Source: Methanolinea sp. | GTDB lineage: Archaea > Halobacteriota > Methanomicrobia > Methanomicrobiales > Methanospirillaceae | Assembly: GCA_018262855.1 (NCBI GenBank) | Contig: JADFDO010000001.1 | Coordinates: forward strand, 62,001 to 126,000 | Reading direction: 5' to 3' | DNA length: 64,000 nucleotides | Part shown: in pieces, positions 1 through 64,000 of the stretch | Layout of the letters: each line of letters opens with the position of its first letter | Position numbering within the stretch: the stretch's first letter is position 1 | Notes under the pieces: generated by a model | Told to the model about the DNA's origin: nothing | Databases searched by the model: none | What the model saw: the letters and a program-made list of their open reading frames with translations, nothing else | Translations under genes and position numbers: made by a program

Positions 1-65
1 TCCCTTTACCAAGACCCCCCCTGCTGACAGCGCTCGCAGGTTGCGGGGCACTTCTGTTATTCTAA
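1..65 (+). CDS. Possible 3' end of an upstream gene (partial)
   Basis: The third frame is open from the window edge to a TAA at 63-65. It ends in a hydrophobic stretch, LLTALAGCGALLLF, directly before the stop. A C-terminal membrane anchor of this kind is common in archaeal surface proteins. Only 20 codons are visible, so this could be chance. Nothing can be said about function. Confidence 0.3.
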   Translation, partial: PLPRPPLLTALAGCGALLLF

Positions 66-218
66 ATGTTTGCGTTTATTTCAAGGTTCTGCCAGGATGA
101 ATTGTTCTTTCTTACTGTCAGTATATCCAGGTAGTGTCAGATCCCGATAATCGGAATGGGTGCATTGAATAGAATTTTTTTAGCAAAAACTATTTACATA
201 ATGTATTGTAAACTTAAC

Positions 219-346
219 AATATATATGGTTCTGGAAACATCCAGGTCATGGGATTTGAAGCGACGGGTTGATCCTGAAGAGACAGGTTCACCGGCACTT
301 TATGCCCATCCGGGAAGCTGCCTGAACATATACCAAATAAGGAGGT
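219..346 (+). promoter_or_regulatory. Promoter, leader and RBS of the beta-helix lipoprotein gene
   Basis: A TATA-like AATATATATGG lies at 219-229, which puts a start site near 250 and leaves a leader of roughly 100 nt. A strong GGAGGT ribosome binding site is at 341-346, 10 nt before the ATG at 357. The leader contains short complementary blocks (CAGG with CCTG, GTTC with GAAC, around 280-330) that could fold. I do not recognise a known riboswitch class. The segment before 219 holds no convincing gene except the possible 3' end at 1-65. Confidence 0.45.
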
Positions 347-356
347 AAATTCCACG

Positions 357-2429
357 ATGAGAAAAATTACCGTATTGCTCTGTGCATTTACACTGGTATG
401 TGCCTTCACCGCATGCGTGGAGGGGGATACCACCACGGAGAATCAGGATATCACCTATATCGCCCTGGAGGGTGACTCGATCACCGTTGATGGCAGCGGT
501 GCTGTTGTTGACGGGAGTACAATTACCATCACTTCGGCCGGAACCTACAGTGTATCAGGGTCTCTTGATGATGGGCAGATTCTTGTGGATACGACCGACG
601 CAGACAATGTCAACATGATCTTAAATGGCGTGAACATTGCCTGTTCCACGACTGCACCGATCAATGTGCTGAATGCAGAAAAAGTGGTGATCACCCTCGC
701 CGAAGGGACGAGGAATTCCGTAACAGACGGCACTTCCTATACCAATCTGGATGAGGATTCAGAACCCGATGCTGCAATCTTCAGCAGGGATGATCTTACA
801 ATAAAAGGATCCGGAACGCTCACGATCGATGCCAATTATAACGATGGCATCACCAGCAAGGATGACCTGAAAATTACCGGGGGAAGCATCACGGTCCAGG
901 CGGTCAATGATGGTATCAGGGGCAGGGATTCGGTTGAGATCAAGGGTGGATCTGTGACGATCAACGCGGCCGGAGACGGAATCCAGTCAAATAACGACGA
1001 GGATGCTGAGAAGGGATATATCTCAATCGAGGATGGCACGCTCACACTCGTCGCCGGGGCTGATGGCATCCAGGCGGAGAAAAGCCTCACAATCAGCGGC
1101 GGTGATATCAAGGTGACTTCAGGAACCGGGAGCGAATCCGACAGTGGAAAAGGCCTGAAGGCAGGAGTTGCTGTCACGATTACCGGAGGAGTGCTCAACA
1201 TCAACTCAGCTGATGATGCAATCCATTCGAATGACAGCATCGTCATTGATGGAGGGGATCTCACCCTTGCTTCCAGCGACGATGCTGTTCATGCAGATTC
1301 CAGCCTGGAGATCAATGGTGGGGACACTACCATTACACGGAGCTACGAGGGGCTTGACAGCGCAGCAATCACCCTGAACGGCGGGAATGTTCACCTTGTT
1401 GCAAGCGACGATGGTATAAACGCCGTTACGAAAGGATCCAGTTCCGAGATGATGGGCCGGCCAGGCCAGAACAACGGTGCAGCAACTGGTTCCAATACCC
1501 TCAATATCAACGGCGGGCACCTTGTTGTTGATGCAGGTGGCGATGGGCTCGATATCAGCGGGCCGATCACCATGACCGCAGGAACCGTGATAGTGAACGG
1601 TCCCACGAACAACGGCAACGGGCCGGTCGATTACCTGGGAAGTTTCACGATCTCCGGAGGGAATTTCCTGGCAGTAGGAAGCGCCGGCATGGCAATGGGA
1701 CCCAGCACATCATCAACTCAGAACTCGGTGATGTTCACGTATGCCGGGACCCAGGCAGCGGGCACCCTTATCCATATTGAATCCGTGGAAGGCGACGATA
1801 TCCTGACTTTTGCACCGGTAAAGGCATATCAGTCCGTCGTCTTCAGTTCACCCGAACTTCCGAGCGGTTCGGAGTACGCCGTATATTCCGGAGGCAGCTC
1901 GAGCGGAACATCAGCCGACGGCATATACTCGGGTGGAACATATACTCCAGGGACTGAAGTAACCAGGTTCACTGTCTCGGGAACGGTCACAACAGTCGGA
2001 TCACAGAACGGGCAGATGCCTGGCATCATGCCCGGCACTATGCCTGGCAATATGACGCCAAATACACCTGCGCCTGGCAACACAGTAAACAACAGGACTT
2101 CAAGGATGCCAGGAAATCCTGCAAACAGTATGAACGGTTATGTGCCGGGGAATGTTCCAGGTGGCATGAACAGCAATACACCTGGCACTATGGTGAACAA
2201 CAGGACTTCAGGAATGCCGGGGAATCCTGCAAATAGTATGAACGGTTACATGCCTGGTTCATTCTCATCGGGGATGACAGGAAACATACCTGGCAGCGCA
2301 CCTTCCATCACGACCAGGAATCCAACTGTCACCCAGGGTTATTCCTCAGTATATGGAATTGCCGCTGCCCAGACTGGTGCATTCTCACATGGCGTGATCG
2401 GTTCCAGGCGGAGTACCGGGCGCTGGTAA
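357..2429 (+). CDS. Secreted beta-helix lipoprotein, DUF4353/Cthe_2159-like
   Basis: Predicted exported, lipid-anchored surface protein. The first 20 residues form a signal peptide ending in a lipobox-like FTAC (Cys20). Residues about 30-560 consist of many short repeats of the type GG..I.IN...DGI, expected for a right-handed parallel beta-helix of the carbohydrate-binding domain family DUF4353, whose characterised member Cthe_2159 binds acidic polysaccharide. The last 130 residues are low-complexity, rich in Met-Pro-Gly and Asn, with an in-frame duplication, and may be a wall-spanning or flexible tail. The start is set by the GGAGGT site upstream. The gene stands alone; its 3' end converges on the sensor kinase gene. 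Family assignment is by pattern recognition; ligand unknown. Confidence 0.75.
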   Translation: MRKITVLLCAFTLVCAFTACVEGDTTTENQDITYIALEGDSITVDGSGAVVDGSTITITSAGTYSVSGSLDDGQILVDTTDADNVNMILNGVNIACSTTAPINVLNAEKVVITLAEGTRNSVTDGTSYTNLDEDSEPDAAIFSRDDLTIKGSGTLTIDANYNDGITSKDDLKITGGSITVQAVNDGIRGRDSVEIKGGSVTINAAGDGIQSNNDEDAEKGYISIEDGTLTLVAGADGIQAEKSLTISGGDIKVTSGTGSESDSGKGLKAGVAVTITGGVLNINSADDAIHSNDSIVIDGGDLTLASSDDAVHADSSLEINGGDTTITRSYEGLDSAAITLNGGNVHLVASDDGINAVTKGSSSEMMGRPGQNNGAATGSNTLNINGGHLVVDAGGDGLDISGPITMTAGTVIVNGPTNNGNGPVDYLGSFTISGGNFLAVGSAGMAMGPSTSSTQNSVMFTYAGTQAAGTLIHIESVEGDDILTFAPVKAYQSVVFSSPELPSGSEYAVYSGGSSSGTSADGIYSGGTYTPGTEVTRFTVSGTVTTVGSQNGQMPGIMPGTMPGNMTPNTPAPGNTVNNRTSRMPGNPANSMNGYVPGNVPGGMNSNTPGTMVNNRTSGMPGNPANSMNGYMPGSFSSGMTGNIPGSAPSITTRNPTVTQGYSSVYGIAAAQTGAFSHGVIGSRRSTGRW
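2088..2270 (+). repeat. In-frame 108-bp tandem repeat in the lipoprotein tail
   Basis: The block starting AACAACAGGACTTCA at 2088 recurs at 2196, exactly 108 bp later, encoding two copies of NNRTS.MPGNPANSMNGY. The copies differ by a few substitutions, mostly silent. The in-frame period implies repeat expansion within the coding sequence. Confidence 0.8.
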
Positions 2430-2452
2430 GAGAGAAGATTGAGAGTAGAACA

Positions 2453-4918
2453 TCAGGCAGTGGAGGGGGGAGAAGAAGGAGATCCTCCGGTGAGGGTGAA
2501 TAAGAAGGTGCAACCCTTGTCAGGGGAAGATTCCGCCCGGATTCCTCCTCCATGGCGCTCGAGGATCTGCTCCACGATTGAGAGGCCGACTCCTGTTCCT
2601 TCATAGCGGGGATCGCTGTGAAGGCGCTCGAAAACCCGGAAAAGGCGGTCTGCATATGCCATGTCAAATCCAACACCATTGTCGCGAATATAGTACACAA
2701 CCGCCCCGTCATTCCGGGATGAGCCAATCTCCACTTGAGCGATGTCGCGTGAGCGTGTGAACTTGAGGGCGTTCGAGATCAGGTTCTGAAAGACCTGCCG
2801 CACAAGCACGGGATCTGCCGTGCATGCCGGAAGCGATCCAATCCTGGTCTCGATCTGTCTTCCGCACTCATGTCCGAGCATATCCTCAAGCACTTCGCGG
2901 GCAAGCTGTTCCATGTCGACAGTCTCCCTGCTGAGTACCTTGCGGCTTGCGCGGGAGAGTGCGAGGAGGGAGTCGATAAGCTGGATCATCTTCACTGAGT
3001 TTTCCCGGATCTTTTCGATCATCTGCCGCGATTCAGGGGGAACGGCCTGCCCGTACATCTTCAGGAACAGGGCCGAATACCCATCTATAGCCCGCAGGGG
3101 TCCTTTGAGGTCATGAGAGACGGAATACGTGAAGGTTGAAAGGTCCCTGTTCGCAGCCTGGAGATCCCGGGTCCTCTCAGCGACCTTCTCCTCTAGTTCT
3201 GAATAAAAACGTTCAAGTTCCTCCTCTGCATGTTTCCGTTCAGTGATGTCCCTTCCGACAGACTGGTATTCGATCAGATCCCCCTGCTCCGTAAAGATAG
3301 CCCGCGTGTTCCATTGCTGCCACCTGACCTTACCATCAGGCATTCTTGTCCTGAGTTCCACCATGCCAGCGGGAGAGGCTGGTGAAAGAGAAGAGAGGTG
3401 CCGGGCCAGCATTTCCCTGTCCACACCTGGGATATCGGGGACAAATCGTCTGTCTGCCGTGATCTCCCGGGATACATTGAAATACCGGTTGAAAGCATCG
3501 TTTGCAAAGATGGGCGTCCCATCAGGGGAAAACCGGTATATGAGGTCATTCTGGCTCTCGACAACCGCCTTATAGCGCTCCTCGCTCTTCCAGAGCGCGT
3601 TTCGTGTCCGGAGGCGCAGGAGTGCTACGGATGCCTGGTTTGTAAAGGCTTCGATAAGTCCGGTATTGACAAGGTCATACCCTTCTTTTAAAAGAATGAT
3701 AACCTGCCCGAATATCTCCCCCTGACTTGAGAATCCCAGGAGGTATATTTTTTTGATAGTGAGTGTCTCTTCGAAACGCCTGCAGGCATCAAGTGGGAAC
3801 TTCCCCATGAATAAGTAATAGAGCGGCGGGGCCTCCTGGATTCCCTTCTTCTGGAGGAGCACGGATGCAGAGGGATCTGTTGCAAATGAGACCAAAAACC
3901 CAATGGGATTGACCCCAAATTCCCGGATGAACAGGTTTTGAACATCCTCATCGCACGCGACGGCCTTCATCATGATAGTCTGGTTCTTCATATCGGTCTC
4001 GCAGACTGTCACCACCGAAGATGGTTCCAGTTCATTCACTTTTGATGCAATGAACTGGTAGAGTTCCTGTTCATCAACGATGTCCAGGAATGCCATCGCG
4101 GTCCGTGAAAGGAACTCCATATCCCTTAGATGCCGTTTTTCCTTCTCTGCTGCCTCCCGCTCCCGTGATATATCGCGTCCTATCCCCTGGATCATGGTGC
4201 AGGAACTGCCGGGATCGAATGCAGCTGTAAAAGTCCATTCCGTCCAGATACCATTACCTACTGATTTCTCCTTTGGACGAATGCGCAGGGTACAGAGGGA
4301 TGAGGGATTTTCCTTGTTCAGTCCGCTGACGGCATTTCGAAGGATATCCCGGTTATCTTCGACGATGCAGGCAGAAAAGCTGCTACCGGCCAGGTTTTCC
4401 GTGGATATCCCAATTGTCTCAGAAAACGCCCTGTTGCAGAACGTTATCATCAGATCAGGATTTATCCGGCAGATATAACCTGAATGAGATTCGAGGATGC
4501 TCCGGCACCGGATTTCCCGAGCTTTCAGGGCCTCGGTCTTCTCTTTTCTGCCCGCCTCTTCCCGGATCTTCCCATAGATCTCGTGAAGGAGCGCGGTTTC
4601 ATCGCCACCCTTCCGGAAGTATGCAGAAATCCCGTATCGGGACGCTTCGACCGCAACATCCTCACTGCCCTGGCCGGTCACAAGGATGAACGGGATCTCG
4701 CCGTACCTGGCGCGGACATGCCGGAGAAACGATATACCGTCTTTTTCCGGTAATGCATACTCGGAAATGATCGCATCGTATATCTCCTTTCCCAGGAGGT
4801 CTTCGGCTTCCACTTCTGTTTCCGCCGGGTGGACAGCGATCCCAGGCCACGCTGATGCATGCGAGAGGAGCGAGGAGAGAAAAGTTCTGTCCGCATCCAC
4901 CGCGAGGACCGTGAACAT
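2453..4918 (-). CDS. Hybrid sensor histidine kinase: REC-PAS-GAF-PAS-HisKA-HATPase
   Basis: Cytoplasmic sensor kinase of about 821 residues with no membrane segment. Order: receiver domain (1-115), PAS (about 137-250), a GAF-like region (265-435), second PAS (445-560), coiled coil, HisKA with the phospho-acceptor His602 in YSVSHDLKGPL, and a HATPase domain with N-box NLISNALKF and G-boxes DNGVGFD and GTGVGLS. The receiver is atypical: at the usual phospho-Asp place the sequence reads ISEYALP, so residue 53 is Glu. I chose the ATG at 4918 because a TATA box lies 26 bp upstream (leaderless); a GTG at 4951 overlaps that TATA box. No response regulator gene is adjacent. Divergent from purL. Confidence 0.88.
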   Translation of the reverse strand: MFTVLAVDADRTFLSSLLSHASAWPGIAVHPAETEVEAEDLLGKEIYDAIISEYALPEKDGISFLRHVRARYGEIPFILVTGQGSEDVAVEASRYGISAYFRKGGDETALLHEIYGKIREEAGRKEKTEALKAREIRCRSILESHSGYICRINPDLMITFCNRAFSETIGISTENLAGSSFSACIVEDNRDILRNAVSGLNKENPSSLCTLRIRPKEKSVGNGIWTEWTFTAAFDPGSSCTMIQGIGRDISREREAAEKEKRHLRDMEFLSRTAMAFLDIVDEQELYQFIASKVNELEPSSVVTVCETDMKNQTIMMKAVACDEDVQNLFIREFGVNPIGFLVSFATDPSASVLLQKKGIQEAPPLYYLFMGKFPLDACRRFEETLTIKKIYLLGFSSQGEIFGQVIILLKEGYDLVNTGLIEAFTNQASVALLRLRTRNALWKSEERYKAVVESQNDLIYRFSPDGTPIFANDAFNRYFNVSREITADRRFVPDIPGVDREMLARHLSSLSPASPAGMVELRTRMPDGKVRWQQWNTRAIFTEQGDLIEYQSVGRDITERKHAEEELERFYSELEEKVAERTRDLQAANRDLSTFTYSVSHDLKGPLRAIDGYSALFLKMYGQAVPPESRQMIEKIRENSVKMIQLIDSLLALSRASRKVLSRETVDMEQLAREVLEDMLGHECGRQIETRIGSLPACTADPVLVRQVFQNLISNALKFTRSRDIAQVEIGSSRNDGAVVYYIRDNGVGFDMAYADRLFRVFERLHSDPRYEGTGVGLSIVEQILERHGGGIRAESSPDKGCTFLFTLTGGSPSSPPSTA

Positions 4919-4940
4919 GGAGAGTGGTTTCTCTGTTGGA

Positions 4941-4948
4941 ATATAAAA
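4941..4948 (-). promoter_or_regulatory. TATA box of the sensor kinase gene
   Basis: On the minus strand this reads TTTTATAT, centred 26 bp before the ATG at 4918, consistent with leaderless transcription and with the shorter start. Confidence 0.55.
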
Positions 4949-4993
4949 CACTTGAAATACACCGGCTTGAAACTACTCCATGGAAAGGCCACT

Positions 4994-5038
4994 GTATGTG
5001 CCCAGCACACAAAGGGCGACCGATCAACTGGCACATAC
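4994..5038. promoter_or_regulatory. 9-bp inverted repeat between divergent kinase and purL genes
   Basis: GTATGTGCC at 4994-5002 and its perfect complement GGCACATAC at 5030-5038 are separated by 27 nt. The element sits between two divergent start codons, 40 bp before purL. A candidate operator for a dimeric regulator, or a hairpin; no known motif recognised. Confidence 0.4.
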
Positions 5039-5078
5039 GTCGGAGCAATTTTGTCATTCCACGCACTAACAGTTAGGT

Positions 5079-8024
5079 ATGGCTTCCTGCATCCACCGGA
5101 TAGAAGTGCGGTACAGGTCTGATCCCAGGTTGTCGACCCGGACCGGGAGGATACGATCGCTTGGATTCCCGGTTCAAGCGCTGCATCTCGTGGATGTCTA
5201 TACCATCGCCACCCATTCGCGGGATTTTTCCCATGAGGTTCTCTCAAAGATAGCGGCGCAACTGATCAATCCGGTGGTCCAGGAATATACGATCGATCGC
5301 CCGACGGATTTCACCCCGTTTGATACTGCAATTGAGGTCGGGTTCCTCCCGGGAGTCACGGACAATACGGGGATGACGGCAAAGCAGACTATCGAGGATT
5401 ATCTCAAGATCCGTTTTCTCGAAGGAGAAGCGGTCTTCTCATCAAGGCTTTTTTTCATATCCGGGGACCTCGATCCCGGCATGCTCGAAAAATTCGTGCA
5501 GTCGCTCGCAAACCCCCTCATTCACAGGGTTCATGTCAAGAGCCGCCAGGAATATGGGAAATCCGGGATGGACCACGTCACACCATTCGTCTCGCTCCAC
5601 GAACTGCCTACTGCAGAGATAGTGAACCTGGATCTCACGGACGCTGATCTCGCCCGCCTCGGGAAAGAGGGGATCATGGACCCCGTATCAGGACTCCGCC
5701 GGGGGCCTCTTGCACTCGACCTGGCCCAGCTGCATACCATACGGGAGTATTTCAGATCGAAGGGGAGGAGCCCGACGGATGTGGAAATCGAGTCGCTTGC
5801 CCAGACCTGGAGCGAGCATTGCAAGCATACCATCTTTGCGTCTGCGATGGACCACGATGTTCCGGAAGGGCTCTACAAGACCTGCATCAAGGCTGCTACC
5901 AACCGGATCAGGGAAGAGCGGGGTGAACACGACATCTGCGTCTCAGTGTTCTCGGATAATTCCGGGGCGATCGCGTTTGACGAGCGCCATCTTGTGACCC
6001 ACAAGGTCGAGACGCATAATTCCCCGTCCGCGCTCGATCCCTTCGGCGGGGCGCTTACGGGTATCGTCGGGGTGAACCGGGATACAATCGGCTTTGGCCT
6101 CGGCGCAAAGCCATGCATTAACGTGTATGGATACTGCGTTGGCGATCCCGATACCGAACCTCTCCTTTTCCGGGGAAAGAACCGTCAAAATCCAATACTC
6201 TCCCCAAGGCGAATCCTGGAAGGGGTTGTCCAGGGAGTCGGGGTCGGTGGAAACTGCTCCGGTATCCCGACACCCCAGGGCTGGTGCTATTTCCATGAGC
6301 GGTACATGGGAAAACCTCTTGTGTTTGCAGGGACCGTGGGGGTATTACCGCGTACAAGCGGGGGGAGAATGTTGCACGAGAAACGTGCCCTCCCAGGCGA
6401 CCACATCGTCATGGTGGGTGGAAGGGTCGGAAAGGATGGCATCCATGGCGCCACGTTCTCTTCGGAAGCCCTCGACCCGGCAAGCCCTGTGACCGCGGTG
6501 CAGATTGGTGACCCGATCACCCAGAAGAAGTTCTCAGATGTCATCGTCAAGGAGGCCCGCGACCTCTGCCTGTACCACAGCATCACGGACAACGGGGCAG
6601 GAGGACTCTCGTGTTCCGTAGCGGAGATGGCAAAGGAATGCAACGGGTGCCATGTTTTCCTCGACAAGGTGCCCCTCAAATACCCCGGGATGGCACCGTG
6701 GGAGATCTGGATCTCAGAGTCGCAGGAGAGAATGACCCTTGCGGTCCCGGAGGAGAGCCTCGATGCATTGATGGATCTCATGCAGAGGAGAGACGTGGAG
6801 GCGACAGTCATCGGGAGATTCACGGATACGGGGAGGTGTGTCGTTGAATGCCACGGTCACATCGTCATGGACATAGAACTCGATTTCCTGCATGATGGTC
6901 TTCCCAAAAAGCACCTGGTAACAACCCCGATCATCCCAAATTTTCCCGAACCGGACACTGCGTGCCCCGAACGGCTGAATGACCTGCTCCTGTCGATGCT
7001 TGGTAGGAAGAACATTTGTTCGAAGGAGTTTATCGCAACCCAGTATGATCATACGGTCCAGGGCGGTCATGTGCTTGGACCGATACAGGGAATTGGGAGG
7101 GTCCAGGCTTCTGCGACACTGACAAAGGTTGTCCCTGGTTCAGCAAAGGGCGTGGGGCTCTCCCAAGCAATCTTTCCATCCTACTCAGAACTGGATCCAT
7201 ATCGCATGGCGATCGCCGGGATCGATGCCGCCATCCGCGGATTGATCGCAATTGGTATCCCGCTGGACGCGATTGCCCTTCTCGACAACTTCTGCTGGTG
7301 TTCTTCGGACGAACCTTCGAGGCTCTGGCAGCTGAAGAGGGCCGCATTCGGGTGCTATGACGGAGCCACTGCATTCGGGACGCCGTTCATTTCGGGAAAG
7401 GACAGCATGTTCAACGATTTTTCGGGATTCGACGAGAATAACAATCCGGTAAAGATTTCAGTCCCTCCAACCCTCCTCATCTCGTCGATCGGGATCCACC
7501 CTGATGTAGAAAAGGCAGTCTCGATGGATGCGAAGATGGAGGGTGACCATGTCTATGTCGTGGGCCGGGCAACTCCAGGGCTCGGAGGATCGGAATATTT
7601 CATGCATCTCGGCAGCATCGGGAACACTGTCCCGGCACTCGATATACACCACGCGAAGGAGATCTATCAGCGGATGACAGGAGCCATCATGAACGAACTG
7701 GTGGCGTCCGCATTCCCCGTTGCCCACGGTGGGCTTCTCATCGCCCTCGCAAAGGTCTCGATCGCAGGCAACCTCGGGATGGAGGTCTCACTGCCGGAAG
7801 GGATTCGTCCGGATTACTACCTCTTCTCCGAATCACCCGGGAGGTTCATCGTCACAGTCTCGCATGAGAACAGGGATGCTTTCGAACGGATGCTCGGAAA
7901 GGATGCCCATCACTTTGGCCGTGTGGGAGGATCCATGCTGAAGGTCATTGCAGGAAGGACTCTGGTTGACCTGCCCGTTGATCAGATGGAGGCTGCGTAT
8001 AAGGCTCCATTCAGGAGGTACTGA
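5079..8024 (+). CDS. purL: Phosphoribosylformylglycinamidine synthase PurL with fused duplicated PurS-like domains
   Basis: Catalyses ATP-dependent amidation of FGAR to FGAM in purine synthesis, using ammonia from PurQ. Residues about 5-75 and 80-160 look like two tandem PurS-like modules: NPVVQEYTI in the first and NPLIHRVHV in the second occupy equivalent strand positions. The PurL catalytic core follows, with the signature TWSEHCKHT at 243-251 and GKDSM further on. At 981 residues it is longer than small PurL (about 720) and shorter than the one-chain enzyme (about 1,250), as expected for PurS-PurS-PurL with separate PurQ, which is the next gene (2-nt gap). No clear RBS precedes the ATG, so the gene may be leaderless; a GTG at 5106 is an alternative start. 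Confidence 0.93.
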   Translation: MASCIHRIEVRYRSDPRLSTRTGRIRSLGFPVQALHLVDVYTIATHSRDFSHEVLSKIAAQLINPVVQEYTIDRPTDFTPFDTAIEVGFLPGVTDNTGMTAKQTIEDYLKIRFLEGEAVFSSRLFFISGDLDPGMLEKFVQSLANPLIHRVHVKSRQEYGKSGMDHVTPFVSLHELPTAEIVNLDLTDADLARLGKEGIMDPVSGLRRGPLALDLAQLHTIREYFRSKGRSPTDVEIESLAQTWSEHCKHTIFASAMDHDVPEGLYKTCIKAATNRIREERGEHDICVSVFSDNSGAIAFDERHLVTHKVETHNSPSALDPFGGALTGIVGVNRDTIGFGLGAKPCINVYGYCVGDPDTEPLLFRGKNRQNPILSPRRILEGVVQGVGVGGNCSGIPTPQGWCYFHERYMGKPLVFAGTVGVLPRTSGGRMLHEKRALPGDHIVMVGGRVGKDGIHGATFSSEALDPASPVTAVQIGDPITQKKFSDVIVKEARDLCLYHSITDNGAGGLSCSVAEMAKECNGCHVFLDKVPLKYPGMAPWEIWISESQERMTLAVPEESLDALMDLMQRRDVEATVIGRFTDTGRCVVECHGHIVMDIELDFLHDGLPKKHLVTTPIIPNFPEPDTACPERLNDLLLSMLGRKNICSKEFIATQYDHTVQGGHVLGPIQGIGRVQASATLTKVVPGSAKGVGLSQAIFPSYSELDPYRMAIAGIDAAIRGLIAIGIPLDAIALLDNFCWCSSDEPSRLWQLKRAAFGCYDGATAFGTPFISGKDSMFNDFSGFDENNNPVKISVPPTLLISSIGIHPDVEKAVSMDAKMEGDHVYVVGRATPGLGGSEYFMHLGSIGNTVPALDIHHAKEIYQRMTGAIMNELVASAFPVAHGGLLIALAKVSIAGNLGMEVSLPEGIRPDYYLFSESPGRFIVTVSHENRDAFERMLGKDAHHFGRVGGSMLKVIAGRTLVDLPVDQMEAAYKAPFRRY

Positions 8025-8026
8025 CC

Positions 8027-8893
8027 ATGAATCCCCGGATTCCGGAACGGATGGGCGACACAGGCACCGGCAACGATGGAGCAACAGGGTTGATCCGGGA
8101 GAAGGCCCTCATCATGAGCGGGTACGGGATCAACTCCGAGATGGAGACAGGAGTTGCCCTGCTCAGGGCAGGGATGGAATCCGATATTGTTCATATCAAT
8201 GATCTCATTGCCGGGAAGCAGCAGCTCTCGGAATACCGGCTGCTCGTATTTCCTGGCGGTTTCTCCTATGGTGACGATACCGGTGCCGGCAATGCGTTCG
8301 CAAACCGGGTCAGAAACAACATATGGGACGATCTTCTGGAGTTCATGGAAGGTGATAACCTCGTGCTCGGGATCTGCAACGGGTTCCAGATCTTGGCCAA
8401 CCTGGGCCTCATCCCTGCATTTGATAAGACCTATACCCGTGATATTGCCCTCATGCCGAACACGAAAGGCGTCCTTGAATGCCGCTTCGTGACGCTCAAA
8501 CCTGCGAACGAAACCCTCTGGACGAAGGGGATTTCATACCTCTATTGCCCCGTGTCCCATGGCGAGGGTAATTTTTCCTGTTCGGAGACGATGCTCCGGC
8601 ACCTTGAGGAGAACCACATGATCGCATTCACCTACTGCAGGGATGACATGAGCCCGGCGGGTGGAGAATACCCCCATAATCCCAACGGATCGGTTGCAGA
8701 CATCGCCGCGATCACGTCTCTGGACGGAAAGGTACTCGGGATGATGCCGCACCCTGAAAGGGCGATGGAATTCGTGAACCTGTATGACTGGCCGAAGCGG
8801 AAGGAAGAACTGAAACGGGCAGGGAAACCGCTTCCCAGCGGGTCAGTGAACATGCAGCTGTTCCGGAATATTGTCCGGTATTTCGGTGAATAA
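8027..8893 (+). CDS. purQ: Phosphoribosylformylglycinamidine synthase glutaminase subunit PurQ
   Basis: Class I glutamine amidotransferase that supplies ammonia to PurL. Visible: the oxyanion and nucleophile motif LGICNGF with Cys117, and the MPHPERAME segment giving His242 and Glu244 of the triad. The ATG at 8027 has a strong GGAGGT site 7 nt upstream, inside the end of purL. This gives a roughly 22-residue, Gly/Asp-rich extension before the usual PurQ start (IREKALIMSGYG); a TTG at 8090 with GGAG upstream would remove it. Co-transcribed with purL. Confidence 0.94.
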   Translation: MNPRIPERMGDTGTGNDGATGLIREKALIMSGYGINSEMETGVALLRAGMESDIVHINDLIAGKQQLSEYRLLVFPGGFSYGDDTGAGNAFANRVRNNIWDDLLEFMEGDNLVLGICNGFQILANLGLIPAFDKTYTRDIALMPNTKGVLECRFVTLKPANETLWTKGISYLYCPVSHGEGNFSCSETMLRHLEENHMIAFTYCRDDMSPAGGEYPHNPNGSVADIAAITSLDGKVLGMMPHPERAMEFVNLYDWPKRKEELKRAGKPLPSGSVNMQLFRNIVRYFGE

Positions 8894-8908
8894 CCGTAAG
8901 ACCACATC

Positions 8909-9484
8909 ATGGTGTATGTCTCACACTCTCTCAAGACGGCGCGGCTTGAACTCATCCCTGCGACACTGCCGATGCTCGAGGCCGACCGTGATGACAGGGG
9001 CGTGCTCGGCCTCCTGCTCGATGCCGGGATCCCGGGATCATGGCCCCCTGAACTTGTTGATGACGGGACACTAGCGGATTTTATCCGGATGAAAAAGGAC
9101 GCCTCTGATCCGCATTTCTGCTCCTGGTACTGGATCCTTGAAGATCACGTTGGCATGACAAGGACGCTCATCGGAAGCAGCGGGACCGCGTCATGCCCCG
9201 GGATACCCGATGCGGTGATGATCGGGTACTCTGTTCTTGGTGACTTCAGGAACAGGGGGTATGCAACCGAGGCGATACGACGCCTCGTGCCAGTCATTCT
9301 TTCCTGGCCAGGCATCAGGCGTATCATTGCCACCACCTATCCTGACCTGAAGGCCTCCATAAGGGTCCTCGAGAAGTCCGGTTTTGTCCCTGCAGGAGAG
9401 AGGGAGACCGGGCAGGGAATGGAAGAGGGGACCATCATGTATGTCCTGGAGGCACATGATTCCGGGGTTCCCGGAAGAACATGA
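8909..9484 (+). CDS. GNAT-family N-acetyltransferase, RimJ/RimL-like
   Basis: Predicted acetyl-CoA-dependent acyltransferase of 191 residues. The N-terminal TARLELIPAT segment is typical of the RimJ/RimL subgroup, and the acetyl-CoA loop (motif A) is visible in SVLGDFRNRGYATEAI, followed by the KASIRVLEKSGF segment seen near the end of these proteins. Substrate unknown: protein N-termini, amines and antibiotics are all used within the family. It begins 15 nt after purQ and may be co-transcribed, but no purine link is implied. Confidence 0.82.
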   Translation: MVYVSHSLKTARLELIPATLPMLEADRDDRGVLGLLLDAGIPGSWPPELVDDGTLADFIRMKKDASDPHFCSWYWILEDHVGMTRTLIGSSGTASCPGIPDAVMIGYSVLGDFRNRGYATEAIRRLVPVILSWPGIRRIIATTYPDLKASIRVLEKSGFVPAGERETGQGMEEGTIMYVLEAHDSGVPGRT

Positions 9485-9526
9485 TCAGGCGGGAGAGTGC
9501 CGCCTGAAATCATCACCTCTTCTTTC

Positions 9527-11017
9527 TTACAGCATCCCAATCGCGGGTTCATCTTCAGCACCGGAAACATGGTCCGAGTGGATCTCCTCGCGGGCAATGA
9601 ACGCGAGGATCACGATGAGTATCCCGATGAGGAAGGAGATAAAGAACGCGAGATCAAAACCTGCTGAGAGGACCTGTAATTTAAGATCTGCCGGTGCGGT
9701 CTCTGCCACACCCCGGCGTCCCGCGATCGCCTGGACGCCTTCAAGGAATACCAGGTTGAAGAGCGCGATCCCTATCGTCATCGGGGCAAACCGTTCAAGA
9801 CTCGTCAGGCTGGAGACCATGCCCTGGTAACCCTTTGCGACAGAGTTCAAGATCATGTTGGATATCGGTGTGATCAGGAGCCCCATCCCGAATCCGATCG
9901 CTGACAGGCAGGTCAGGATATACCCGATCGTCGTGTCAACATGCAGGTGCCACATCATATAATATCCGACAAGGAGGATGATTGCCGCAGAGATGCAGAG
10001 GATTCGTGCACCAACCCTGTTGAACAGGAGCCCGGCAAGGATGCCGCTCACCATCATGGCTATGGAGAGGGAGGTAAGCACAAGGCCCGCTGTCGAAGTC
10101 GGGTATCCCAGGACGTACTCGAGGAAGAACGGGAGAAGGTAACTGATCCCCGAGAAACTCAAGAAGACCAGCGCAAGGGCGAGGTTGGTCAGGAGGAAAT
10201 TTCGTTTCTTAAACAGCCTGAGCTCTAGGATCGGACTGCTTGAGTGCAGTTCGTTCCAGAGGAACATCCCCATGGCGACGAAGGATATGGCGAGCATCCC
10301 AAGGATTACTGGCGATGTCCAGCCGTAGGTATTCCCCTCCGTGACCGCAAAGAGAAGCGTCGCAAGGCCCACAAAGACAAGGGCAGCACCCGACCGGTCA
10401 AACCCTGAAAGACCACCTTTAGCCTGGGAGGCCGGGATTACCCTTGCGCCAAGTAATACGGCGAAGATCCCTATGGGGACGTTGATGAAGAAGATCCAGT
10501 GCCAGGATATATACTGGGTCAGCAGGCCGCCGACAGTCGGACCTATCGCGGTGCCGAGCGCTGCAAGGGTCATGATGACCCCCATGGCTTTACCCTTCAT
10601 ATCCATCGGGATGAATGCCGTCACCATCGCCGGGGCGATAGCAGTGATCATGGCTCCACCGATCCCCTGGAAGACCCGGGATACCACGAGCAGGGGGAAT
10701 GAGTTGAACATATCCGGGAGGACCCCGCATGCAAGGGATCCGATAGTGAAGATGATGAATCCTGAAAGGAAGACCCTCTTGAACCCGATAATGTCTGAAA
10801 CCTTCCCGAAGATCAGGACACACCCGGCCATGACGAGCAGATAGGCGGTTGCCACCCAGCTTACGGTGCTTGACGAGATGGAAAACGCTTCAGATATGGT
10901 GGGAAGTGCGATATTCACGATGGTGCCGTCAAGCGATGACATGAATATGGCGAGCGAGATTGAGAGGATTATCAGGAAAAATGGGGCATGCGGAGTTTTT
11001 CCGGGAGTGTTGCTCAT
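9527..11017 (-). CDS. MFS multidrug exporter, DHA2 (EmrB/QacA) family
   Basis: Integral membrane protein of 496 residues with about 14 hydrophobic segments, as in the 14-TM drug:H+ antiporter family. Motifs visible: GTIVNIALPTI in TM1, GKVSDIIGFKRVF (motif A) in loop 2-3, and ALGTAIGPTVGG (motif C, antiporter motif) in TM5. A minus-strand TTTTTTATAG element near 11060-11070 is a plausible TATA box giving a short leader. Likely exports hydrophobic cations, drugs or metabolites; the sequence does not specify the substrate. No adjacent regulator gene. Confidence 0.9.
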   Translation of the reverse strand: MSNTPGKTPHAPFFLIILSISLAIFMSSLDGTIVNIALPTISEAFSISSSTVSWVATAYLLVMAGCVLIFGKVSDIIGFKRVFLSGFIIFTIGSLACGVLPDMFNSFPLLVVSRVFQGIGGAMITAIAPAMVTAFIPMDMKGKAMGVIMTLAALGTAIGPTVGGLLTQYISWHWIFFINVPIGIFAVLLGARVIPASQAKGGLSGFDRSGAALVFVGLATLLFAVTEGNTYGWTSPVILGMLAISFVAMGMFLWNELHSSSPILELRLFKKRNFLLTNLALALVFLSFSGISYLLPFFLEYVLGYPTSTAGLVLTSLSIAMMVSGILAGLLFNRVGARILCISAAIILLVGYYMMWHLHVDTTIGYILTCLSAIGFGMGLLITPISNMILNSVAKGYQGMVSSLTSLERFAPMTIGIALFNLVFLEGVQAIAGRRGVAETAPADLKLQVLSAGFDLAFFISFLIGILIVILAFIAREEIHSDHVSGAEDEPAIGML

Positions 11018-11071
11018 TTCACTATAATTCCCATGGTTGGAAGATTATTGTTTGCGATCGCTATAAAAAAA

Positions 11072-11878
11072 TCAGAGCAGGCCTGCCGTGTTGAGGCCCG
11101 CGATGATATTGATGGCCATGATAAGAACAAGCAGGCGCCCGAGCCATAGATGGATGGACCTGACCAATTTTTTCCGTTCAACGGGGACATTGCGGCGGAT
11201 GAATGCAAGACCCAGGACGAGGAAGAGGATCACGAGCATGAGGAGACCCAGCCAGGCATGGGGAACCCGGATATTGGGCCCTCCGGAGAGTGAGACCATG
11301 GTATATGCTATTCCCATTGCAAGAATCGTCAAAACACCCCCAAAGGCGGAGGTCAGCGTGTGGAGGCGATACCACGCTTTGATCCGTCTCCCTGCAAGTG
11401 GCAGGAGTGCGGAGAGCAGGAACAAGAGAAAGGCCACAGACATCATGACCGCATGGATTGGCAGGAGCGATGTGTATGACCAGGGGGAAGAATTGGCAGA
11501 TATTGGACCGATCGTACCGTTCGTCCCTGGAACCTTGTATTGGCTGGTGATTGAACCGCCAATGTTGCAGCGAGCCGTCACGATGACAGTATCCCCGGCA
11601 TTAAGTTGCAGGGGGTAGCGGTATGTGAAAGTCTCGATAGATGGTTGCCCTGTATACTGGAGTGTGTCGATGATCCCGCTGTTCTTGCTGATCTCGATCT
11701 CATGAACATAGTGGGAAGAGGGATCATTTACACGGTGGGTTAAGGTGACCAGGATGCTGTTCGAGTCAGGATCATCAAGGATCTTCAGATCTGACGGAGG
11801 ATGCGCCGAGACCTGGGCGCAGGCGATGAATATGGTGAACACTATCACCGCGAGATATCTTGCAGGCTTCCGATCCAT
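11072..11878 (-). CDS. Secreted N-domain plus cytochrome b561-like four-helix membrane protein
   Basis: A signal peptide (1-25) is followed by an extracytoplasmic domain (26-130) starting HPPSDLKI, with THRV.DPS.HYV and CNIGGS segments resembling desulfoferrodoxin/SoxZ-like beta-sandwiches. Four transmembrane helices follow, with His at 142, 173, 207 and 243, spaced as in cytochrome b561-type di-heme proteins. Predicted role is electron transfer across the membrane to or from the outer domain; this is inference from the pattern. No redox partner is adjacent. Its upstream region shares the box array with the ECF operon, so it may be co-regulated. Confidence 0.6.
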   Translation of the reverse strand: MDRKPARYLAVIVFTIFIACAQVSAHPPSDLKILDDPDSNSILVTLTHRVNDPSSHYVHEIEISKNSGIIDTLQYTGQPSIETFTYRYPLQLNAGDTVIVTARCNIGGSITSQYKVPGTNGTIGPISANSSPWSYTSLLPIHAVMMSVAFLLFLLSALLPLAGRRIKAWYRLHTLTSAFGGVLTILAMGIAYTMVSLSGGPNIRVPHAWLGLLMLVILFLVLGLAFIRRNVPVERKKLVRSIHLWLGRLLVLIMAINIIAGLNTAGLL

Positions 11879-11951
11879 GCATCAGAGTGTGACCAGTCGC
11901 ATTAATGAATGCTCGTTTGAGACGGCTATCCACCCGTTCCAGCACCCTTTT

Positions 11952-11987
11952 TATACATGGGTGTACAATTTTATACATCAAAGTACA
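11952..11987. promoter_or_regulatory. Four TRP-box-like hexamers at exact 10-bp spacing
   Basis: TATACA (11952), TGTACA (11962), TATACA (11972) and AGTACA (11982) start exactly one helical turn apart. TGTACA is the consensus TRP box bound by the archaeal repressor TrpY in Methanothermobacter; the other three differ by one base. The array overlaps TATA-like sequences on both strands (TTTTTATA at about 11949 on the plus strand, TATAAAA on the minus strand), so it could control both divergent transcripts. Confidence 0.5.
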
Positions 11988-12005
11988 CAGGTGCAGAACA
12001 AAGGA

Positions 12006-12170
12006 ATGAAATATTCTGTGACTGGATACCGGATTCCGGAAAAGATACGGAAATCATCGATATTTTTCCCGGTGCTGGCCCCCTGGCGTTCTCATCCCCG
12101 GGTAACTGCATCCTCCCTGATCTGCCTTTCGAATAACAAGTCCATAGTATCTGATGTGACTCGAACATGA
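12006..12170 (+). CDS. Possible leader ORF coupled to the ECF S component
   Basis: A 54-codon ORF starts 15-20 nt after the GGTG at 11990-11993 and ends in TGA overlapping the next ATG (ATGA at 12167-12170). A transcript from the TATA-like element near 11950 would begin just before it. It includes a single Trp (APWR) and has no recognisable domain. The exact stop-start coupling is the main support; it may be a non-functional reading frame across a roughly 190-nt leader. Confidence 0.3.
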   Translation: MKYSVTGYRIPEKIRKSSIFFPVLAPWRSHPRVTASSLICLSNNKSIVSDVTRT

Positions 12171-12682
12171 AATCAAAAGACATTGCCATTGTTGGCATAT
12201 TGCTGGCCATCGGCGCAATACTGCGCTATTTCCTGGCCATGCTGCATACCCCGCTGACTCCGAATATGATTATTGCCTTCTACTGCCTGGCAATAATACT
12301 GGTAAGGCCGAAACTTCTGGAAGCGCTTGGAATCGGTATCGTTGCAGGAATTCTCTCGATGCTCATCTCAAGTTCCATGTTCCCTCCCGGCAACCTCATC
12401 AGCGAACCACTCGGTGCCCTTGCATGCTTCGGGCTGTATGCCATTCTTAAGGAGAAGATCGCAGGCGCCGCGGTGACCACGTTTGTCACCACCCTCGTGA
12501 GCGGTTTTTCATGGGTTGCGGTATCGCTTGTAGCCGTTTCATTCGGGTTCGCAACGCTTAAAACGACGATGATGGGCTACATGACGGTATTCGTGCCTAT
12601 CGTCATAATCACCGCGATCTTCAATGCAATTATTGTACAGATCCTCTTCTTCCCGGCCAACCGTGTGTTGAACAGGGGATGA
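12167..12682 (+). CDS. ECF transporter S component, TrpP-like
   Basis: Small membrane protein (171 residues, five to six hydrophobic helices) starting MKSKDIAIVGILLAIGAI, typical for substrate-binding S components of energy-coupling-factor transporters. The polar P-containing loops (HTPLTPNM, PPGNLISEP) and overall shape resemble the TrpP tryptophan transporter group; substrate is therefore tentatively tryptophan, an inference helped by the TGTACA boxes upstream. It is followed 3 nt later by the ATPase and then the T component, so the whole transporter is one operon. No RBS is obvious, which fits coupling to the upstream reading frame. Confidence 0.75.
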   Translation: MKSKDIAIVGILLAIGAILRYFLAMLHTPLTPNMIIAFYCLAIILVRPKLLEALGIGIVAGILSMLISSSMFPPGNLISEPLGALACFGLYAILKEKIAGAAVTTFVTTLVSGFSWVAVSLVAVSFGFATLKTTMMGYMTVFVPIVIITAIFNAIIVQILFFPANRVLNRG

Positions 12683-12685
12683 GAG

Positions 12686-14122
12686 ATGATCACGCTTGAG
12701 GATGTCAGCTACACCTACCCGCGTGGGGAAAGGCAGGCAATCGCCGGGGTATCCGTGAAAATCGAGCCCGGGGAGTGCCTGTTTATCACCGGCCCCTCTG
12801 GGGCGGGAAAGACCACCCTGTGCATGGCGGCAGCCGGCATCCTTGAGCATGAGTACGGTGGAGAGAAGAGCGGGAGGATCGCCATTAATGGCCGGGATGT
12901 AAAAGAGTATTCAAGTCTCTCTGAGATCGCCGGCCACGTGGGGATGGTTTTTGATGACCCCGAAGCCCAGCTGCTGTTTACCTCAGTGGAAGAGGAGATC
13001 CTTTCAGCGCTTGAAAGGAGAGGACTCCGGCCCCAGGAGATCGAGGAACGACTCGCCTCGATCATGGAAGTCACCCATCTCACTTTGCTCCGTGAGAGGC
13101 CCCCCCATGCGCTCTCCGGGGGACAGAAACAGAGGCTGGTGCTCGCCACAACTCTCGCCCTTGGCACCGATATCGTGATCCTCGATGAACCCACCGCAGA
13201 ACTTGACGAACACGGAACCGAGAGCATCATCTCTGTACTTCAGGAACTCAAGGCCAGTGGTAAGACAATAATTGTCACCGAGCACAAATTCGCACGATTC
13301 CGCAATCTTGTCGACCAGATGGCTGTGATGGAGGGAGGCAAAATCCGGGCCCTTGGAAGACCCGGAAACCTCATTTCTGATGAGTTTGTCAGGGGCGTCA
13401 TATTTCCCGATTTCTCGGGAATCCGGGATGGCAAGGACACATCACACTCAGGCGATCGCGGCCCACTGGTGTCCGTGAAGAACCTCGAGCATGCGTATGG
13501 CGAAGTTGAGGCCCTGAAAGGTGTGAGCCTGGATATCTTCCCGGGCGAATTCGTTGCCATCGTGGGGGAGAACGGATCCGGGAAGACAACCCTGATAAAG
13601 CACCTGATCGGGCTCCTGCGTCCCACGAAGGGCACCGTTATGGTTGACGGAAAAGACGCGGGAAAGGCTCCTGTGTCGGATCTCGCACATTCCGTGGGGC
13701 TTGTGTTCCAGAATCCTGACCACATGTTCTTTGCCGACACCGTGGCAGAGGAGGTCATGTTCGGCATCAGGAACCTTGGCATTCAGGACCCTGAACAGGT
13801 CCTTGAGACGGTACTTGACTCCACCGGCCTTTCCCATGCGAAGGACCTCTATCCCCGTTGGCTCTCGCGGGGAGAACGCCAGAGACTTGCCATTGCGTGC
13901 GTCCTTGCAATGCGCCCCAGGCTGATCATCCTTGATGAACCCACCACAGGGCTTGACGGCAGGGAGGCAAGGGAGGTGATGGAGATCCTAAGAGACCTCC
14001 GGCAGGAGGGGAGGACAATTGTGATGGTCACCCACAGCCGCCAGATCGCCGAGGAGTGCACTGACCGGATCATCACCATCGATGCGGGAAAGATCCAGTC
14101 AGACATCCGCAGGGAGGGATGA
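12686..14122 (+). CDS. ECF transporter ATPase, two ABC domains fused
   Basis: Energises the ECF importer. Two complete ABC domains lie in one chain: first Walker A GPSGAGKTT at 36-44, signature LSGGQ at 143-147 and Walker B ILDEPTAELD; second Walker A GENGSGKTT at 294-302, degenerate signature LSRGE near 400, and Walker B ILDEPTTGLD. This equals the EcfA1-EcfA2 heterodimer of bacteria as a single polypeptide. Two Q-loops, FDDPEAQ and FQNPDH, are also visible. The start ATG follows the S-component stop by 3 nt, and the end is 3 nt from the T component. Confidence 0.93.
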   Translation: MITLEDVSYTYPRGERQAIAGVSVKIEPGECLFITGPSGAGKTTLCMAAAGILEHEYGGEKSGRIAINGRDVKEYSSLSEIAGHVGMVFDDPEAQLLFTSVEEEILSALERRGLRPQEIEERLASIMEVTHLTLLRERPPHALSGGQKQRLVLATTLALGTDIVILDEPTAELDEHGTESIISVLQELKASGKTIIVTEHKFARFRNLVDQMAVMEGGKIRALGRPGNLISDEFVRGVIFPDFSGIRDGKDTSHSGDRGPLVSVKNLEHAYGEVEALKGVSLDIFPGEFVAIVGENGSGKTTLIKHLIGLLRPTKGTVMVDGKDAGKAPVSDLAHSVGLVFQNPDHMFFADTVAEEVMFGIRNLGIQDPEQVLETVLDSTGLSHAKDLYPRWLSRGERQRLAIACVLAMRPRLIILDEPTTGLDGREAREVMEILRDLRQEGRTIVMVTHSRQIAEECTDRIITIDAGKIQSDIRREG

Positions 14123-14125
14123 GAG

Positions 14126-14902
14126 ATGAGGGAGATTCTCCAGTATATCCACAAGGATGCATTCTTTCACCGGTTGCACCCCGGCACCAAGATCTTTCTT
14201 GTCCTGGCAATCGGCATCGTCACGCTCCTCACGCTGGATATCCCCGTGCTCTGCCTGATCCTTCTCGCCGTCCTCTGCATGGCCCTTATCGGCCGGGTTC
14301 TCCGGGAAGTACTCCAGCAGATGGCGCTGATACTCGCGATGAGCGTGATCTTCATCCTGATCACGCTGATCACCATGCCCAACGGGCAGGTCCTCGGGTA
14401 TCTGATTCCAGGGGGGTACCTGCCAGTCACCACAGGGGCGCTGTATGCAGGGGTTCTCCTCACGCTCAGGTTTGCCATCCTCATCATCTCATTCCAGATC
14501 TTCGTGATCACCACGCAGCCACGCGATCTGGTGAACACCCTCGAGAAGATCGGGATCCCCATTGATTACAACCTGATGTTCCTCATTGCTCTCAGGTTCA
14601 TCCCGACCCTTCAGATCGAGGCGACCAAGATACACGAGGCACAGCTCGCCCGCGGATATGCCCCGGGATCCGGATTCGTCGGACGCATCAAGAGCGTGGC
14701 GCCCGTCATGGTTCCCCTCGTCTCAAATGCCCTCGCACGCACGACGGTACTTGGCCTGACCATCGACATGCGGGGATACCGGACCAGGAAGCGGACACCT
14801 TTCAGGGAAGAGCATATGAACCTTCCTGACAAGGTGGTTTGTGTCGTCGTCGGTCTGTTCCTTATCGCTTTCCTCGGTACGATTGTCCTCACTCTTTTCT
14901 GA
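14126..14902 (+). CDS. ecfT: ECF transporter transmembrane (T) component
   Basis: Membrane scaffold that couples the ATPase to the S component. The 258-residue protein has N-terminal and C-terminal hydrophobic helices and, in the cytoplasmic coupling region, the diagnostic Ala-Arg-Gly type motifs: ARG at 175-177 (QLARGYAPGSGF) and MRG at 215-217. A GGAGGGATGAG sequence across the end of the ATPase gene is its ribosome binding site. Last gene of the operon, followed by a T6 run at 14927. Confidence 0.92.
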   Translation: MREILQYIHKDAFFHRLHPGTKIFLVLAIGIVTLLTLDIPVLCLILLAVLCMALIGRVLREVLQQMALILAMSVIFILITLITMPNGQVLGYLIPGGYLPVTTGALYAGVLLTLRFAILIISFQIFVITTQPRDLVNTLEKIGIPIDYNLMFLIALRFIPTLQIEATKIHEAQLARGYAPGSGFVGRIKSVAPVMVPLVSNALARTTVLGLTIDMRGYRTRKRTPFREEHMNLPDKVVCVVVGLFLIAFLGTIVLTLF

Positions 14903-14926
14903 ATATGTGTCATCGTTTGTCACAAC

Positions 14927-14932
14927 TTTTTT
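14927..14932 (+). terminator. T-run terminator of the ECF operon
   Basis: Six consecutive T 25 nt after the ecfT stop, in a locally T-rich stretch; archaeal RNA polymerase terminates at such runs without needing a hairpin. Confidence 0.4.
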
Positions 14933-15012
14933 CTACAGGCAGCGAACATCTCTCACCCAATGCCTACATGCTCAGATTGCTTCCTATACCAGCCAGGAAA
15001 AGGGAATAAAGA

Positions 15013-15045
15013 GGGGGAGTGCCGTATTCACGGTCCGACTCCCCC
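15013..15045 (+). other. Strong nested hairpin in the intergenic region
   Basis: GGGGGAGT (15013-15020) pairs perfectly with ACTCCCCC (15038-15045), and inside it CCGT (15022-15025) pairs with ACGG (15030-15033) around an ATTC loop. It lies in a gene-free gap between the ECF operon and the small secreted genes. It could be a small RNA element, a processing site or a terminator stem, but no T run follows it. Confidence 0.45.
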
Positions 15046-15122
15046 GGACAGGGACTCTGAAAGGTGCCCTTCACGCACATTCAGGCCGCGAACCTGATCA
15101 ATCACCGGAAATGACGCATACA

Positions 15123-15129
15123 TTTAAAT
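15123..15129 (+). promoter_or_regulatory. TATA box of the first small secreted gene
   Basis: TTTAAAT centred 27 bp before the ATG at 15153, consistent with a leaderless transcript and favouring 15153 over 15147 as start. Confidence 0.5.
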
Positions 15130-15152
15130 GGGGTAATTGATACCTCATGTAT

Positions 15153-15449
15153 ATGAACAAGATGGCATTCAGCATACTGATAGTACTGATTGTGGTTGCC
15201 TTCGTTACAGCTCCTGCTGCAGCTGGATTCTACTATCCTTACAGCCAGCAAGCAACACGAATTCCACAGTTCGACTACGCACGCAGCAACGCCTACAGTC
15301 CTGGTGTAAAGGACATGCCCACAAAGATCTCCTATCTCCCTGCGATTCAGGCATTCAACCTGATACCTATCTCACCGTCAGGCTTTAACGGCGCCGGGAC
15401 CGGGATCACGATCTCCACCGGCAAATGGAGCTCACTCTTCGGAACCTGA
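15153..15449 (+). CDS. Small secreted protein of unknown function, paralogue 1
   Basis: A 98-residue protein with an N-terminal signal peptide (MNKMAFSILIVLIVVAFV to about TAPAAAG) and a Tyr/Pro/Asn-rich mature part of about 70 residues (FYYPYSQQ, SYLPAIQAFNLIP, GTGITIS). No domain recognised. The second ATG (15153) is preferred: it lies 27 bp from the TATA box and gives the same MNK start as the paralogue downstream. The two share signal peptide style, APAAAG junction, an internal (L)xAxQA segment and size. Predicted to be exported; role unknown. Confidence 0.65.
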   Translation: MNKMAFSILIVLIVVAFVTAPAAAGFYYPYSQQATRIPQFDYARSNAYSPGVKDMPTKISYLPAIQAFNLIPISPSGFNGAGTGITISTGKWSSLFGT

Positions 15450-15553
15450 TGATCCTTCAAGGAGATCCTGGTAGTGAATTCCAGGAGTTCCATTTATTTT
15501 CTTGTCCCTCTTTCCAATAAATAAAGACGCTTCCCCTGATCTATAGCGGATAA

Positions 15554-15560
15554 TTTTTAT
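15554..15560 (+). promoter_or_regulatory. TATA box of the second small secreted gene
   Basis: TTTTTAT centred about 29 bp before the ATG at 15586, again fitting a leaderless transcript. Confidence 0.5.
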
Positions 15561-15585
15561 GTGCTGTGAGTGACACTTCTTGATC

Positions 15586-15900
15586 ATGAATAAGAGGACT
15601 CTCTGTATCCTGGCAGCCCTCATGGCACTGATCCTTATCGTCGCACCAGCTGCTGCCGGGATCTATTCCACCCGGATGCCCAACATCCGGAATCCCGCAA
15701 TGAACTTATATTCACAGGCAACGATTGGCTTAAGTCCCAATAATGCACTTCTTTCTGCGGTCCAGGCAAAAGACTATCAACCGAGAACCATCACCGCGTT
15801 CGGCATGGGATCAGAAGTGACCACGTCACTTGGAGACCTGTGGACAACTCGTCTAATCCCCCCGGTCAATTTCGGATGCGGGTGCGGGTGCAGCAGCTGA
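15586..15900 (+). CDS. Small secreted protein of unknown function, paralogue 2, Cys-rich end
   Basis: A 104-residue protein starting MNKRTLCILAALMALILI with signal peptide ending near APAAAG, like its upstream neighbour. The mature part (IYSTRMPNIRNPAMNLYSQA, then AVQAKDYQPRTI) is followed by an unusual Cys-Gly tail, FGCGCGCSS, absent from the paralogue. This tail could bind metal, form disulfides or be modified. Has its own TATA box, so the pair are separate transcripts rather than an operon. A TTG at 15580 is in frame but less likely as start. Converges on the methyltransferase gene. Confidence 0.65.
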   Translation: MNKRTLCILAALMALILIVAPAAAGIYSTRMPNIRNPAMNLYSQATIGLSPNNALLSAVQAKDYQPRTITAFGMGSEVTTSLGDLWTTRLIPPVNFGCGCGCSS

Positions 15901-15925
15901 TCGAACAGATCTATATTTTCCAGCT

Positions 15926-16480
15926 TTAAAGGACCGCTCTGCACCTGATCACAACGAGCGTCTCCCCTTCCACGTGCTTTTCTGCCACTGCCTCACATTG
16001 AAAGCCCTGTTGTGCGAAGATCCCATTGACCCTGTCCAGTCCGGTCAGGGACGAGAGTAGGAGAAGGATCCGGCCGCCCGGAGCAAGAACCTTCCCTGCC
16101 TGTGCAGCAAAGCGTGCAATCACCCTGCATCCGTCCTCACCGCCATCAAGGGCATGCTCCAGCCAGTCGTCGATCCTCTCGTCAGTGTCCGTTGGAAGGT
16201 AGGGTGGATTGAAGAGTATCAGGTCAAACGGGCCCCGTAAGCCGCAGCACAGGTCGCAGCGGACCGCATCAATACCCTTCCCGCAGGTCTCCCGGACAGC
16301 ATGGGGATTGATATCCGTTCCCAGCACCAGGGCAATCTCCGCAAGCCTGGCAGCAATAAAACCACTCCCGCATCCCACTTCCAGCACGCGATCACAGGGA
16401 TTTATTTCCTTAAGAGAAGCTTCAAGGAGTAGATACGTGTCCTCCATCGGAGGATACACCTGGGGATGGATCACGGACAT
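15926..16480 (-). CDS. HemK2/Mtq2-type class I methyltransferase (release factor glutamine methyltransferase)
   Basis: SAM-dependent methyltransferase of 184 residues. Motif I is LEVGCGSGFIA, and the catalytic NPPY (LILFNPPYLPTD) is the hallmark of the HemK family that methylates the Gln of the GGQ motif in release factors. The lack of an N-terminal HemK helical domain and the small size fit the archaeal/eukaryotic Mtq2 (HEMK2) branch acting on aRF1. It overlaps the end of the upstream rsmA by 10 nt, so it is the last gene of the long minus-strand translation operon. Confidence 0.87.
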   Translation of the reverse strand: MSVIHPQVYPPMEDTYLLLEASLKEINPCDRVLEVGCGSGFIAARLAEIALVLGTDINPHAVRETCGKGIDAVRCDLCCGLRGPFDLILFNPPYLPTDTDERIDDWLEHALDGGEDGCRVIARFAAQAGKVLAPGGRILLLLSSLTGLDRVNGIFAQQGFQCEAVAEKHVEGETLVVIRCRAVL

Positions 16481-17241
16481 CCCAGGTTCGCAATGGTCGC
16501 AAAGTCCTCGAGATAGAGTGCCTCGGGCCTCAAGGACAGGATCTCTTCCGGCAGTCCATCCATAATCTGCTGAAGGGTGTCGCGATCGATCATCCCGGCG
16601 GCACTTTTAAGGCCGTTTCGAACTGTTTTTCTCCGGTGAGAGAAGAGGGCTCTGACAATGTCTGCATAGAGATCCGGATCATTGATGGGAAAGAGGGGAT
16701 CGCGAGGGATGAGGTGGACCACGGTTGATCTGACCTGGGGAGCCGGAGAGAATGCCTGGGGGGGCAGATCAAAGAGACTCCGTGCAGCGCAGAATGTCTG
16801 GACCATGATCGAGAGACGCCCGCATTCCGGTGTGCCGGGATAGGCGAGCATCCTCTGGGCAAACTCCTTCTGGTACATCAGGACCGCTTCCTCAAAGCCC
16901 GTATCAAGGAGACGAAACGTGATCTTCGAGGAGGCTGAATAGGGAAGATTTGAGACCACCACATCAAAAGGAGGAAGTGGGCATCTGACTGCATCTCCGT
17001 GCACCAGGGTGAACCGACCGGAGCGTATCTCCTCTGCAAATTCAAACGCAAGGGAATCGACAAGATCCTGATCGATCTCGACCGCGGACACGAGCGCTCC
17101 ACGGTCAAGGAGTGCTCCGGTCAACACTCCTTTGCCCGGACCAATCTCGAGGACCATTCGTCCGGCAACCGGGATCGCACCAGCGATCCTCTCAACAGCC
17201 TTCTTGTCTATCAGGAAGTGCTGATCGTTCCGTGCGCTCAT
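16471..17241 (-). CDS. rsmA: 16S rRNA dimethyladenosine transferase KsgA/RsmA (Dim1)
   Basis: Dimethylates two adjacent adenosines in the 3' terminal helix of 16S rRNA during small-subunit maturation. SAM motif VLEIGPGKGVLT and catalytic NLPYSASSKI are visible; the C-terminal helical domain follows. I start the gene at the ATG at 17241 because it gives the normal family N-terminus (MSARNDQHFLIDKKAVERI) and overlaps the upstream stop in an ATGA; a longer reading frame upstream has no family counterpart. 256 residues. Confidence 0.93.
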   Translation of the reverse strand: MSARNDQHFLIDKKAVERIAGAIPVAGRMVLEIGPGKGVLTGALLDRGALVSAVEIDQDLVDSLAFEFAEEIRSGRFTLVHGDAVRCPLPPFDVVVSNLPYSASSKITFRLLDTGFEEAVLMYQKEFAQRMLAYPGTPECGRLSIMVQTFCAARSLFDLPPQAFSPAPQVRSTVVHLIPRDPLFPINDPDLYADIVRALFSHRRKTVRNGLKSAAGMIDRDTLQQIMDGLPEEILSLRPEALYLEDFATIANLGCP

Positions 17242-17798
17242 CTGGAAGTGAAGAGATGGTACTTCACAGACGGGTCCTGAATCTCCTCCATCACCCGGGC
17301 AATAATCATCTTCTCCGGGTGGGGAAGTGACTTGATCCGCTGGTTGATGTCCGCGAAACTCTCGAAAGGTTTCTTGTTCCGCTCTTCCAGGATCTCCCAC
17401 ATAAGCTTCTTGCCGATGCCGGGGAGGAGGTGCAGCATGTGGAGTTTCGGACTTATTGATATGGATTTATTGAAGAATTGCACGAATTCCGGCTCCTTCT
17501 CCTTCACGATACGCTCGACTGCAAAGGGAAGCTCGAGACGGGCTGTCTGGGTGAGATCCTCGTAGCTGATACGGCGCTTCACCCGCTCTATCTTCTCACG
17601 CTCCCCGTCACCGATATAGACGTTCTCGTGGATCTGTATCTCGAGGGTTTTCGGAACCATCTCGAGGAGCTTGAACTGTGTGAGCCCTATACCCTGGACG
17701 AGAGGTTCACGCTTGAATACAGGTCTCGGATCGTCAGGATGCCCCTTCTGGAGGACATCCAGCACTATCGCGTTGACCTCCTTCTTTTCCGTCTTCAT
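17238..17798 (-). CDS. DUF655 RNA-binding protein
   Basis: Archaea-specific conserved protein of 186 residues with an OB-like N-terminal part and a helix-hairpin-helix segment, LHLLPGIGKKLMWEILEERN, at about 122-141. The family is regularly found between rpo4 and rsmA, as here, and is thought to bind RNA or DNA; precise role unknown. Stop and next start overlap by 4 nt. Confidence 0.88.
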   Translation of the reverse strand: MKTEKKEVNAIVLDVLQKGHPDDPRPVFKREPLVQGIGLTQFKLLEMVPKTLEIQIHENVYIGDGEREKIERVKRRISYEDLTQTARLELPFAVERIVKEKEPEFVQFFNKSISISPKLHMLHLLPGIGKKLMWEILEERNKKPFESFADINQRIKSLPHPEKMIIARVMEEIQDPSVKYHLFTSR

Positions 17799-17806
17799 AC
17801 AATCCC

Positions 17807-18157
17807 TCAGAGATGTGTTTTGACTACCTCGATGATGGTATCGAGTTCATCAGCCTGGAGGGTGTACTTCTCTTTTGCGTAAATCGCCCTGAGTTCGTCC
17901 CTGGTCCTTGGCATGACATTGGCAATCCTGAAGGCGATGTCTGGCTTCATCTTCTCCATCTTAAGAAGTTCATTCACCAGGAGCCGGGACTTCTCGCTCG
18001 AAGTTTTTGAGAGCTGATTGGCATGCTCGATGCTCTTTCGGAGCTCATATGACATCTCCTTCCCGTTATCTATCCGTTCGGATTCCACACTGTGGAGTAC
18101 TTCGCGTAACTCGGGAAGGGTTATCCTCTCTTCACGAATGATTCCTTTCACTTTCAT
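17807..18157 (-). CDS. rpo4: DNA-directed RNA polymerase subunit Rpo4 (RpoF)
   Basis: Forms the polymerase stalk with Rpo7 and helps in promoter opening and transcript binding. The 116-residue helical protein has the family features, including SSEKSRLLVNELLKM and a C-terminal HRDC-like PRTRDELRAIYAKEK. The ATG at 18157 is preceded by GGTGAT at the right distance; a GTG at 18166 is less likely. It sits in the usual L21e-rpo4-DUF655-rsmA order. Confidence 0.92.
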   Translation of the reverse strand: MKVKGIIREERITLPELREVLHSVESERIDNGKEMSYELRKSIEHANQLSKTSSEKSRLLVNELLKMEKMKPDIAFRIANVMPRTRDELRAIYAKEKYTLQADELDTIIEVVKTHL

Positions 18158-18191
18158 GCCAATCACCAGATTATTCGCCTGTGTGGAGTCT

Positions 18192-18482
18192 TTACTTTTG
18201 TGCTTTTAGATGTTGCGGTCTGGCAATGACGATCTTCTCCTTCTGGCCATCCCTGATGGCAAGGAGCCATGCCCGACCTCTCTGCCCGACCACGGTCCCG
18301 GTCATCCCATGGAAGCGGCGATGGGGCATGCCTTTCTGGATGCTGGGTTCACAGACCACATGCACCTTCTGGCCGAGATCGAACTTCTGAATGATTGAGG
18401 TCACAGGGACCACACCTCGCCTGCGCAGATCTTTCTTTAACTTGTATCGTGTCTTTTTTCGTGGGCCATTATGATGCGCCAT
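18192..18482 (-). CDS. rpl21e: 50S ribosomal protein L21e
   Basis: Archaeal/eukaryotic large-subunit protein, 96 residues, highly basic, with the family start HHNGPRKKTRYKLKKDLRRRG and an SH3-like core (FDLGQKVHVVCEPS, GMPHRRFHGMTGTV). It follows pus10 by 5 nt and precedes rpo4. Confidence 0.96.
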   Translation of the reverse strand: MAHHNGPRKKTRYKLKKDLRRRGVVPVTSIIQKFDLGQKVHVVCEPSIQKGMPHRRFHGMTGTVVGQRGRAWLLAIRDGQKEKIVIARPQHLKAQK

Positions 18483-18487
18483 GATGC

Positions 18488-19717
18488 TTACTCTCCCTCT
18501 TCATATCCTTGCACCTCCACCACGTCCAGACTGCACACCCGGGCGGATCTCCCCAGGAGGCCGGAGAGACTTGGCTCGGTCCTGCCCTGGTCTCCGGATA
18601 CCAGCTCCTTGATGTAGAGGCCTGCTTCGCCGGTGATCTCGAGGATCACCCGTCCGCTGTCCTTTCCCACCACGCTGATATCCAGGACCCGGCGTTCCCG
18701 GACGCGGTCTGCCCGGCGGTGTGCAACCCGTATAGGGGTGCGCTGGTTCACTTTTGCCCCTTTCAGGGACTGGATTGCGGATTGGAGCTCATCTGGCGAG
18801 TATAATCCGTCAATCTCTACCAGGATCCTGTATTTTTTATAACCCTTCGTCGATTTAATAATTTCCACTTCTTTGTGGGTGCTCCAGCGTTCAAGGGTTA
18901 CCTCCACCCTCCCTGCCGCGGCCTGGTTGATCTCATGCTGGACAAGGGCAAGATCAGCCGTCCGGATACGTGGAGCAACGACCTCCATCACAAACGGCCT
19001 CCCCGTCCCGACCATTCGTGCATCGATATCCTCGCGGCCTGAACCGTGAAGGATTGCATTCCCGGCAGAAAAGAGGCGGATAATCGGCCTTCCGATAAGT
19101 TCTTCGACCGAATCCTGGTACTGTTTGCCGGTATAGTTGCACTTCTCGCAGCCCTTCCCCTGGCACGCCCTGCAAAACCAGTGGGTCTGGGGGATTCCCC
19201 GTTCGAGCTTGCGATACCTGCCGTAGATGAAGAGCGACCGTATCTGGATCTCAACACAGTCCTCCGCAAGGTTCAGGATTGCCACAATGTCGGGTTGCTT
19301 CGGGTCAGCGACCTTCCCCCATTTCCTGGCAACCGCTTTACCCACTTCCCGGTTCATTTCAGATTTCAGCGGCTCGGCATGGGAGAGTGAGAGATCGCTC
19401 CATATTATCTCCTCGCTCTCCGCGATGACGGGTGGAACCCGGGTGCCGATTATAAAACTCCCATATTCAATGCCCTCTGTCGCTTCGATTACCCGATCCG
19501 CCCATTCCCCGACCCTCGAAAAGATGTCCCCGCAGATCCAGCATGGTCCGGGAGGAGCATAAGGGATATTTTCATGAAGGCAGTGGGCAATGCGGAGCGC
19601 TTTTCCCCGTTCATCATTTGAGAGGCCATGCGAGAGTTTCCCAAAAAAACGGCCGAGGCAGTGATCGCAGATCTCACCATACGAGAGGATCTTTTCAACA
19701 TCTTCGGCGATCACCAT
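18488..19717 (-). CDS. pus10: tRNA pseudouridine(54/55) synthase Pus10
   Basis: Converts U54 and U55 of archaeal tRNA to pseudouridine. N-terminal THUMP-containing region starts with a zinc-binding CDHCLGRF and includes CWIC; further Cys pairs appear in CRACQGKGCEKCNYTG. The catalytic segment follows, with GSGREDIDARMVGTGRPFV carrying the catalytic Asp. 409 residues, normal length. It overlaps trmY by 7 nt; TrmY methylates the pseudouridine Pus10 makes at position 54, so the pair is a functional unit. Confidence 0.95.
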   Translation of the reverse strand: MVIAEDVEKILSYGEICDHCLGRFFGKLSHGLSNDERGKALRIAHCLHENIPYAPPGPCWICGDIFSRVGEWADRVIEATEGIEYGSFIIGTRVPPVIAESEEIIWSDLSLSHAEPLKSEMNREVGKAVARKWGKVADPKQPDIVAILNLAEDCVEIQIRSLFIYGRYRKLERGIPQTHWFCRACQGKGCEKCNYTGKQYQDSVEELIGRPIIRLFSAGNAILHGSGREDIDARMVGTGRPFVMEVVAPRIRTADLALVQHEINQAAAGRVEVTLERWSTHKEVEIIKSTKGYKKYRILVEIDGLYSPDELQSAIQSLKGAKVNQRTPIRVAHRRADRVRERRVLDISVVGKDSGRVILEITGEAGLYIKELVSGDQGRTEPSLSGLLGRSARVCSLDVVEVQGYEEGE

Positions 19718-20286
19718 CCTGATCGCCTCCGGTCGATCTCATTATGAAGCACGGTGATTGCATGGTCCGCATGGAGGGGGAGGGGACCGACGGAAATCCG
19801 TTCCCTGGTCGAGAGGAGCTCCATATCCCCGGAAGTAAAATCAAGGTGATCTGAAAGTACATAGGCTTCCGGGAGGGTGGCGATCTTCCTGACATCGGTT
19901 CCTCCCTCATCAAGGACTGCGAAGGGGTGCTCTTCAAGGAGTTCAGCCAGTCCACCTCTTCTTACCTGGACTCCCGGCGTGGATTCCCTGAACTCCTCTC
20001 CCAAGGGGATGGCAAGAGCTTTCTTGATAAGGGATCCCGCACTCCGCTCATCGGGACTCAGGTACCGGAGATGCTCACCGGAGAAGCGGAGGGTTTTGGG
20101 AGAGTCAGGTCCGCCAAGGAGCACGAGGTAGCATTCGACGTCCCTCCGAAATTCGTGCGAGAGGAAGAAGGATGCGTTGACGCACCGGCAGAGCACATCC
20201 ATCCTTCCGGCCCCTCCCGGCATATCTGAAAGGTTAAAATCCCCTGACGTGCGGGCCAGGTGCCCCACCACGGCAAGCCTGAGCAT
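19711..20286 (-). CDS. trmY: tRNA (pseudouridine(54)-N1)-methyltransferase TrmY
   Basis: SPOUT-class methyltransferase producing N1-methylpseudouridine at tRNA position 54, the archaeal counterpart of m5U54. 191 residues; family features include the N-terminal TSGDFNLSDMPGGAGRMD segment, and a C-terminal knot region with YVLSDHLDFT and SVGPLPLHADHAITVLHNEIDRR. Located between srp54 and pus10, overlapping the latter. Confidence 0.94.
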   Translation of the reverse strand: MLRLAVVGHLARTSGDFNLSDMPGGAGRMDVLCRCVNASFFLSHEFRRDVECYLVLLGGPDSPKTLRFSGEHLRYLSPDERSAGSLIKKALAIPLGEEFRESTPGVQVRRGGLAELLEEHPFAVLDEGGTDVRKIATLPEAYVLSDHLDFTSGDMELLSTRERISVGPLPLHADHAITVLHNEIDRRRSGW

Positions 20287-20292
20287 TGAACC

Positions 20293-21615
20293 TTACATCC
20301 CGCCGCCGAATTTCTTCAGCATCCGCTGCATGTTCATCTTCCCCTGACCACCGCGGACGCCCTTTAACGCTTTCTTCATCATCTTGTAATAACGGAGGAG
20401 CTCCCGCACTTCTTCGGGAGAGGCTCCTGCACCCATGGCAATCCTGTGGATCCGCGAACTTCCCATGAGCGATGGATCATCGAGCTCGGGGCCGGTCATC
20501 GAGTCCATGATGATCCGGTACCGCTGCATCTTGGTGCTCGTGACATCATACGCATCCTGCGGTATCTCCATGTTACCGAGGGGGAGCATGCTCATGATCT
20601 GCTTGAGTGGTCCCATCCTGTTTACTGCTTCGAGCTGCTGGTACATGTCACGGAGGGAAAATTTGCCCCTCATCATGGCATTCACATCGACTTCGCGGCC
20701 GGCCATGGTCTCTTCAGCACGCTCAACAAGCGCCTTTAAGTCACCCATGCCAAGGAGCCGCGAGATAAACCCGTCCGGTTCGAAACGCTCGAGATCATCG
20801 ATGGTCTCACCGCTCCCGATGAACACGATCCCCGAAGCAGTCTCTGCCACCGCCGAGAGAGCACCGCCACCTTTTGCGGTCCCGTCCATCTTGGTGATGA
20901 TAACCCCGTCGATACTGATCGCGTCATGGAACCTGCGTGCCTGTTCGGCCGCCTGCTGGCCCAGTGCTGCGTCAATGACAAGCCATCGGTGCCGTGCTGA
21001 TGCAATCTTCTGGATATCGATGATCTCCTGGATCAACTCTCCCTCAAGGGCATGCCTGCCCTGCGTGTCGATGAGGATCACTTCGTTCCCGGACATCGAT
21101 GGGAGCCCTTCCCTCACAATCTTCAGGGCATCCTTCTCATCCGGGTTCCCGTAGACCTGCACATTGATCCGCATGCAGAGAGTGTTCAACTGGTCAAACG
21201 CACCAGGACGGAAAGTATCGGCACATATCACTCCCACCCTCATCCCTTTTCTCTGGAAGTACCGGGCGAGTTTTGCGGTCGTGGTAGTCTTTCCGCTACC
21301 CTGGAGGCCGGCCATGAGAATTATCTGGGGTTCAAGTTTCGCTTCACCGGTTGAACCGACAAGCTTCACGAGCTCCTGATACACAATCCGCAATACATGC
21401 TCACGGACAGTCATTCCCTTGGGAGGCTGCTCGTCAAGGGAGCGTGTCTTGATGGACTGGGAAAGCGCCATCACCATCTTGACGTTGACATCGGCCTGGA
21501 TCAGTGCCCTCTGGAGATCCTTGACAAGTTCTTCAACGGCAGCCCTGTCAACCACTGTCTTCCCGGCAAGCTTTTTCAGGGCATCCTTGAGTGATGTCCC
21601 GAGCCGATCCAGCAT
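20293..21615 (-). CDS. srp54: Signal recognition particle protein SRP54
   Basis: GTPase and signal-sequence-binding subunit of the SRP, which targets nascent membrane proteins to the translocon. N domain (1-90), G domain with P-loop [10 protein letters not shown] at 103-112 and DTQGRH, and a Met-rich M domain at the C-terminus ([11 protein letters not shown] type end, [10 protein letters not shown]). The G3 loop reads DTQGRHALE rather than the common DTAGR, which is usual for archaeal SRP54. Start overlaps the ftsY stop by 1 nt. Confidence 0.97.
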
Positions 21616-22634
21616 CAGGAACCAGCCCCCAATAATTCATCAATGACCCTTTCAGGCGAGAAAGGTATGATATCGTCATATCCCTGGCCTACTCCCAGGA
21701 ACATCACAGGTTTTCCGATAGTATGAGCGATAGAGATAGCTGCTCCTCCCCTGGAATCCATGTCTGCCTTGGTGAGCACGACTGCATCTGCACCCACAGT
21801 CTTGTCGAACTCATGCGCCCTGACCACGGCATCATTTCCGGCGACCGCTTCATCGACGTAAACCACGAGATCAGGTTTCATCACGCGTTTGATCTTCTCA
21901 AGCTGGTTCATGAGGTTTGCACGGTTATGGAACCGGCCTGCAGTATCGGCAAGCACCGCATCGATGCGATGTGCCTGGGCGTACTGGACCGCATCAAAAA
22001 GGACTGCTGAAGGGTCTGCCCCTGCCTGGTGCTGGATCACCTTGATTCCGATCCTCTCTGCATGTACATCGATCTGCTCGAGGGCACCTGCACGGAAGGT
22101 ATCTCCTGCACCGATAACCGCCGTGCAGCCGTTCTTTTTCAGGTACGACGCAACCTTCGCAACCGTGGTGGTCTTCCCGGTTCCGTTTACCCCTGTAAAG
22201 AGGATCTTCACGGGACGATCGTGACCCTGAATGTAGGCGATAAGGTCAAAACCCTGGCCAAGCACGGTGATTAAAGATTCCCTGAGGGCTGAAATGACAA
22301 TTTCGTCAACAGACTCCCCAATCCTGCGCCGCTTACCGGTAAGCTCTTCCTTCACTCTCCGGAGGATCTCGTCTGCGACAGGAAGGGCAACGTCGTTCTC
22401 CAGGAGAATCATCTCGAGTTCAAAAAGAGGTTCCTCAATGTCCTTTTCCGAGATGAGGAATTCACGGTCCGTGATAAGGACCCTGACCCGGGTCAGGAGT
22501 GTCGGGTCCTTACCGGTATCCGTTGTTGATTCCAGTTGAGGGATATCGCTACCCTGCGGAGACGCAGCACCTGCAATGTTCTTCTCCAGAGCCCCCTGAA
22601 CCTTCTGGAGCCTGGCACGCAGACCCTCGAACAT
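21615..22634 (-). CDS. ftsY: Signal recognition particle receptor FtsY
   Basis: Membrane-associated GTPase receptor for the SRP. A short charged N-terminal region without the long acidic domain of E. coli FtsY is followed by the N domain and the G domain: [13 protein letters not shown] (P-loop), [13 protein letters not shown] and a C-terminal [12 protein letters not shown] closing segment. A GGCAGGAG site precedes the ATG. Co-transcribed with srp54; together they give the full SRP GTPase pair. Confidence 0.97.
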
Positions 22635-22654
22635 CTCCTGCCCCCCCTGAACCT

Positions 22655-23113
22655 TTACTCCTGGTCTTCGCCAGGAACAGGCCGGGCCTGCTGCATCTGG
22701 TACTGGTGATACCCTGTCTCAAGCCGCCGGGCTATCTCGTTCATCTGGTATTTGAGCTGGTCAAGGGTCTCAACGACCTTCTTTGCAGAGGCTTCCATCT
22801 CCGTGAGGCGATCTTTTAAGTATTCCACGGCCTCTTCGCTCGATCGCTCGACAACGACGTCTGCTCCCACATTCAGGAGAACCCGTTCGGGCTCCACCAT
22901 CCTTACCCGGAGACTAACCCCTCCGCCGAGCTGCAAAAGTACGGTATCGTCAGGTGAACTTTTGATACCCTGGATGGCATCAATCGCGGCAAGTGCTTCA
23001 ACCCTCCCTTCCTCGAGAAGGGCCAGCTGCTGGGTGAAGATTTCCGCCTGTTGCCGGTATTCGTTGAGGTATATCTGAAGCGACTGGAGCTCCCTGGGGT
23101 CGATCCCTTCCAC
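22655..23113 (-). CDS. pfdA: Prefoldin alpha subunit
   Basis: Subunit of the hexameric jellyfish-shaped chaperone that hands unfolded proteins to the thermosome. About 152 residues with N- and C-terminal coiled-coil helices flanking a beta-hairpin core (LLQLGGGVSLRVRM). The start is best placed at a GTG at 23113, 1 nt after the L18a stop and 5 nt after a GGTGA; a GTG at 23125 would add four residues but lacks an RBS. Confidence 0.92.
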   Translation of the reverse strand: MEGIDPRELQSLQIYLNEYRQQAEIFTQQLALLEEGRVEALAAIDAIQGIKSSPDDTVLLQLGGGVSLRVRMVEPERVLLNVGADVVVERSSEEAVEYLKDRLTEMEASAKKVVETLDQLKYQMNEIARRLETGYHQYQMQQARPVPGEDQE

Positions 23114-23114
23114 C

Positions 23115-23306
23115 TTACTCACCACTGAGTGAGGTTATGGACTGCACGGTGATATAACTTCTTTTCAGCCGGTGTTCGCTTCCGATAAGGTTAAAAATAC
23201 GCTCTTTTGCCTGTGCTTCGTTCGGGGCTTCAACCACTTTTTTGAAGGGACGCCATTCGTCCCCCATCCTGAAATCTCCTTTCACCTCATATTTTTGTCC
23301 TGCCAT
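23115..23306 (-). CDS. rpl18a: 50S ribosomal protein L18a (LX/L20a)
   Basis: Small archaeal large-subunit protein, 63 residues (MAGQKYEVKGDFRMG... SITSLSGE). The ATG at 23306 has GGAGTGA 6 nt upstream. It lies between aif6 and pfdA, the usual archaeal order. Confidence 0.93.
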   Translation of the reverse strand: MAGQKYEVKGDFRMGDEWRPFKKVVEAPNEAQAKERIFNLIGSEHRLKRSYITVQSITSLSGE

Positions 23307-23311
23307 GTAAA

Positions 23312-23974
23312 TCACTCCAGAAATCCGAATACATCCTCAACCCTGCCAAGCTCGAAGCCGGTTGTCTCAAGCCCGGCAGCATATCCTCTCTCGTTGACAA
23401 GGAGCCCTGTTCCAACCAGTCCGATGCCACGGTTGATAGAACCGGTCCCTATGGGAACACCTGCTGCCTGTTCCAGCAGCTGGAGCTCCGTTCGTGTACT
23501 TCTGGGATGGACGAGCACGCCCTTGTTTGTGGCCACTCCTGCCATCCCGACAGTCTTCACCCCGCCAAGGGTGAGGGGTGTAACCTTTACCCCAAGGAAC
23601 TCTCCAATCTGCGTCGCCATGTCACGGGGCATATCCGGATGAACCGCGGCGAATGTGTCATTTGCCATGATCACGTTGCCGGCTGCATTCATGGTATGTT
23701 CAAGGAGGAACACATCACGGTATTCCCGGAGTGTGTGTATCTCCTTCTCTTTTGCCATGCCGCTGACAACAAACCCTTTCCTGTTCCCGGCGAGCAGTGA
23801 GCCGACGATCTCGCTTCCCTGGATAGTCGTGGAGATCACCTCCGCGTCCAGCAGTTCACCTATTGCATCCCTGTATTCCCCGGGCGCAGACGGCGGAACG
23901 ACTGCCAGTTCATCAATAACCCGTGAAAATACCCCTATGCTGGCATCCCCGGAAAAAGAGAGCGTCCTGTCCAT
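23312..23974 (-). CDS. eif6: Translation initiation factor aIF6
   Basis: Ribosome anti-association factor that binds the 50S subunit. 220 residues forming the pentein fold with internal repeats (for example [20 protein letters not shown], then [15 protein letters not shown]). The ATG at 23974, giving [16 protein letters not shown], follows the L31e stop by 1 nt and matches the family N-terminus; an upstream in-frame codon would overlap L31e. Confidence 0.95.
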
Positions 23975-23975
23975 C

Positions 23976-24239
23976 TCACTCCTCAGCGAGCTCCGCCTGG
24001 ACCTGTCCGTCATCGAACTTCATGGCCCGTACGCGGATTCGCGATGGCGGTTTCTCTGCACCTCTGTCCCAGACCCGCTCGTTGATGGTGCGATCGAGCT
24101 TGACGTCCTGGCTCTTTAAATGTTTCGCGAGAAACTTCCTGATGTCCTTGATTGCAGTATTACTTCGTTTCCATTTGGGTGCCCTCTTGGAATCCCTGAG
24201 CGGAATAACGTAGATCTGCTCCTGCATCTTCTCTGCCAT
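23976..24239 (-). CDS. rpl31e: 50S ribosomal protein L31e
   Basis: Archaeal/eukaryotic ribosomal protein near the polypeptide exit tunnel; 87 residues with the family core [19 protein letters not shown] and [20 protein letters not shown] site precedes the ATG within the end of rpl39e. Part of the L39e-L31e-aIF6-L18a-prefoldin run. Confidence 0.96.
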
Positions 24240-24243
24240 TCGT

Positions 24244-24396
24244 CTACACCTTCAGCGTACTTCTTCTCCAGTTACGCCTGCGGGGATGGGCGGAGACTTT
24301 ACGCTTCGTCCGCATCATCACCCACGCAGGAACCCTGCGGTTCTGTTCGCATGCCTTTGCAAGTCGTATCTTGAATCCCTTTGTAGTTTTGCTCAT
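24244..24396 (-). CDS. rpl39e: 50S ribosomal protein L39e
   Basis: A 50-codon gene. Translation begins [20 protein letters not shown] and ends [14 protein letters not shown], an exact fit to L39e: very basic, with the conserved Arg-Arg-Asn-Trp-Arg-Arg C-terminus. L39e lines the exit tunnel. It stops 4 nt before rpl31e, in the common archaeal gene order. Confidence 0.97.
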
Positions 24397-24409
24397 ATGG
24401 TGTTCACCC

Positions 24410-25000
24410 TTATTGTGAAATCGTACCGATCACCAGTGACTGTTCATGGAATGCGGGAAAATATTTTCCGGCATCTTCGCCACTGGCCCGGAACTCGTCC
24501 CTGATCTCTGCTTCGTAATCCCCGTTCTCCAGGCATGATGTCTCTCCGCAGACAATCCTGAGATGCCGGGATGCAAGGCTGTCAACTTCCCGGCGGGGAA
24601 ACCCCAGCAGAGGGCGGATATAGGAGCAGTGCCTCAAGTCCTGGAATGACTGGACCTCGTCACGGGTCAGCATCGGTACCCTGTCGTCAAACCGGGTACC
24701 GTCTGCGATGACATGATAATTCCTGGAGAGCTCGAGTAAGGCACACCGGTGAACCATCTGGATAGCGTCGTTCGGGTATCCCGAGGATCGGATCATCTCC
24801 ACTGCTCTTTCCAGGAGACCTTGTTCAAAGGTCATCACATGCCATGGAAACCCTAGTATTCTGGCAGCATTTTCCACGGCTGGCAATCTCCGGCCGGCGT
24901 CAAACACGAATGTATTCAGTTCTACGTGATAATCCCGGGAGAGAAGGACCGCTGCGAGCGAACTGTCCTTTCCCCCGCTGAAGAGGACCCCGGCTTTCAT
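24410..25000 (-). CDS. PP-loop ATP pyrophosphatase-like protein (DUF7411 type)
   Basis: Conserved archaeal protein of 196 residues with the N-terminal PP-loop SGGKDSS, which binds ATP and adenylates a substrate in N-type ATP pyrophosphatases such as tRNA thiolation or amidation enzymes. Cys residues at HRC, RHC and CGETSCLEN are candidates for metal or catalytic roles. It sits in a translation operon between pdcd5 (4-nt overlap) and rpl39e, suggesting a tRNA or rRNA modification function, but the substrate is unknown. Confidence 0.8.
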
Positions 25001-25338
25001 CCTTTCCTTGTAATCTTGAAATCCTTTTTCGCAGGTTGCAATTGCTGCAGAAGCGATTTCATCTGTTCATCGTTGATCTTCTGCTTGAGACGACCACTCT
25101 GGGCCAGCATCACAAGTTGCTGCTCAACAGCCCGGGCAAAATCAGGCCTTGTCAGCTTGATTGTGTTGAGCCGCTCCCTGGCTTCCGGCTCCAGGATCTG
25201 CATGAGCACTGCATGTACCTGCGCATCAATCTGTTTCTGGCGCTCCATCTCATCCTGCATGGCGTGCTGGTCGAGCGACTGCTGCTGGAGTTGTGCCAGT
25301 CTTTTCCTTCGCAGTTCTGCTAGCTCGTCGTCTCCCAT
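24997..25338 (-). CDS. PDCD5-family DNA/RNA-binding protein
   Basis: Small helical protein (113 residues) of the PDCD5/TFAR19 family, with a charged N-terminal helix (ELAELRRKRLAQLQQQS) and the conserved core EPEARERLNTIKLTRPDFARAVE split over the three-helix bundle. Archaeal members bind nucleic acid; function unclear. The ATG at 25338 has GAGGTGA 5 nt upstream, so it is preferred over an upstream GTG. Follows rps19e in the same operon. Confidence 0.9.
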   Translation of the reverse strand: MGDDELAELRRKRLAQLQQQSLDQHAMQDEMERQKQIDAQVHAVLMQILEPEARERLNTIKLTRPDFARAVEQQLVMLAQSGRLKQKINDEQMKSLLQQLQPAKKDFKITRKG

Positions 25339-25360
25339 GGAGTTCACCTCTGTCGCACCG

Positions 25361-25798
25361 TTATCTGGTGGCTGATGCTGCTGACTCCTTGGCTATCCTG
25401 TCAGCCAGGCCGTCCATGTAGGAGGCCCCTGCAGGGCTGACCCTTCGCCCGGTCTTGTCATGCAGGATATAGCCTGCAGATTCAAGTTGCTGGAGTGACT
25501 TCCTGAGTATTGAACCACTTCCCTTCCTGAACTGGGAGGGGCGGGAACCGCGATCTTTCTTACCGCCATAAATGGAACGCATCCGCTGTACTCCGATAGG
25601 GCCTTCGATGTAGACCCTCCTCATGACGGAGGCAACCCTTACGAACCACCATTCGGGGTCCTGCGGGGGCATCTCCTTGTGCACTCCCGTCTTGGAAAAT
25701 GCAGCCCAGGCCGGGGGTGTTATCTCCGGCTTCTTCTTCAGTTCCTCAGCCAGGGTGCGGATGAACCTGTCTGCCGGAACATCATAGACCGTTGTCAT
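25361..25798 (-). CDS. rps19e: 30S ribosomal protein S19e
   Basis: Archaeal/eukaryotic small-subunit protein of 145 residues, winged-helix fold; family landmarks PPAWAAFSKTGVHKE, WWFVRVASVMRRVYI and GGKKDRGSRPSQF. First gene of the minus-strand ribosomal operon, behind a TATA box at 25861-25875 and a GAGGT site directly before the ATG. Confidence 0.96.
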   Translation of the reverse strand: MTTVYDVPADRFIRTLAEELKKKPEITPPAWAAFSKTGVHKEMPPQDPEWWFVRVASVMRRVYIEGPIGVQRMRSIYGGKKDRGSRPSQFRKGSGSILRKSLQQLESAGYILHDKTGRRVSPAGASYMDGLADRIAKESAASATR

Positions 25799-25860
25799 AC
25801 CTCGTAAAACCTCACTGTCACAGATTGGATATAACAGTCTTTATCTATTTGTTGCCTGCG

Positions 25861-25875
25861 CTTTTATATATTTCG
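25861..25875 (-). promoter_or_regulatory. Promoter of the S19e-to-HemK translation operon
   Basis: On the minus strand this reads CGAAATATATAAAAG, a good TATA box. It would start transcription about 44 nt before rps19e. The gap to the preceding yhbY gene holds no other gene. Confidence 0.55.
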
Positions 25876-25922
25876 AGCATACTATCGTTTCAGGGCCCCG
25901 ATATGGAATAATCAGGGTAATT

Positions 25923-26165
25923 CTATGTTTTTCGCTCCCCGAGCAGTGCTGTCCGGCCTCTCACCTCAATGAGAACTGCCCCTGCACTCCTTGCAAATTC
26001 TGCCGGATCTATCTCCGTGTTCTTCAGCCACTTCACCTTAATACGGTGCCGTTTCTTCAACTGCTGTACCACTTCGTCGATGAGAGCAGGAGTTACCCCC
26101 TGTTTCCCTATCCAGACCGTGGCCTTCATCTCCTGCATGCCGGACTTTTCGGGCGCTTCGTTCAT
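25923..26165 (-). CDS. YhbY/CRM-domain RNA-binding protein
   Basis: Single CRM domain of 80 residues: VWIGKQGVTPALIDEVVQQL resembles the GKxG loop that contacts RNA, followed by HRIKVKWLKN and GRTALL. Bacterial YhbY associates with pre-50S subunits; the archaeal role is probably ribosome or RNase P related given the 4-nt overlap with the RNase P subunit gene. Confidence 0.9.
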   Translation of the reverse strand: MNEAPEKSGMQEMKATVWIGKQGVTPALIDEVVQQLKKRHRIKVKWLKNTEIDPAEFARSAGAVLIEVRGRTALLGERKT

Positions 26166-26476
26166 CGCTGCCTCCTCACAGGGAATCTCATCTTGTTGTT
26201 ACAGGAAAGGCAGGTGATCGTCACTTTCCCTCGGCCAATCCTGACCCTCATGTTCACCCCGGGAACGAGGTAACTCAGGCAGTGGTGGCAATACTGCCTC
26301 CGGAACCTCTGTTCAATCCGAACCCTCTGTTTCATTGAGATCTTTCTCGCAAGCACGACATACCTGTCGCTCAGAGAAGGATCCACGGGAAAGCACTCCC
26401 GTGCACGCGCGAAGAGGATAGCAATGCGTTCGCGGGAGATGCGCTTTGAATCAGGGGATGATGTCCTTCGGGCCAT
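26162..26476 (-). CDS. rnp4: Ribonuclease P protein component 4 (Rpp21/Rnp4)
   Basis: Protein subunit of archaeal RNase P, which removes tRNA 5' leaders. 104 residues, very basic, with the zinc ribbon formed by Cys63, Cys66, Cys89 and Cys92 (YCHHC and CLSC). A strong GGAGGTG site precedes the ATG at 26476. Pairs with Rpp29 in the complex (not in this window). Confidence 0.95.
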   Translation of the reverse strand: MARRTSSPDSKRISRERIAILFARARECFPVDPSLSDRYVVLARKISMKQRVRIEQRFRRQYCHHCLSYLVPGVNMRVRIGRGKVTITCLSCNNKMRFPVRRQR

Positions 26477-26538
26477 CTGGATACACCTCCGGAACCGGGT
26501 GACGGATGCGATGATTCAGGGCATTCGTCGTTCCCGGG

Positions 26539-27159
26539 TCAGGCAGAGGGGCCTCCTCTCACTATGTGCACGCGCCTTCCTTCTACAACAATCCTGTCTT
26601 CACAAAAGAGCCTGACAGCGAGCGGGAGGCACCGGTGTTCTTCTTCAAGAATTCTCTCAGAGAGTATCTCTTCATCGTCCCCGTCAAGAACGGGGACACA
26701 AGCCTGAACGATGATGGGGCCGGTATCCATTCCCTCATCAACAAGGTGAACGGTGCACCCCGATACCCGGACTCCGTAGAGAAGTGACTGCCTCTGTGCG
26801 TGGAGCCCGGGAAAGCTCGGGAGGAGGGCAGGGTGAATGTTTAGTATTCTCCCGTGGAACTCGCGGACAATGGAATGACCCAGTATCCGCATGTACCCTG
26901 CAAGGACAAAGAGATCCGCATCTACCCCTCGCATCGTGGAACAGAGTGCATCCTCATAATCATCTTTCCCGGAAAAACAGGCAAAATCGAGTATATGGAC
27001 AGGGATACCTGCCTTTTGGGCCCGGGTGATAGCGAACGCTCCGGGATTGTCGGTGATCAGCCCTGTGCATGAAGCAGGGATCTCTCCCCTCTCAATTGCA
27101 TCGATGAGTGCCTGGAAATTCGAACCGCGTCCCGATGCGAGGACAGCCACCTTCTTCAT
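26539..27159 (-). CDS. purN: Phosphoribosylglycinamide formyltransferase PurN
   Basis: Transfers a formyl group to GAR in purine synthesis, from a folate-type donor in the characterised bacterial enzymes. 206 residues: LASGRGSNFQAL phosphate loop, LAGYMRILG, the catalytic NIHPALLPSFPG with Asn and His, and HLVDEGMDTGPII with the third catalytic residue, Asp. Its presence alongside purL/purQ elsewhere in the window suggests folate-type rather than formate-dependent PurT use at this step. Overlaps the upstream CBS membrane protein gene by 4 nt. Confidence 0.95.
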   Translation of the reverse strand: MKKVAVLASGRGSNFQALIDAIERGEIPASCTGLITDNPGAFAITRAQKAGIPVHILDFACFSGKDDYEDALCSTMRGVDADLFVLAGYMRILGHSIVREFHGRILNIHPALLPSFPGLHAQRQSLLYGVRVSGCTVHLVDEGMDTGPIIVQACVPVLDGDDEEILSERILEEEHRCLPLAVRLFCEDRIVVEGRRVHIVRGGPSA

Positions 27160-28436
27160 TTTCGGGATCCCCCGGCATTTTCATCGTCTATCGTGTGCTG
27201 GATGAGTTTCACCTTGACGATCCTTCTCGAGAGCATCTGTGTGACCACAAGAGAGATATGGCTCTCCTGGATGTAGACACTCTCACCCGGATGGGGGATA
27301 TGCCCGAGCCTTTCGATGATAAGTCCTCCGAGGCTCTCGTATGATTCTGACACAGGAAGCGAGAGGTTGAGCTCGTCATTCAGTTCCTCAACCCAAACCG
27401 TGGCATCGACAAGGTAGACTCCCTCCGATATCTTCTGTATCTCGGGTTCTTCTCGGTCGAACTCATCAAGAATATCGCCAACGAGCTCCTCAAGGATATC
27501 TTCGACCGTGACGATCCCGACAAAACTGCTGTATTCATCAAGCACGACCGCGATCTGGACCTTCCTGAGCTGGAGTTCCTTTAAAAGATCATCGATCTTT
27601 TTGCTCTCGGGGACGAAGAAGGGATCATACATAAGATCCTTGATCGGGATATTCTTCTTGCCGGCAATCTGGCTCGAAACGACGTCCTTGACGTTCAGCA
27701 CACCAATGATATTGTCCATGTGCTCGTGGTAGACGGGGATTCGCGAAAACCCGGTCTCATTGAAGAAATGGAGTGCATCTTCGAGCGTGGTCTGGTCATC
27801 GATGAGCGCCACGTCAACCCGTGGCGTCATGATCTCCCGAGCGGTTGTGTCCCCGAATTCGAGCACAGAGTAGAGCATCTCCCGCTCTTCCTGCTCTATT
27901 GCACCCTCCTCCTTCCCGACATCGATCCATTCCCTGATCTCATCCTCCGTGACCGCGGGCTCGGCCTGCCCCTCCTCATCGCTCCTCCTTCCCATAACCC
28001 TGTCAATGACAAAGATGACTGGGGAAAGAATCCTGCTGAGGATATGTATCGGCCGGGATACGGCAAGAGAAAACCGTTCCACGTTCTGGGCGGCATATGT
28101 TTTCGGCCCTATCTCTCCAAAGATGAGGAGCAGGAGGACGACGGCCCCTGTGGCAATCCCGACACCGATATCTCCGAATATCCTGATGGTCACCGCGGTC
28201 GCAATTGCGGTAGCAGCAACATTGACGATATTATTGCCGATGAGGATAGCAATCAGGAACCTGCTTGGCTGCTCTTTCAGGGCTGCGAGGGCTTCTGACC
28301 CGGGTCTCTGTTCATTGACGAGAGTTCGGACCTTTGCCCTTGTGATGGACATCAGCGCGACCTCGGAGGCCGAGAAGAATGCGGAGAGCATCAGGCAGAT
28401 AATAAACAATAAAAGAAGTAAAAAATCCTCTATCAT
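27156..28436 (-). CDS. Hemolysin C/CorC (CNNM) family membrane protein with CBS pair
   Basis: DUF21 membrane domain with four hydrophobic helices and the AFFSASEVALMS signature (residues 1-190), a cytoplasmic CBS pair (IMTPRVDV to VLNVKDV, and VQIAVVLDEYSSFVGIVT) and a C-terminal CorC/HlyC transporter-associated domain. Homologues are implicated in Mg2+/Co2+ or Na+ efflux; CBS domains sense adenosyl ligands. Not a haemolysin in function. A GTG at 28445 is 27 bp from a TATA-like element and is an alternative start. Confidence 0.9.
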   Translation of the reverse strand: MIEDFLLLLLFIICLMLSAFFSASEVALMSITRAKVRTLVNEQRPGSEALAALKEQPSRFLIAILIGNNIVNVAATAIATAVTIRIFGDIGVGIATGAVVLLLLIFGEIGPKTYAAQNVERFSLAVSRPIHILSRILSPVIFVIDRVMGRRSDEEGQAEPAVTEDEIREWIDVGKEEGAIEQEEREMLYSVLEFGDTTAREIMTPRVDVALIDDQTTLEDALHFFNETGFSRIPVYHEHMDNIIGVLNVKDVVSSQIAGKKNIPIKDLMYDPFFVPESKKIDDLLKELQLRKVQIAVVLDEYSSFVGIVTVEDILEELVGDILDEFDREEPEIQKISEGVYLVDATVWVEELNDELNLSLPVSESYESLGGLIIERLGHIPHPGESVYIQESHISLVVTQMLSRRIVKVKLIQHTIDDENAGGSRK

Positions 28437-28512
28437 CAAATCCACGCCGCATACACGGCTATACGACTTTTATTCATATGTCTTTGGGCACTACATGTAT
28501 CGTGCTGACATT

Positions 28513-29349
28513 TTATAAAACCGTCGATGATGCAAAGCTTCGCTGCATGAATTTCCGCTCTGAAGAGAGGAGCAGTATCTTCTCTTCCGAAGAGAGATCG
28601 TGGGAGAAGTTCCGGTCCTCGAGTTCAAGGGTCAGGTTTCCCCCATATCCAATAAGAGCAAGATAACGGAGGATATCTGCCATGTCGCGGTCTTCCTGGA
28701 GAGGGAGGTGCATCTTTCCACCACCAGCTCTTCCTACATGTACGTTCACCAGGCGGTCACCGCAGAGATCGATATATCCCTTCACGACCGCTATACCGGA
28801 ATTCATTGCGTGGGAGATATCAAGGGTGAACCAGAGCCACGGTTCCCTGTCAAGGAGTTCCCGCATATCATCGGGTGTGCAGAGCAGGGAGTTTACTTTA
28901 GGTTCCATATTCTCCATGGCGACCCTGACACCAGTCTCTTCTGATGCAACTTCCAGAGTTCGGATATACTTTGCAAATCGCTCGAAATCGGGAGCGCCGG
29001 GAGGTCGCTTCGCAGTCCTCCTTCCCGGATGGACCGTTACCAGGTCGATCCCGAGCCTGGATGCAAGGTGGATAGCTTTTGTTGCATATCCCACCGAGAT
29101 GGCTGCAATGTCGGGATTGACCGAGGTTGGGTTGAGGTCGAGAATTGGAGCATGGATGGTGAGCGATGCGAGTTCTGGAAACGCTCTCATGCATCTTGCC
29201 AGCTCGTCTTCAGGGAGACCGGAGAGCCAGAATGCGGGGGTCTCCATCCAGAATTCCATCGAATCAAGACCCGCCTCCCGGATATACTGGAAGATCTCCT
29301 CAAGGGGATATTCATGAAAAAACATGCTGGAGACGGCGAAACCAACCAT
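28513..29349 (-). CDS. Sugar phosphate isomerase/epimerase-like TIM barrel protein
   Basis: Member of the xylose isomerase-like/AP endonuclease 2 superfamily, 278 residues. Metal-ligand style motifs of the barrel are visible: TIHAPILDLNP, VTVHPGRR, VAMENMEP, FTLDISHAM and NVHVGRAGGG, each at a strand end with His or Glu. The protein could act on a sugar phosphate, inosose or similar; there is no pathway context. Divergent from xseA. Confidence 0.85.
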   Translation of the reverse strand: MVGFAVSSMFFHEYPLEEIFQYIREAGLDSMEFWMETPAFWLSGLPEDELARCMRAFPELASLTIHAPILDLNPTSVNPDIAAISVGYATKAIHLASRLGIDLVTVHPGRRTAKRPPGAPDFERFAKYIRTLEVASEETGVRVAMENMEPKVNSLLCTPDDMRELLDREPWLWFTLDISHAMNSGIAVVKGYIDLCGDRLVNVHVGRAGGGKMHLPLQEDRDMADILRYLALIGYGGNLTLELEDRNFSHDLSSEEKILLLSSERKFMQRSFASSTVL

Positions 29350-29387
29350 GATCGTAATTCATTATCCCCCCGCCATAATAGTTGTTG

Positions 29388-30641
29388 ATGACATGGTACG
29401 AGCAGGGACCTGGCAGGGAAGAACCCGGGTTTACGAGTGATATATTCACAGTATCCCAGGTCTCTTCGCTCGTTGAGACGCTGCTGGATGACCCGAGGAT
29501 CCAGGATATCTGGATTCGGGGGGAGGTCACCAACCTGAAGATCCACGGATCTGGACACTATTATTTCTCTCTCGGGGAGAAGAGCGACAACCATTCCGCG
29601 ATTCTTCCCTGCGTGATGTGGAAGAAGGATGCCCAGCGGGTGAAGTGCGACCTCACTGACGGGATGAAGGTGCTGGTCTTTGGGTCGATAGGCCACTATG
29701 CACCCCAGGGCCGGTACCAGCTGTATGTCAGGGATATCCAGCCCGCAGGAAGGGGAGAGAAACACCTGATGATTGAGCGGTGGAAAGCACAGCTCTCTGA
29801 GGAAGGATGCTTCGATCCCGGACGTAAAAGGGCTCTCCCGCCGTATCCTTCCAGGGTTGGCGTCGTGACTTCGGAGACCGGTGCTGTCCTTCACGATATC
29901 AGGAATGTTATCGCCAGGAGGTTTCCCCTCGAACTGGTGATCTCCCCCTCCGCGGTCCAGGGGGAAGGGGCACACTTTGAGATTGCCCGTGCCATCAGGC
30001 GCCTGCAGGGAGATGTTGATGTGATCATCCTCGCCCGAGGAGGAGGGAGTTTTGAAGACCTGTTTCCCTTCAATTACCCGGAGGTTGTGAGGGCAATCTC
30101 TTCCTGTCCGGTCCCGGTTGTGAGCGCCATCGGGCACGAGGTTGACGTCACGCTCGCGGATTTCGCCGCTGACGTCCGGGCCCCTACTCCTTCTGCTGCT
30201 GCTGAACTGGCTGTACCCGACCGGGTCCTTGTCCTCGAATCGCTCGTGGAATCCCGGAGAACGCTGGGGAACCGCCTGATCAACCGGCTTGATAGGGCTC
30301 GCGAAGAGCTCTCCCAGGTGGTGGAGAGACTCTCGCCAAGGAAAATGGATCAGAGGCTGACTGCAAAACGTGAGGATGTGACCGTCATCACCGACAGGAT
30401 AGGGAGGGCGATCTCGTCCCGCATTGGACTGGAACGAGAACGATTATCTGCTGCGGCAGAGATCCTCGATGCCCGAAACCCGCTTCATCTTATCCGGAAG
30501 GGTTACTGTATCCTTGAAAAGGAGGGAAGGATTATCCGTTCAGCAACAGGGATCAGTGCCGGTGAGCATCTCTCTGTCCGGCTCAGGGACGGCAGGATTG
30601 ACACATGTGTCGAGAGGGTATATCATGACCCAGAAATTTGA
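29388..30641 (+). CDS. xseA: Exodeoxyribonuclease VII large subunit
   Basis: Bacterial-type single-strand DNA exonuclease. N-terminal OB-fold region (FTVSQVSSLVETLL, WIRGEVTNLKIHGSGHYYF), then the catalytic domain with GVVTSETGAVLHDI, DVIILARGGGSFEDLFPF and VSAIGHEVDVTLADF.AD.RAPTPSAAAE, then coiled-coil helices. The ATG at 29388 is used; two TTG codons just before it are in frame. 417 residues. Overlaps xseB by 17 nt. Uncommon in archaea apart from some methanogens, so ancient transfer from bacteria is likely. Confidence 0.95.
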   Translation: MTWYEQGPGREEPGFTSDIFTVSQVSSLVETLLDDPRIQDIWIRGEVTNLKIHGSGHYYFSLGEKSDNHSAILPCVMWKKDAQRVKCDLTDGMKVLVFGSIGHYAPQGRYQLYVRDIQPAGRGEKHLMIERWKAQLSEEGCFDPGRKRALPPYPSRVGVVTSETGAVLHDIRNVIARRFPLELVISPSAVQGEGAHFEIARAIRRLQGDVDVIILARGGGSFEDLFPFNYPEVVRAISSCPVPVVSAIGHEVDVTLADFAADVRAPTPSAAAELAVPDRVLVLESLVESRRTLGNRLINRLDRAREELSQVVERLSPRKMDQRLTAKREDVTVITDRIGRAISSRIGLERERLSAAAEILDARNPLHLIRKGYCILEKEGRIIRSATGISAGEHLSVRLRDGRIDTCVERVYHDPEI

Positions 30642-30807
30642 AGACCTGATGAAAGAGTTGAAGGAGATCCTTGTAAGGATAGAAGACAACCAGACCGGGC
30701 TTGACGAAGCGATTGCGCTCTACGAGAGGGGAGCAGTCCTTATCAGGCAGGCCGAGGAGATACTCTCTTCCGCTGAGATGAAGATATCCATGGTAGGACG
30801 GGAATAG
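30625..30807 (+). CDS. xseB: Exodeoxyribonuclease VII small subunit
   Basis: 60-residue helical protein beginning MTQKFEDLMKELKEILVRIE, with the XseB core GLDEAIALYERG. A GAGAGGGT site lies 5 nt upstream of the ATG within the end of xseA. Followed by a T6 run at about 30823. Confidence 0.93.
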   Translation: MTQKFEDLMKELKEILVRIEDNQTGLDEAIALYERGAVLIRQAEEILSSAEMKISMVGRE

Positions 30808-30817
30808 GGGCCACGAC

Positions 30818-30842
30818 AGTTGTTTTTTGTAGTCGTATGAAA
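30818..30842 (+). terminator. Terminator after xseAB
   Basis: An ACGAC/GTCGT inverted repeat flanks a T6 run shortly after xseB. The remaining 150 bp to the DUF371 gene end contain no convincing gene. Confidence 0.4.
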
Positions 30843-30996
30843 GGATGTATCCCGAATTCTGCGGACGGCGGGATTTCCTGTTGTGGATAGATATTCCTCA
30901 TTTCCTGTGATGACATGCCGGCTCCATGGAAGTTCATTGAACATTCAATTTCACATTCCAGAGAAAAGTCATTTGAATGTGCGATTGCGATAGATT

Positions 30997-31431
30997 TCAA
31001 TCCCGAACCATCACCCTGAAGTCAACGGTCATGGTGCATCCCTTTCTGAGTGCCTCGATGAAATTTCTGGGAATATTCCGTGCAGTGGTATCGGAATAGA
31101 TTGCCACAGTCCTTCCGCACACATACCCGCTTCTTCTCCACACCATATCGGTGGGATGGTCGAGCGTAAACGCCGAGCTTCCCCGGGCATTTATCTCGAC
31201 TTTCATTCCCTCGCAAGAGAGGATTGTCTGGATGCTGGCATCGTCATTGCACAGGAGTGATCTTACATTTTCCGGCAGGTCGCGTGCCCCGCAAGTAGCA
31301 TCGATCCCTATGATGCAGTCTCCGTTCAGGGTGAGTTCATCGTGGCGGGTGATCTCGAGAGTCGAAGCATGGGTTGCCGAAACGAAACGATCTCCCCTGC
31401 ACCGGATCCGGGCACTTGCTTCCCGGATCAT
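30997..31431 (-). CDS. DUF371 family protein
   Basis: Conserved archaeal protein of 144 residues with the family core GRGSSAFTLDHPTDMV-like segment (here ARGSSAFTLDHPTDMVWRRS) and CIIGIDATCGARDLPENV. Function unknown; predicted cytosolic, mixed alpha/beta. The ATG at 31431 is used; a TTG at 31437 is the alternative. Confidence 0.85.
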   Translation of the reverse strand: MIREASARIRCRGDRFVSATHASTLEITRHDELTLNGDCIIGIDATCGARDLPENVRSLLCNDDASIQTILSCEGMKVEINARGSSAFTLDHPTDMVWRRSGYVCGRTVAIYSDTTARNIPRNFIEALRKGCTMTVDFRVMVRD

Positions 31432-31557
31432 TCCCAAAAACCCTTTTTATCGGGAAAGAAGGAGATTGATGCGATGACCGGCAGACTGCCTGGTTCTCTC
31501 TTTCTTTTTATCACGGACGGATCCAGGCAATCCTGTGCACCAATCTCCAAGGGCAGT

Positions 31558-32397
31558 TCAGTATTTATACCAGCGTCCCTTCTCGTCATATTCACCCTGC
31601 AGTATGGGCGGGGTTGTAAGGCTCACTTCCCCGATGGTCTTCTGGTAAAACGCGGCCTTGAACGCATACAGGATATTCCCGAGAACAGTGATAGCGATAC
31701 AGTAGACTATCGCAGTAATCTGAATCCCCGTTGATCCAAGCATTTCGTTCAGCATCTCGATTGAAAACGACTGGATCTGCGAAGGATCTATGGTTGAGAG
31801 CGGGAGCAGTTGAGCATAGAGAAGGCCGGTCCAGATTACGGCCAGGGGAAGTCCGACAAGGATGATGATCCCGAGACAGACCAGGAAAAAGCCGATCATG
31901 CTTCCGGGCCGGTTCAACACGATCTCAACACTCCTACGGATACACTCAAAAATACCCCTGTCTTCGAATACAGCGGCAGTGTCAGCAAAAAACGCGAAGA
32001 AGATGATAGGTATTGTGCACCCGATGACGATAAAGGGCAGTACGGTCCCTGCAGCACCCACGACCAGCAAGGGTATTGAGACCAGGATCACCGTTGCGAG
32101 TACCACGAACGCGATAAGGAGAGCAGGGAGTAGAATCCGGAAATAGTATTTCATTCCCCCGAAGAGAAATGCACGATACCCCTGGTCACCAGTTTTAATC
32201 TGGGAGTATGCACCTGCAAGGAGAAAAGGTATGAGAAGGGCTTCAAGGATCCATAACCGGGTGGCAAGGAACGTCCCGTATGAGAACTGGAGGAGGATAT
32301 CCAGTGCTCCGAGGCATCCTGCAACAAGTCCGGGAAGCCACAGGTACGGATTTCTGGAAAGAAGCCCCAGTCCGCGCCGGAGAGAATCCGTAACCAT
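31558..32397 (-). CDS. Polytopic membrane protein of unknown function
   Basis: About 279 residues with six or more hydrophobic helices; the plan (GLGLLSRNPYLWLPGLV, RAFLFGGMKYYFRILLP, DRGIFECIRRSVEIVLNRPG) resembles archaeal glycerophosphoryl-diester-like or DUF7847-type membrane proteins. The start is set at ATG 32397 by the GGTGACAGG ahead of it, inside the end of the upstream gene. A reading frame extending further upstream is not supported. Function unknown. Confidence 0.75.
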   Translation of the reverse strand: MVTDSLRRGLGLLSRNPYLWLPGLVAGCLGALDILLQFSYGTFLATRLWILEALLIPFLLAGAYSQIKTGDQGYRAFLFGGMKYYFRILLPALLIAFVVLATVILVSIPLLVVGAAGTVLPFIVIGCTIPIIFFAFFADTAAVFEDRGIFECIRRSVEIVLNRPGSMIGFFLVCLGIIILVGLPLAVIWTGLLYAQLLPLSTIDPSQIQSFSIEMLNEMLGSTGIQITAIVYCIAITVLGNILYAFKAAFYQKTIGEVSLTTPPILQGEYDEKGRWYKY

Positions 32398-32401
32398 CCT
32401 G

Positions 32402-32992
32402 TCACCGGTTCCTTGGCATTGCGACGATCTCACGGACCTGAAGATCGAAGAATGATGAGGTGTGTGCAGGGAGAATAACGCATACCGTGTCCGCACCGCT
32501 TGCGGTTCCGCCAACTGCAATGATCTCCTCATCAACGGGGATCACACCCTGGTCCGCAGCGATGAGGGTGCACTCGACCGCCACTTTCAGGCCGACGGCA
32601 ACAACACGGCGCAATGCTTCCGCAACTGCTTCAGTACGCGATCCTCCTCCGACTTTTGCTGACCTGGAGAATGCTCGTTCCAGTCCGGAAAGGGTATGTG
32701 TACCTGTAACAACCGGTATCTTCTCCTGCTTGAGGGTTTTTGCAGCTTCGGAAGAAAATTCCCACTCGCCGGGTTTCGAGAATCCAACCACATGGGTGAC
32801 GACCACGAGTTTGATGCCCGAACCTCTGAACATCCGGTAAAACGCGAGGGCCGTATCGCCCGATGTGCTTGCGACGACCACTCTGGAAATCGACAGCTCG
32901 CGTGCCCTTTCAAGGGCAAACCGTGCGCAATCAACAGTATTGGCAGGGCCCGGGACATCAAAATAATAGGTGGTTCTTGCAACGAAGGACAT
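32402..32992 (-). CDS. Stand-alone pyruvate kinase C-terminal (PK_C) domain protein
   Basis: 196 residues corresponding only to the C-terminal allosteric alpha/beta domain of pyruvate kinase: DCARFALERARELSISRVVVASTSGDTAL, then FSRSAKVGG and GADTVCVI. The catalytic barrel is absent, so it is not a pyruvate kinase. Such stand-alone domains are common in methanogens; they may bind a phosphorylated ligand. The ATG at 32992 is chosen because the protein aligns from MSFVARTTYYFD. Coupled to the downstream membrane protein gene (4-nt gap). Confidence 0.82.
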   Translation of the reverse strand: MSFVARTTYYFDVPGPANTVDCARFALERARELSISRVVVASTSGDTALAFYRMFRGSGIKLVVVTHVVGFSKPGEWEFSSEAAKTLKQEKIPVVTGTHTLSGLERAFSRSAKVGGGSRTEAVAEALRRVVAVGLKVAVECTLIAADQGVIPVDEEIIAVGGTASGADTVCVILPAHTSSFFDLQVREIVAMPRNR

Positions 32993-33035
32993 ACGTACAT
33001 TAAGCTTTAGGTAGTACCAGGTAAAGGGAATTTCT

Positions 33036-34205
33036 ATGATCACCCTTGCACTGGCAGGAAAACCGAATTGTGGCAAGTCGACATTTTTCCGGGCTGCGAC
33101 CATGGCCCATGCCGAGATTGCCAATTACCCATTCACCACCATCGATGCAAATTTCGGTGTTGCCTATGTCAGGACCACCTGCCCCTGCAAAGGCCTTAAC
33201 CTCCAGTGCGGGCACTGTAGTGACGGTATCCGGTACGTCCCGGTCAATCTCATCGATGTTGCGGGACTTGTCCCGGACGCTCACAAGGGCAAAGGCCTTG
33301 GGAATCAGTTCCTGGACCACCTCCGCCAGGCAGATGCCATCCTCCATATTGTCGATGCAAGTGGATCCACGGATGCTGAAGGCAATCCGGTCGATCCCGG
33401 GAGTCATGACCCGCAAGAAGATATAGCGTTCCTGAAGTTTGAAATGACCATGTGGGTGTACGGGATCCTCGATAAGCACTGGGCGAAACTTCACCGTCAG
33501 GCGCAATCCAAGACCTATTCGATCCACAGGGGAATCTCGGAGGTCTTTACCAGTCTTGGGATCACCCCGGAGGATGTCGAGGGGGCTGAGAGATCCGCTG
33601 CAATCGACCTGATGCGGGCAGGCCAGGATGAACTTATTCGTTTTTGTGAGGAGATTGTCCATATCAGCAAGCCAATGATCACAGTGGGAAACAGGATTGA
33701 CCTTGCCCCACCCCCCATGATCGAAATCCTGAAAAAAAATGGCATATCCTTTGCTTCGGCAGCCGGCGAACTGGCGCTCCGGAATGCCGTGGCAGCCGGC
33801 CTGATCCAGTACCATCCTGGAGATAGCTCGTTCATTGTCGCAAAGGAGGATTTACTCTCACCTGCCCAGCGGGCAGGGCTGACAACAATCGCCAACGTGA
33901 TGAAACAATACGGGGGGACAGGTATCCAGCAGGCAATCAACAAGGCGGTTTACGATCTTCTCGATATGATCGTCGTCTATCCTGTCGAGGATGAACATAA
34001 GTTTTCAGATTCCCAGGGTCGCATCCTCCCTGATGCATTCCTGATGAAGAAAGGATCTACGCCCCGAAACCTTGCATTCCAGGTGCATACGGATATTGGC
34101 AAGGGATTCCTCTACGCCATCGATGCAAGGACCAGCATGCGGGTTAAGGACACTCATGAGTTAAAGGATGGCGATATCATCCGCATCGTGAGTGCCGCGA
34201 AATAA
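33036..34205 (+). CDS. OBG/YchF-family GTPase with TGS domain
   Basis: Ribosome-associated P-loop NTPase of the Obg superfamily, 389 residues: GKPNCGKST (8-16), G3 DVAG, G4 NRID, and a C-terminal TGS domain (DTHELKDGDIIRIV). Four Cys cluster after G1 (CPCKGLNLQCGHC), typical of the archaeal subgroup. The G4 motif NRID predicts GTP preference, unlike bacterial YchF (NxxE, ATP). Divergent from the PK_C gene, with about 40 bp between the starts. Confidence 0.92.
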   Translation: MITLALAGKPNCGKSTFFRAATMAHAEIANYPFTTIDANFGVAYVRTTCPCKGLNLQCGHCSDGIRYVPVNLIDVAGLVPDAHKGKGLGNQFLDHLRQADAILHIVDASGSTDAEGNPVDPGSHDPQEDIAFLKFEMTMWVYGILDKHWAKLHRQAQSKTYSIHRGISEVFTSLGITPEDVEGAERSAAIDLMRAGQDELIRFCEEIVHISKPMITVGNRIDLAPPPMIEILKKNGISFASAAGELALRNAVAAGLIQYHPGDSSFIVAKEDLLSPAQRAGLTTIANVMKQYGGTGIQQAINKAVYDLLDMIVVYPVEDEHKFSDSQGRILPDAFLMKKGSTPRNLAFQVHTDIGKGFLYAIDARTSMRVKDTHELKDGDIIRIVSAAK

Positions 34206-34253
34206 CCGTATTTCATAAAAAAAGAAGAGAAATCACGGTAAAAGCAAGATAAG

Positions 34254-34261
34254 TTTATATA
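34254..34261 (+). promoter_or_regulatory. TATA box of the 34288 gene
   Basis: TTTATATA, centred about 31 bp before the ATG at 34288; leaderless or nearly so. Confidence 0.55.
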
Positions 34262-34287
34262 CTGGCAATTGCAACCGATGTATTAAT

Positions 34288-34608
34288 ATGGGTGGCGAAA
34301 TTTATCAGGCTCAGATACTCAGGAACTTTTTTGATACTATCACAGGTACCGACAGGAACCTGACCCGCATTTACATGTGCGTGGTCAGCCTTGCCAAGAT
34401 CCGGATGGAGCCCCCTGAAAAGTACTCCTTCCTCATCGAACAGCTCAAAAAGAGCAAGCAGCACAAGGAACTCTCCGTGGATGTCCTTGATTACATGTGT
34501 GACGTGGCATCCCAGCTCGAGATCGGGACTGTCCAGACGGCATTTGGGGTGAAGGAGATAGGAGAGATTCAGCAGGAGTTCGGAAGCATCAGCATGGACT
34601 CCCTTTGA
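34288..34608 (+). CDS. Conserved small helical protein, function unknown
   Basis: 106-residue cytosolic protein with no recognised motif: MGGEIYQAQILRNFFD, a basic central part (QLKKSKQHKELS) and an acidic end. A well-placed TATA box and the T-rich end (TTAATTTTTT from about 34616) support a real single-gene transcription unit. Likely specific to methanogens. Confidence 0.65.
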   Translation: MGGEIYQAQILRNFFDTITGTDRNLTRIYMCVVSLAKIRMEPPEKYSFLIEQLKKSKQHKELSVDVLDYMCDVASQLEIGTVQTAFGVKEIGEIQQEFGSISMDSL

Positions 34609-34616
34609 AATCTTCT

Positions 34617-34626
34617 TAATTTTTTA
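34617..34626 (+). terminator. T-run terminator
   Basis: TAATTTTTT, starting about 9 nt after the stop at 34608. Confidence 0.4.
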
Positions 34627-34685
34627 CGCCCAATAAGTTCGATTTATCAAAAATACACCATCAGGGGGGAATCCAGGAGATTCTC

Positions 34686-35159
34686 TTATTTCAGGTTCAG
34701 CGATTCCCTGTAGTTTTCTAGAATCTGGATCACAAAGTTCTGATGCTCCTCCAGCGACTGCCCGTCGTCCGGTGACTGAAGATATGCCACGGCATAGAGG
34801 AGGAGGAGAGCATTGTCAAGATTCAGGGAGTCCTGATCCTCAATAAGTCCGGGCTCAAGGTTCACTGCAAGGTATTGAGTATCGGAAGGTTCGAAACCAC
34901 CCTCCGCGAAATCACTTACCTGCGCATCTTCTAACGCTATCGCCCTCTCCTGAAGTATAAGGAGAGCCCTTTTCAGAACACGCCCGGGATCATCTGAAGG
35001 AAGCCGGGCCAGTGCCTTTGAGGTATCAATCACCGTCTTTTCGTACAGTCCAAACTTGAATGACAGGACTGCGGACGCGATCTCATGGGCAGTCTCCTCA
35101 TCAATTCTCCCAAAAAAGGGAGTCATCCGGTAGATATAATCATATAGGAATTTTTCCAT
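34686..35159 (-). CDS. Acidic helical protein, function unknown
   Basis: 157 residues, mostly helical and acidic, starting MEKFLYDYIYRMTPFFGRID. The first third has EETAHEIASAVLSFKFGLYEKTVID, a TPR-like helix pair in appearance, followed by LVIQ-type helices. Start chosen at ATG 35159, with GAGG about 12 nt upstream; a longer frame enters the region upstream of the divergent gene at 35344 and is not supported. No family recognised. Confidence 0.6.
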   Translation of the reverse strand: MEKFLYDYIYRMTPFFGRIDEETAHEIASAVLSFKFGLYEKTVIDTSKALARLPSDDPGRVLKRALLILQERAIALEDAQVSDFAEGGFEPSDTQYLAVNLEPGLIEDQDSLNLDNALLLLYAVAYLQSPDDGQSLEEHQNFVIQILENYRESLNLK

Positions 35160-35312
35160 GGATTCTTCCTCACACCCTTGACAATATTCTGCATGCTGAA
35201 ATGATAATGGAACCTTACGGTTGCAGCGACAAGATACTAAAAGAATGTGGGGATTCCACCAGAAAAAGATTTCAATATCCTGCTGGCGGTATCTCATGAC
35301 GATCCCAGATGC

Positions 35313-35318
35313 TTTAAA
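35313..35318 (+). promoter_or_regulatory. TATA box of the nucleotidyltransferase gene
   Basis: TTTAAA centred 28 bp before the ATG at 35344. Confidence 0.55.
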
Positions 35319-35343
35319 CATATTGGGAATGATATTTTCAGGT

Positions 35344-36522
35344 ATGAAGGTGTGCATCATGTGCGGGGGAGAGGGGACCCGGCTCCGACCACTCACGTTT
35401 GAGCGTCCGAAACCCTGTATTCCCATTGTGAACCGCCCTTCAATAGAACACCTGGTATCCCACCTTTCCAACCTGGGATTCCGTGACATCGTGATCACCC
35501 TCGGGTACATGGGCAATGCAATCGAGGAGGCCCTCGGGGATGGATCCCTCTTTGGAGCCGGGATCACTTATGTACGCGAAAAGACAAAACTCGGAACGGC
35601 CGGATCTGTGAAAAATGCCCAGAAGTACCTCGAAGATCATGATTTCCTGGTAGTCGGAGGCGATCATGTCACTGATCTTAATCTTCTGGAATTCTACCGG
35701 GAGCATGCCCGGAACCCGGCTACGGTATCAATAGGACTCATCAGCATCGATGAACCCGGCGAATATGGCATTGCTGAGATCGATGCAGACTTCCAGATCA
35801 AGCGTTTCAAGGAGAAACCATCACCCGGGGAGATATTCTCGAACCTTGCAAGTACCGGAATCTATGTATGCCGCCCGGAAATTTTCGACTCCATTCCCCG
35901 CGGAAAAAAATATGATTTTGCACGCGACCTCTTCCCTGATCTCATGGGAAAAGGCCACATTCTCAGGGCCTGGCTCGCCCGGGGGAACTGGACTGATGTG
36001 GGAAATCCCGCATCACTCCGCCAGGCAGAGCGGTGGATGCTCCAGGATATCCCCTATACCAGCATCAGCGGGGACCTGACGATCCGGGCAGGGCAGATCC
36101 AGGGGCCGGTCCAGCTTGGCAGTTCCTTCTCCATGGGAGTAAATTCCCGGCTTATCGGGCCTGTCGCAATCGGGAAAGGGACAGCTATTGGCGACAATGT
36201 TCTGATAGGCCCTTACACGAGCATAGGGGAGAACTGCCTTGTCAAGAGCAATGCAAAGATATTCTCATCTTCGCTCTATAACCGGGTGGTCGTTGGCATG
36301 AACAGCACCGTGTCAGGGAGTATCATCGACAATGACACGATAATAGGCGATGACTGCAGCCTTGAAAATGATACCGTGGTAGGGCCGAGGGTAGTGTTCA
36401 GAAACAGGGTAGTGGTTCATTCCAGGACCAGGATATGGCCCGAAGTCGTGGTTCCGGATGGAACTGTTGTCAAGGAACACCTCCTGAATGACGACTATGA
36501 AGTCAAATGCGAAGGGTCCTAG
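35344..36522 (+). CDS. Sugar-phosphate nucleotidyltransferase with left-handed beta-helix (GlmU-like/GMPP-like)
   Basis: Predicted to transfer NMP to a sugar 1-phosphate. N-terminal Rossmann NTase domain: MCGGEGTRLRPLTFERPKP (start), VGGDHVTDLN (the metal-binding Asp) and EKP; C-terminal hexapeptide-repeat left-handed helix (residues about 250-390; GTAIGDNVLIGPYTSIGENC). Overall like mannose-1-P guanylyltransferase or bifunctional GlmU; the sequence does not settle which. About 392 residues. Precise sugar unknown; likely supplies glycans of the envelope or archaeal N-glycosylation. Its end overlaps the convergent CBS gene by 4 nt. Confidence 0.87.
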   Translation: MKVCIMCGGEGTRLRPLTFERPKPCIPIVNRPSIEHLVSHLSNLGFRDIVITLGYMGNAIEEALGDGSLFGAGITYVREKTKLGTAGSVKNAQKYLEDHDFLVVGGDHVTDLNLLEFYREHARNPATVSIGLISIDEPGEYGIAEIDADFQIKRFKEKPSPGEIFSNLASTGIYVCRPEIFDSIPRGKKYDFARDLFPDLMGKGHILRAWLARGNWTDVGNPASLRQAERWMLQDIPYTSISGDLTIRAGQIQGPVQLGSSFSMGVNSRLIGPVAIGKGTAIGDNVLIGPYTSIGENCLVKSNAKIFSSSLYNRVVVGMNSTVSGSIIDNDTIIGDDCSLENDTVVGPRVVFRNRVVVHSRTRIWPEVVVPDGTVVKEHLLNDDYEVKCEGS

Positions 36523-37304
36523 CCTTTCTTGACAATCCTGTGGGTGATGGCAACCAGAGGGTGCCGGGCGTAATCGAGAACCTGGATATCATCGAGCGAA
36601 CGGAGGTTCATAGCACGCGCGGTCCTCTCCATCCCGAGTTCAATATCCTCGTTCACTTCTATCACGTATGCATCCAGTGACCTGATGCCCATCTTTTTCG
36701 CCGCAATCGCACGGTGATGCCCGTCAACGAGAATAAGTTTCCCGGGCCTTCTCACAACGATAAGGGGTTCTGCAAGACCTTTCTTGATCTCGTACATCCT
36801 CCCTTCCAGCTCGTCTTCATATATACGAGACTGCGTGGGAAGAAGATCATCAATAGGAACGACCTCTCTCTTCAGCTCGGGCGAGATGCCGTGAAGGGTT
36901 TTGAGGGTTGTCATGAAATTAAAGACCTTCTCGGGTGAGACATGCTCTATCTGAGAGCGGATGACATCAGTATTTGAGATGATCCCGAGAAGCCTGTTCT
37001 GTTCATCGACGACAGGAAGCTTCTGGATCCCCGACCGGAATATCACTCTGGCAGCATCGTTGATGCTCATATCAGGATCCGCAACGATGAGATTCTCTGA
37101 CATGACTTCGCGGATCGAGGTGGATGGCGACTGGAAGAGAAGGTCCCTTGCGGCGATATATCCCATAACCTGCGTGCCATTCACAACGGGAAATCCGTCG
37201 TGGCCCGTCTTCTGGATCTTCTCCATGACTTCACGGATGGTCCCCTTGACGTCGACGGTGACCACATCGTAGGTCATGTAGTCCCGGACCTTCTTTTTAT
37301 CCAT
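36519..37304 (-). CDS. CBS pair plus ParB-like domain protein
   Basis: 261 residues: two CBS motifs (7-55 and about 65-118), which bind adenine nucleotides or SAM, and a C-terminal ParB/sulfiredoxin-like fold with DGHHRAIAAKKMG at about 196-208. In Thermococcus a ParB-like enzyme, SerK, phosphorylates free serine with ADP; DGHHR is the shared motif. This protein could be a regulator or a serine kinase relative; the similarity is too remote to name it. The fused CBS pair suggests control by adenylate levels. Confidence 0.75.
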   Translation of the reverse strand: MDKKKVRDYMTYDVVTVDVKGTIREVMEKIQKTGHDGFPVVNGTQVMGYIAARDLLFQSPSTSIREVMSENLIVADPDMSINDAARVIFRSGIQKLPVVDEQNRLLGIISNTDVIRSQIEHVSPEKVFNFMTTLKTLHGISPELKREVVPIDDLLPTQSRIYEDELEGRMYEIKKGLAEPLIVVRRPGKLILVDGHHRAIAAKKMGIRSLDAYVIEVNEDIELGMERTARAMNLRSLDDIQVLDYARHPLVAITHRIVKKG

Positions 37305-37357
37305 CGTATCTCATTTCAGGCTGAAAAGACTAAAAGTCATCGGCAAAAAAGGGAAAA

Positions 37358-37828
37358 TTATTCGATTTTTATGCGGCTGCCCCGATCGTCTTTGGATTTT
37401 TTCATCCTGACCTCAAGAACACCATTCTTGAAACTCGCAGCAGCCCCTTTTTCAGTGACACTGTGCGGGAGGGCAACCTGCCGTGCCATTGATCCATACA
37501 TCCGCTCCCGCACGTAGTACCCTTCCTCCTTCTCTTCTTTGTCCATCTTTCTCTCGCAGGATATCTCAACCGTGCTGGGATTCACGAGCGAGACAGAAAC
37601 ATCCTCCTTGTCAACCCCGGGCAGATCCGCGACGATCATGACCTCATCATCATGATCCCTGACATCAACCCGGAATTCACCACGAATTGCAGGAAGCATC
37701 CTGTCTGCCATCCCGCCTGGCGGAAGAAGGCGTTCCCCGACTCCCCAGAACCGGTTCTCCATCTCCGCCATCATATCCTCAAAGTCGCGCATCATCCAGG
37801 CGAATGGGTATCTCCTTCTGTATGCCAT
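37358..37828 (-). CDS. Hsp20/alpha-crystallin small heat-shock protein
   Basis: 156-residue ATP-independent chaperone: N-terminal aromatic and Met-rich arm (PFAWMMRDFEDMMAEMENRF), alpha-crystallin domain (residues about 50-145) with DLPGVDKEDVSVSL and GVLEVRMKK, and a short C-terminal RIKIE carrying the IXI motif that drives oligomer assembly. Start at ATG 37828 has AAAGGAGAT 5 nt upstream. A palindrome and a TATA box precede it. Confidence 0.94.
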   Translation of the reverse strand: MAYRRRYPFAWMMRDFEDMMAEMENRFWGVGERLLPPGGMADRMLPAIRGEFRVDVRDHDDEVMIVADLPGVDKEDVSVSLVNPSTVEISCERKMDKEEKEEGYYVRERMYGSMARQVALPHSVTEKGAAASFKNGVLEVRMKKSKDDRGSRIKIE

Positions 37829-37852
37829 TTTTAATCTCCTTTCCCCTGCCAG

Positions 37853-37864
37853 CGGCAAATGCCG
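37853..37864 (-). promoter_or_regulatory. Small palindrome in the Hsp20 leader
   Basis: CGGCA and TGCCG separated by 2 nt lie about 14 nt before the GGAGAT binding site, downstream of the expected start site. It could be an operator or a leader hairpin affecting ribosome access. Confidence 0.35.
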
Positions 37865-37894
37865 TTGGACTACCCTTTTGTTAGGGTTCAAATG

Positions 37895-37906
37895 ATATAA
37901 ATATAT
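37895..37906 (-). promoter_or_regulatory. TATA box of the Hsp20 gene
   Basis: An AT-only block (ATATAAATATAT on the plus strand) that would start transcription about 45 nt ahead of the ATG at 37828. Confidence 0.5.
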
Positions 37907-37950
37907 TCTTTGCAGAAATCCCTGCCTTTTACGATCATTCGCCTGCAACG

Positions 37951-37958
37951 TTTATTTT
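37951..37958 (+). promoter_or_regulatory. TATA box of the FKBP-like gene
   Basis: TTTATTTT centred 28 bp before the ATG at 37982; leaderless. Confidence 0.45.
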
Positions 37959-37981
37959 CCCAGGAACGAAACCAGATTAGG

Positions 37982-38680
37982 ATGAGCGCTCAGGAAAAAG
38001 GAAAGAAAAAGAAAAAGACCGCATCCACCTGGACTGCTGGAAAGATCGGGATCGTTCTCCTGTGTGTGATGTTTGCGGTAATCATGGTGGTAACCTCGCT
38101 TGGTTCAGGCTGGCTCCTCTCACTCAATCCTGCATCGAGCGGAGATAGTGTGGTTGTCGGAGTGACTTTTTACGACGGTCTCAACCGGCCGGTGCTGACA
38201 ACCAGTTCACGTACCTTCAACTCCTCATCGCAAGCCGGGAACCTTGTATGGATATGCAACCAGTTCACCATGCGAGTCAATGAAAAGAGCCAGAAGCAAC
38301 TCATCTCTGTGCCATCTTATAATTACTACTATGGGGAAGCAAAATACGGACTTTTTTCATCAGAATTGGATACGATTGCCATGAACCTCGATGGTATGAA
38401 GCAGGGCGAAAGTAAAAAGGTTCATCTCCCCTCTCTCCAGGTTAGTAATGATAATATGACAGCCGAGTTCTTTGAAAGTATCGGGGGTAATTTTACCACA
38501 GTTGCCGTCAACGATCAAATGCTCCTTGCCTTACCAGAAAATCCAACAGTTTCAATTGATAAGAATGTTACACCAGAGTATGTTATCCGTATGGCGTATG
38601 TAACTGCGAAGACAAATGATACTTTACGGTTTGACTACGCGTACCCGGTTGCAGAAATATCACTGGTCCAGGCTAGCTGA
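37982..38680 (+). CDS. Membrane-anchored extracytoplasmic protein, possibly FKBP-like
   Basis: 232 residues: a Lys-rich cytoplasmic start (SAQEKGKKKKKTAS), one transmembrane helix (about 22-50) and an extracytoplasmic domain. The segment GMKQGESKKVHLP resembles the FKBP-type motif GMKxGExR, and the domain begins with VVVGVTFYDGLNRPVLTTS, also FKBP-like. Active-site residues cannot be confirmed. Divergent from the Hsp20 gene, fitting a periplasmic folding helper, but this is inference. Confidence 0.5.
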   Translation: MSAQEKGKKKKKTASTWTAGKIGIVLLCVMFAVIMVVTSLGSGWLLSLNPASSGDSVVVGVTFYDGLNRPVLTTSSRTFNSSSQAGNLVWICNQFTMRVNEKSQKQLISVPSYNYYYGEAKYGLFSSELDTIAMNLDGMKQGESKKVHLPSLQVSNDNMTAEFFESIGGNFTTVAVNDQMLLALPENPTVSIDKNVTPEYVIRMAYVTAKTNDTLRFDYAYPVAEISLVQAS

Positions 38681-38699
38681 TCCCGGACGACCCAAGATT

Positions 38700-38706
38700 T
38701 TTTATA
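38700..38706 (+). promoter_or_regulatory. TATA box of the thioredoxin-like gene
   Basis: TTTTATA centred about 27 bp before the ATG at 38729. It may also act as the T-run end of the upstream gene. Confidence 0.45.
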
Positions 38707-38728
38707 GGACTTTTCCTTCTTTTTTTCC

Positions 38729-38995
38729 ATGGTACTGCGTATGGTGTTTTTCTTCCAGGAAGGGTGCATGGCGTGTCAAGAACAGGAACCGATTCTTTCC
38801 GAGGTGGAAAGAAATACCCATCTCACCGCCGAGAGGATCAATCCCCTCAGGGAAAGGTCAGCAATACATGAATTTCGGCTCTCGGTCACCCCGACTATCC
38901 TCATCATGAATAATGGAACCGAGGTTAAAAGATTCGAAGGCCTGGTTCACAGGGAGCAACTGGAAGAAGCTATCCGCAGGCATCAGAGCGGGTAA
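38729..38995 (+). CDS. Small thioredoxin-fold protein with CMAC active site
   Basis: 88 residues with one thioredoxin domain: FFFQEGCMACQEQEPIL carries the redox pair Cys13-Cys16, SVTPTILIMNNGTEVKRFEGL holds the cis-Pro strand. No signal peptide, so cytosolic. Its last 13 nt overlap the end of the convergent zinc-finger gene. Confidence 0.85.
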   Translation: MVLRMVFFFQEGCMACQEQEPILSEVERNTHLTAERINPLRERSAIHEFRLSVTPTILIMNNGTEVKRFEGLVHREQLEEAIRRHQSG

Positions 38996-39564
38996 GCAAA
39001 TATTCTCTTTATTTGCCGTGCCTCCACACGGGCACCCTGGTTGCGCAGGATTCCACCTTTCCTTACTTTTATCCTCGAGATCCTGATCCGGCGCTGGCCT
39101 GTCTTGTATACCTCGCCGACCACAAATGGTTCCTCTCCCGGAACGGTGATCTGGATTGACGTGGTGGTTCTGCCATCGTGGACAGCAATGCGGACAGTTA
39201 CTTCCTCCACTTTCCGCGTCCACAGCGCAGTAATATCCGTGGCAGCAGCCTTCCTGACCCGTGTGTCACCGCATTCGATGGCAGTCACTTCCACACCTAA
39301 AAATTCTTCGCCGCATTCAGCTACGAAATGATCACCGATTCGGCAGACCTCCACAGGCTCCATTTCTACAGTGCATACCTGCGAAGTCGCTTCCATGCTT
39401 ACAATGGCCCTGACAAAGACGTTTTTTTTCGTCTCCGTCGGGGATATGGGATGTACCGATCCACACACCTGGCATCGCGCAACAGGATTTCGACCCTTTC
39501 CAAGGATCTGATGCTCGGTCACTTCATCGCACACCGGGCATGCATGTTCCTCAACCCTCTCCAT
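38983..39564 (-). CDS. HVO_0476-family zinc-finger protein
   Basis: 193-residue conserved archaeal protein: N-terminal zinc ribbon with Cys9, Cys12, Cys31 and Cys34 (CPVC and CQVC), then a beta-rich domain (VRAIVSMEATSQVCTVEMEP, AVHDGRTTTSIQI). Role unknown; probably nucleic-acid associated. The ATG at 39564 has GGTGAGG 5 nt upstream; a GTG at 39573 is less likely. Confidence 0.88.
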   Translation of the reverse strand: MERVEEHACPVCDEVTEHQILGKGRNPVARCQVCGSVHPISPTETKKNVFVRAIVSMEATSQVCTVEMEPVEVCRIGDHFVAECGEEFLGVEVTAIECGDTRVRKAAATDITALWTRKVEEVTVRIAVHDGRTTTSIQITVPGEEPFVVGEVYKTGQRRIRISRIKVRKGGILRNQGARVEARQIKRIFAYPL

Positions 39565-39696
39565 CTCCCTCACCGCTCCTGTATACCATATGATTTCACC
39601 GCAATATACACTTTGACGCGGCCTTCATCCAGCCATTATTCCACTGAACGACGGGCTTCACACCGTGTGCCGTTCTCTGATGAGGATTCCCGGACC

Positions 39697-40896
39697 CTAC
39701 CAGACAAGGTAGGTGAAGACCACTGCACATACGCCTCCACAGAGAGTGGCGAGAAAATTGGTCCCGGCATTTCCGACCATGCCAGGGTTTTCCATCAACG
39801 CCCCGACAAGGCTGTCGATATTCGTACCTATGAATCCTGCCAGGACACACATTATGGCGCCGGGAATATCGATAATCCCAAGAAAGAACGAAAGGAGGGA
39901 TACGACCAGAGCACCAAGCACGGCAACTGCTTCACCGATCCATGTCACCCCGCCATTTGTGCCCGCAGGAACCCGGGCGAACGAGGTGATCATGATGGGA
40001 TCCCCTCCCGTGACCCCTATCTCGCTTGCCATGGTATCCCCCGCAGCGGTTGCAACGCTCCCGACAAAAAGTGCGAGGAACACAGGCGATGACGTCACAC
40101 CCCAGAGCACTGCTGCTGCTGCCGCGACGCTCCCGTTCGCAAATACGTTCAGGTACCCCCTGGCCCCGCCATGATCCTGCTCGACACCAATCCTCTGCTT
40201 GTACTCGTATTTGAACCGGGTACTGGCCGAACCGAGGATGAAGAATGCGAGAACTACCAGGAACCACCGGATATCCGCGAAAATGATCAGGATGATACCT
40301 ATCAGTGCTGCCGAGAGCAGCCCGCTCACATCCGCAGTCTTTGTGCGGTAGGAAAAGTACCCGAATGCAAATGCGATCGCCACTGCGACAGCAATCAGTG
40401 CCATGTCAGCATGATAGTTCAGCTCATCGATCAGGAACATGGTCATCCCGATGCCGAGGGCCTCGATCATCAGGGCATCTTCACGCTCCTTGAGAATCGC
40501 CTTCAGGAGGACCGCAACAATGATCCCGAAGAGGACGACAAGGGGTGACCAGATGTTGAGATACGCCATGACGAGCGTGCACCCCATCACTGCGGCAATG
40601 ATATAAGCAAAATATGAGTAGAAGCGATCGATGGTCTCGCGGAAAGCCAACTCGCCCATGACGAGAATGGTAAGAGTGCAACAGAAGACCAGCAGAGGGA
40701 GGATACCGATGCCATACAGGACCGCGATGGGGATGAGAGCCAGGGCAAGAAACCGGGTTCTGTTTATGAGATACAGCACCATTGAGAAGATGATCACCAT
40801 GATCGCCAGGATCCATGGAGGCTGGATATATGGTGCGATTAAGATGAAGGAGAGCATCAGGACTGCTGCAAGGCGTTCTCCCAGGCGATTCATCAT
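39697..40896 (-). CDS. DUF92/TIGR00297-family membrane protein (polyprenyl or phytyl phosphate kinase-like)
   Basis: 399 residues with about ten transmembrane helices; C-terminal DUF92 signature VTGGDPIMI and AGTNGGVTWIG. The plant homologue VTE6 is a phytyl-phosphate kinase, and archaeal members are thought to act on isoprenoid phosphates, perhaps in lipid recycling; this function is not shown for methanogens. Starts divergently from valS with 165 bp between. Confidence 0.82.
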   Translation of the reverse strand: MMNRLGERLAAVLMLSFILIAPYIQPPWILAIMVIIFSMVLYLINRTRFLALALIPIAVLYGIGILPLLVFCCTLTILVMGELAFRETIDRFYSYFAYIIAAVMGCTLVMAYLNIWSPLVVLFGIIVAVLLKAILKEREDALMIEALGIGMTMFLIDELNYHADMALIAVAVAIAFAFGYFSYRTKTADVSGLLSAALIGIILIIFADIRWFLVVLAFFILGSASTRFKYEYKQRIGVEQDHGGARGYLNVFANGSVAAAAAVLWGVTSSPVFLALFVGSVATAAGDTMASEIGVTGGDPIMITSFARVPAGTNGGVTWIGEAVAVLGALVVSLLSFFLGIIDIPGAIMCVLAGFIGTNIDSLVGALMENPGMVGNAGTNFLATLCGGVCAVVFTYLVW

Positions 40897-41030
40897 CCAT
40901 TTTTTTGTTGGTCCCTTGGGAATAAGAGCTTTTGTCAGTGGCTGGAAGTGTTGCCCAAGCCAGGACCACCCCGATTGTTGCAGGATTTCGTTGATGCCGG
41001 CCGGGACGGCATTATTTGTGTTCGATTAGG

Positions 41031-41036
41031 TATATC
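41031..41036 (+). promoter_or_regulatory. TATA box of valS
   Basis: TATATC centred about 29 bp before the ATG at 41062; leaderless. Confidence 0.45.
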
Positions 41037-41061
41037 TCCTGAAAACACCCATATGTAAAAA

Positions 41062-43656
41062 ATGTCGCCGTCTCGGGATCTCCCCAAGAATTATGATTTT
41101 TCTGAGGTGGAACGGCGCTGGCAGAGCGTCTGGCGCGATGAAGACCACTATTATGATCCGAGATCAACCAGGAAGAAATTCATCATAGACACCCCACCCC
41201 CCTATCCAACCGGGACCTTTCACATCGGGAATGCATTCAACTGGTGCTACATCGATTTTATCGCCCGGTACCGGAGGATGTCGGGCTGCAACGTGATGTT
41301 CCCCCAGGGCTGGGACTGCCATGGATTGCCGACAGAAGTGAAAGTGGAAGAGATCCACGGCATCACCAAGAACGATGTTCCCCGCGAAGAGTTCAGGAAG
41401 ATGTGCAGGGAGCTTACGCTTGCGAACATCGAGAAGATGCGAAAGACCCTGCGACGCATGGCATTCTCTGTCGACTGGAGCCACGAATACATCACCATGC
41501 TCCCGGCCTATTATTCCAAGACCCAGCTCTCCTTTTTGAAAATGCTCGCAAAGGGATATATCTACCAGAGCGAACACCCGGTAAACTTCTGCACCCGCTG
41601 CGAGACGGCCATCGCATTCGCAGAAGTCGCATATGAACCACGGGACACCACGCTCAACTATTTTGATTTTGACGGGCTTGAGATCGCAACAACGAGGCCC
41701 GAGCTCCTGGCCGCCTGCGTTGCAGTGGCAGTGCATCCGGACGACGAACGGTACAGGAACCTCGAGAGAAAGACACTCAAAGTCCCGCTCTTCGGGCATG
41801 AGGTTCCCGTGATTGCCGATCGGGCGGTCGACCCGGAATTCGGGTCCGGTGCGGTGATGATATGCACGTTCGGTGACAAGCAGGATGTACACTGGTGGAA
41901 ACAGCACAACCTCGATCTGCGGAAAGCCATCGATCGCCAGGGCCGGATGACTTCCATCGCCATGAAGTATGCCGGGATGAAGTCATCCGACTGTAGGAAA
42001 GCAGTACTCGAGGATATGAGACGTGAGCAGATCCTCACACGCCAGGAAGCCCTTGAACAGCGTGTAGGCACCTGCTGGCGCTGCAAGACGCCCATCGAGA
42101 TCATGAGCGAGCGGCAGTGGTTCGTGAAAATAGATCCTGCAGCGATCATGGATGCAGCGAGGGAGATCTCCTGGAACCCCGAGCATATGTTCCTCAGGAT
42201 GGAGAACTGGGTGGAGCAGATGGAATGGGACTGGTGCATATCGAGGCAGCGGATCTTTGCCACGCCGATTCCGGTCTGGTTCTGCAAATCCTGCGGAGAG
42301 ATGATGGTGCCCGAAGAGGGTGAACTTCCCATCGATCCCACGAGGGACCTCCCCTCCCGCCCATGCTTGAAGTGCGGGTCCCGGGAGTTTTCCGGGGAAG
42401 AGGATGTTCTCGATACCTGGATGGATTCATCTATCTCTGTCCTGAACGTCACAGGATGGGACGGTTCATCCAGGTCGCCGCTTTTCCCCGCGGAACTGCG
42501 GCCACAGGGTCATGATATCATCCGCACGTGGGCGTTCTATTCCATCCTCAGGTCTGTAGCACTTACCGGTTTAAAACCATGGGACCAGATCCTCATCAAC
42601 GGGATGGTGCTCGGGGAAGACGGCTACAAGATGAGCAAGAGCCGTGGCAATGTCATATCCCCGGAAGACATCACCGAAAAATACGGTGCGGATGCACTGA
42701 GGCAATGGGCAGCGCTGGGAGCGGCAACTGGTTCGGACATCATGTTCAACTGGAACGATGTTATCGCTGCTTCGCGTTTCCAGACAAAACTCTGGAACAT
42801 CGCCCGTTTTATCCACATGCAACTCGATCGGCAGGCCTTTGATACCGATGCCCCGGTGAACGCACTTGCCGACCGCTGGCTGCTCGCCCGGCTCGATGAT
42901 ACCGTTCGTGACGTGACGGCAGCCATGGAAGCGTGCCAGTTTGACAAGGCACTCAAGCTGATCCGTGAATATGCGTGGGATATTCTCGCCGATAATTACA
43001 TAGAGCTCGTCAAAGGAAGGCTCTATGCACGGGACACCACCCGGGACGGCGCCTGCCGGGTCCTGCAGACCGTGCTCGATACCCTCTGCCGCCTGATTGC
43101 ACCGTTCACTCCCTATTTCGCTGAGGAGTGTTATTCCTACCTTGGCAGGGGAAGCGTCCACGCCTGTTCCTGGCCTGCTTCCGGACAGGAAGACCTAAAA
43201 GTGCGGGAACAGGGTGATCTCCTCGTGAAGATCGTCTCGGAGCTGCGCCGGTACAAGCATGAAAAAGGCCTCGCGCTCAACGCTCCGATGGGAAGGGTCG
43301 CTGTCTTCTCCTCACCTATCACCGATGATGCCGGAGACGCATCGAGGGCTCTCAATACCAAGGTCGACTGGTCCGGAGAACCGCCACGGCTCGAGAAGGT
43401 CCCGGGAGAACTCCAGTTCAACATGGCGGTGATCGGTCCGCTGCTTCGGAAAGACGCCGGCCCGTTCATGAAAGCCGCCCGTGCCCTGCCCCATGAACTC
43501 CAGGAAAAACCCCCGGTGGTTCTTGATATTGGTGGCAGGGAGATTCCTGTTCCTGCTGGTGCATTCTCCCTCAAGTACACCTACCTCGAGGCAGGTGAGC
43601 AGGTCGATGTTCTCAACGTCGGCGACGTGATCGTGACGATTCACACCAATCCCTGA
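41062..43656 (+). CDS. valS: Valyl-tRNA synthetase
   Basis: Class Ia synthetase that charges tRNA-Val and edits Thr-tRNA. 864 residues: HIGH motif as [13 protein letters not shown] (residues about 52-64), CP1 editing insertion with [27 protein letters not shown] as YKMSKSRGN, anticodon-binding helices. The C-terminal coiled-coil arm of bacterial ValRS is absent, as usual in archaea. The last 44 nt overlap the end of the convergent tmk. Confidence 0.96.
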
Positions 43657-44233
43657 TAACCCGTTCCGCGAGGGAGGCCATCTCCTCTTTTCCAAGCTCT
43701 CCATCAACCACCAGGAAACGGGAAGGGTCTTCCGTCGCAAGGTGCAGGTAGTGCTCCTGGACTTTTTCAAGGAGGGAAGACTCCTCGAAATGCTCCTTCC
43801 CTCCAATCTCCTTCTTCCGGGAGAGTGCAACCTCAACAGGGAGCACGATCAGAATGGTATGGTCAGGTGGAATCGTCCACCCATCATGTACCATGCGGAG
43901 CCAGGCGAGCGGATCGGGAAGGATCCCCTCAAGGGTTGCCCACTGGTATGCATACCTGCTGTCGGTGTAACGGTCCGAGATAACTGGAACTCCTCTCGCG
44001 AGCGAAGGACGGATTACAGATTCAATATGGGCGGCATGATCAGCAGTGAAGAGAAGCGCTTCGGTGATGGGATCGACCTCCTCGGCAATCGCCCTTCTCA
44101 CCTGTGCCCCGATCCAGGTCGCTCCGGGTTCCCGCGTAAAGACGGTGCCGGTATCAGAGAGGGAATTCTGCAGTGAAGTAAAAAGTGTGCTCTTTCCACA
44201 GCCGTCAATCCCCTCAAGGGTGATTAAGACCAT
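43613..44233 (-). CDS. tmk: Thymidylate kinase
   Basis: Phosphorylates dTMP to dTDP. 206 residues: P-loop [10 protein letters not shown] at 8-17, DR(Y/H) motif in [12 protein letters not shown], and a basic C-terminal tail (SSRSRRRR). LID region [18 protein letters not shown] is archaeal. The start ATG overlaps the HisA-like gene upstream by 10 nt (same strand), and its 3' end overlaps valS. Confidence 0.94.
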
Positions 44234-44895
44234 CTGCCCCTCCTGAGATCCGATAGGGGGATGGACCCACGATGGACTGCTGTTGCAACAATCGCTCCAT
44301 CAAACCCGAGCGAATCGAGCGTATCAAGATCTCCGGGAGTCGCCACACCTCCCCCGTATAGCAACGGCTTTCCAAGCACCTCCTTCAGGCCGGAGAGAAG
44401 AGGTATATTGATCCCTGAACCTGTCCCGACCGCCCCGATATTCAGGATAATCGCACCCTCAAAATTCCAGTCTCGGGCTTTTGCAAGGATTTCCCGGGGG
44501 TGTTCTCCGTTCGGGAGAACACGCTCCCCTCTCATATCGACGCTCAGGTATCCTCCAGGATAATCCGGGAGAGAATTATACGTTGTCTCCGTTGCTGCAA
44601 TATCGATTATCCCCGGAGCATTGAGGTACTCCTGCGGCGTCCTGCAGCCCCGATCGACATAACATGCATCCACAAGTGCACTGCAGGCTCTTATCTGCTG
44701 GGAATGGTCCCCGACACCCATGATACGATCGAGATCTGCAATATAGAGATACCTGGGAGAGAGGATCTTGATGTACTTCCCGGGCTCTGCAGAAGGCGAA
44801 AGCCCCCATGTGAGTGGCCGGTAACTCTTGCGCTTTCCGGAGGTACCGTGGACAACCAGCCCATCCTTCAAATCAACGGCCAAAATCAAATCCAT
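44224..44895 (-). CDS. HisA/HisF-related TIM barrel protein
   Basis: 223-residue (beta/alpha)8 barrel with the HisA/HisF phosphate-binding style elements (LILAVDLKDGLVVHG, IADLDRIMG, NIGAVGTGSG, LYGGGVATPGDLDTL). The missing canonical HisA catalytic context and location next to mfnB, rather than in a his operon, make histidine biosynthesis unlikely. The family is conserved in methanogens; it may act in cofactor synthesis. Start at ATG 44895; a TTG at 44907 is the alternative. Confidence 0.82.
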   Translation of the reverse strand: MDLILAVDLKDGLVVHGTSGKRKSYRPLTWGLSPSAEPGKYIKILSPRYLYIADLDRIMGVGDHSQQIRACSALVDACYVDRGCRTPQEYLNAPGIIDIAATETTYNSLPDYPGGYLSVDMRGERVLPNGEHPREILAKARDWNFEGAIILNIGAVGTGSGINIPLLSGLKEVLGKPLLYGGGVATPGDLDTLDSLGFDGAIVATAVHRGSIPLSDLRRGRWS

Positions 44896-44938
44896 GCTGT
44901 AGCGCAATCACTATTAGCAAGAAGGATCATTAAATCCT

Positions 44939-45625
44939 ATGCAATTATTAGTCAGCCCGAGGGACCTTGAAGAAGCCCGGCGTTCTCTTGCTGCTGATAT
45001 CGTTGACGTAAAAAGGCCATCCGAGGGATCACTGGGGTGTAATTTTCCCTGGGTTGTGCGAAGTATCAAGGAATTATCGGATAAACCTGTCAGTGCTGCG
45101 ATTGGGGATTTCCGTTTTCTTCCCGGTGGGGCGTCCATGGCTGCATATGGTGCAGCATGCGCAGGGGCAGATTATATCAAGGTGGGGTTGATGTTCAGCG
45201 GATCTGCCAGGGCCCGGGAACTCGTTGAGGCTGTTGTCAGAGCGGTCAAGGAAGAATATCCCGAGAAGAAAGTGGTGATTGCCAGCTACTCTGATTACAA
45301 ACGACTGAGAACCATCTCTCCCTTTGCCATGTCCCCGATCGCTGCGGATGCCGGTGCCGATATTGCGATGGTTGATACCGGGAAGAAAGATGGCCGCAGT
45401 ACGTTCGAATTCATGACTGAAGAAGATCTCGTGAAGTTCTGCACCATGAACAGGGAAAGGGGACTTTTCACCGCTCTTGCAGGTTCTCTCTGTTTTGACG
45501 ATATCCCTGCCCTGAAGCGGATCGATCCCGATATCATCGGGGTACGCGGGATGGTATGCGGCGGAGACCGGAATACAGGAATCCAGGAACACCTCGTCAA
45601 GAAACTGGTCCGGATGGTGCACTGA
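44939..45625 (+). CDS. mfnB: (5-formylfuran-3-yl)methyl phosphate synthase MfnB
   Basis: Makes the furan precursor of methanofuran from two glyceraldehyde-3-phosphate molecules. 228 residues of the DUF556 TIM barrel; the Schiff-base Lys is Lys25 in IVDVKRPSEGSLG, with further conserved GGASMAAYGAACAGADYIKVG. Its presence supports a C1-carrier of methanogenic or related metabolism. Overlaps guaB by 1 nt (TGATG), so the two are translationally coupled. Confidence 0.95.
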   Translation: MQLLVSPRDLEEARRSLAADIVDVKRPSEGSLGCNFPWVVRSIKELSDKPVSAAIGDFRFLPGGASMAAYGAACAGADYIKVGLMFSGSARARELVEAVVRAVKEEYPEKKVVIASYSDYKRLRTISPFAMSPIAADAGADIAMVDTGKKDGRSTFEFMTEEDLVKFCTMNRERGLFTALAGSLCFDDIPALKRIDPDIIGVRGMVCGGDRNTGIQEHLVKKLVRMVH

Positions 45626-47094
45626 TGGTGTTCCGGGATAAACTCGATGCACCGCTTGCCCTTACCTTCGACGACGTTCTCCTTGTCCCTGCCCCCTCGC
45701 TCGTGGAACCGAACGAGGCTGATATCCACACACGGTTCTCCAGAAATATTCCCCTGAACATGCCGCTCGTAGGTGCTGCGATGGACACGGTCACTGAGTC
45801 TTCCATGGCGATTGCACTCGCGCGTGAAGGAGGGATAGGGGTGATCCACCGGAACATGTCGCCTGATCAGGAGGTCGAAGAGGTCCGGAGGGTCAAACGG
45901 GCCGAAGAGCTGATCGAGAGAAAAGTTGTGACCGTAGGACCCTCCACGAGTGTTGCCAGCGTGGAACGAATCATGGTCGAGCAGGGTATTGGAGGAGTAC
46001 CGGTTGTTGATGATGGAAAGATCGTGGGGATCGTCAGCAGGCGTGACGTCAGGGCCATTGCTTCCCGCCGCGGTTCCGAGCTTGTGCAGGCGATCATGAC
46101 CCGGCAGCCGATCACCGCGGGGGAGGATATCTCCATGGATCAGGCCCTCGAGATCATGTATACCAGCAAGGTGGAACGCCTCCCGATTATCGATGGTACC
46201 GGGCACCTGATAGGGATCATCACCATGCAGGACATTCTCGAGAAAAGGCAGTACCCGAATGCCACCCGTGACAAGATCAGGAAGCTTCGGGTTGCCGCAG
46301 CCGTAGGTCCTTTTGATCTCGATCGTGCGAACATCCTTGACCAGTGCGGTGTCGATGCCCTAGTGGTCGACTGTGCTCACAGCCACAATCTCAGGGTTGT
46401 GAAGTCCATCAAGGACATCAAGGGCAGTGTAAAGGCTGATGTCGTGGCGGGCAACATTGCAACATCAGAGGCGGCGACAGACCTGATCGACACTGTCGAC
46501 GCGTTAAAGGTGGGAATCGGTCCTGGTTCTATCTGCACCACCCGAATCGTTGCAGGGGTCGGGATTCCCCAGATCACGGCAATTGCCAATGTTGCTGATG
46601 TGACGTCGGAGACCGGCGTCCCGGTCATATCTGACGGGGGCATCCGTTTCAGCGGGGATGTCGCCAAGGCGATCGCTGCCGGGGCCGACAGTGTGATGAT
46701 CGGGAGCCTTTTTGCAGGAACCGATGAGTCCCCGGGGAGAGTGATCACCATGAAAGGGCGCCGTTACAAGCAGTACCGCGGGATGGGATCGCTCGGAGTG
46801 ATGAGCGGAGGGGTCTCGAGCGACCGTTACTTCCAGAAGAAAGAGATCGGAAAGACCAAGTTTGTCCCTGAAGGGGTGGAGGGAGTCACACCGTATGTCG
46901 GGACCGTCTCTGACGTCGTGTACCAGCTTGTGGGCGGACTCAAATCTGCCATGGGATATACCGGTTCCAGGACAATCGACGATATGCACGCAAAGACCCA
47001 CTTCGTCCGGATCACTTCCGCCGGGCATACGGAGAGCCATCCCCACAATATCATGATCACCGACGAGGCACCCAATTACCGGCTCTCAGATTGA
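45625..47094 (+). CDS. guaB: Inosine-5'-monophosphate dehydrogenase
   Basis: Oxidises IMP to XMP with NAD+, the committed step to GMP. 489 residues: barrel start [13 protein letters not shown] pair inserted at about 95-205, catalytic loop [15 protein letters not shown] with Cys304, flap region [10 protein letters not shown]. The IMPDH start follows mfnB directly; a longer upstream frame would duplicate mfnB coding. Complements the purine genes at the start of the window. Confidence 0.96.
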
Positions 47095-47126
47095 GCTCCT
47101 GCAACCCCACCGATCGGAAATTCACC

Positions 47127-47132
47127 CTTTTT
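47127..47132 (+). terminator. T-run terminator of mfnB-guaB
   Basis: Six T (CCCTTTTTTCACG) 33 nt after the guaB stop. Confidence 0.4.
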
Positions 47133-47166
47133 TCACGCCCGCAAGGGATGGAAAGATCCGCCATTT

Positions 47167-47175
47167 TTTTATATC
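47167..47175 (+). promoter_or_regulatory. TATA box of the ArsR-sHsp pair
   Basis: TTTTATATC centred about 29 bp before the ATG at 47200; leaderless. Confidence 0.55.
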
Positions 47176-47199
47176 GCAGTGACTAACATAAAGTAATCA

Positions 47200-47817
47200 A
47201 TGATTGATCAGGTCGAGGTTTCCAGAATCCTTGATATCCTCGGAAACCGTAACAGGCGACGAATTATTGAACTGCTCAGGCAGAAGCCCTGTTTTGTCAC
47301 GGAGATCTCCGACCGGCTGATGCTCTCTCCAAAAGCTGTCATCGAGCATCTTCAGCTGATGGAGCGGGAGGAGATACTCTCTTTTCGCCTGGATGACCGG
47401 CGGAGAAAGTACTATTACCTTGCCAATGACATCGACGTGATGGTCAGGCTTCTCCGGCAGGAGCAGGTCAGCATCACGATTCGGGACAACTCTTCAAGGC
47501 TCCGCGCTTCCCTTTCCCGACTCCAGAAGCTTGTCGATACACGGGAGGAACTTGCGGAGAGCCTGAAAAACCTTGAGAAGGACATCGATCAGCAGATCAA
47601 GGAGATCATCTCGTTCGGGCAGGATGTCCTCGAGAACGAGACCCAGATCGATCTCCTCATCAGCCTCGCCCACTGCAACCTGAGTATCCAGGAACTCTCG
47701 GAACTTCTTGAAGCACCGAGAGATGCCGTATCCGATAGCCTTGAGACGCTGCAGAAAAAACATATCATAGAGAGAGAGGGAGAGATGTACAGGCTCTGCG
47801 ACACCCATGCCCAGTAA
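47200..47817 (+). CDS. ArsR-type winged-helix regulator with coiled coil
   Basis: 205 residues: N-terminal winged helix (ILDILGNRNRRRIIELL, then VTEISDRLMLSPKAVIEHLQLM, wing FRLDDRRRKYYYLAN), a coiled-coil middle (about 90-150), and a second HTH-like segment near the end (LSIQELSELLEAPRDAVSDSLETL). Two DNA-reading units in one chain are unusual for ArsR. Overlaps the small heat-shock-like gene by 11 nt, suggesting it regulates its own operon or heat response. Confidence 0.82.
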   Translation: MIDQVEVSRILDILGNRNRRRIIELLRQKPCFVTEISDRLMLSPKAVIEHLQLMEREEILSFRLDDRRRKYYYLANDIDVMVRLLRQEQVSITIRDNSSRLRASLSRLQKLVDTREELAESLKNLEKDIDQQIKEIISFGQDVLENETQIDLLISLAHCNLSIQELSELLEAPRDAVSDSLETLQKKHIIEREGEMYRLCDTHAQ

Positions 47818-48244
47818 AGAGAACCCCTACGATGAATTTATCAGGAACCTGTCCAGGATGGTGGAGGATCTGTTAAAGAACCTGCCCCAGGACGAAGTAA
47901 CCCATATTATTGGGTGCACCATCATCAGCGGGAACGGAGCGAACCTGCCCCATTTCATCCTCAAAAAGGAAGAGGGCGAGGAAGAGATCAGGTTCGAGAT
48001 GATCGAGGGGCCTGATCGGCTTTTTGTGACCGCAAATCTTCCTGTTGACATGAGTTCTGCGCCATACGCAGATATCACTCCGGATTCTCTTCATATCGTG
48101 GTGAATGAGAAGCGCACTGAAGTTCCCCTTCCCTGCAGGGTTGATGTCATCCACAGTTACTACCAGGTCCGCCACGGGATGATCGATATTATCCTCAAGA
48201 AAAGACCGGTGGCAACCGTCAGCCCCGGCATCGGTGATGAATAA
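47807..48244 (+). CDS. Hsp20-like / GvpH-like protein
   Basis: 145 residues. N-terminal helix (ENPYDEFIRNLSRMVEDLL) resembles GvpH-type archaeal proteins; the second half forms an alpha-crystallin-like sandwich (MIEGPDRLFVTANLPVDMSS, LHIVVNEKRTEVPLP). Lacks an IXI tail. May be a chaperone under control of the coupled ArsR protein. Gas-vesicle structural genes are not present in this window. Confidence 0.7.
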   Translation: MPSKENPYDEFIRNLSRMVEDLLKNLPQDEVTHIIGCTIISGNGANLPHFILKKEEGEEEIRFEMIEGPDRLFVTANLPVDMSSAPYADITPDSLHIVVNEKRTEVPLPCRVDVIHSYYQVRHGMIDIILKKRPVATVSPGIGDE

Positions 48245-48315
48245 ATACCTGTTCATTTTTGGATCACCATCTTTTCTCCTCCCTGCAGATACCAGGAATT
48301 ATACGATGATCTGAA

Positions 48316-48344
48316 AAAAGAAATCCCGCGTTTTCAAAAAAAAT
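48316..48344 (-). terminator. T-rich terminator after nrdD
   Basis: On the minus strand the nrdD stop is followed at once by T8 and, 18 nt later, by T6. Confidence 0.55.
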
Positions 48345-50527
48345 TACGCCTGGATTTCCGACCCCGCCATAACCCATTCCGAGATACGGTTTTTATCCCC
48401 GTCGAATTCACGGAACTGGTGGAGAGAGACTGTGAGGTCCCGGGTGAACGCGAAGTAACCGATCTGGGTTGTCCGGCACAGGTTCATGGCCATCTCCATC
48501 AAACCCTTCGGATTCGGCCGGGATTCGCCGAGCCAGATATGGAAGATATTCCCGCCATCGACAATGGGGAAGAAGACGTGCTCGATGGACATCCGCTCTG
48601 CCATGGTCACGTTTGCCCCTGGAGCAACATGGGTCCCGTTCGTGTAGTATATGGGAAGATCACGCGTGGAGCCAAGCTGCGGCAGGGCTTTGTCGAGGTC
48701 GCCCTTGATGATCTTTGCGGCGCCATCGCGATATTCCTTGTTGAGAAGGTCAGCAACCGCAAAACGCTGCCCGGTGGTTTCTGCGGGAGTCCTTGCAAGG
48801 GCAATTGTCATATTGTGCCGTTTTGTAAGTTCCCGGGCGTATTGTTCCATGTGGGTCATCGCAAGGACCGCCAGCCTGAAGGCGTCCTTTGATTCGTGAA
48901 GTTGAGAGCCAACATGGTGCTGCACCATCTCGTTTACCCCCACCACGCCAATGGTATATACGAGCCCGTCAAGATCTACGGCGACTGAACCGCGATTGCC
49001 AGTAATGGGATCACGTGGGCGCTGCATGGCGAACGGCATCCTCCCCTGTGACCTGATCATCTCAAGCCACCTCCTCTTGATACGGAAGACCTCGACGCAC
49101 ATATCCATGAGTGCACGGAGTTCCGCAAAGAGTCGCTCATTTTCCCCCTCAGCCCTGTATGCTGCCCTCGGGCAGTTGAGCGAGACCACCTGCCATGATC
49201 CCATTGAGAAGTGCTTCCCATCCTTGAAGTAGAGCTTTTCATCAAACTCGGAGTCCTGGTCTGCAACTGCGGAGAACTGGTAAGCACAGCACTGGTAACA
49301 AGAGATCCCCTTTCCGGCACCCCGGTAGGGGGGTATCTGGTTGTCATAGTAGGGAGTTCCGAATTTCGATGCCAGCTCGAAGGTGAGGAGATAAAGGTCC
49401 TGGTAACTGGGAAGATCAGGGTGCGCATCGTTGAAAGCCTCATCCTCTTTGAGAAACTCGGGTTCGATGCTGATCTCGGGTTTCGGGAAGCTGAAGGGTT
49501 TCCCCCACGCATCACCCTCCATCATGACCTCCATCAGTGCCTTGAAGAGAAGGCGCACTTCCCGCTCCAGCTCGCCATAGGTCTGGTGGGGTCCACAACT
49601 CCCGTCCCATATCTTCCCCCTGTACACACAGGGTTTGTCCTTCCAGAGTGTGGGGACTCCAGGGCTTAGCTGGACAGATGAGAAGACAAGCTGTCCTCCA
49701 CGGGCTACCATCATCTGAGTCATCTCGTAGACAAACATCTGCATGAGCTGCCTGATCTCCCCATACTCCATCCCTTTAAAATAGGGTGCAAGGAACGTGA
49801 GGAAGTTATAATAACCCTGTCCCCCGGCAAAGTTCGTCTGGGCACTGCCGAGGGCTTTGACCGCATGCAACACCGCCACCTCCGCTCTCTTTGCCGGGCC
49901 GGCAACAGAAGCCTTGGTGCCGTTTCCGTCCGGCATCAGGCCATAGTAGAAGAAGTAGCGAAGGTCCCAATCCTGGCAAAACGGCCTGGTCCCAAAATAT
50001 TCCAGGTCGTGGATATGGATATCCCCGGAGAGGTGATGATCGGCGAGATGCGGGGGGAGCTGAAGGAGATACTGCTCCTTGCTGATCTTGTCCGCCTTTT
50101 TCTTGTGGGATGTCTCGGCATTTTCCTGCAGGTTAGCATTGTCCTTCGCCTCGAACCCGCGCCCCACGTCAATGAGATGGGCATCGAAGACCGGAGTCCC
50201 TACCCTTGTGCAGACATTCCTGTACTGGACCAGTCCCCGCTCCATGAGGGTTATGTTTACGATCTCCCGGATGAGCGGCCCGCTCAGGGTACGGAGTTCC
50301 ATGGACTTGATCCTCTGCTCCACGAGTCGGGCAATCTCCTGGGCAGTCTCTTCAGTTGCACTCTCGTATCCATAGAACGTGGAGACCAGTTTGGTCTCTT
50401 CCACGATCTGGCGTACAATTCTCTGCCGGTCCCACTCCAGGATATGTCCATCCGTGGTCCTGACGGGCGGCATTGAGGCGACGAAAACCCCGTCAAGCGT
50501 GGACTGGCGCGTATCCTGGGAGGGCAT
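48344..50527 (-). CDS. nrdD: Anaerobic (class III) ribonucleoside-triphosphate reductase NrdD, C-terminus atypical
   Basis: Reduces NTPs to dNTPs. 727 residues: N-terminal ATP-cone (about 18-110: TTDGHILEWDRQRIVRQI), barrel core with SCYQCCAYQF (active-site Cys) and GGQGYYNF. The usual class III end, with a zinc-binding Cys cluster and a glycyl-radical motif (RVCGY or RVTGY type), is not seen: the chain ends FTRDLTVSLHQFREFDGDKN ... SEIQA. A stop and a T8 run follow, with only 99 bp to the next gene. The NrdH-like gene upstream (1-nt overlap) suggests the NrdH-dependent NrdD subtype. No nrdG in the window. Confidence 0.88.
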   Translation of the reverse strand: MPSQDTRQSTLDGVFVASMPPVRTTDGHILEWDRQRIVRQIVEETKLVSTFYGYESATEETAQEIARLVEQRIKSMELRTLSGPLIREIVNITLMERGLVQYRNVCTRVGTPVFDAHLIDVGRGFEAKDNANLQENAETSHKKKADKISKEQYLLQLPPHLADHHLSGDIHIHDLEYFGTRPFCQDWDLRYFFYYGLMPDGNGTKASVAGPAKRAEVAVLHAVKALGSAQTNFAGGQGYYNFLTFLAPYFKGMEYGEIRQLMQMFVYEMTQMMVARGGQLVFSSVQLSPGVPTLWKDKPCVYRGKIWDGSCGPHQTYGELEREVRLLFKALMEVMMEGDAWGKPFSFPKPEISIEPEFLKEDEAFNDAHPDLPSYQDLYLLTFELASKFGTPYYDNQIPPYRGAGKGISCYQCCAYQFSAVADQDSEFDEKLYFKDGKHFSMGSWQVVSLNCPRAAYRAEGENERLFAELRALMDMCVEVFRIKRRWLEMIRSQGRMPFAMQRPRDPITGNRGSVAVDLDGLVYTIGVVGVNEMVQHHVGSQLHESKDAFRLAVLAMTHMEQYARELTKRHNMTIALARTPAETTGQRFAVADLLNKEYRDGAAKIIKGDLDKALPQLGSTRDLPIYYTNGTHVAPGANVTMAERMSIEHVFFPIVDGGNIFHIWLGESRPNPKGLMEMAMNLCRTTQIGYFAFTRDLTVSLHQFREFDGDKNRISEWVMAGSEIQA

Positions 50528-50826
50528 TATACTCCCTCGATGAAGCCGAGAACCTGCTCTTGCATGACTGCGCCAGCGACGAACATCTCGGCAGATGTCA
50601 GGAACCTCTCCCCCTTCTGGAGAACAGGCGCCTCACTCACGAACACGCCGTTGATACGCAGTTCAGTGAGCGATTCAGGGGTGGAAAGGTCGCGCTCCTT
50701 ATACTGGACAGTCCTCTCGCGGAGAAATTGTTTCAGGGCGTCGCAGTTCGGACAAAATTCCAGCGTATATATAATCACGTCTTCAGTATTGGACAAAGGT
50801 CTCCCCCACACAATATGCTGATGCAA
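50527..50826 (-). CDS. Glutaredoxin-like redoxin (NrdH-like)
   Basis: About 80-99 residues with a thioredoxin fold and the active site CPNC in VIIYTLEFCPNCDALKQFL, then VSEAPVL with the cis-Pro. In Methanosarcina a related NrdH is the reductant for class III reductase; the 1-nt overlap with nrdD argues for the same use here. The start is uncertain: TTG 50826, TTG 50796 (behind GGGGGAG) or GTG 50778 are all possible, and no ATG lies before the fold. Confidence 0.8.
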   Translation of the reverse strand: MHQHIVWGRPLSNTEDVIIYTLEFCPNCDALKQFLRERTVQYKERDLSTPESLTELRINGVFVSEAPVLQKGERFLTSAEMFVAGAVMQEQVLGFIEGV

Positions 50827-50977
50827 TAATAGCTCTTTGGTGAAAAAATATTTGTTGATCTGACCGTAATTATACCTTCATATAAAGGAATTTTCAGGCA
50901 AACACGGAAAATTCGTCGTGATATCATATGATGGCGAAGATGTTCGCGAACAGGTTATTTGGATTTGAGGGATTGAG

Positions 50978-51517
50978 ATGAACCGGCTGTTTGTGGCCAT
51001 CGAGCTGCCCCCTGAAGTGAAGGAAGGATTTCGCTCGATACAGGAGCCTCTGAAGAAGAGCAGTGCAAGGCTCACTCTTGTGGACCCGGACCTGATCCAT
51101 ATCACGCTCAAGTTCATCGGTGATACACCAGACGCGGTCACACGCCAGATCGCAGATGCGCTTGGGGTGCTCAAGGAAGAGCCTTTCCCAATCCAGGTGA
51201 AGGGGATCTCCGGGAACAATATCCGGCAGCCAAGGGTCATCTGGGCAAACGTGGAGGATGGGGGAAAGTGCGGGGTCCTGCATTCCCGTATCGAAGGCCA
51301 TCTCGCTCCGTTCGGTGTGAAAAAGGAGGATCGCGCGTTCCGTCCCCACGCCACGGTGGCGAGGGTGAAGGAGTTTCACCCTGACCTCATCGAATTCCTA
51401 AAACCGCTCCGCGATCGCGAATTCGGTAACGGCATGGTGTCGGGATTCAGCCTTAAGAAGAGTACTCTCACTCCGAAGGGTCCAATCTACCAGACCATAA
51501 AGGAAGTGCTCTTTTGA
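50978..51517 (+). CDS. thpR: RNA 2',3'-cyclic phosphodiesterase ThpR
   Basis: 2H phosphoesterase of 179 residues that opens 2',3'-cyclic phosphates of RNA ends. The two HxTx motifs are HITL with His41 and HATV with His124. Together with cca, which overlaps it by 4 nt at a TTG start, it forms an RNA 3'-end module; this pairing is common in methanogens. Confidence 0.93.
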   Translation: MNRLFVAIELPPEVKEGFRSIQEPLKKSSARLTLVDPDLIHITLKFIGDTPDAVTRQIADALGVLKEEPFPIQVKGISGNNIRQPRVIWANVEDGGKCGVLHSRIEGHLAPFGVKKEDRAFRPHATVARVKEFHPDLIEFLKPLRDREFGNGMVSGFSLKKSTLTPKGPIYQTIKEVLF

Positions 51518-52902
51518 AGAGGACCCCCCTTGAAGAGGGAATTCTTGCGGAGATACGGCCACACGCTGAAGAGATCCGCCATATCATGGAGGTGGCAAGG
51601 AGGCTTGTCTCGCGAGTGGAAGAAGAGGGTCTGACATCCGCAATGCTTGTTGGTTCGATTGCCCGTGGGACCTGGATACACGGGGATCGCGATCTCGATA
51701 TCTTTCTCCTCTTCAACCCTGACATCCCGCGTGAAGACCTTGAAGAAAAGGGGCTTTCGCTTGCACGGAAGGTCGCGGTTGCCGAAGGTGCTGATTTCCG
51801 CGAGAAGTATGCCGAGCACCCGTACATCAACGCCCGCATAAATGGCCTTTCGGTCGACCTGGTTCCGTGCTATCGGGTAGAATCTGCATCCAGCATCAAG
51901 AGTGCAGTCGACAGGACACCATTTCATACCCAGTATATATGCGAACGGATCAAGCCGTTTGTGGACGATGTCCTTCTCCTCAAGCAGTTTGCCAAAGCAG
52001 GCGGGATCTACGGCTCTGACCAGATGACGGAAGGATTTGCAGGGTATCTCTGCGAGCTCCTTGTTCTCCACTACGGCGGATTTCGCCCGCTTCTTGAAGC
52101 CGCAGTCCAGTGGCGGCCCGGCATACTGATTGACATCGAACAACACCATTCACGCACCTTTCCCGAACCCCTTGTCGTCATCGACCCGGTGGACCCCGGG
52201 CGGAATGTCTCTGCTTCAGTCTCCCTCACAAGGATGTGCGAGTTCATCGAGCTCGCACGCGGATACCTGGCTCATCCCTCCCGCTCATTCTTCTTCCCAC
52301 CGGAGCGTCGGGTGCTGACCGTGGACGAGGCCGCCGATATCATCTCATCGAGGGGAACCTCTCTCTATGCCATCACATTCCCCACACCCCCTTACATCGA
52401 AGACATTGTGGTTCCGCAGCTCCGGAAAAGCCTCGATGCACTGCGTGCCATGCTGGACCGGCACGGTTTTTCCGTCAACCGTGCTGACTGCGAGATGCAC
52501 GAGGACAGGTCCATGCTCCTCTTCGAACTTCTTGTCGATGAGCTTCCCGCGGTAAAACGCCATTCCGGCCCCCCGGTCTGGAACAGGGTCAACGCGGGAA
52601 AGTTCGTTGAAAAATATCTTGATACTGAAGGGGCAGGATTCTTTTCCGGACCTTTCATCGAGGATGGAATCTACATCGTTGAGATTCGCCGATCGTATAC
52701 CCGTGCCACCGACCTCCTCCATTCCGACCAGGTGCTGCAGGTAGCGCTCGGGAAGCACGTGAAGCAGTCCCTCGAGCTTGCCCGCCAGGTGAACCGCGGT
52801 ATTGAATGCTACCAGGAAGAGTTTGCCCCGTTCATCTCCGATTTCCTCCAGAAATCATCTCCCAGCGTGTGGATTGAGAGGAACGAGAAGAGATTGGGCT
52901 GA
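51514..52902 (+). CDS. cca: CCA tRNA nucleotidyltransferase (class I, archaeal)
   Basis: Adds or repairs the CCA end of tRNA. 462 residues: nucleotidyltransferase core GSIARGTWIHGDRDLDIFLLF with Asp60 and Asp62 as metal ligands, then GINDIV.YR-like palm elements (SVDLVPCYRVE), and the archaeal body and tail domains. Begins with TTG at 51514 overlapping the thpR stop (TTGA). Confidence 0.95.
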   Translation: MKRTPLEEGILAEIRPHAEEIRHIMEVARRLVSRVEEEGLTSAMLVGSIARGTWIHGDRDLDIFLLFNPDIPREDLEEKGLSLARKVAVAEGADFREKYAEHPYINARINGLSVDLVPCYRVESASSIKSAVDRTPFHTQYICERIKPFVDDVLLLKQFAKAGGIYGSDQMTEGFAGYLCELLVLHYGGFRPLLEAAVQWRPGILIDIEQHHSRTFPEPLVVIDPVDPGRNVSASVSLTRMCEFIELARGYLAHPSRSFFFPPERRVLTVDEAADIISSRGTSLYAITFPTPPYIEDIVVPQLRKSLDALRAMLDRHGFSVNRADCEMHEDRSMLLFELLVDELPAVKRHSGPPVWNRVNAGKFVEKYLDTEGAGFFSGPFIEDGIYIVEIRRSYTRATDLLHSDQVLQVALGKHVKQSLELARQVNRGIECYQEEFAPFISDFLQKSSPSVWIERNEKRLG

Positions 52903-53044
52903 ACCTGCACCGAAGACGCCCGGCTCGCATTTCTTCACCGGTCGGGCTGCTCTATACCGTTTCACATGCGCTACCGCAATCATCCTTCACGAATTCTAAT
53001 TTCCAGGATAAAATTATCCCCAATCCAAGGGCTTGGTTTGATAC

Positions 53045-53052
53045 TTTTATAT
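53045..53052 (+). promoter_or_regulatory. TATA box of the pilin cluster
   Basis: TTTTATAT; transcription would start near 53075, before the ATG at 53084, arguing against the ATG codons at 53051 and 53054 that overlap this box. The 180 bp between cca and this gene contain no other gene. Confidence 0.5.
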
Positions 53053-53083
53053 GATGACCCGCCTCACATACCTTTTAATTTCC

Positions 53084-54559
53084 ATGCCGTCCAGATCGCG
53101 CGATGATGCGTTATCCGAGGTCATCGGGTTTATTTTAATACTTGCACTCATCGCAGCGCTTGCCTCCCTCTATCTCACCTACGTCGTTCCTGCGCAGGGG
53201 AGGGAAGGGGAGATAAAACACATGGCTGGTATTAACGACCAGTTCCTTGGCTACAAGACGGCTATAGACTCCCTCTGGATCAATGATCAGACCAACGTTC
53301 CCATCTCCAGGACATTCACCCTAGGAACCATTACAGGAACAACCCAGGGCTCTTTCGTAGTACCTATATTCCAGCCTTACCCGTCAAGCGGGTCGATGGT
53401 GGTGAACGGAAGGGGGGAGACGATCACCATCAATGCTGATGCACTGGTGCAGGGATTCCCGGGAAGTGCGATGCCGGATTTAGATCCGGTATATTACAGA
53501 CCGAACCACATTTACATTCAGTTAATGACGACGAATACGTCAAAAGGAGGTGGAATTACCCTTAAACCAAATTATGGCAACTGGACTATTTCACTTAATC
53601 TTACAAGATTCATCACGCCTGACCAAGAGGCAACACAGAGTGGCGTTAAGCCTTTTCCGACTCCAACAAGTGCTTCATCCTCAATAAGCTGGACTGAATT
53701 TCAGACATGGATTAATAGCAACCTGAATAATGTTGGAGGTTGGATATCTAGCCTGAATGCCAGTATTTCATCATCAAGTAATACCAGTTCTTACATCACA
53801 ATGACAATGACAAAAAATAATAATTTAGTTTTTTCTGAACTCCCTATTGTCAAAAACGCACAGAATAATGTTTGGTACACAATTGACGTTGTGGATTCTT
53901 CATATGGAATTGAAAATGAATTGGTTTATCCATTCTCCATTTCGATTAGTAATGCAACGAGCAACTGGATAGCCTATCGCTACCCAGTATCGGTAGGATA
54001 TGTTCCAAAACAGATCACCCAATCCCACCAGATGGGTTCCCTGGAATTTCTTTCAAACAACAAATACTGGATACAGCAGAATTACTATTACCAGCAGGGG
54101 GGTGTCTTCCTCGCGCAGCCAAACGACGGGATGGTTACAAAAGTCCTCCCGCTCATCAGTATCACCAACCAGACCGGTATTCCTACTGTCCGGATTGTTG
54201 ACATCACTGTCAAAGGTTCCGGCAACATTGGCGGCACATCGCCAGTACAGGTCATTTCGAGACTCGATACAGTCCCTCAAAACATTTTCAATGGATATAC
54301 CCTCGCCAAGGGGATACCCAACGCAAAAAATGTTACTGTTACCCTGACTTTACAGGATACTGCCACGGCACAAATGTGGAACCAGACATTTGCCGGCATA
54401 AAAAGCACTGCCGGAGGGCAAAGCTGGATTATAAATACACAAAACGGGAAACTGGCAACTCTCACAATCGATCCGATTCCTTCTAGTCCCGACTATGATA
54501 TTATTCTCGATTATTCACAGGTCAATATGAGCGTTGAACTCCAGCCAGTTGCAATATGA
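53084..54559 (+). CDS. Large pilin-like secreted protein (archaeal type IV pilin N-terminus)
   Basis: 491 residues starting MPSRSRDDALSEVIGFILIL: a charged leader, the DA(L/V)SE(I/V)(L/I)G class III signal-type motif and a long hydrophobic helix, as in archaeal pilins. Processing by a PibD-type peptidase is predicted, none is in view. The rest (about 60-491) is a beta-rich extracytoplasmic region with many Thr/Ser/Asn and no recognised domain; its middle third is noticeably AT-rich. Overlaps the next pilin gene by 4 nt. Confidence 0.78.
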   Translation: MPSRSRDDALSEVIGFILILALIAALASLYLTYVVPAQGREGEIKHMAGINDQFLGYKTAIDSLWINDQTNVPISRTFTLGTITGTTQGSFVVPIFQPYPSSGSMVVNGRGETITINADALVQGFPGSAMPDLDPVYYRPNHIYIQLMTTNTSKGGGITLKPNYGNWTISLNLTRFITPDQEATQSGVKPFPTPTSASSSISWTEFQTWINSNLNNVGGWISSLNASISSSSNTSSYITMTMTKNNNLVFSELPIVKNAQNNVWYTIDVVDSSYGIENELVYPFSISISNATSNWIAYRYPVSVGYVPKQITQSHQMGSLEFLSNNKYWIQQNYYYQQGGVFLAQPNDGMVTKVLPLISITNQTGIPTVRIVDITVKGSGNIGGTSPVQVISRLDTVPQNIFNGYTLAKGIPNAKNVTVTLTLQDTATAQMWNQTFAGIKSTAGGQSWIINTQNGKLATLTIDPIPSSPDYDIILDYSQVNMSVELQPVAI

Positions 54560-54957
54560 AACCCTATACCTGTATTGAGGATGACGCTGTTTCAGAGATT
54601 CTTGGTGCTCTCCTCCTGATCGCTATTGTCAGCCTGGCGGTAAGTATAATCGCGGTCACCATCCTATCCAGTGTGGATACATCACAAACCCCCTCCCTGT
54701 CCATTGTTATCCTCAACAACAGTCAAAATATCTTAATATTCCACGACGGAGGAGACCCGCTCCCGGCAGGTTCATATCGCATTTACGTTGATGATATCGA
54801 CCGCACCAACCAACTCACACCGCCTGCCAGTTCAACACAATTCAAAGCGGGAACTGTTCTTTCCTATACAGGATCGACTTTCCCCAGGACGGTAATGGTA
54901 GTTGCAAGAAGTTCTGACGGAAAAGAGACTTTGCTCGCGCAAAAGTATTTTTCCTGA
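54556..54957 (+). CDS. Archaeal type IV pilin-like protein (DUF1628 type)
   Basis: 133 residues: charged leader, AVSEILGALLLIAIVS helix and a small extracellular head with the GGDPLPAGSYRI segment. The H.GGD.L pattern is shared with the three PKD proteins downstream, so they have a common origin in the pilin head. Probably a pilus or pseudopilus subunit. Follows the larger pilin by ATGA overlap. Confidence 0.8.
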   Translation: MKPYTCIEDDAVSEILGALLLIAIVSLAVSIIAVTILSSVDTSQTPSLSIVILNNSQNILIFHDGGDPLPAGSYRIYVDDIDRTNQLTPPASSTQFKAGTVLSYTGSTFPRTVMVVARSSDGKETLLAQKYFS

Positions 54958-55055
54958 TCCTTCCGTTCACTTCTTTCATCAAAGGATAGGAAAGACCCTT
55001 ACCTATATCAATACGATGAATAGACTATTTTGCAGTGTGTTGGGGGTACTCCACA

Positions 55056-56756
55056 ATGTCGAAGGATGACCATCAAGACCTTGCTGTTTCCGAATTAATA
55101 GGAGCAATATTACTGGTCGGTCTGGTGATTACCGCCCTTGCAATAGTTGCCGTTCTTTTACTCTCGAATCCCCCGCCTGAAGAAGTACCGCAATTGAATG
55201 CCCTCGCAGGGAATACTTCTGATTCCATCTTGCTCTATCATACTGGTGGAGATGAACTGAAAGAGGAGCAGACGCTTATCCGGATTAATAATAATCAGGA
55301 TCCTGTTCCTCATTCCATGATTTATATGAAATTGGACGATGGAACAATTGAAAGTGAATCGTGGGATGTGACAAAAACAGCATGGACTGTCGGAAAGACA
55401 CTCGTCATTCCATCCGGGACCGCACCACAGAGTATTTCTGTTGTGTATCAGGGAGCCACATCACAAAACCTTATCCTCTTTACCTCGTTTATCCCTGGCA
55501 GTGGAATCACAATCCCGATGACGACAGGCACAACCGGAACCACGACCACCACAGTAACAACCACAGCGACTACTACCATACCAACAACGAATGCAACAAC
55601 CCCAACGACCACCTCCCCAACGCCGACACCTACTCCCACATGTGGCACCATATCAGGTTATAAATGGAATGATACCAATGGCAACGGCATACGGGACTCA
55701 GCAGAACCTGGATTGTCAGGTTGGACCATAAAAGCCTCTGAATGCATCCAGGGGAATTGCAATACCCTTGGAATCGCTGTGTCAACAGTCACGAATGCAA
55801 GCGGGTATTACATCTTTAGCGGGCTTACGTATCAACCGTCCACATGGTACAGGGTGCAGGAAACCCTGCAGACGGGATGGACTGCTACCTCTCCATCAGG
55901 GGGTTATAAAGACATAAAACTGGAACCTCCAGGTTCTGGAGGACAACCGGCCAAATGCTACGAATCGAACATGAATTTTGGAAACAGAGCGGTGCCCCCC
56001 CCGACAGCAAATTTCCAGGGCGCTCCCACGACCGGTGCTGCCCCATTACAGGTACAATTCACTGACAGCTCAACAGGGAATCCAACCCAGTGGCAGTGGG
56101 ATATCAATAATGATGGTGTTATCGATTACACGGTCCAGAATCCATCACATACCTATACCACTGCAGGAATATATTCAGTAAGACTAATGGTGACAGGAGC
56201 CGGAGGATCAAATACACTCATCAGGACCAATTATATCACTGTAACTACTCCCCAGACAACAAATATTTACCTTAATGCCAATAAGGATAGTGCCCTTCAG
56301 TCGGGAGGATATATTCAGTTCCGTGTAACAGGTCCCTATTCCTACATCAGACATGGGAGTACTTATTATGCCCTTAATAACGGGGATATTGTAAAATTGG
56401 AGATCACAAATGATGGCACTGGGAATATTTACGCGACCTCGAATACTATCAATGATTTCAGGTTTTCTAACGTAAAATTATCGATAAACGGGAATGACAA
56501 GGGTCCAAGAGATATCGGCGGTGGTGATATCTGGATAAGCAGTTACGATTCTTATCTTTCCACCCTCGTTCTCAATGTTCCCACTCATAATTCATGGACA
56601 CAATTGTTGGTAAATGGAGTGTGGATAATATACGGTGAAGATAGCAGGGAAATCCAGATACTCAACTTACGCCCTGATACATTTGGTGTTATGAATCTGA
56701 ATTCAAGGACTGATACGTTCTACAACGGTGGAGCAACAGGGTATCAATTGATCTGA
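55056..56756 (+). CDS. Pilin-headed adhesin with SdrD-B-like and PKD domains and a shared C-terminal domain
   Basis: 566 residues. Order: pilin-type N-terminus (AVSELIGAILL), GGDEL head, Thr/Pro linker (about 155-205), an SdrD B-like domain (GYKWNDTNGNGIRDSAEPGL, ligand-stabilised beta fold), a PKD domain (APLQVQFTDSSTGNPTQW) and a C-terminal domain (about 56263-56753) of no recognised family. ATG 55056 is used because it yields the normal leader and has GGGGGT upstream; an earlier in-frame codon adds 7 residues. Likely a cell-surface adhesin anchored through its helix. Confidence 0.8.
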   Translation: MSKDDHQDLAVSELIGAILLVGLVITALAIVAVLLLSNPPPEEVPQLNALAGNTSDSILLYHTGGDELKEEQTLIRINNNQDPVPHSMIYMKLDDGTIESESWDVTKTAWTVGKTLVIPSGTAPQSISVVYQGATSQNLILFTSFIPGSGITIPMTTGTTGTTTTTVTTTATTTIPTTNATTPTTTSPTPTPTPTCGTISGYKWNDTNGNGIRDSAEPGLSGWTIKASECIQGNCNTLGIAVSTVTNASGYYIFSGLTYQPSTWYRVQETLQTGWTATSPSGGYKDIKLEPPGSGGQPAKCYESNMNFGNRAVPPPTANFQGAPTTGAAPLQVQFTDSSTGNPTQWQWDINNDGVIDYTVQNPSHTYTTAGIYSVRLMVTGAGGSNTLIRTNYITVTTPQTTNIYLNANKDSALQSGGYIQFRVTGPYSYIRHGSTYYALNNGDIVKLEITNDGTGNIYATSNTINDFRFSNVKLSINGNDKGPRDIGGGDIWISSYDSYLSTLVLNVPTHNSWTQLLVNGVWIIYGEDSREIQILNLRPDTFGVMNLNSRTDTFYNGGATGYQLI

Positions 56757-56780
56757 TCCCACCTCTTTTATCCCCTGAAT

Positions 56781-58010
56781 ATGACCTTATCCGAATTCCA
56801 ACGGACGGCAATCATCGCGGTGCTCTTTGTCATCGGAATAGTGACGCTTGCATTCCTTGGGATCTCACTCTTTACGGCACCACAATCCCACACCACAACC
56901 CAGTTCAACGTAACCACCACAGAAAACCGGATCATCATCACCCACACCGGCGGAGAACCACTCAAGTGTGAGCTTCTCACCTTCCACCTGAATGGAAAAG
57001 AGATTGACACTCCTTCTGGCAGTCTCACGAGTTGTCCATGGTCCATCGGGAACACTGTCGAGATCCCCTATGTCCCATCCGGTATCATCCAGACGATCAG
57101 GATATTCTATCACGAAGAGAAAGGTCCTGTTGAACTATTCTTTGCGGAGATCGAGCCAGAAACACCGATTCCCATCATGACCGAAACCCAGGCACCAACT
57201 CCAACGACGGTACATCCCACACTGATCGCAACACCGACCCACATTCCAATCCAGGGAAGCCCCGTTGCCTCGTTCGACGCGAGCCCAAGGATCGGCCCGG
57301 TTCCCTTTACTGTTCGGTTTATTGATTCCTCATCGGGGGTCCCGGAAGAATGGGCATGGTTGTTCGGTGATGGAGCAACGTCTACGGTTCAGAACCCGGA
57401 ACACACCTACACCCGTGAAGGCAGTTACCCGGTAAGCCTGACGGTGAAAAACGGGTTCGGAGTGCACACTCGTATCAGCCAGGGCTATGTCACTGTGACT
57501 CCTGCAGAAGCAAAGGACCTTGCCCTTGAGGCCGGGCTCAATAGTGCTATCTCCCCGGGAGGCTTCATTGAATTCTCGGTCGCTCAGCCTGGTTCTTCCA
57601 TTAAGATCGGCGGACAGGCCATCAATCTCATCCAGGGAGACCGGATCAGGCTTGTTCTGGACAGCGGAGGGAGGGGGAAAATTTCGATTCGCAACGGTGC
57701 GATCCTCGCCTTTTCATTCGACAGGGTTGCAATGATGGTGAACGGGAAAGAGACTATCTCTGGCACAGTGAGGGAGATTAACATCAGGGGATATGATGAC
57801 GTTCTCTCGACCCTCGACCTGGTGGTGGAGAGAGGAGATGGGGATTTGAAGATCCTTGAACGCGGGGTGCCGGTCGACCCCTCGATCTATGATTCAGGCA
57901 TAGTATTGAGATCGCTCCGCCCTGACAGTTCGGGAACCATGACTCTTGACTGTTCCGGGCCGGCAAGGACTGCGTTCCAGGGATGTGTCACCTCCTACGA
58001 CCCACTTTGA
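56781..58010 (+). CDS. Membrane-anchored PKD-domain surface protein, paralogue
   Basis: 409 residues: an N-terminal helix (MTLSEFQRTAIIAVLFVIGIV) without the AVSE pilin motif, the GGEPLKCELLTF head, a short Pro/Thr linker, one PKD domain (PFTVRFIDSSSGVPEEWAWLFGDGA) and the same C-terminal domain (about 57512-58007). Starts 24 nt after the previous gene, so part of the same transcript. The lost processing motif suggests it stays membrane-bound. Confidence 0.78.
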   Translation: MTLSEFQRTAIIAVLFVIGIVTLAFLGISLFTAPQSHTTTQFNVTTTENRIIITHTGGEPLKCELLTFHLNGKEIDTPSGSLTSCPWSIGNTVEIPYVPSGIIQTIRIFYHEEKGPVELFFAEIEPETPIPIMTETQAPTPTTVHPTLIATPTHIPIQGSPVASFDASPRIGPVPFTVRFIDSSSGVPEEWAWLFGDGATSTVQNPEHTYTREGSYPVSLTVKNGFGVHTRISQGYVTVTPAEAKDLALEAGLNSAISPGGFIEFSVAQPGSSIKIGGQAINLIQGDRIRLVLDSGGRGKISIRNGAILAFSFDRVAMMVNGKETISGTVREINIRGYDDVLSTLDLVVERGDGDLKILERGVPVDPSIYDSGIVLRSLRPDSSGTMTLDCSGPARTAFQGCVTSYDPL

Positions 58011-58144
58011 TTGATCATCTTTTTCCCGGAATCCAGCGGGCTTTCTTTAACAACATTGGTCCGGAAGATGGGTCCTTTCATGCATTCCCGCAGAAAACAT
58101 GCCGTTTTCGGGGATAGATTGATATAGGGTCAGGAGAGATGAAA

Positions 58145-58152
58145 TTTAAATA
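58145..58152 (+). promoter_or_regulatory. TATA box of the two-PKD gene
   Basis: TTTAAATA within a 208-bp gap; start site near 58177, with GGAG ahead of the ATG at 58219. This gene can be transcribed apart from the upstream cluster. Confidence 0.5.
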
Positions 58153-58218
58153 CCAGATCAGAGAAGGCCAATTGGCCCCCCCTGTGAAGGATCGAGTGAA
58201 TTTTTCGAGTGGAGCAGA

Positions 58219-59742
58219 ATGGATCGGGAATCGGCAATCTCCAGGAATATCATACTGGCTCTGGTGGCAGCGGTGGTGATCATCATCGCCGTCATGGTAA
58301 TGGTGATGATCTTCTTCCCACCCCAGCCGGATATCGTGCCCCAGTTTCAAGCCAACATCGAACGGTCAGGAAACGTCGTCTACCTCTATCATGATGGAGG
58401 GGATGCCCTCCAGAAGGGGAGTACCTTTGTAAAGATCAATGGACAGGAGATCCCTGCATCGTCCATCTCCTTCCTCCACGCCCAGGACTGGCCCTGGACA
58501 CCGGGGAAGACCCTCCGCATCCAGTATGACGGGGCTGGGGTCCCTGCCCTTGTGCAGGTGATCTACAGGGGAGCGAAGGGAGAGATGCTCGTCTTCTCTG
58601 ACGAGACGGCCTCGGTACAGGAGACCCCAATCCCAATCTCCACGGTCACGTCTCCGGTCGTAACTGTAACAGCCGGCGGAACTGCCGTCGTGATTGCCCC
58701 CACCACGTCAGCAGCGGTTGCGACAATCCCGGCCGGTCCGGTTGCCCCGCAGCCACCAAAGGCAGGTTTCACCGCTGATCCGCGGGCAGGTCAGCTGCCG
58801 CTGACGGTCCAGTTCATTGACACGAGCAGCGGTGCCCCGACATCATGGCAATGGAACTTCGGTGACGGGGGAACCTCTACCGAACAGTCACCGGTCTACA
58901 CATACAAGGCGGCAGGGTCGTACCCTGTCTCTCTCACGGTACGGAACCTGTATGGAACAAGTCAGAAGAGCGAGGTGAACTTCATCTCGGCCGGAACCCT
59001 CCCGTCAGCCCAGTTCACGGCGGCACCTTCCGAAGGGACTGTTCCTCTCGTGGTTCAGTTCAATGACCTCTCCGCAGGCATTCCCACAAGCTACACCTGG
59101 GATTTCGGTGACGGGACTGCCTCCAACGAGAAGGCCCCGGTCCATACCTATACAAAAGCCGGGGTATATGACGTGGCATTGACCGTCGGAAACCAGTATG
59201 GGTACAATACACGAATCCAGAGTACAGCAGTGAAGGTTACTGCCCCAGAGATGGCGGAGATCTACTTAACAGGGAGCAGAATGGGCACCGTGCTGCCCGG
59301 GTATCTCCAGTTCATTGTGACCGGCGAAGGTGCATGGATAAAGGTTGCCGGATCCACGTATTCCTTCTCACGCGGGGACACCGTTCAGATCTTTGTCGAT
59401 GACACAGACAATGGTGTGATTGATGTGAACGCCCTCGGAATCACAGATTTCCGTTTCGATGCAGTCAGGATGTACGTCAATGGAAACCTGGTCCGGAGCG
59501 GCCTTGCAGGGGGTATCAACGTTCCATCATATGCAGGACTCCGGACGACCCTCTCCCTCGTAATACCGCCGGGTGATTCGACCACAGTCCTGTTCGTGAA
59601 TGGAGGCAGGATCCTCCCATCAGCATCACAGCAGATGACTGTGAAAAACATCGGAGAATTCACCCCCGGTCACATGAGCCTCGTGGTCAAGCAGAGTTCC
59701 CTTGCATTCAAGGGCGGTGCTGAATCCTTCACGTATACCTAA
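58219..59742 (+). CDS. Membrane-anchored surface protein with two PKD domains, paralogue
   Basis: 507 residues: N-terminal helix (NIILALVAAVVIIIAVM), GGDALQKGSTFVKI head, Thr/Val/Pro linker, two PKD domains in tandem (QFIDTSSGAPTSWQWNFGDG and QFNDLSAGIPTSYTWDFGDG) and the shared C-terminal domain (about 59257-59739). The two PKDs are closely related, so one arose by duplication. Own promoter upstream and palindromic terminator downstream. Confidence 0.8.
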   Translation: MDRESAISRNIILALVAAVVIIIAVMVMVMIFFPPQPDIVPQFQANIERSGNVVYLYHDGGDALQKGSTFVKINGQEIPASSISFLHAQDWPWTPGKTLRIQYDGAGVPALVQVIYRGAKGEMLVFSDETASVQETPIPISTVTSPVVTVTAGGTAVVIAPTTSAAVATIPAGPVAPQPPKAGFTADPRAGQLPLTVQFIDTSSGAPTSWQWNFGDGGTSTEQSPVYTYKAAGSYPVSLTVRNLYGTSQKSEVNFISAGTLPSAQFTAAPSEGTVPLVVQFNDLSAGIPTSYTWDFGDGTASNEKAPVHTYTKAGVYDVALTVGNQYGYNTRIQSTAVKVTAPEMAEIYLTGSRMGTVLPGYLQFIVTGEGAWIKVAGSTYSFSRGDTVQIFVDDTDNGVIDVNALGITDFRFDAVRMYVNGNLVRSGLAGGINVPSYAGLRTTLSLVIPPGDSTTVLFVNGGRILPSASQQMTVKNIGEFTPGHMSLVVKQSSLAFKGGAESFTYT

Positions 59743-59761
59743 AAGGACCGGACAATAGACT

Positions 59762-59783
59762 CCGGAAAAAATATTTTTCCCGG
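59762..59783. terminator. Bidirectional terminator between convergent genes
   Basis: A near-perfect 22-bp palindrome: CCGG at both ends enclosing A-rich then T-rich halves. It lies in the 52-bp gap between the PKD gene (plus) and the TPR gene (minus), so a T run is offered in each direction. Confidence 0.6.
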
Positions 59784-59794
59784 GTTGGGGGGAA

Positions 59795-62700
59795 TCAATG
59801 TCCTCTCAGTGAGAGGTCGCGGAGTCTTTGGGATACGAAATCGACAAGTTCCTTTGATTCGTGCCGGGCGGACCGGAGGAACCCCTCATATGCTGATCTC
59901 GCATCGTCAATTCGGGAGAGTTTCTCGCAGGCCAGCGCTTTGTTCAGGTAAGCCCTCGCATAATCCCGGTGGATCGAGAGGGCACGATCGAACTCGCGTA
60001 TAGAATCTTCGCTCTGGTTGCGGTTATAATAGATATTACCCATGTTGTAATATGCCTCGGCAAGATCCGGTTTCAGCTCGACCGATCTCCTGAAGTCAGC
60101 GATAGCTTCTTCAGTAAGGCCTTTCTTGCCATACTCGATTCCACGGTTATAATATGCCGTGGGATTGTCTGGATTGATCTCGATTGCCCGGGTAAAATCG
60201 GCAATAGCCTCGTTATACATCCCCTTTGCCGCATATGCATTTCCGCGGTTATTCCAGGCTTTCTCATTCCGCGGGGCGTACTCGATGGTCTTCGTATAAT
60301 CAGCAATAGCCTCTTCAAGGCGCTCCACTCTCTGGTATGCCACGCCACGGTTGTAATAGGCCTCAGCAAGATCCGGTTTAATCTCGATGGCCCGGGAGAA
60401 GTCTTCCATCGCCTGATCAATCAGTCCCTTCTTCCCGTACTCGATCCCGCGGTTATAATATGCGGTTGGGCTGTGGGGATTGAGTGTAATCACCCTTGAA
60501 AAGTCTGCAATAGCCAGATCGATGAGGCCCTTCCCTGCGTGCGCATTCCCCCGGTTATTGTAGGCTTTCTCGTTGTCAGGCTGCAACTCCAGCGCTCTCG
60601 TGTAATCCGCGACAGCTTCGTCGAGCTTTCCCTGCTTGTGGAAAGCAACCCCGCGGTTGTAGTATGCCTCACCGAGATCGGGTTTCAGGGATATCGCCTC
60701 TCCGAGATCGGCGACAGCCTGATCGAGCATCCCCCTCTCCCCATATTCTATTCCCCTGTTATAGTAGGCGGTTGCATTGGCGGGATTCAGCTCTATTGCC
60801 CTGGAAAAATCTGCAACTGCCTCGTTGAATTTACCAAGCCCTGCGAACCCGTTTCCCCGGTTATTGTAGGCTTTTTCATTGCCGGGATTGATCAGGATAG
60901 CATGGGTGAAGTCTTCGATTGCTGCCTCGGTCATTCCCATCCTGTCATGGATAAGGCCCATTGTATAGAAGAGGGAATCATCTCGAGGTTTGAGTTCAAT
61001 TGCCTTGGAGAGATCAGAGACAGCCTCTTCATATCTGCCGATCTGGCTGTATTCGGCAGCACGGGCAATATAGGCATCACCCGAGTCAGGCTTCAGGTCG
61101 AGAGCTCTCGAGAGGTCATCCACAGCCTCGCGTGACTTCCCTGCCTGGCCAAAGATCTGCGCACGGTGGAACAATGCATGGAAATTTCCGGAATCTATCT
61201 CGAGCGCATGGGAGAGGTCAGCAATTGCTTCATCGGTCCGATGAAGTGAAGAAAGTGCAAGCCCACGACACAAATATGCATCCACATTCACAGGGTTCAA
61301 TGCGATCGCATGCGTGTAGTCGGCGATTGCCTGTTCATTCCGTCCTTCCTGGCAGTGGAGCGAAGCCCTCTTGAGATAGGCTTCGTGGTATCCGGGATCG
61401 AGTTCTATCGCCCTGTTAAAATCTGAGAGGGCATCATCCTTCCTCCCTGCCCGTATGTACAGAATCCCTCGGGAGAAGTATGGCTCCTTACTGGCCGGAT
61501 TATGAGAGAGTGCTGCGGAATAATCAGCGAGAGCCTGGTCTAAAAGATTATTTTTCTCATATTCCTTTGCCCTGCAGAGAAGAACCTCGATATACCCCGG
61601 TTTAATCTCGAGAGCCCTGGTATAGTCTCTCATAGCCATATCGGAGAGGCCTAGACGCGAAAACTCCCGGCCCCGGTAGTACAGTGCCTCCGGGTATCCG
61701 GGATTGATCTCAAGGGCTTTGGTATATTCAGATATCGCCTTATCCGACATCCCGGCTTCCTGGTATTTGTGCCCCCGCATGAGGCATGCCTCGGCATATT
61801 GGGGATTGATCTTAAGCGCGCTCGTGTAATCGTTTATTGCCTCTTCAACTTTTCCGGTGCGATCATACTCATTTCCCCTGTTATAATAGGCTTCGATGAA
61901 CCCGGGATCAATATCGATCGCCCGTGAATAATCGTCGATCGCCTTTTCTGAGGCGCCGAGCCTTGAATATTCAAGCCCCCTCGCATTATATAGCTCAGGA
62001 TCATCCGGGGCCTGTGCGATCTCCCTTGTGAGATTGAGTATGGCCAGATCCTGGGTTCCCTCATCATCAATATCCGGGGTGTCGCCTTTACTTTCAGGAG
62101 CCTTCTCTTCCCTGGTGACTACTGGGACTCCTCTCGCCGGGGTGGATGCCTCACCGCCAGCAGGGAGAGAATTCCCGGTGATCTCAGAGAAGATATCGAT
62201 GGCACGTGAAAATTCTGCAATTGCCTCATCATACTTTCCAAGCCGGTTGTAGAGGACCCCCCTGTTGTTGTACGCCTCGACGAACCTCGGATTTATCTCG
62301 AGAGCTTTTGCATAATGTTCAAGCGATGCGTCGATGAGCCCGAGATTGCTGTATTCCACACCTAGGTTATTGTATGCTTCGGCGAAGTGCGGGTCCTTTT
62401 CAACACATGCAAGGTAATCTGCGATGGACTGCTCGGTCTGCCCCATTTTTCCAAGCACTATTCCCCGGTTGTAAAGGATATCGGTATTCCCTGGATCTAT
62501 CTCAAGGGCCTTGGTGTAATCTGCAACCGCATCATCATACTTGCCGAGCCGCGAAAATTCGAGCCCTCTGTTGAACAGGGATTCGGTGGAGAGAGGATCA
62601 ATCTCGAATGCACGTGAATATTCTGCGATAGCTTCGTCGTGCTGGCCTTTTCTCCCAAAGATAACCCCCCGGTTGTTATGTGCTGCAGCATAGTTGGGAT

Positions 62701-63115
62701 CCAGTTGGAGTGCCTTTGAGAAGTCAGCCAGCGCCAGATCATCTTCTCCGAGCCGGGTATACTCAAGTCCCCTGTTGTAATAGGCTTCGGTAAAATCGGG
62801 ATCCGATTCCAGTGCTGTGGTAAATTCCCGTATTGCCTGTTCCGGGTGGTGAAGAAGAGAGAACGCCACACCACGGTTATAGTATGCCTCGGTGAAGTGG
62901 GGATTAAGGCGGATAGCAGTATGATAATCCTCTATTGCCCCGGAATAATCGCCCTTCCCGGCCTTTGCAACCCCCCTGTTGTGGTATGCCTCTGCATCCG
63001 AAGAATTGATCTCGATTGAGCGTGTATAATCTGCAATAGCTTCGTCAAATAAACCCTTTTTATGGAAGGAGACACCGCGGTTGTAAAAAATTTGGCCGTC
63101 CATCAGGCCCCCCAT
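59795..63115 (-). CDS. Giant TPR-repeat protein
   Basis: 1,106 residues made almost wholly of 34-residue tetratricopeptide repeats of the type AYYNRG....G..D.AI.DY..AIE..P, about 31 in number. One charged, non-repeat linker interrupts them at about 315-370. TPR arrays form superhelical protein-binding scaffolds. No signal peptide is apparent, so cytosolic. Near the C-terminus three consecutive repeats form a unit repeated three times (see the 59954-60871 feature). Possible role: scaffold for envelope or secretion assembly, given convergence with the surface genes. Alternative start: ATG 63103. Confidence 0.88.
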   Translation of the reverse strand: MGGLMDGQIFYNRGVSFHKKGLFDEAIADYTRSIEINSSDAEAYHNRGVAKAGKGDYSGAIEDYHTAIRLNPHFTEAYYNRGVAFSLLHHPEQAIREFTTALESDPDFTEAYYNRGLEYTRLGEDDLALADFSKALQLDPNYAAAHNNRGVIFGRKGQHDEAIAEYSRAFEIDPLSTESLFNRGLEFSRLGKYDDAVADYTKALEIDPGNTDILYNRGIVLGKMGQTEQSIADYLACVEKDPHFAEAYNNLGVEYSNLGLIDASLEHYAKALEINPRFVEAYNNRGVLYNRLGKYDEAIAEFSRAIDIFSEITGNSLPAGGEASTPARGVPVVTREEKAPESKGDTPDIDDEGTQDLAILNLTREIAQAPDDPELYNARGLEYSRLGASEKAIDDYSRAIDIDPGFIEAYYNRGNEYDRTGKVEEAINDYTSALKINPQYAEACLMRGHKYQEAGMSDKAISEYTKALEINPGYPEALYYRGREFSRLGLSDMAMRDYTRALEIKPGYIEVLLCRAKEYEKNNLLDQALADYSAALSHNPASKEPYFSRGILYIRAGRKDDALSDFNRAIELDPGYHEAYLKRASLHCQEGRNEQAIADYTHAIALNPVNVDAYLCRGLALSSLHRTDEAIADLSHALEIDSGNFHALFHRAQIFGQAGKSREAVDDLSRALDLKPDSGDAYIARAAEYSQIGRYEEAVSDLSKAIELKPRDDSLFYTMGLIHDRMGMTEAAIEDFTHAILINPGNEKAYNNRGNGFAGLGKFNEAVADFSRAIELNPANATAYYNRGIEYGERGMLDQAVADLGEAISLKPDLGEAYYNRGVAFHKQGKLDEAVADYTRALELQPDNEKAYNNRGNAHAGKGLIDLAIADFSRVITLNPHSPTAYYNRGIEYGKKGLIDQAMEDFSRAIEIKPDLAEAYYNRGVAYQRVERLEEAIADYTKTIEYAPRNEKAWNNRGNAYAAKGMYNEAIADFTRAIEINPDNPTAYYNRGIEYGKKGLTEEAIADFRRSVELKPDLAEAYYNMGNIYYNRNQSEDSIREFDRALSIHRDYARAYLNKALACEKLSRIDDARSAYEGFLRSARHESKELVDFVSQRLRDLSLRGH
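59954..60871 (-). repeat. 306-bp higher-order repeat, three copies, in the TPR gene
   Basis: The equivalent codons for AYNNRGN fall at 60871, 60565 and 60259, exactly 306 bp apart. Each unit encodes three TPRs in fixed order: NNRGN-type, YYNRGIEYG-type, YYNRGVA-type. Units cover 60871-60566, 60565-60260 and 60259-59954. Duplication therefore copied three repeats as a block. Confidence 0.75.
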
Positions 63116-63426
63116 TGAAGAGTGCAGCAGAAAACCACGCTTAATTATACCCCTTATACTCCATGTATGCCGTGATTATTAATTATATTGCTTCTTTACG
63201 GGAAACAGGTAGTATCACCATTTGAGTCCGGCCCTTTAAGGGATACAACGCGGTATAATTCCGTATGACAGGAAAGCATGCTGCGATATGTAATTAAAAT
63301 ATTAGACCAAAAGATCCTGTGCTGCAAGATTGAGGTAGATACGCCGAATCAGCGACCTTTCATATCCCGCAGGAACTGCTGCTCGAGAGTCAATTGAGAA
63401 TTGTAAAACGAGAGAGGAAATTTAGT
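63116..63426. promoter_or_regulatory. Intergenic region with divergent promoters
   Basis: 310 bp between the TPR gene and the partial gene at the end. On the minus strand TATAATTAAG near 63142-63150 lies about 28-30 bp before the TPR start. On the plus strand TATGTAATTAAAATATTAG near 63288-63306 is AT-rich and may include a TATA box. No RNA gene, repeat or ORF recognised. Confidence 0.4.
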
Positions 63427-64000
63427 ATGCCTGAAATACCGATGCACCTGCTCCTGCTGGTCATTCTCATCAGTGCGGGAATCGCACTGCCTGCCCTTGG
63501 AGCTCAGATAACGGAGAAAACAACATTATATCAATCAGATTTCTCCACGAATCCTGACTGGACAACGAACAGCCCTTCACGGTATTTCTGGGATCCTTCC
63601 CTCCAGATGTATCACTTCAAGACAGAAGGAGGAACGAACGGTTATTCGTACACTCCAATCAGGTACGATGGACAATCTTTTGTACTGGATTATGACGTGA
63701 TTCTCCTTTCTTCTGACAAGAACAGTGCATTCCGCTTTGGCCTCATCAGCTCGGAGATGGATTTCTCGAGGGGCACAAATGTCCTCTCGGCCCTTGAGAA
63801 AGGAAAATATGGACCTATTTTCTCTTTGAGAGTGATTGACCAGAGCAACATGCTCCACGAAACCTCCAGTTATTATACCTCGTATTGCGGGGAGGTTCAG
63901 GGTTGCAATACGGTGGAATTCCAGGAAAATCTCACGTATCATGTTACCGTGAAGTACAACAAGGAACTGCAGAATGCCGATATCAAGGTTACCGAGAAGA
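63427..64000 (+). CDS. Secreted beta-sandwich protein (partial, runs off the window)
   Basis: Open reading frame from ATG 63427 to the window edge, 191 codons visible. A signal peptide (MPEIPMHLLLLVILISAGIALPALG) is followed by a region like a concanavalin/LamG-type domain: LYQSDFSTNPDW, FWDPSLQMYHFKTEGG, FVLDYDVIL. A pair of Cys (YCGEVQGCNT) may form a disulfide. GAGAGGAAA lies ahead of the start. Expected extracellular; function not determinable. Confidence 0.7.
   Translation, partial: MPEIPMHLLLLVILISAGIALPALGAQITEKTTLYQSDFSTNPDWTTNSPSRYFWDPSLQMYHFKTEGGTNGYSYTPIRYDGQSFVLDYDVILLSSDKNSAFRFGLISSEMDFSRGTNVLSALEKGKYGPIFSLRVIDQSNMLHETSSYYTSYCGEVQGCNTVEFQENLTYHVTVKYNKELQNADIKVTEK

Follow-up and report, generated by a model that had tools for sequence, protein, structure and literature searches.

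A phased array of TRP-box-like hexamers before an ECF importer in Methanolinea: probable operator of a small tryptophan regulon

Four evenly spaced hexamers precede the genes of an ECF importer in the window (the whole stretch of Methanolinea sp. DNA analyzed here, 64,000 nucleotides), which raises the question of what these hexamers are, which genes they serve, and which protein reads them. To our knowledge, few archaeal regulons are understood. TRP-box-type control is known experimentally from one methanogen, and the present locus would extend it to tryptophan uptake and to another methanogen order. It also supplies about 45 naturally occurring variants of the operator, along with a named candidate for the regulator. 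The core of the original prediction, a tryptophan-controlled ECF importer, largely holds and is widened here to a small tryptophan regulon; the locus looks like a conserved switch under tryptophan control, of a type described before in another methanogen.

The array and the importer operon behind it

The hexamer starts lie exactly 10 bp apart, or one helical turn, so that the four boxes span 36 bp. Both their positions and their spacing were as originally described. The array as a whole (11948-11991) reads TTTTTATACATGGGTGTACAATTTTATACATCAAAGTACACAGG, and the features of the region, with mean conservation of the boxes across 45 aligned loci, are as follows.

11952..11957, plus strand: box 1, TATACA, from the sequence (1.57 bits/column)
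11962..11967, plus strand: box 2, TGTACA, the exact TRP-box consensus, from the sequence (1.51 bits/column)
11972..11977, plus strand: box 3, TATACA, the strongest box (1.90 bits/column)
11982..11987, plus strand: box 4, AGTACA, from the sequence, the weakest box (1.18 bits/column)
12006..12170, plus strand: leader ORF of 54 aa, MKYSVTGYRIPEKIRKSSIFFPVLAPWRSHP..., a peptide conserved in six Methanolinea genomes
12167..12682, plus strand: ECF S component, TrpP family (Pfam PF17099, 46.6 bits, cut-off 27.2)
12686..14122, plus strand: fused double ECF ATPase (TIGR04520/TIGR04521 above cut-off, in two stretches)
14126..14902, plus strand: ECF T component, CbiQ family (PF02361, 97.3 bits)

The window was scanned for four hexamers spaced by 10 bp, scored against TGTACA/TATACA, with first-order Markov simulations of the window as the null. 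The four boxes starting at 11952 carry 1 mismatch in total, and the best arrangement in 300 simulations carried 5; chance origin of the array is excluded. The hexamer TGTACA, which Xie and Reeve are said to have given as the TRP-box consensus in 2005, is by itself near background (7 in the window versus 5.8 expected), and the signal is therefore carried by the 10-bp phasing. Across the whole genome (2,291,048 bases, 31 contigs), the strict pair TRTACA-N4-TRTACA is found only in this array.

A TATA-box-like sequence, TTTTATAC, overlaps box 3 at about 11969-11976; as the leader ORF starts about 30 bp farther on, this is probably the TATA box of the operon. Because the boxes overlap this sequence and are suitably spaced from the first start codon, they might be core promoter elements only (TATA boxes and phased A/T tracts), with no operator. 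We consider this very improbable, since the phased pair hardly occurs in the rest of the genome, though every gene needs a promoter, and since all four boxes are conserved over 36 bp.

The S, ATPase, and T genes are predicted to form a complete, dedicated ECF importer, and the full operon is retained in relatives. The TrpP-like character that had been ascribed to the S component is borne out by a PF17099 score above the curated cut-off. The same match was obtained for 18/19 members of the S-component ortholog alignment (window included), with the general ECF S-component family as a weak second match for the aligned S proteins. On the basis of this family membership, tryptophan is the probable substrate. 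The S protein had no match in NCBIfam, and no relative of TrpP was found by sequence among solved structures. As the substrate is assigned by family and NCBIfam gave no match, the importer might carry a different aromatic compound (indole, anthranilate, or an aromatic amino acid other than tryptophan) to which the regulator would also answer, and in one genome a similar site precedes an AMP-dependent acyl-CoA synthetase-like gene (described below). That the boxes also precede trpE and trpB2, together with the TrpP matches among the orthologs, makes such a substrate improbable.

The S protein belongs to the same Pfam family, PF17099, as the TrpP tryptophan transporter of Firmicutes, from which the present system differs in that its operon also encodes a dedicated ATPase and T component. 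Firmicutes TrpP is under TRAP or T-box RNA control, in contrast to the archaeal promoter control proposed here. Two small consecutive ORFs after the ECF operon (15147-15449 and 15580-15900) have similar signal-peptide-like N termini (APAAAG), and the first of them had no match in Pfam.

Conservation of the array and its recurrence at trp genes

A search of species genomes returned 45 orthologous loci, of which 44 have upstream DNA; with the window, these made 45 aligned rows. The array was expected to recur before orthologous ECF operons, and it or a recognisable form of it lies upstream of the S gene in 44/44 relatives with upstream DNA, starting 90-233 bp before the S-gene start codon, depending on the clade. 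The box means listed above compare with 0.76-1.29 bits/column in the gaps and 0.61 and 0.39 in the two flanks (45 rows). Within box 2, TG..A is invariant or nearly so in the 45 loci, and the consensus across the ECF loci is WATACA-N4-TGNAYA-N4-TATACA-N4-NGTAYA. The array is kept even at one locus from the Methanomicrobiaceae with 55% protein identity (L044).

The control region had also been proposed to serve the divergent cytochrome-like gene, a part of the original prediction that we do not retain. This b561-like gene adjoins the array in some Methanolinea and at one other locus (L014), which is a minority of the orthologous arrays, and it was not found beside the arrays of the Methanoregula loci. 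The array thus follows the ECF operon and not the b561-like gene, which was rejected as a co-target.

A sequence-only profile was built from 31 ECF arrays and run on the genome of origin. The window array was the top match (E 3e-11), and the same array on the opposite strand was the third. The second match, C25:107872-107897 (E 0.004), was the only other site in the genome and is the promoter of a trpB2-type gene, with TGTATAaataTATACAttatTGCACA on the plus strand; the name trpB2 was given from a reading of the gene's sequence. Orthologs of trpB2 are present in 40/41 genomes. In most of the 30 loci read, TGTACAacaaTGTATAtattTATACA or part of it lies no more than about 20 bp from the start codon, and this trpB2 array recurs across the order. 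The trp operon of the same genome (IGPS identified by profile; gene order trpE-G-D-C-F-B-A by sequence reading) carries TGTATT-N14-TGTACA before trpE, a weak site of 13 bits with its boxes 20 bp apart. Similar pairs of boxes, at a spacing of 10 or 20 bp, precede trpE in several relatives, and trpB2 lies directly before trpE in some genera. The suggestion that the same array would be found before the trp genes of this genome was therefore clearly upheld for trpB2, but trpE has only the weaker, 20-bp variant.

A looser pair, TRTAYA-N4-TRTAYA, has three sites in the 2.29-Mb genome: the present array, the promoter of trpB2, and a background site made up of A and T only. The reversed control pattern gave 0 sites there. 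In 13 genomes of the genus, the loose pair occurs at 34 separate sites, 18 of which are at trpP, trpB2, or trpE, and among sites with three or more boxes the share is 11/12. At trpB2 in one family elsewhere in the phylum, distant from the present genus, TGTACA/TATACA boxes stand before the gene at intervals of 10, 20, and 10 bp (L218, also L217); most of the other distant genomes of the phylum that were read had no array. In one genome, a TGTATAaaaaTATACA pair stands directly before the AMP-dependent acyl-CoA synthetase-like gene mentioned above (L230:1288-1303; G001:C52:47787), which is a possible extra member of the regulon in that genome.

The candidate regulator and a mechanism

The trpY homolog on which the predicted control depends was found in the genome as a single copy, 1.3 kb past the end of the window, scoring 204.2 bits against a cut-off of 180.

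C11:127264-127752: TrpY-family regulator, 166 residues (NCBIfam TrpY_fam NF053754)

Its C terminus is ACT-like (a weak match), and no relative of TrpY was found by sequence among solved structures. We consider it likely that the array serves as operator for a tryptophan regulon in which a TrpY-family repressor reads the TRP-box-like half-sites before the ECF-TrpP importer; binding by this particular protein, tryptophan as both ligand and substrate, and repression are what we infer. The repressor would bind half-sites aligned one helical turn apart. Since box 3 overlaps the probable TATA box, the tryptophan-bound protein would deny TBP access to the promoter and so turn off the importer. Under tryptophan scarcity, transcription of the operon would proceed and the S/ATPase/T importer would scavenge tryptophan, and the same boxes at trpB2 and trpE would tie synthesis and uptake to one signal. 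Box 3 and the trpB2 boxes, the latter at most about 45 bp from the start codon, are both placed where TBP would bind. In Methanothermobacter thermautotrophicus, TrpY represses trpE by shutting out TBP, and TBP exclusion at both the importer and trpB2 would be the simplest reading here.

The regulon resembles the TrpY/TRP-box regulon of M. thermautotrophicus (trpY-trpEGCFBAD and trpB2) in having TGTACA-type boxes in the promoters of the trp operon and trpB2, as well as a TrpY-family gene. In 2008, Karr et al. reportedly described regulation of trpB2 by TrpY in that species. The present system differs in including an ECF importer as a target and in its long 10-bp-phased rows of boxes, with much TATACA/TGTATA. 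In M. thermautotrophicus, trpY is divergent from trpE and the boxes are common to both, an arrangement that differs from the one here, where trpY (contig C11) is apart from the trp genes (trpE on C25). The divergent pair is a gene arrangement of the model species and is not needed for the mechanism. The trpY promoter of this genome has one box-like TGTATA and no array, and in most relatives (promoters L065-L094) a single TGTATA is kept about 30 bp upstream of the start codon of trpY. This hexamer may be a TATA element or may mediate weak autoregulation.

The TrpY family occurs in 39/41 genomes of the order and in 143/148 genomes across the phylum, one copy each, and its near-universal presence is therefore weak evidence for a role in trp control. 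TrpY of M. thermautotrophicus binds the TRP boxes between trpY and trpE, whereas the Thermococcus kodakarensis homolog does not bind the trp promoter (PMC6737238). In T. kodakarensis, trp control belongs instead to Tar (TK0271), an activator and likewise an archaeal regulator of aromatic amino acid genes (PMC6737238). The operator could accordingly belong to a tryptophan regulon and yet be read by a regulator other than the TrpY-family protein, a reading with which the unlinked position of trpY and the drift of the consensus to TATACA/TGTATA instead of strict TGTACA are also consistent. We regard it as unlikely, given that TGTACA, the TRP-box consensus, occurs in exact form among the boxes, and that trpE and trpB2 are known TrpY targets. 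The breadth of the family and the behavior of the Thermococcus homolog nevertheless make assignment of the TrpY-family protein a good inference, not proof. Other ACT-domain proteins considered as the regulator were rejected. Those that were read (L050, L051, L054, L055, and L060) resemble, on sequence reading, an acetolactate synthase small subunit, a prephenate dehydratase, and ACT proteins in which no HTH is evident; none has an array.

A leader peptide between the array and trpP

The leader ORF starts 15-18 nt past the array in the six Methanolinea genomes that share it. Its stop and the start codon of trpP overlap in the window, and its orthologs end after 31-34 aa. The consensus is MxCSDxxYxIPRKMRKSSVFFPVLAPWR, with the conserved core KSSVFFPVLAPWR. 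Variable columns make up 18/22 at codon position 3 versus 14/44 at the others (p=2e-4), and the synonymous share of the codon differences, 0.53, exceeds that in all 400 column shuffles; the ORF shows a clear coding signature. Convincing matches to the peptide occur once per genome, always at the trpP locus. The Methanoregula leaders are shorter and lack the conserved peptide.

An RNA element in the leader was rejected: the leader RNA had no match in Rfam, it folded no better than shuffled sequences (z 0.8), and its consensus fold was weak, with a positive covariation term. In Methanolinea, translation of the leader peptide, which has an invariant Trp (SSVxFPVLAPWR) and would be made close to the 5′ end of the mRNA, might itself set trpP expression through Trp supply or nascent-chain arrest, a speculative proposal to which we give a low probability. 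A single Trp codon would be little to sustain attenuation of the classical type, and a role as a nascent chain or as a small protein is therefore equally likely. If the proposal were true, the importer would have a second layer of control, an amino-acid-sensing leader peptide in an archaeon. The unexplained peptide brings up the question of whether leader peptides exert control in archaea.

More distant Methanolinea (L022, L038, and L043) have ORFs of 27-35 codons at the leader position that end in Trp-stop (TGGTGA); by position and ending, these are candidate counterparts of the leader. At two further loci, L020 and L024, the leader before trpP shows a TTG-start frame containing PWW, along with a stretch that is GC-rich and hairpin-like.
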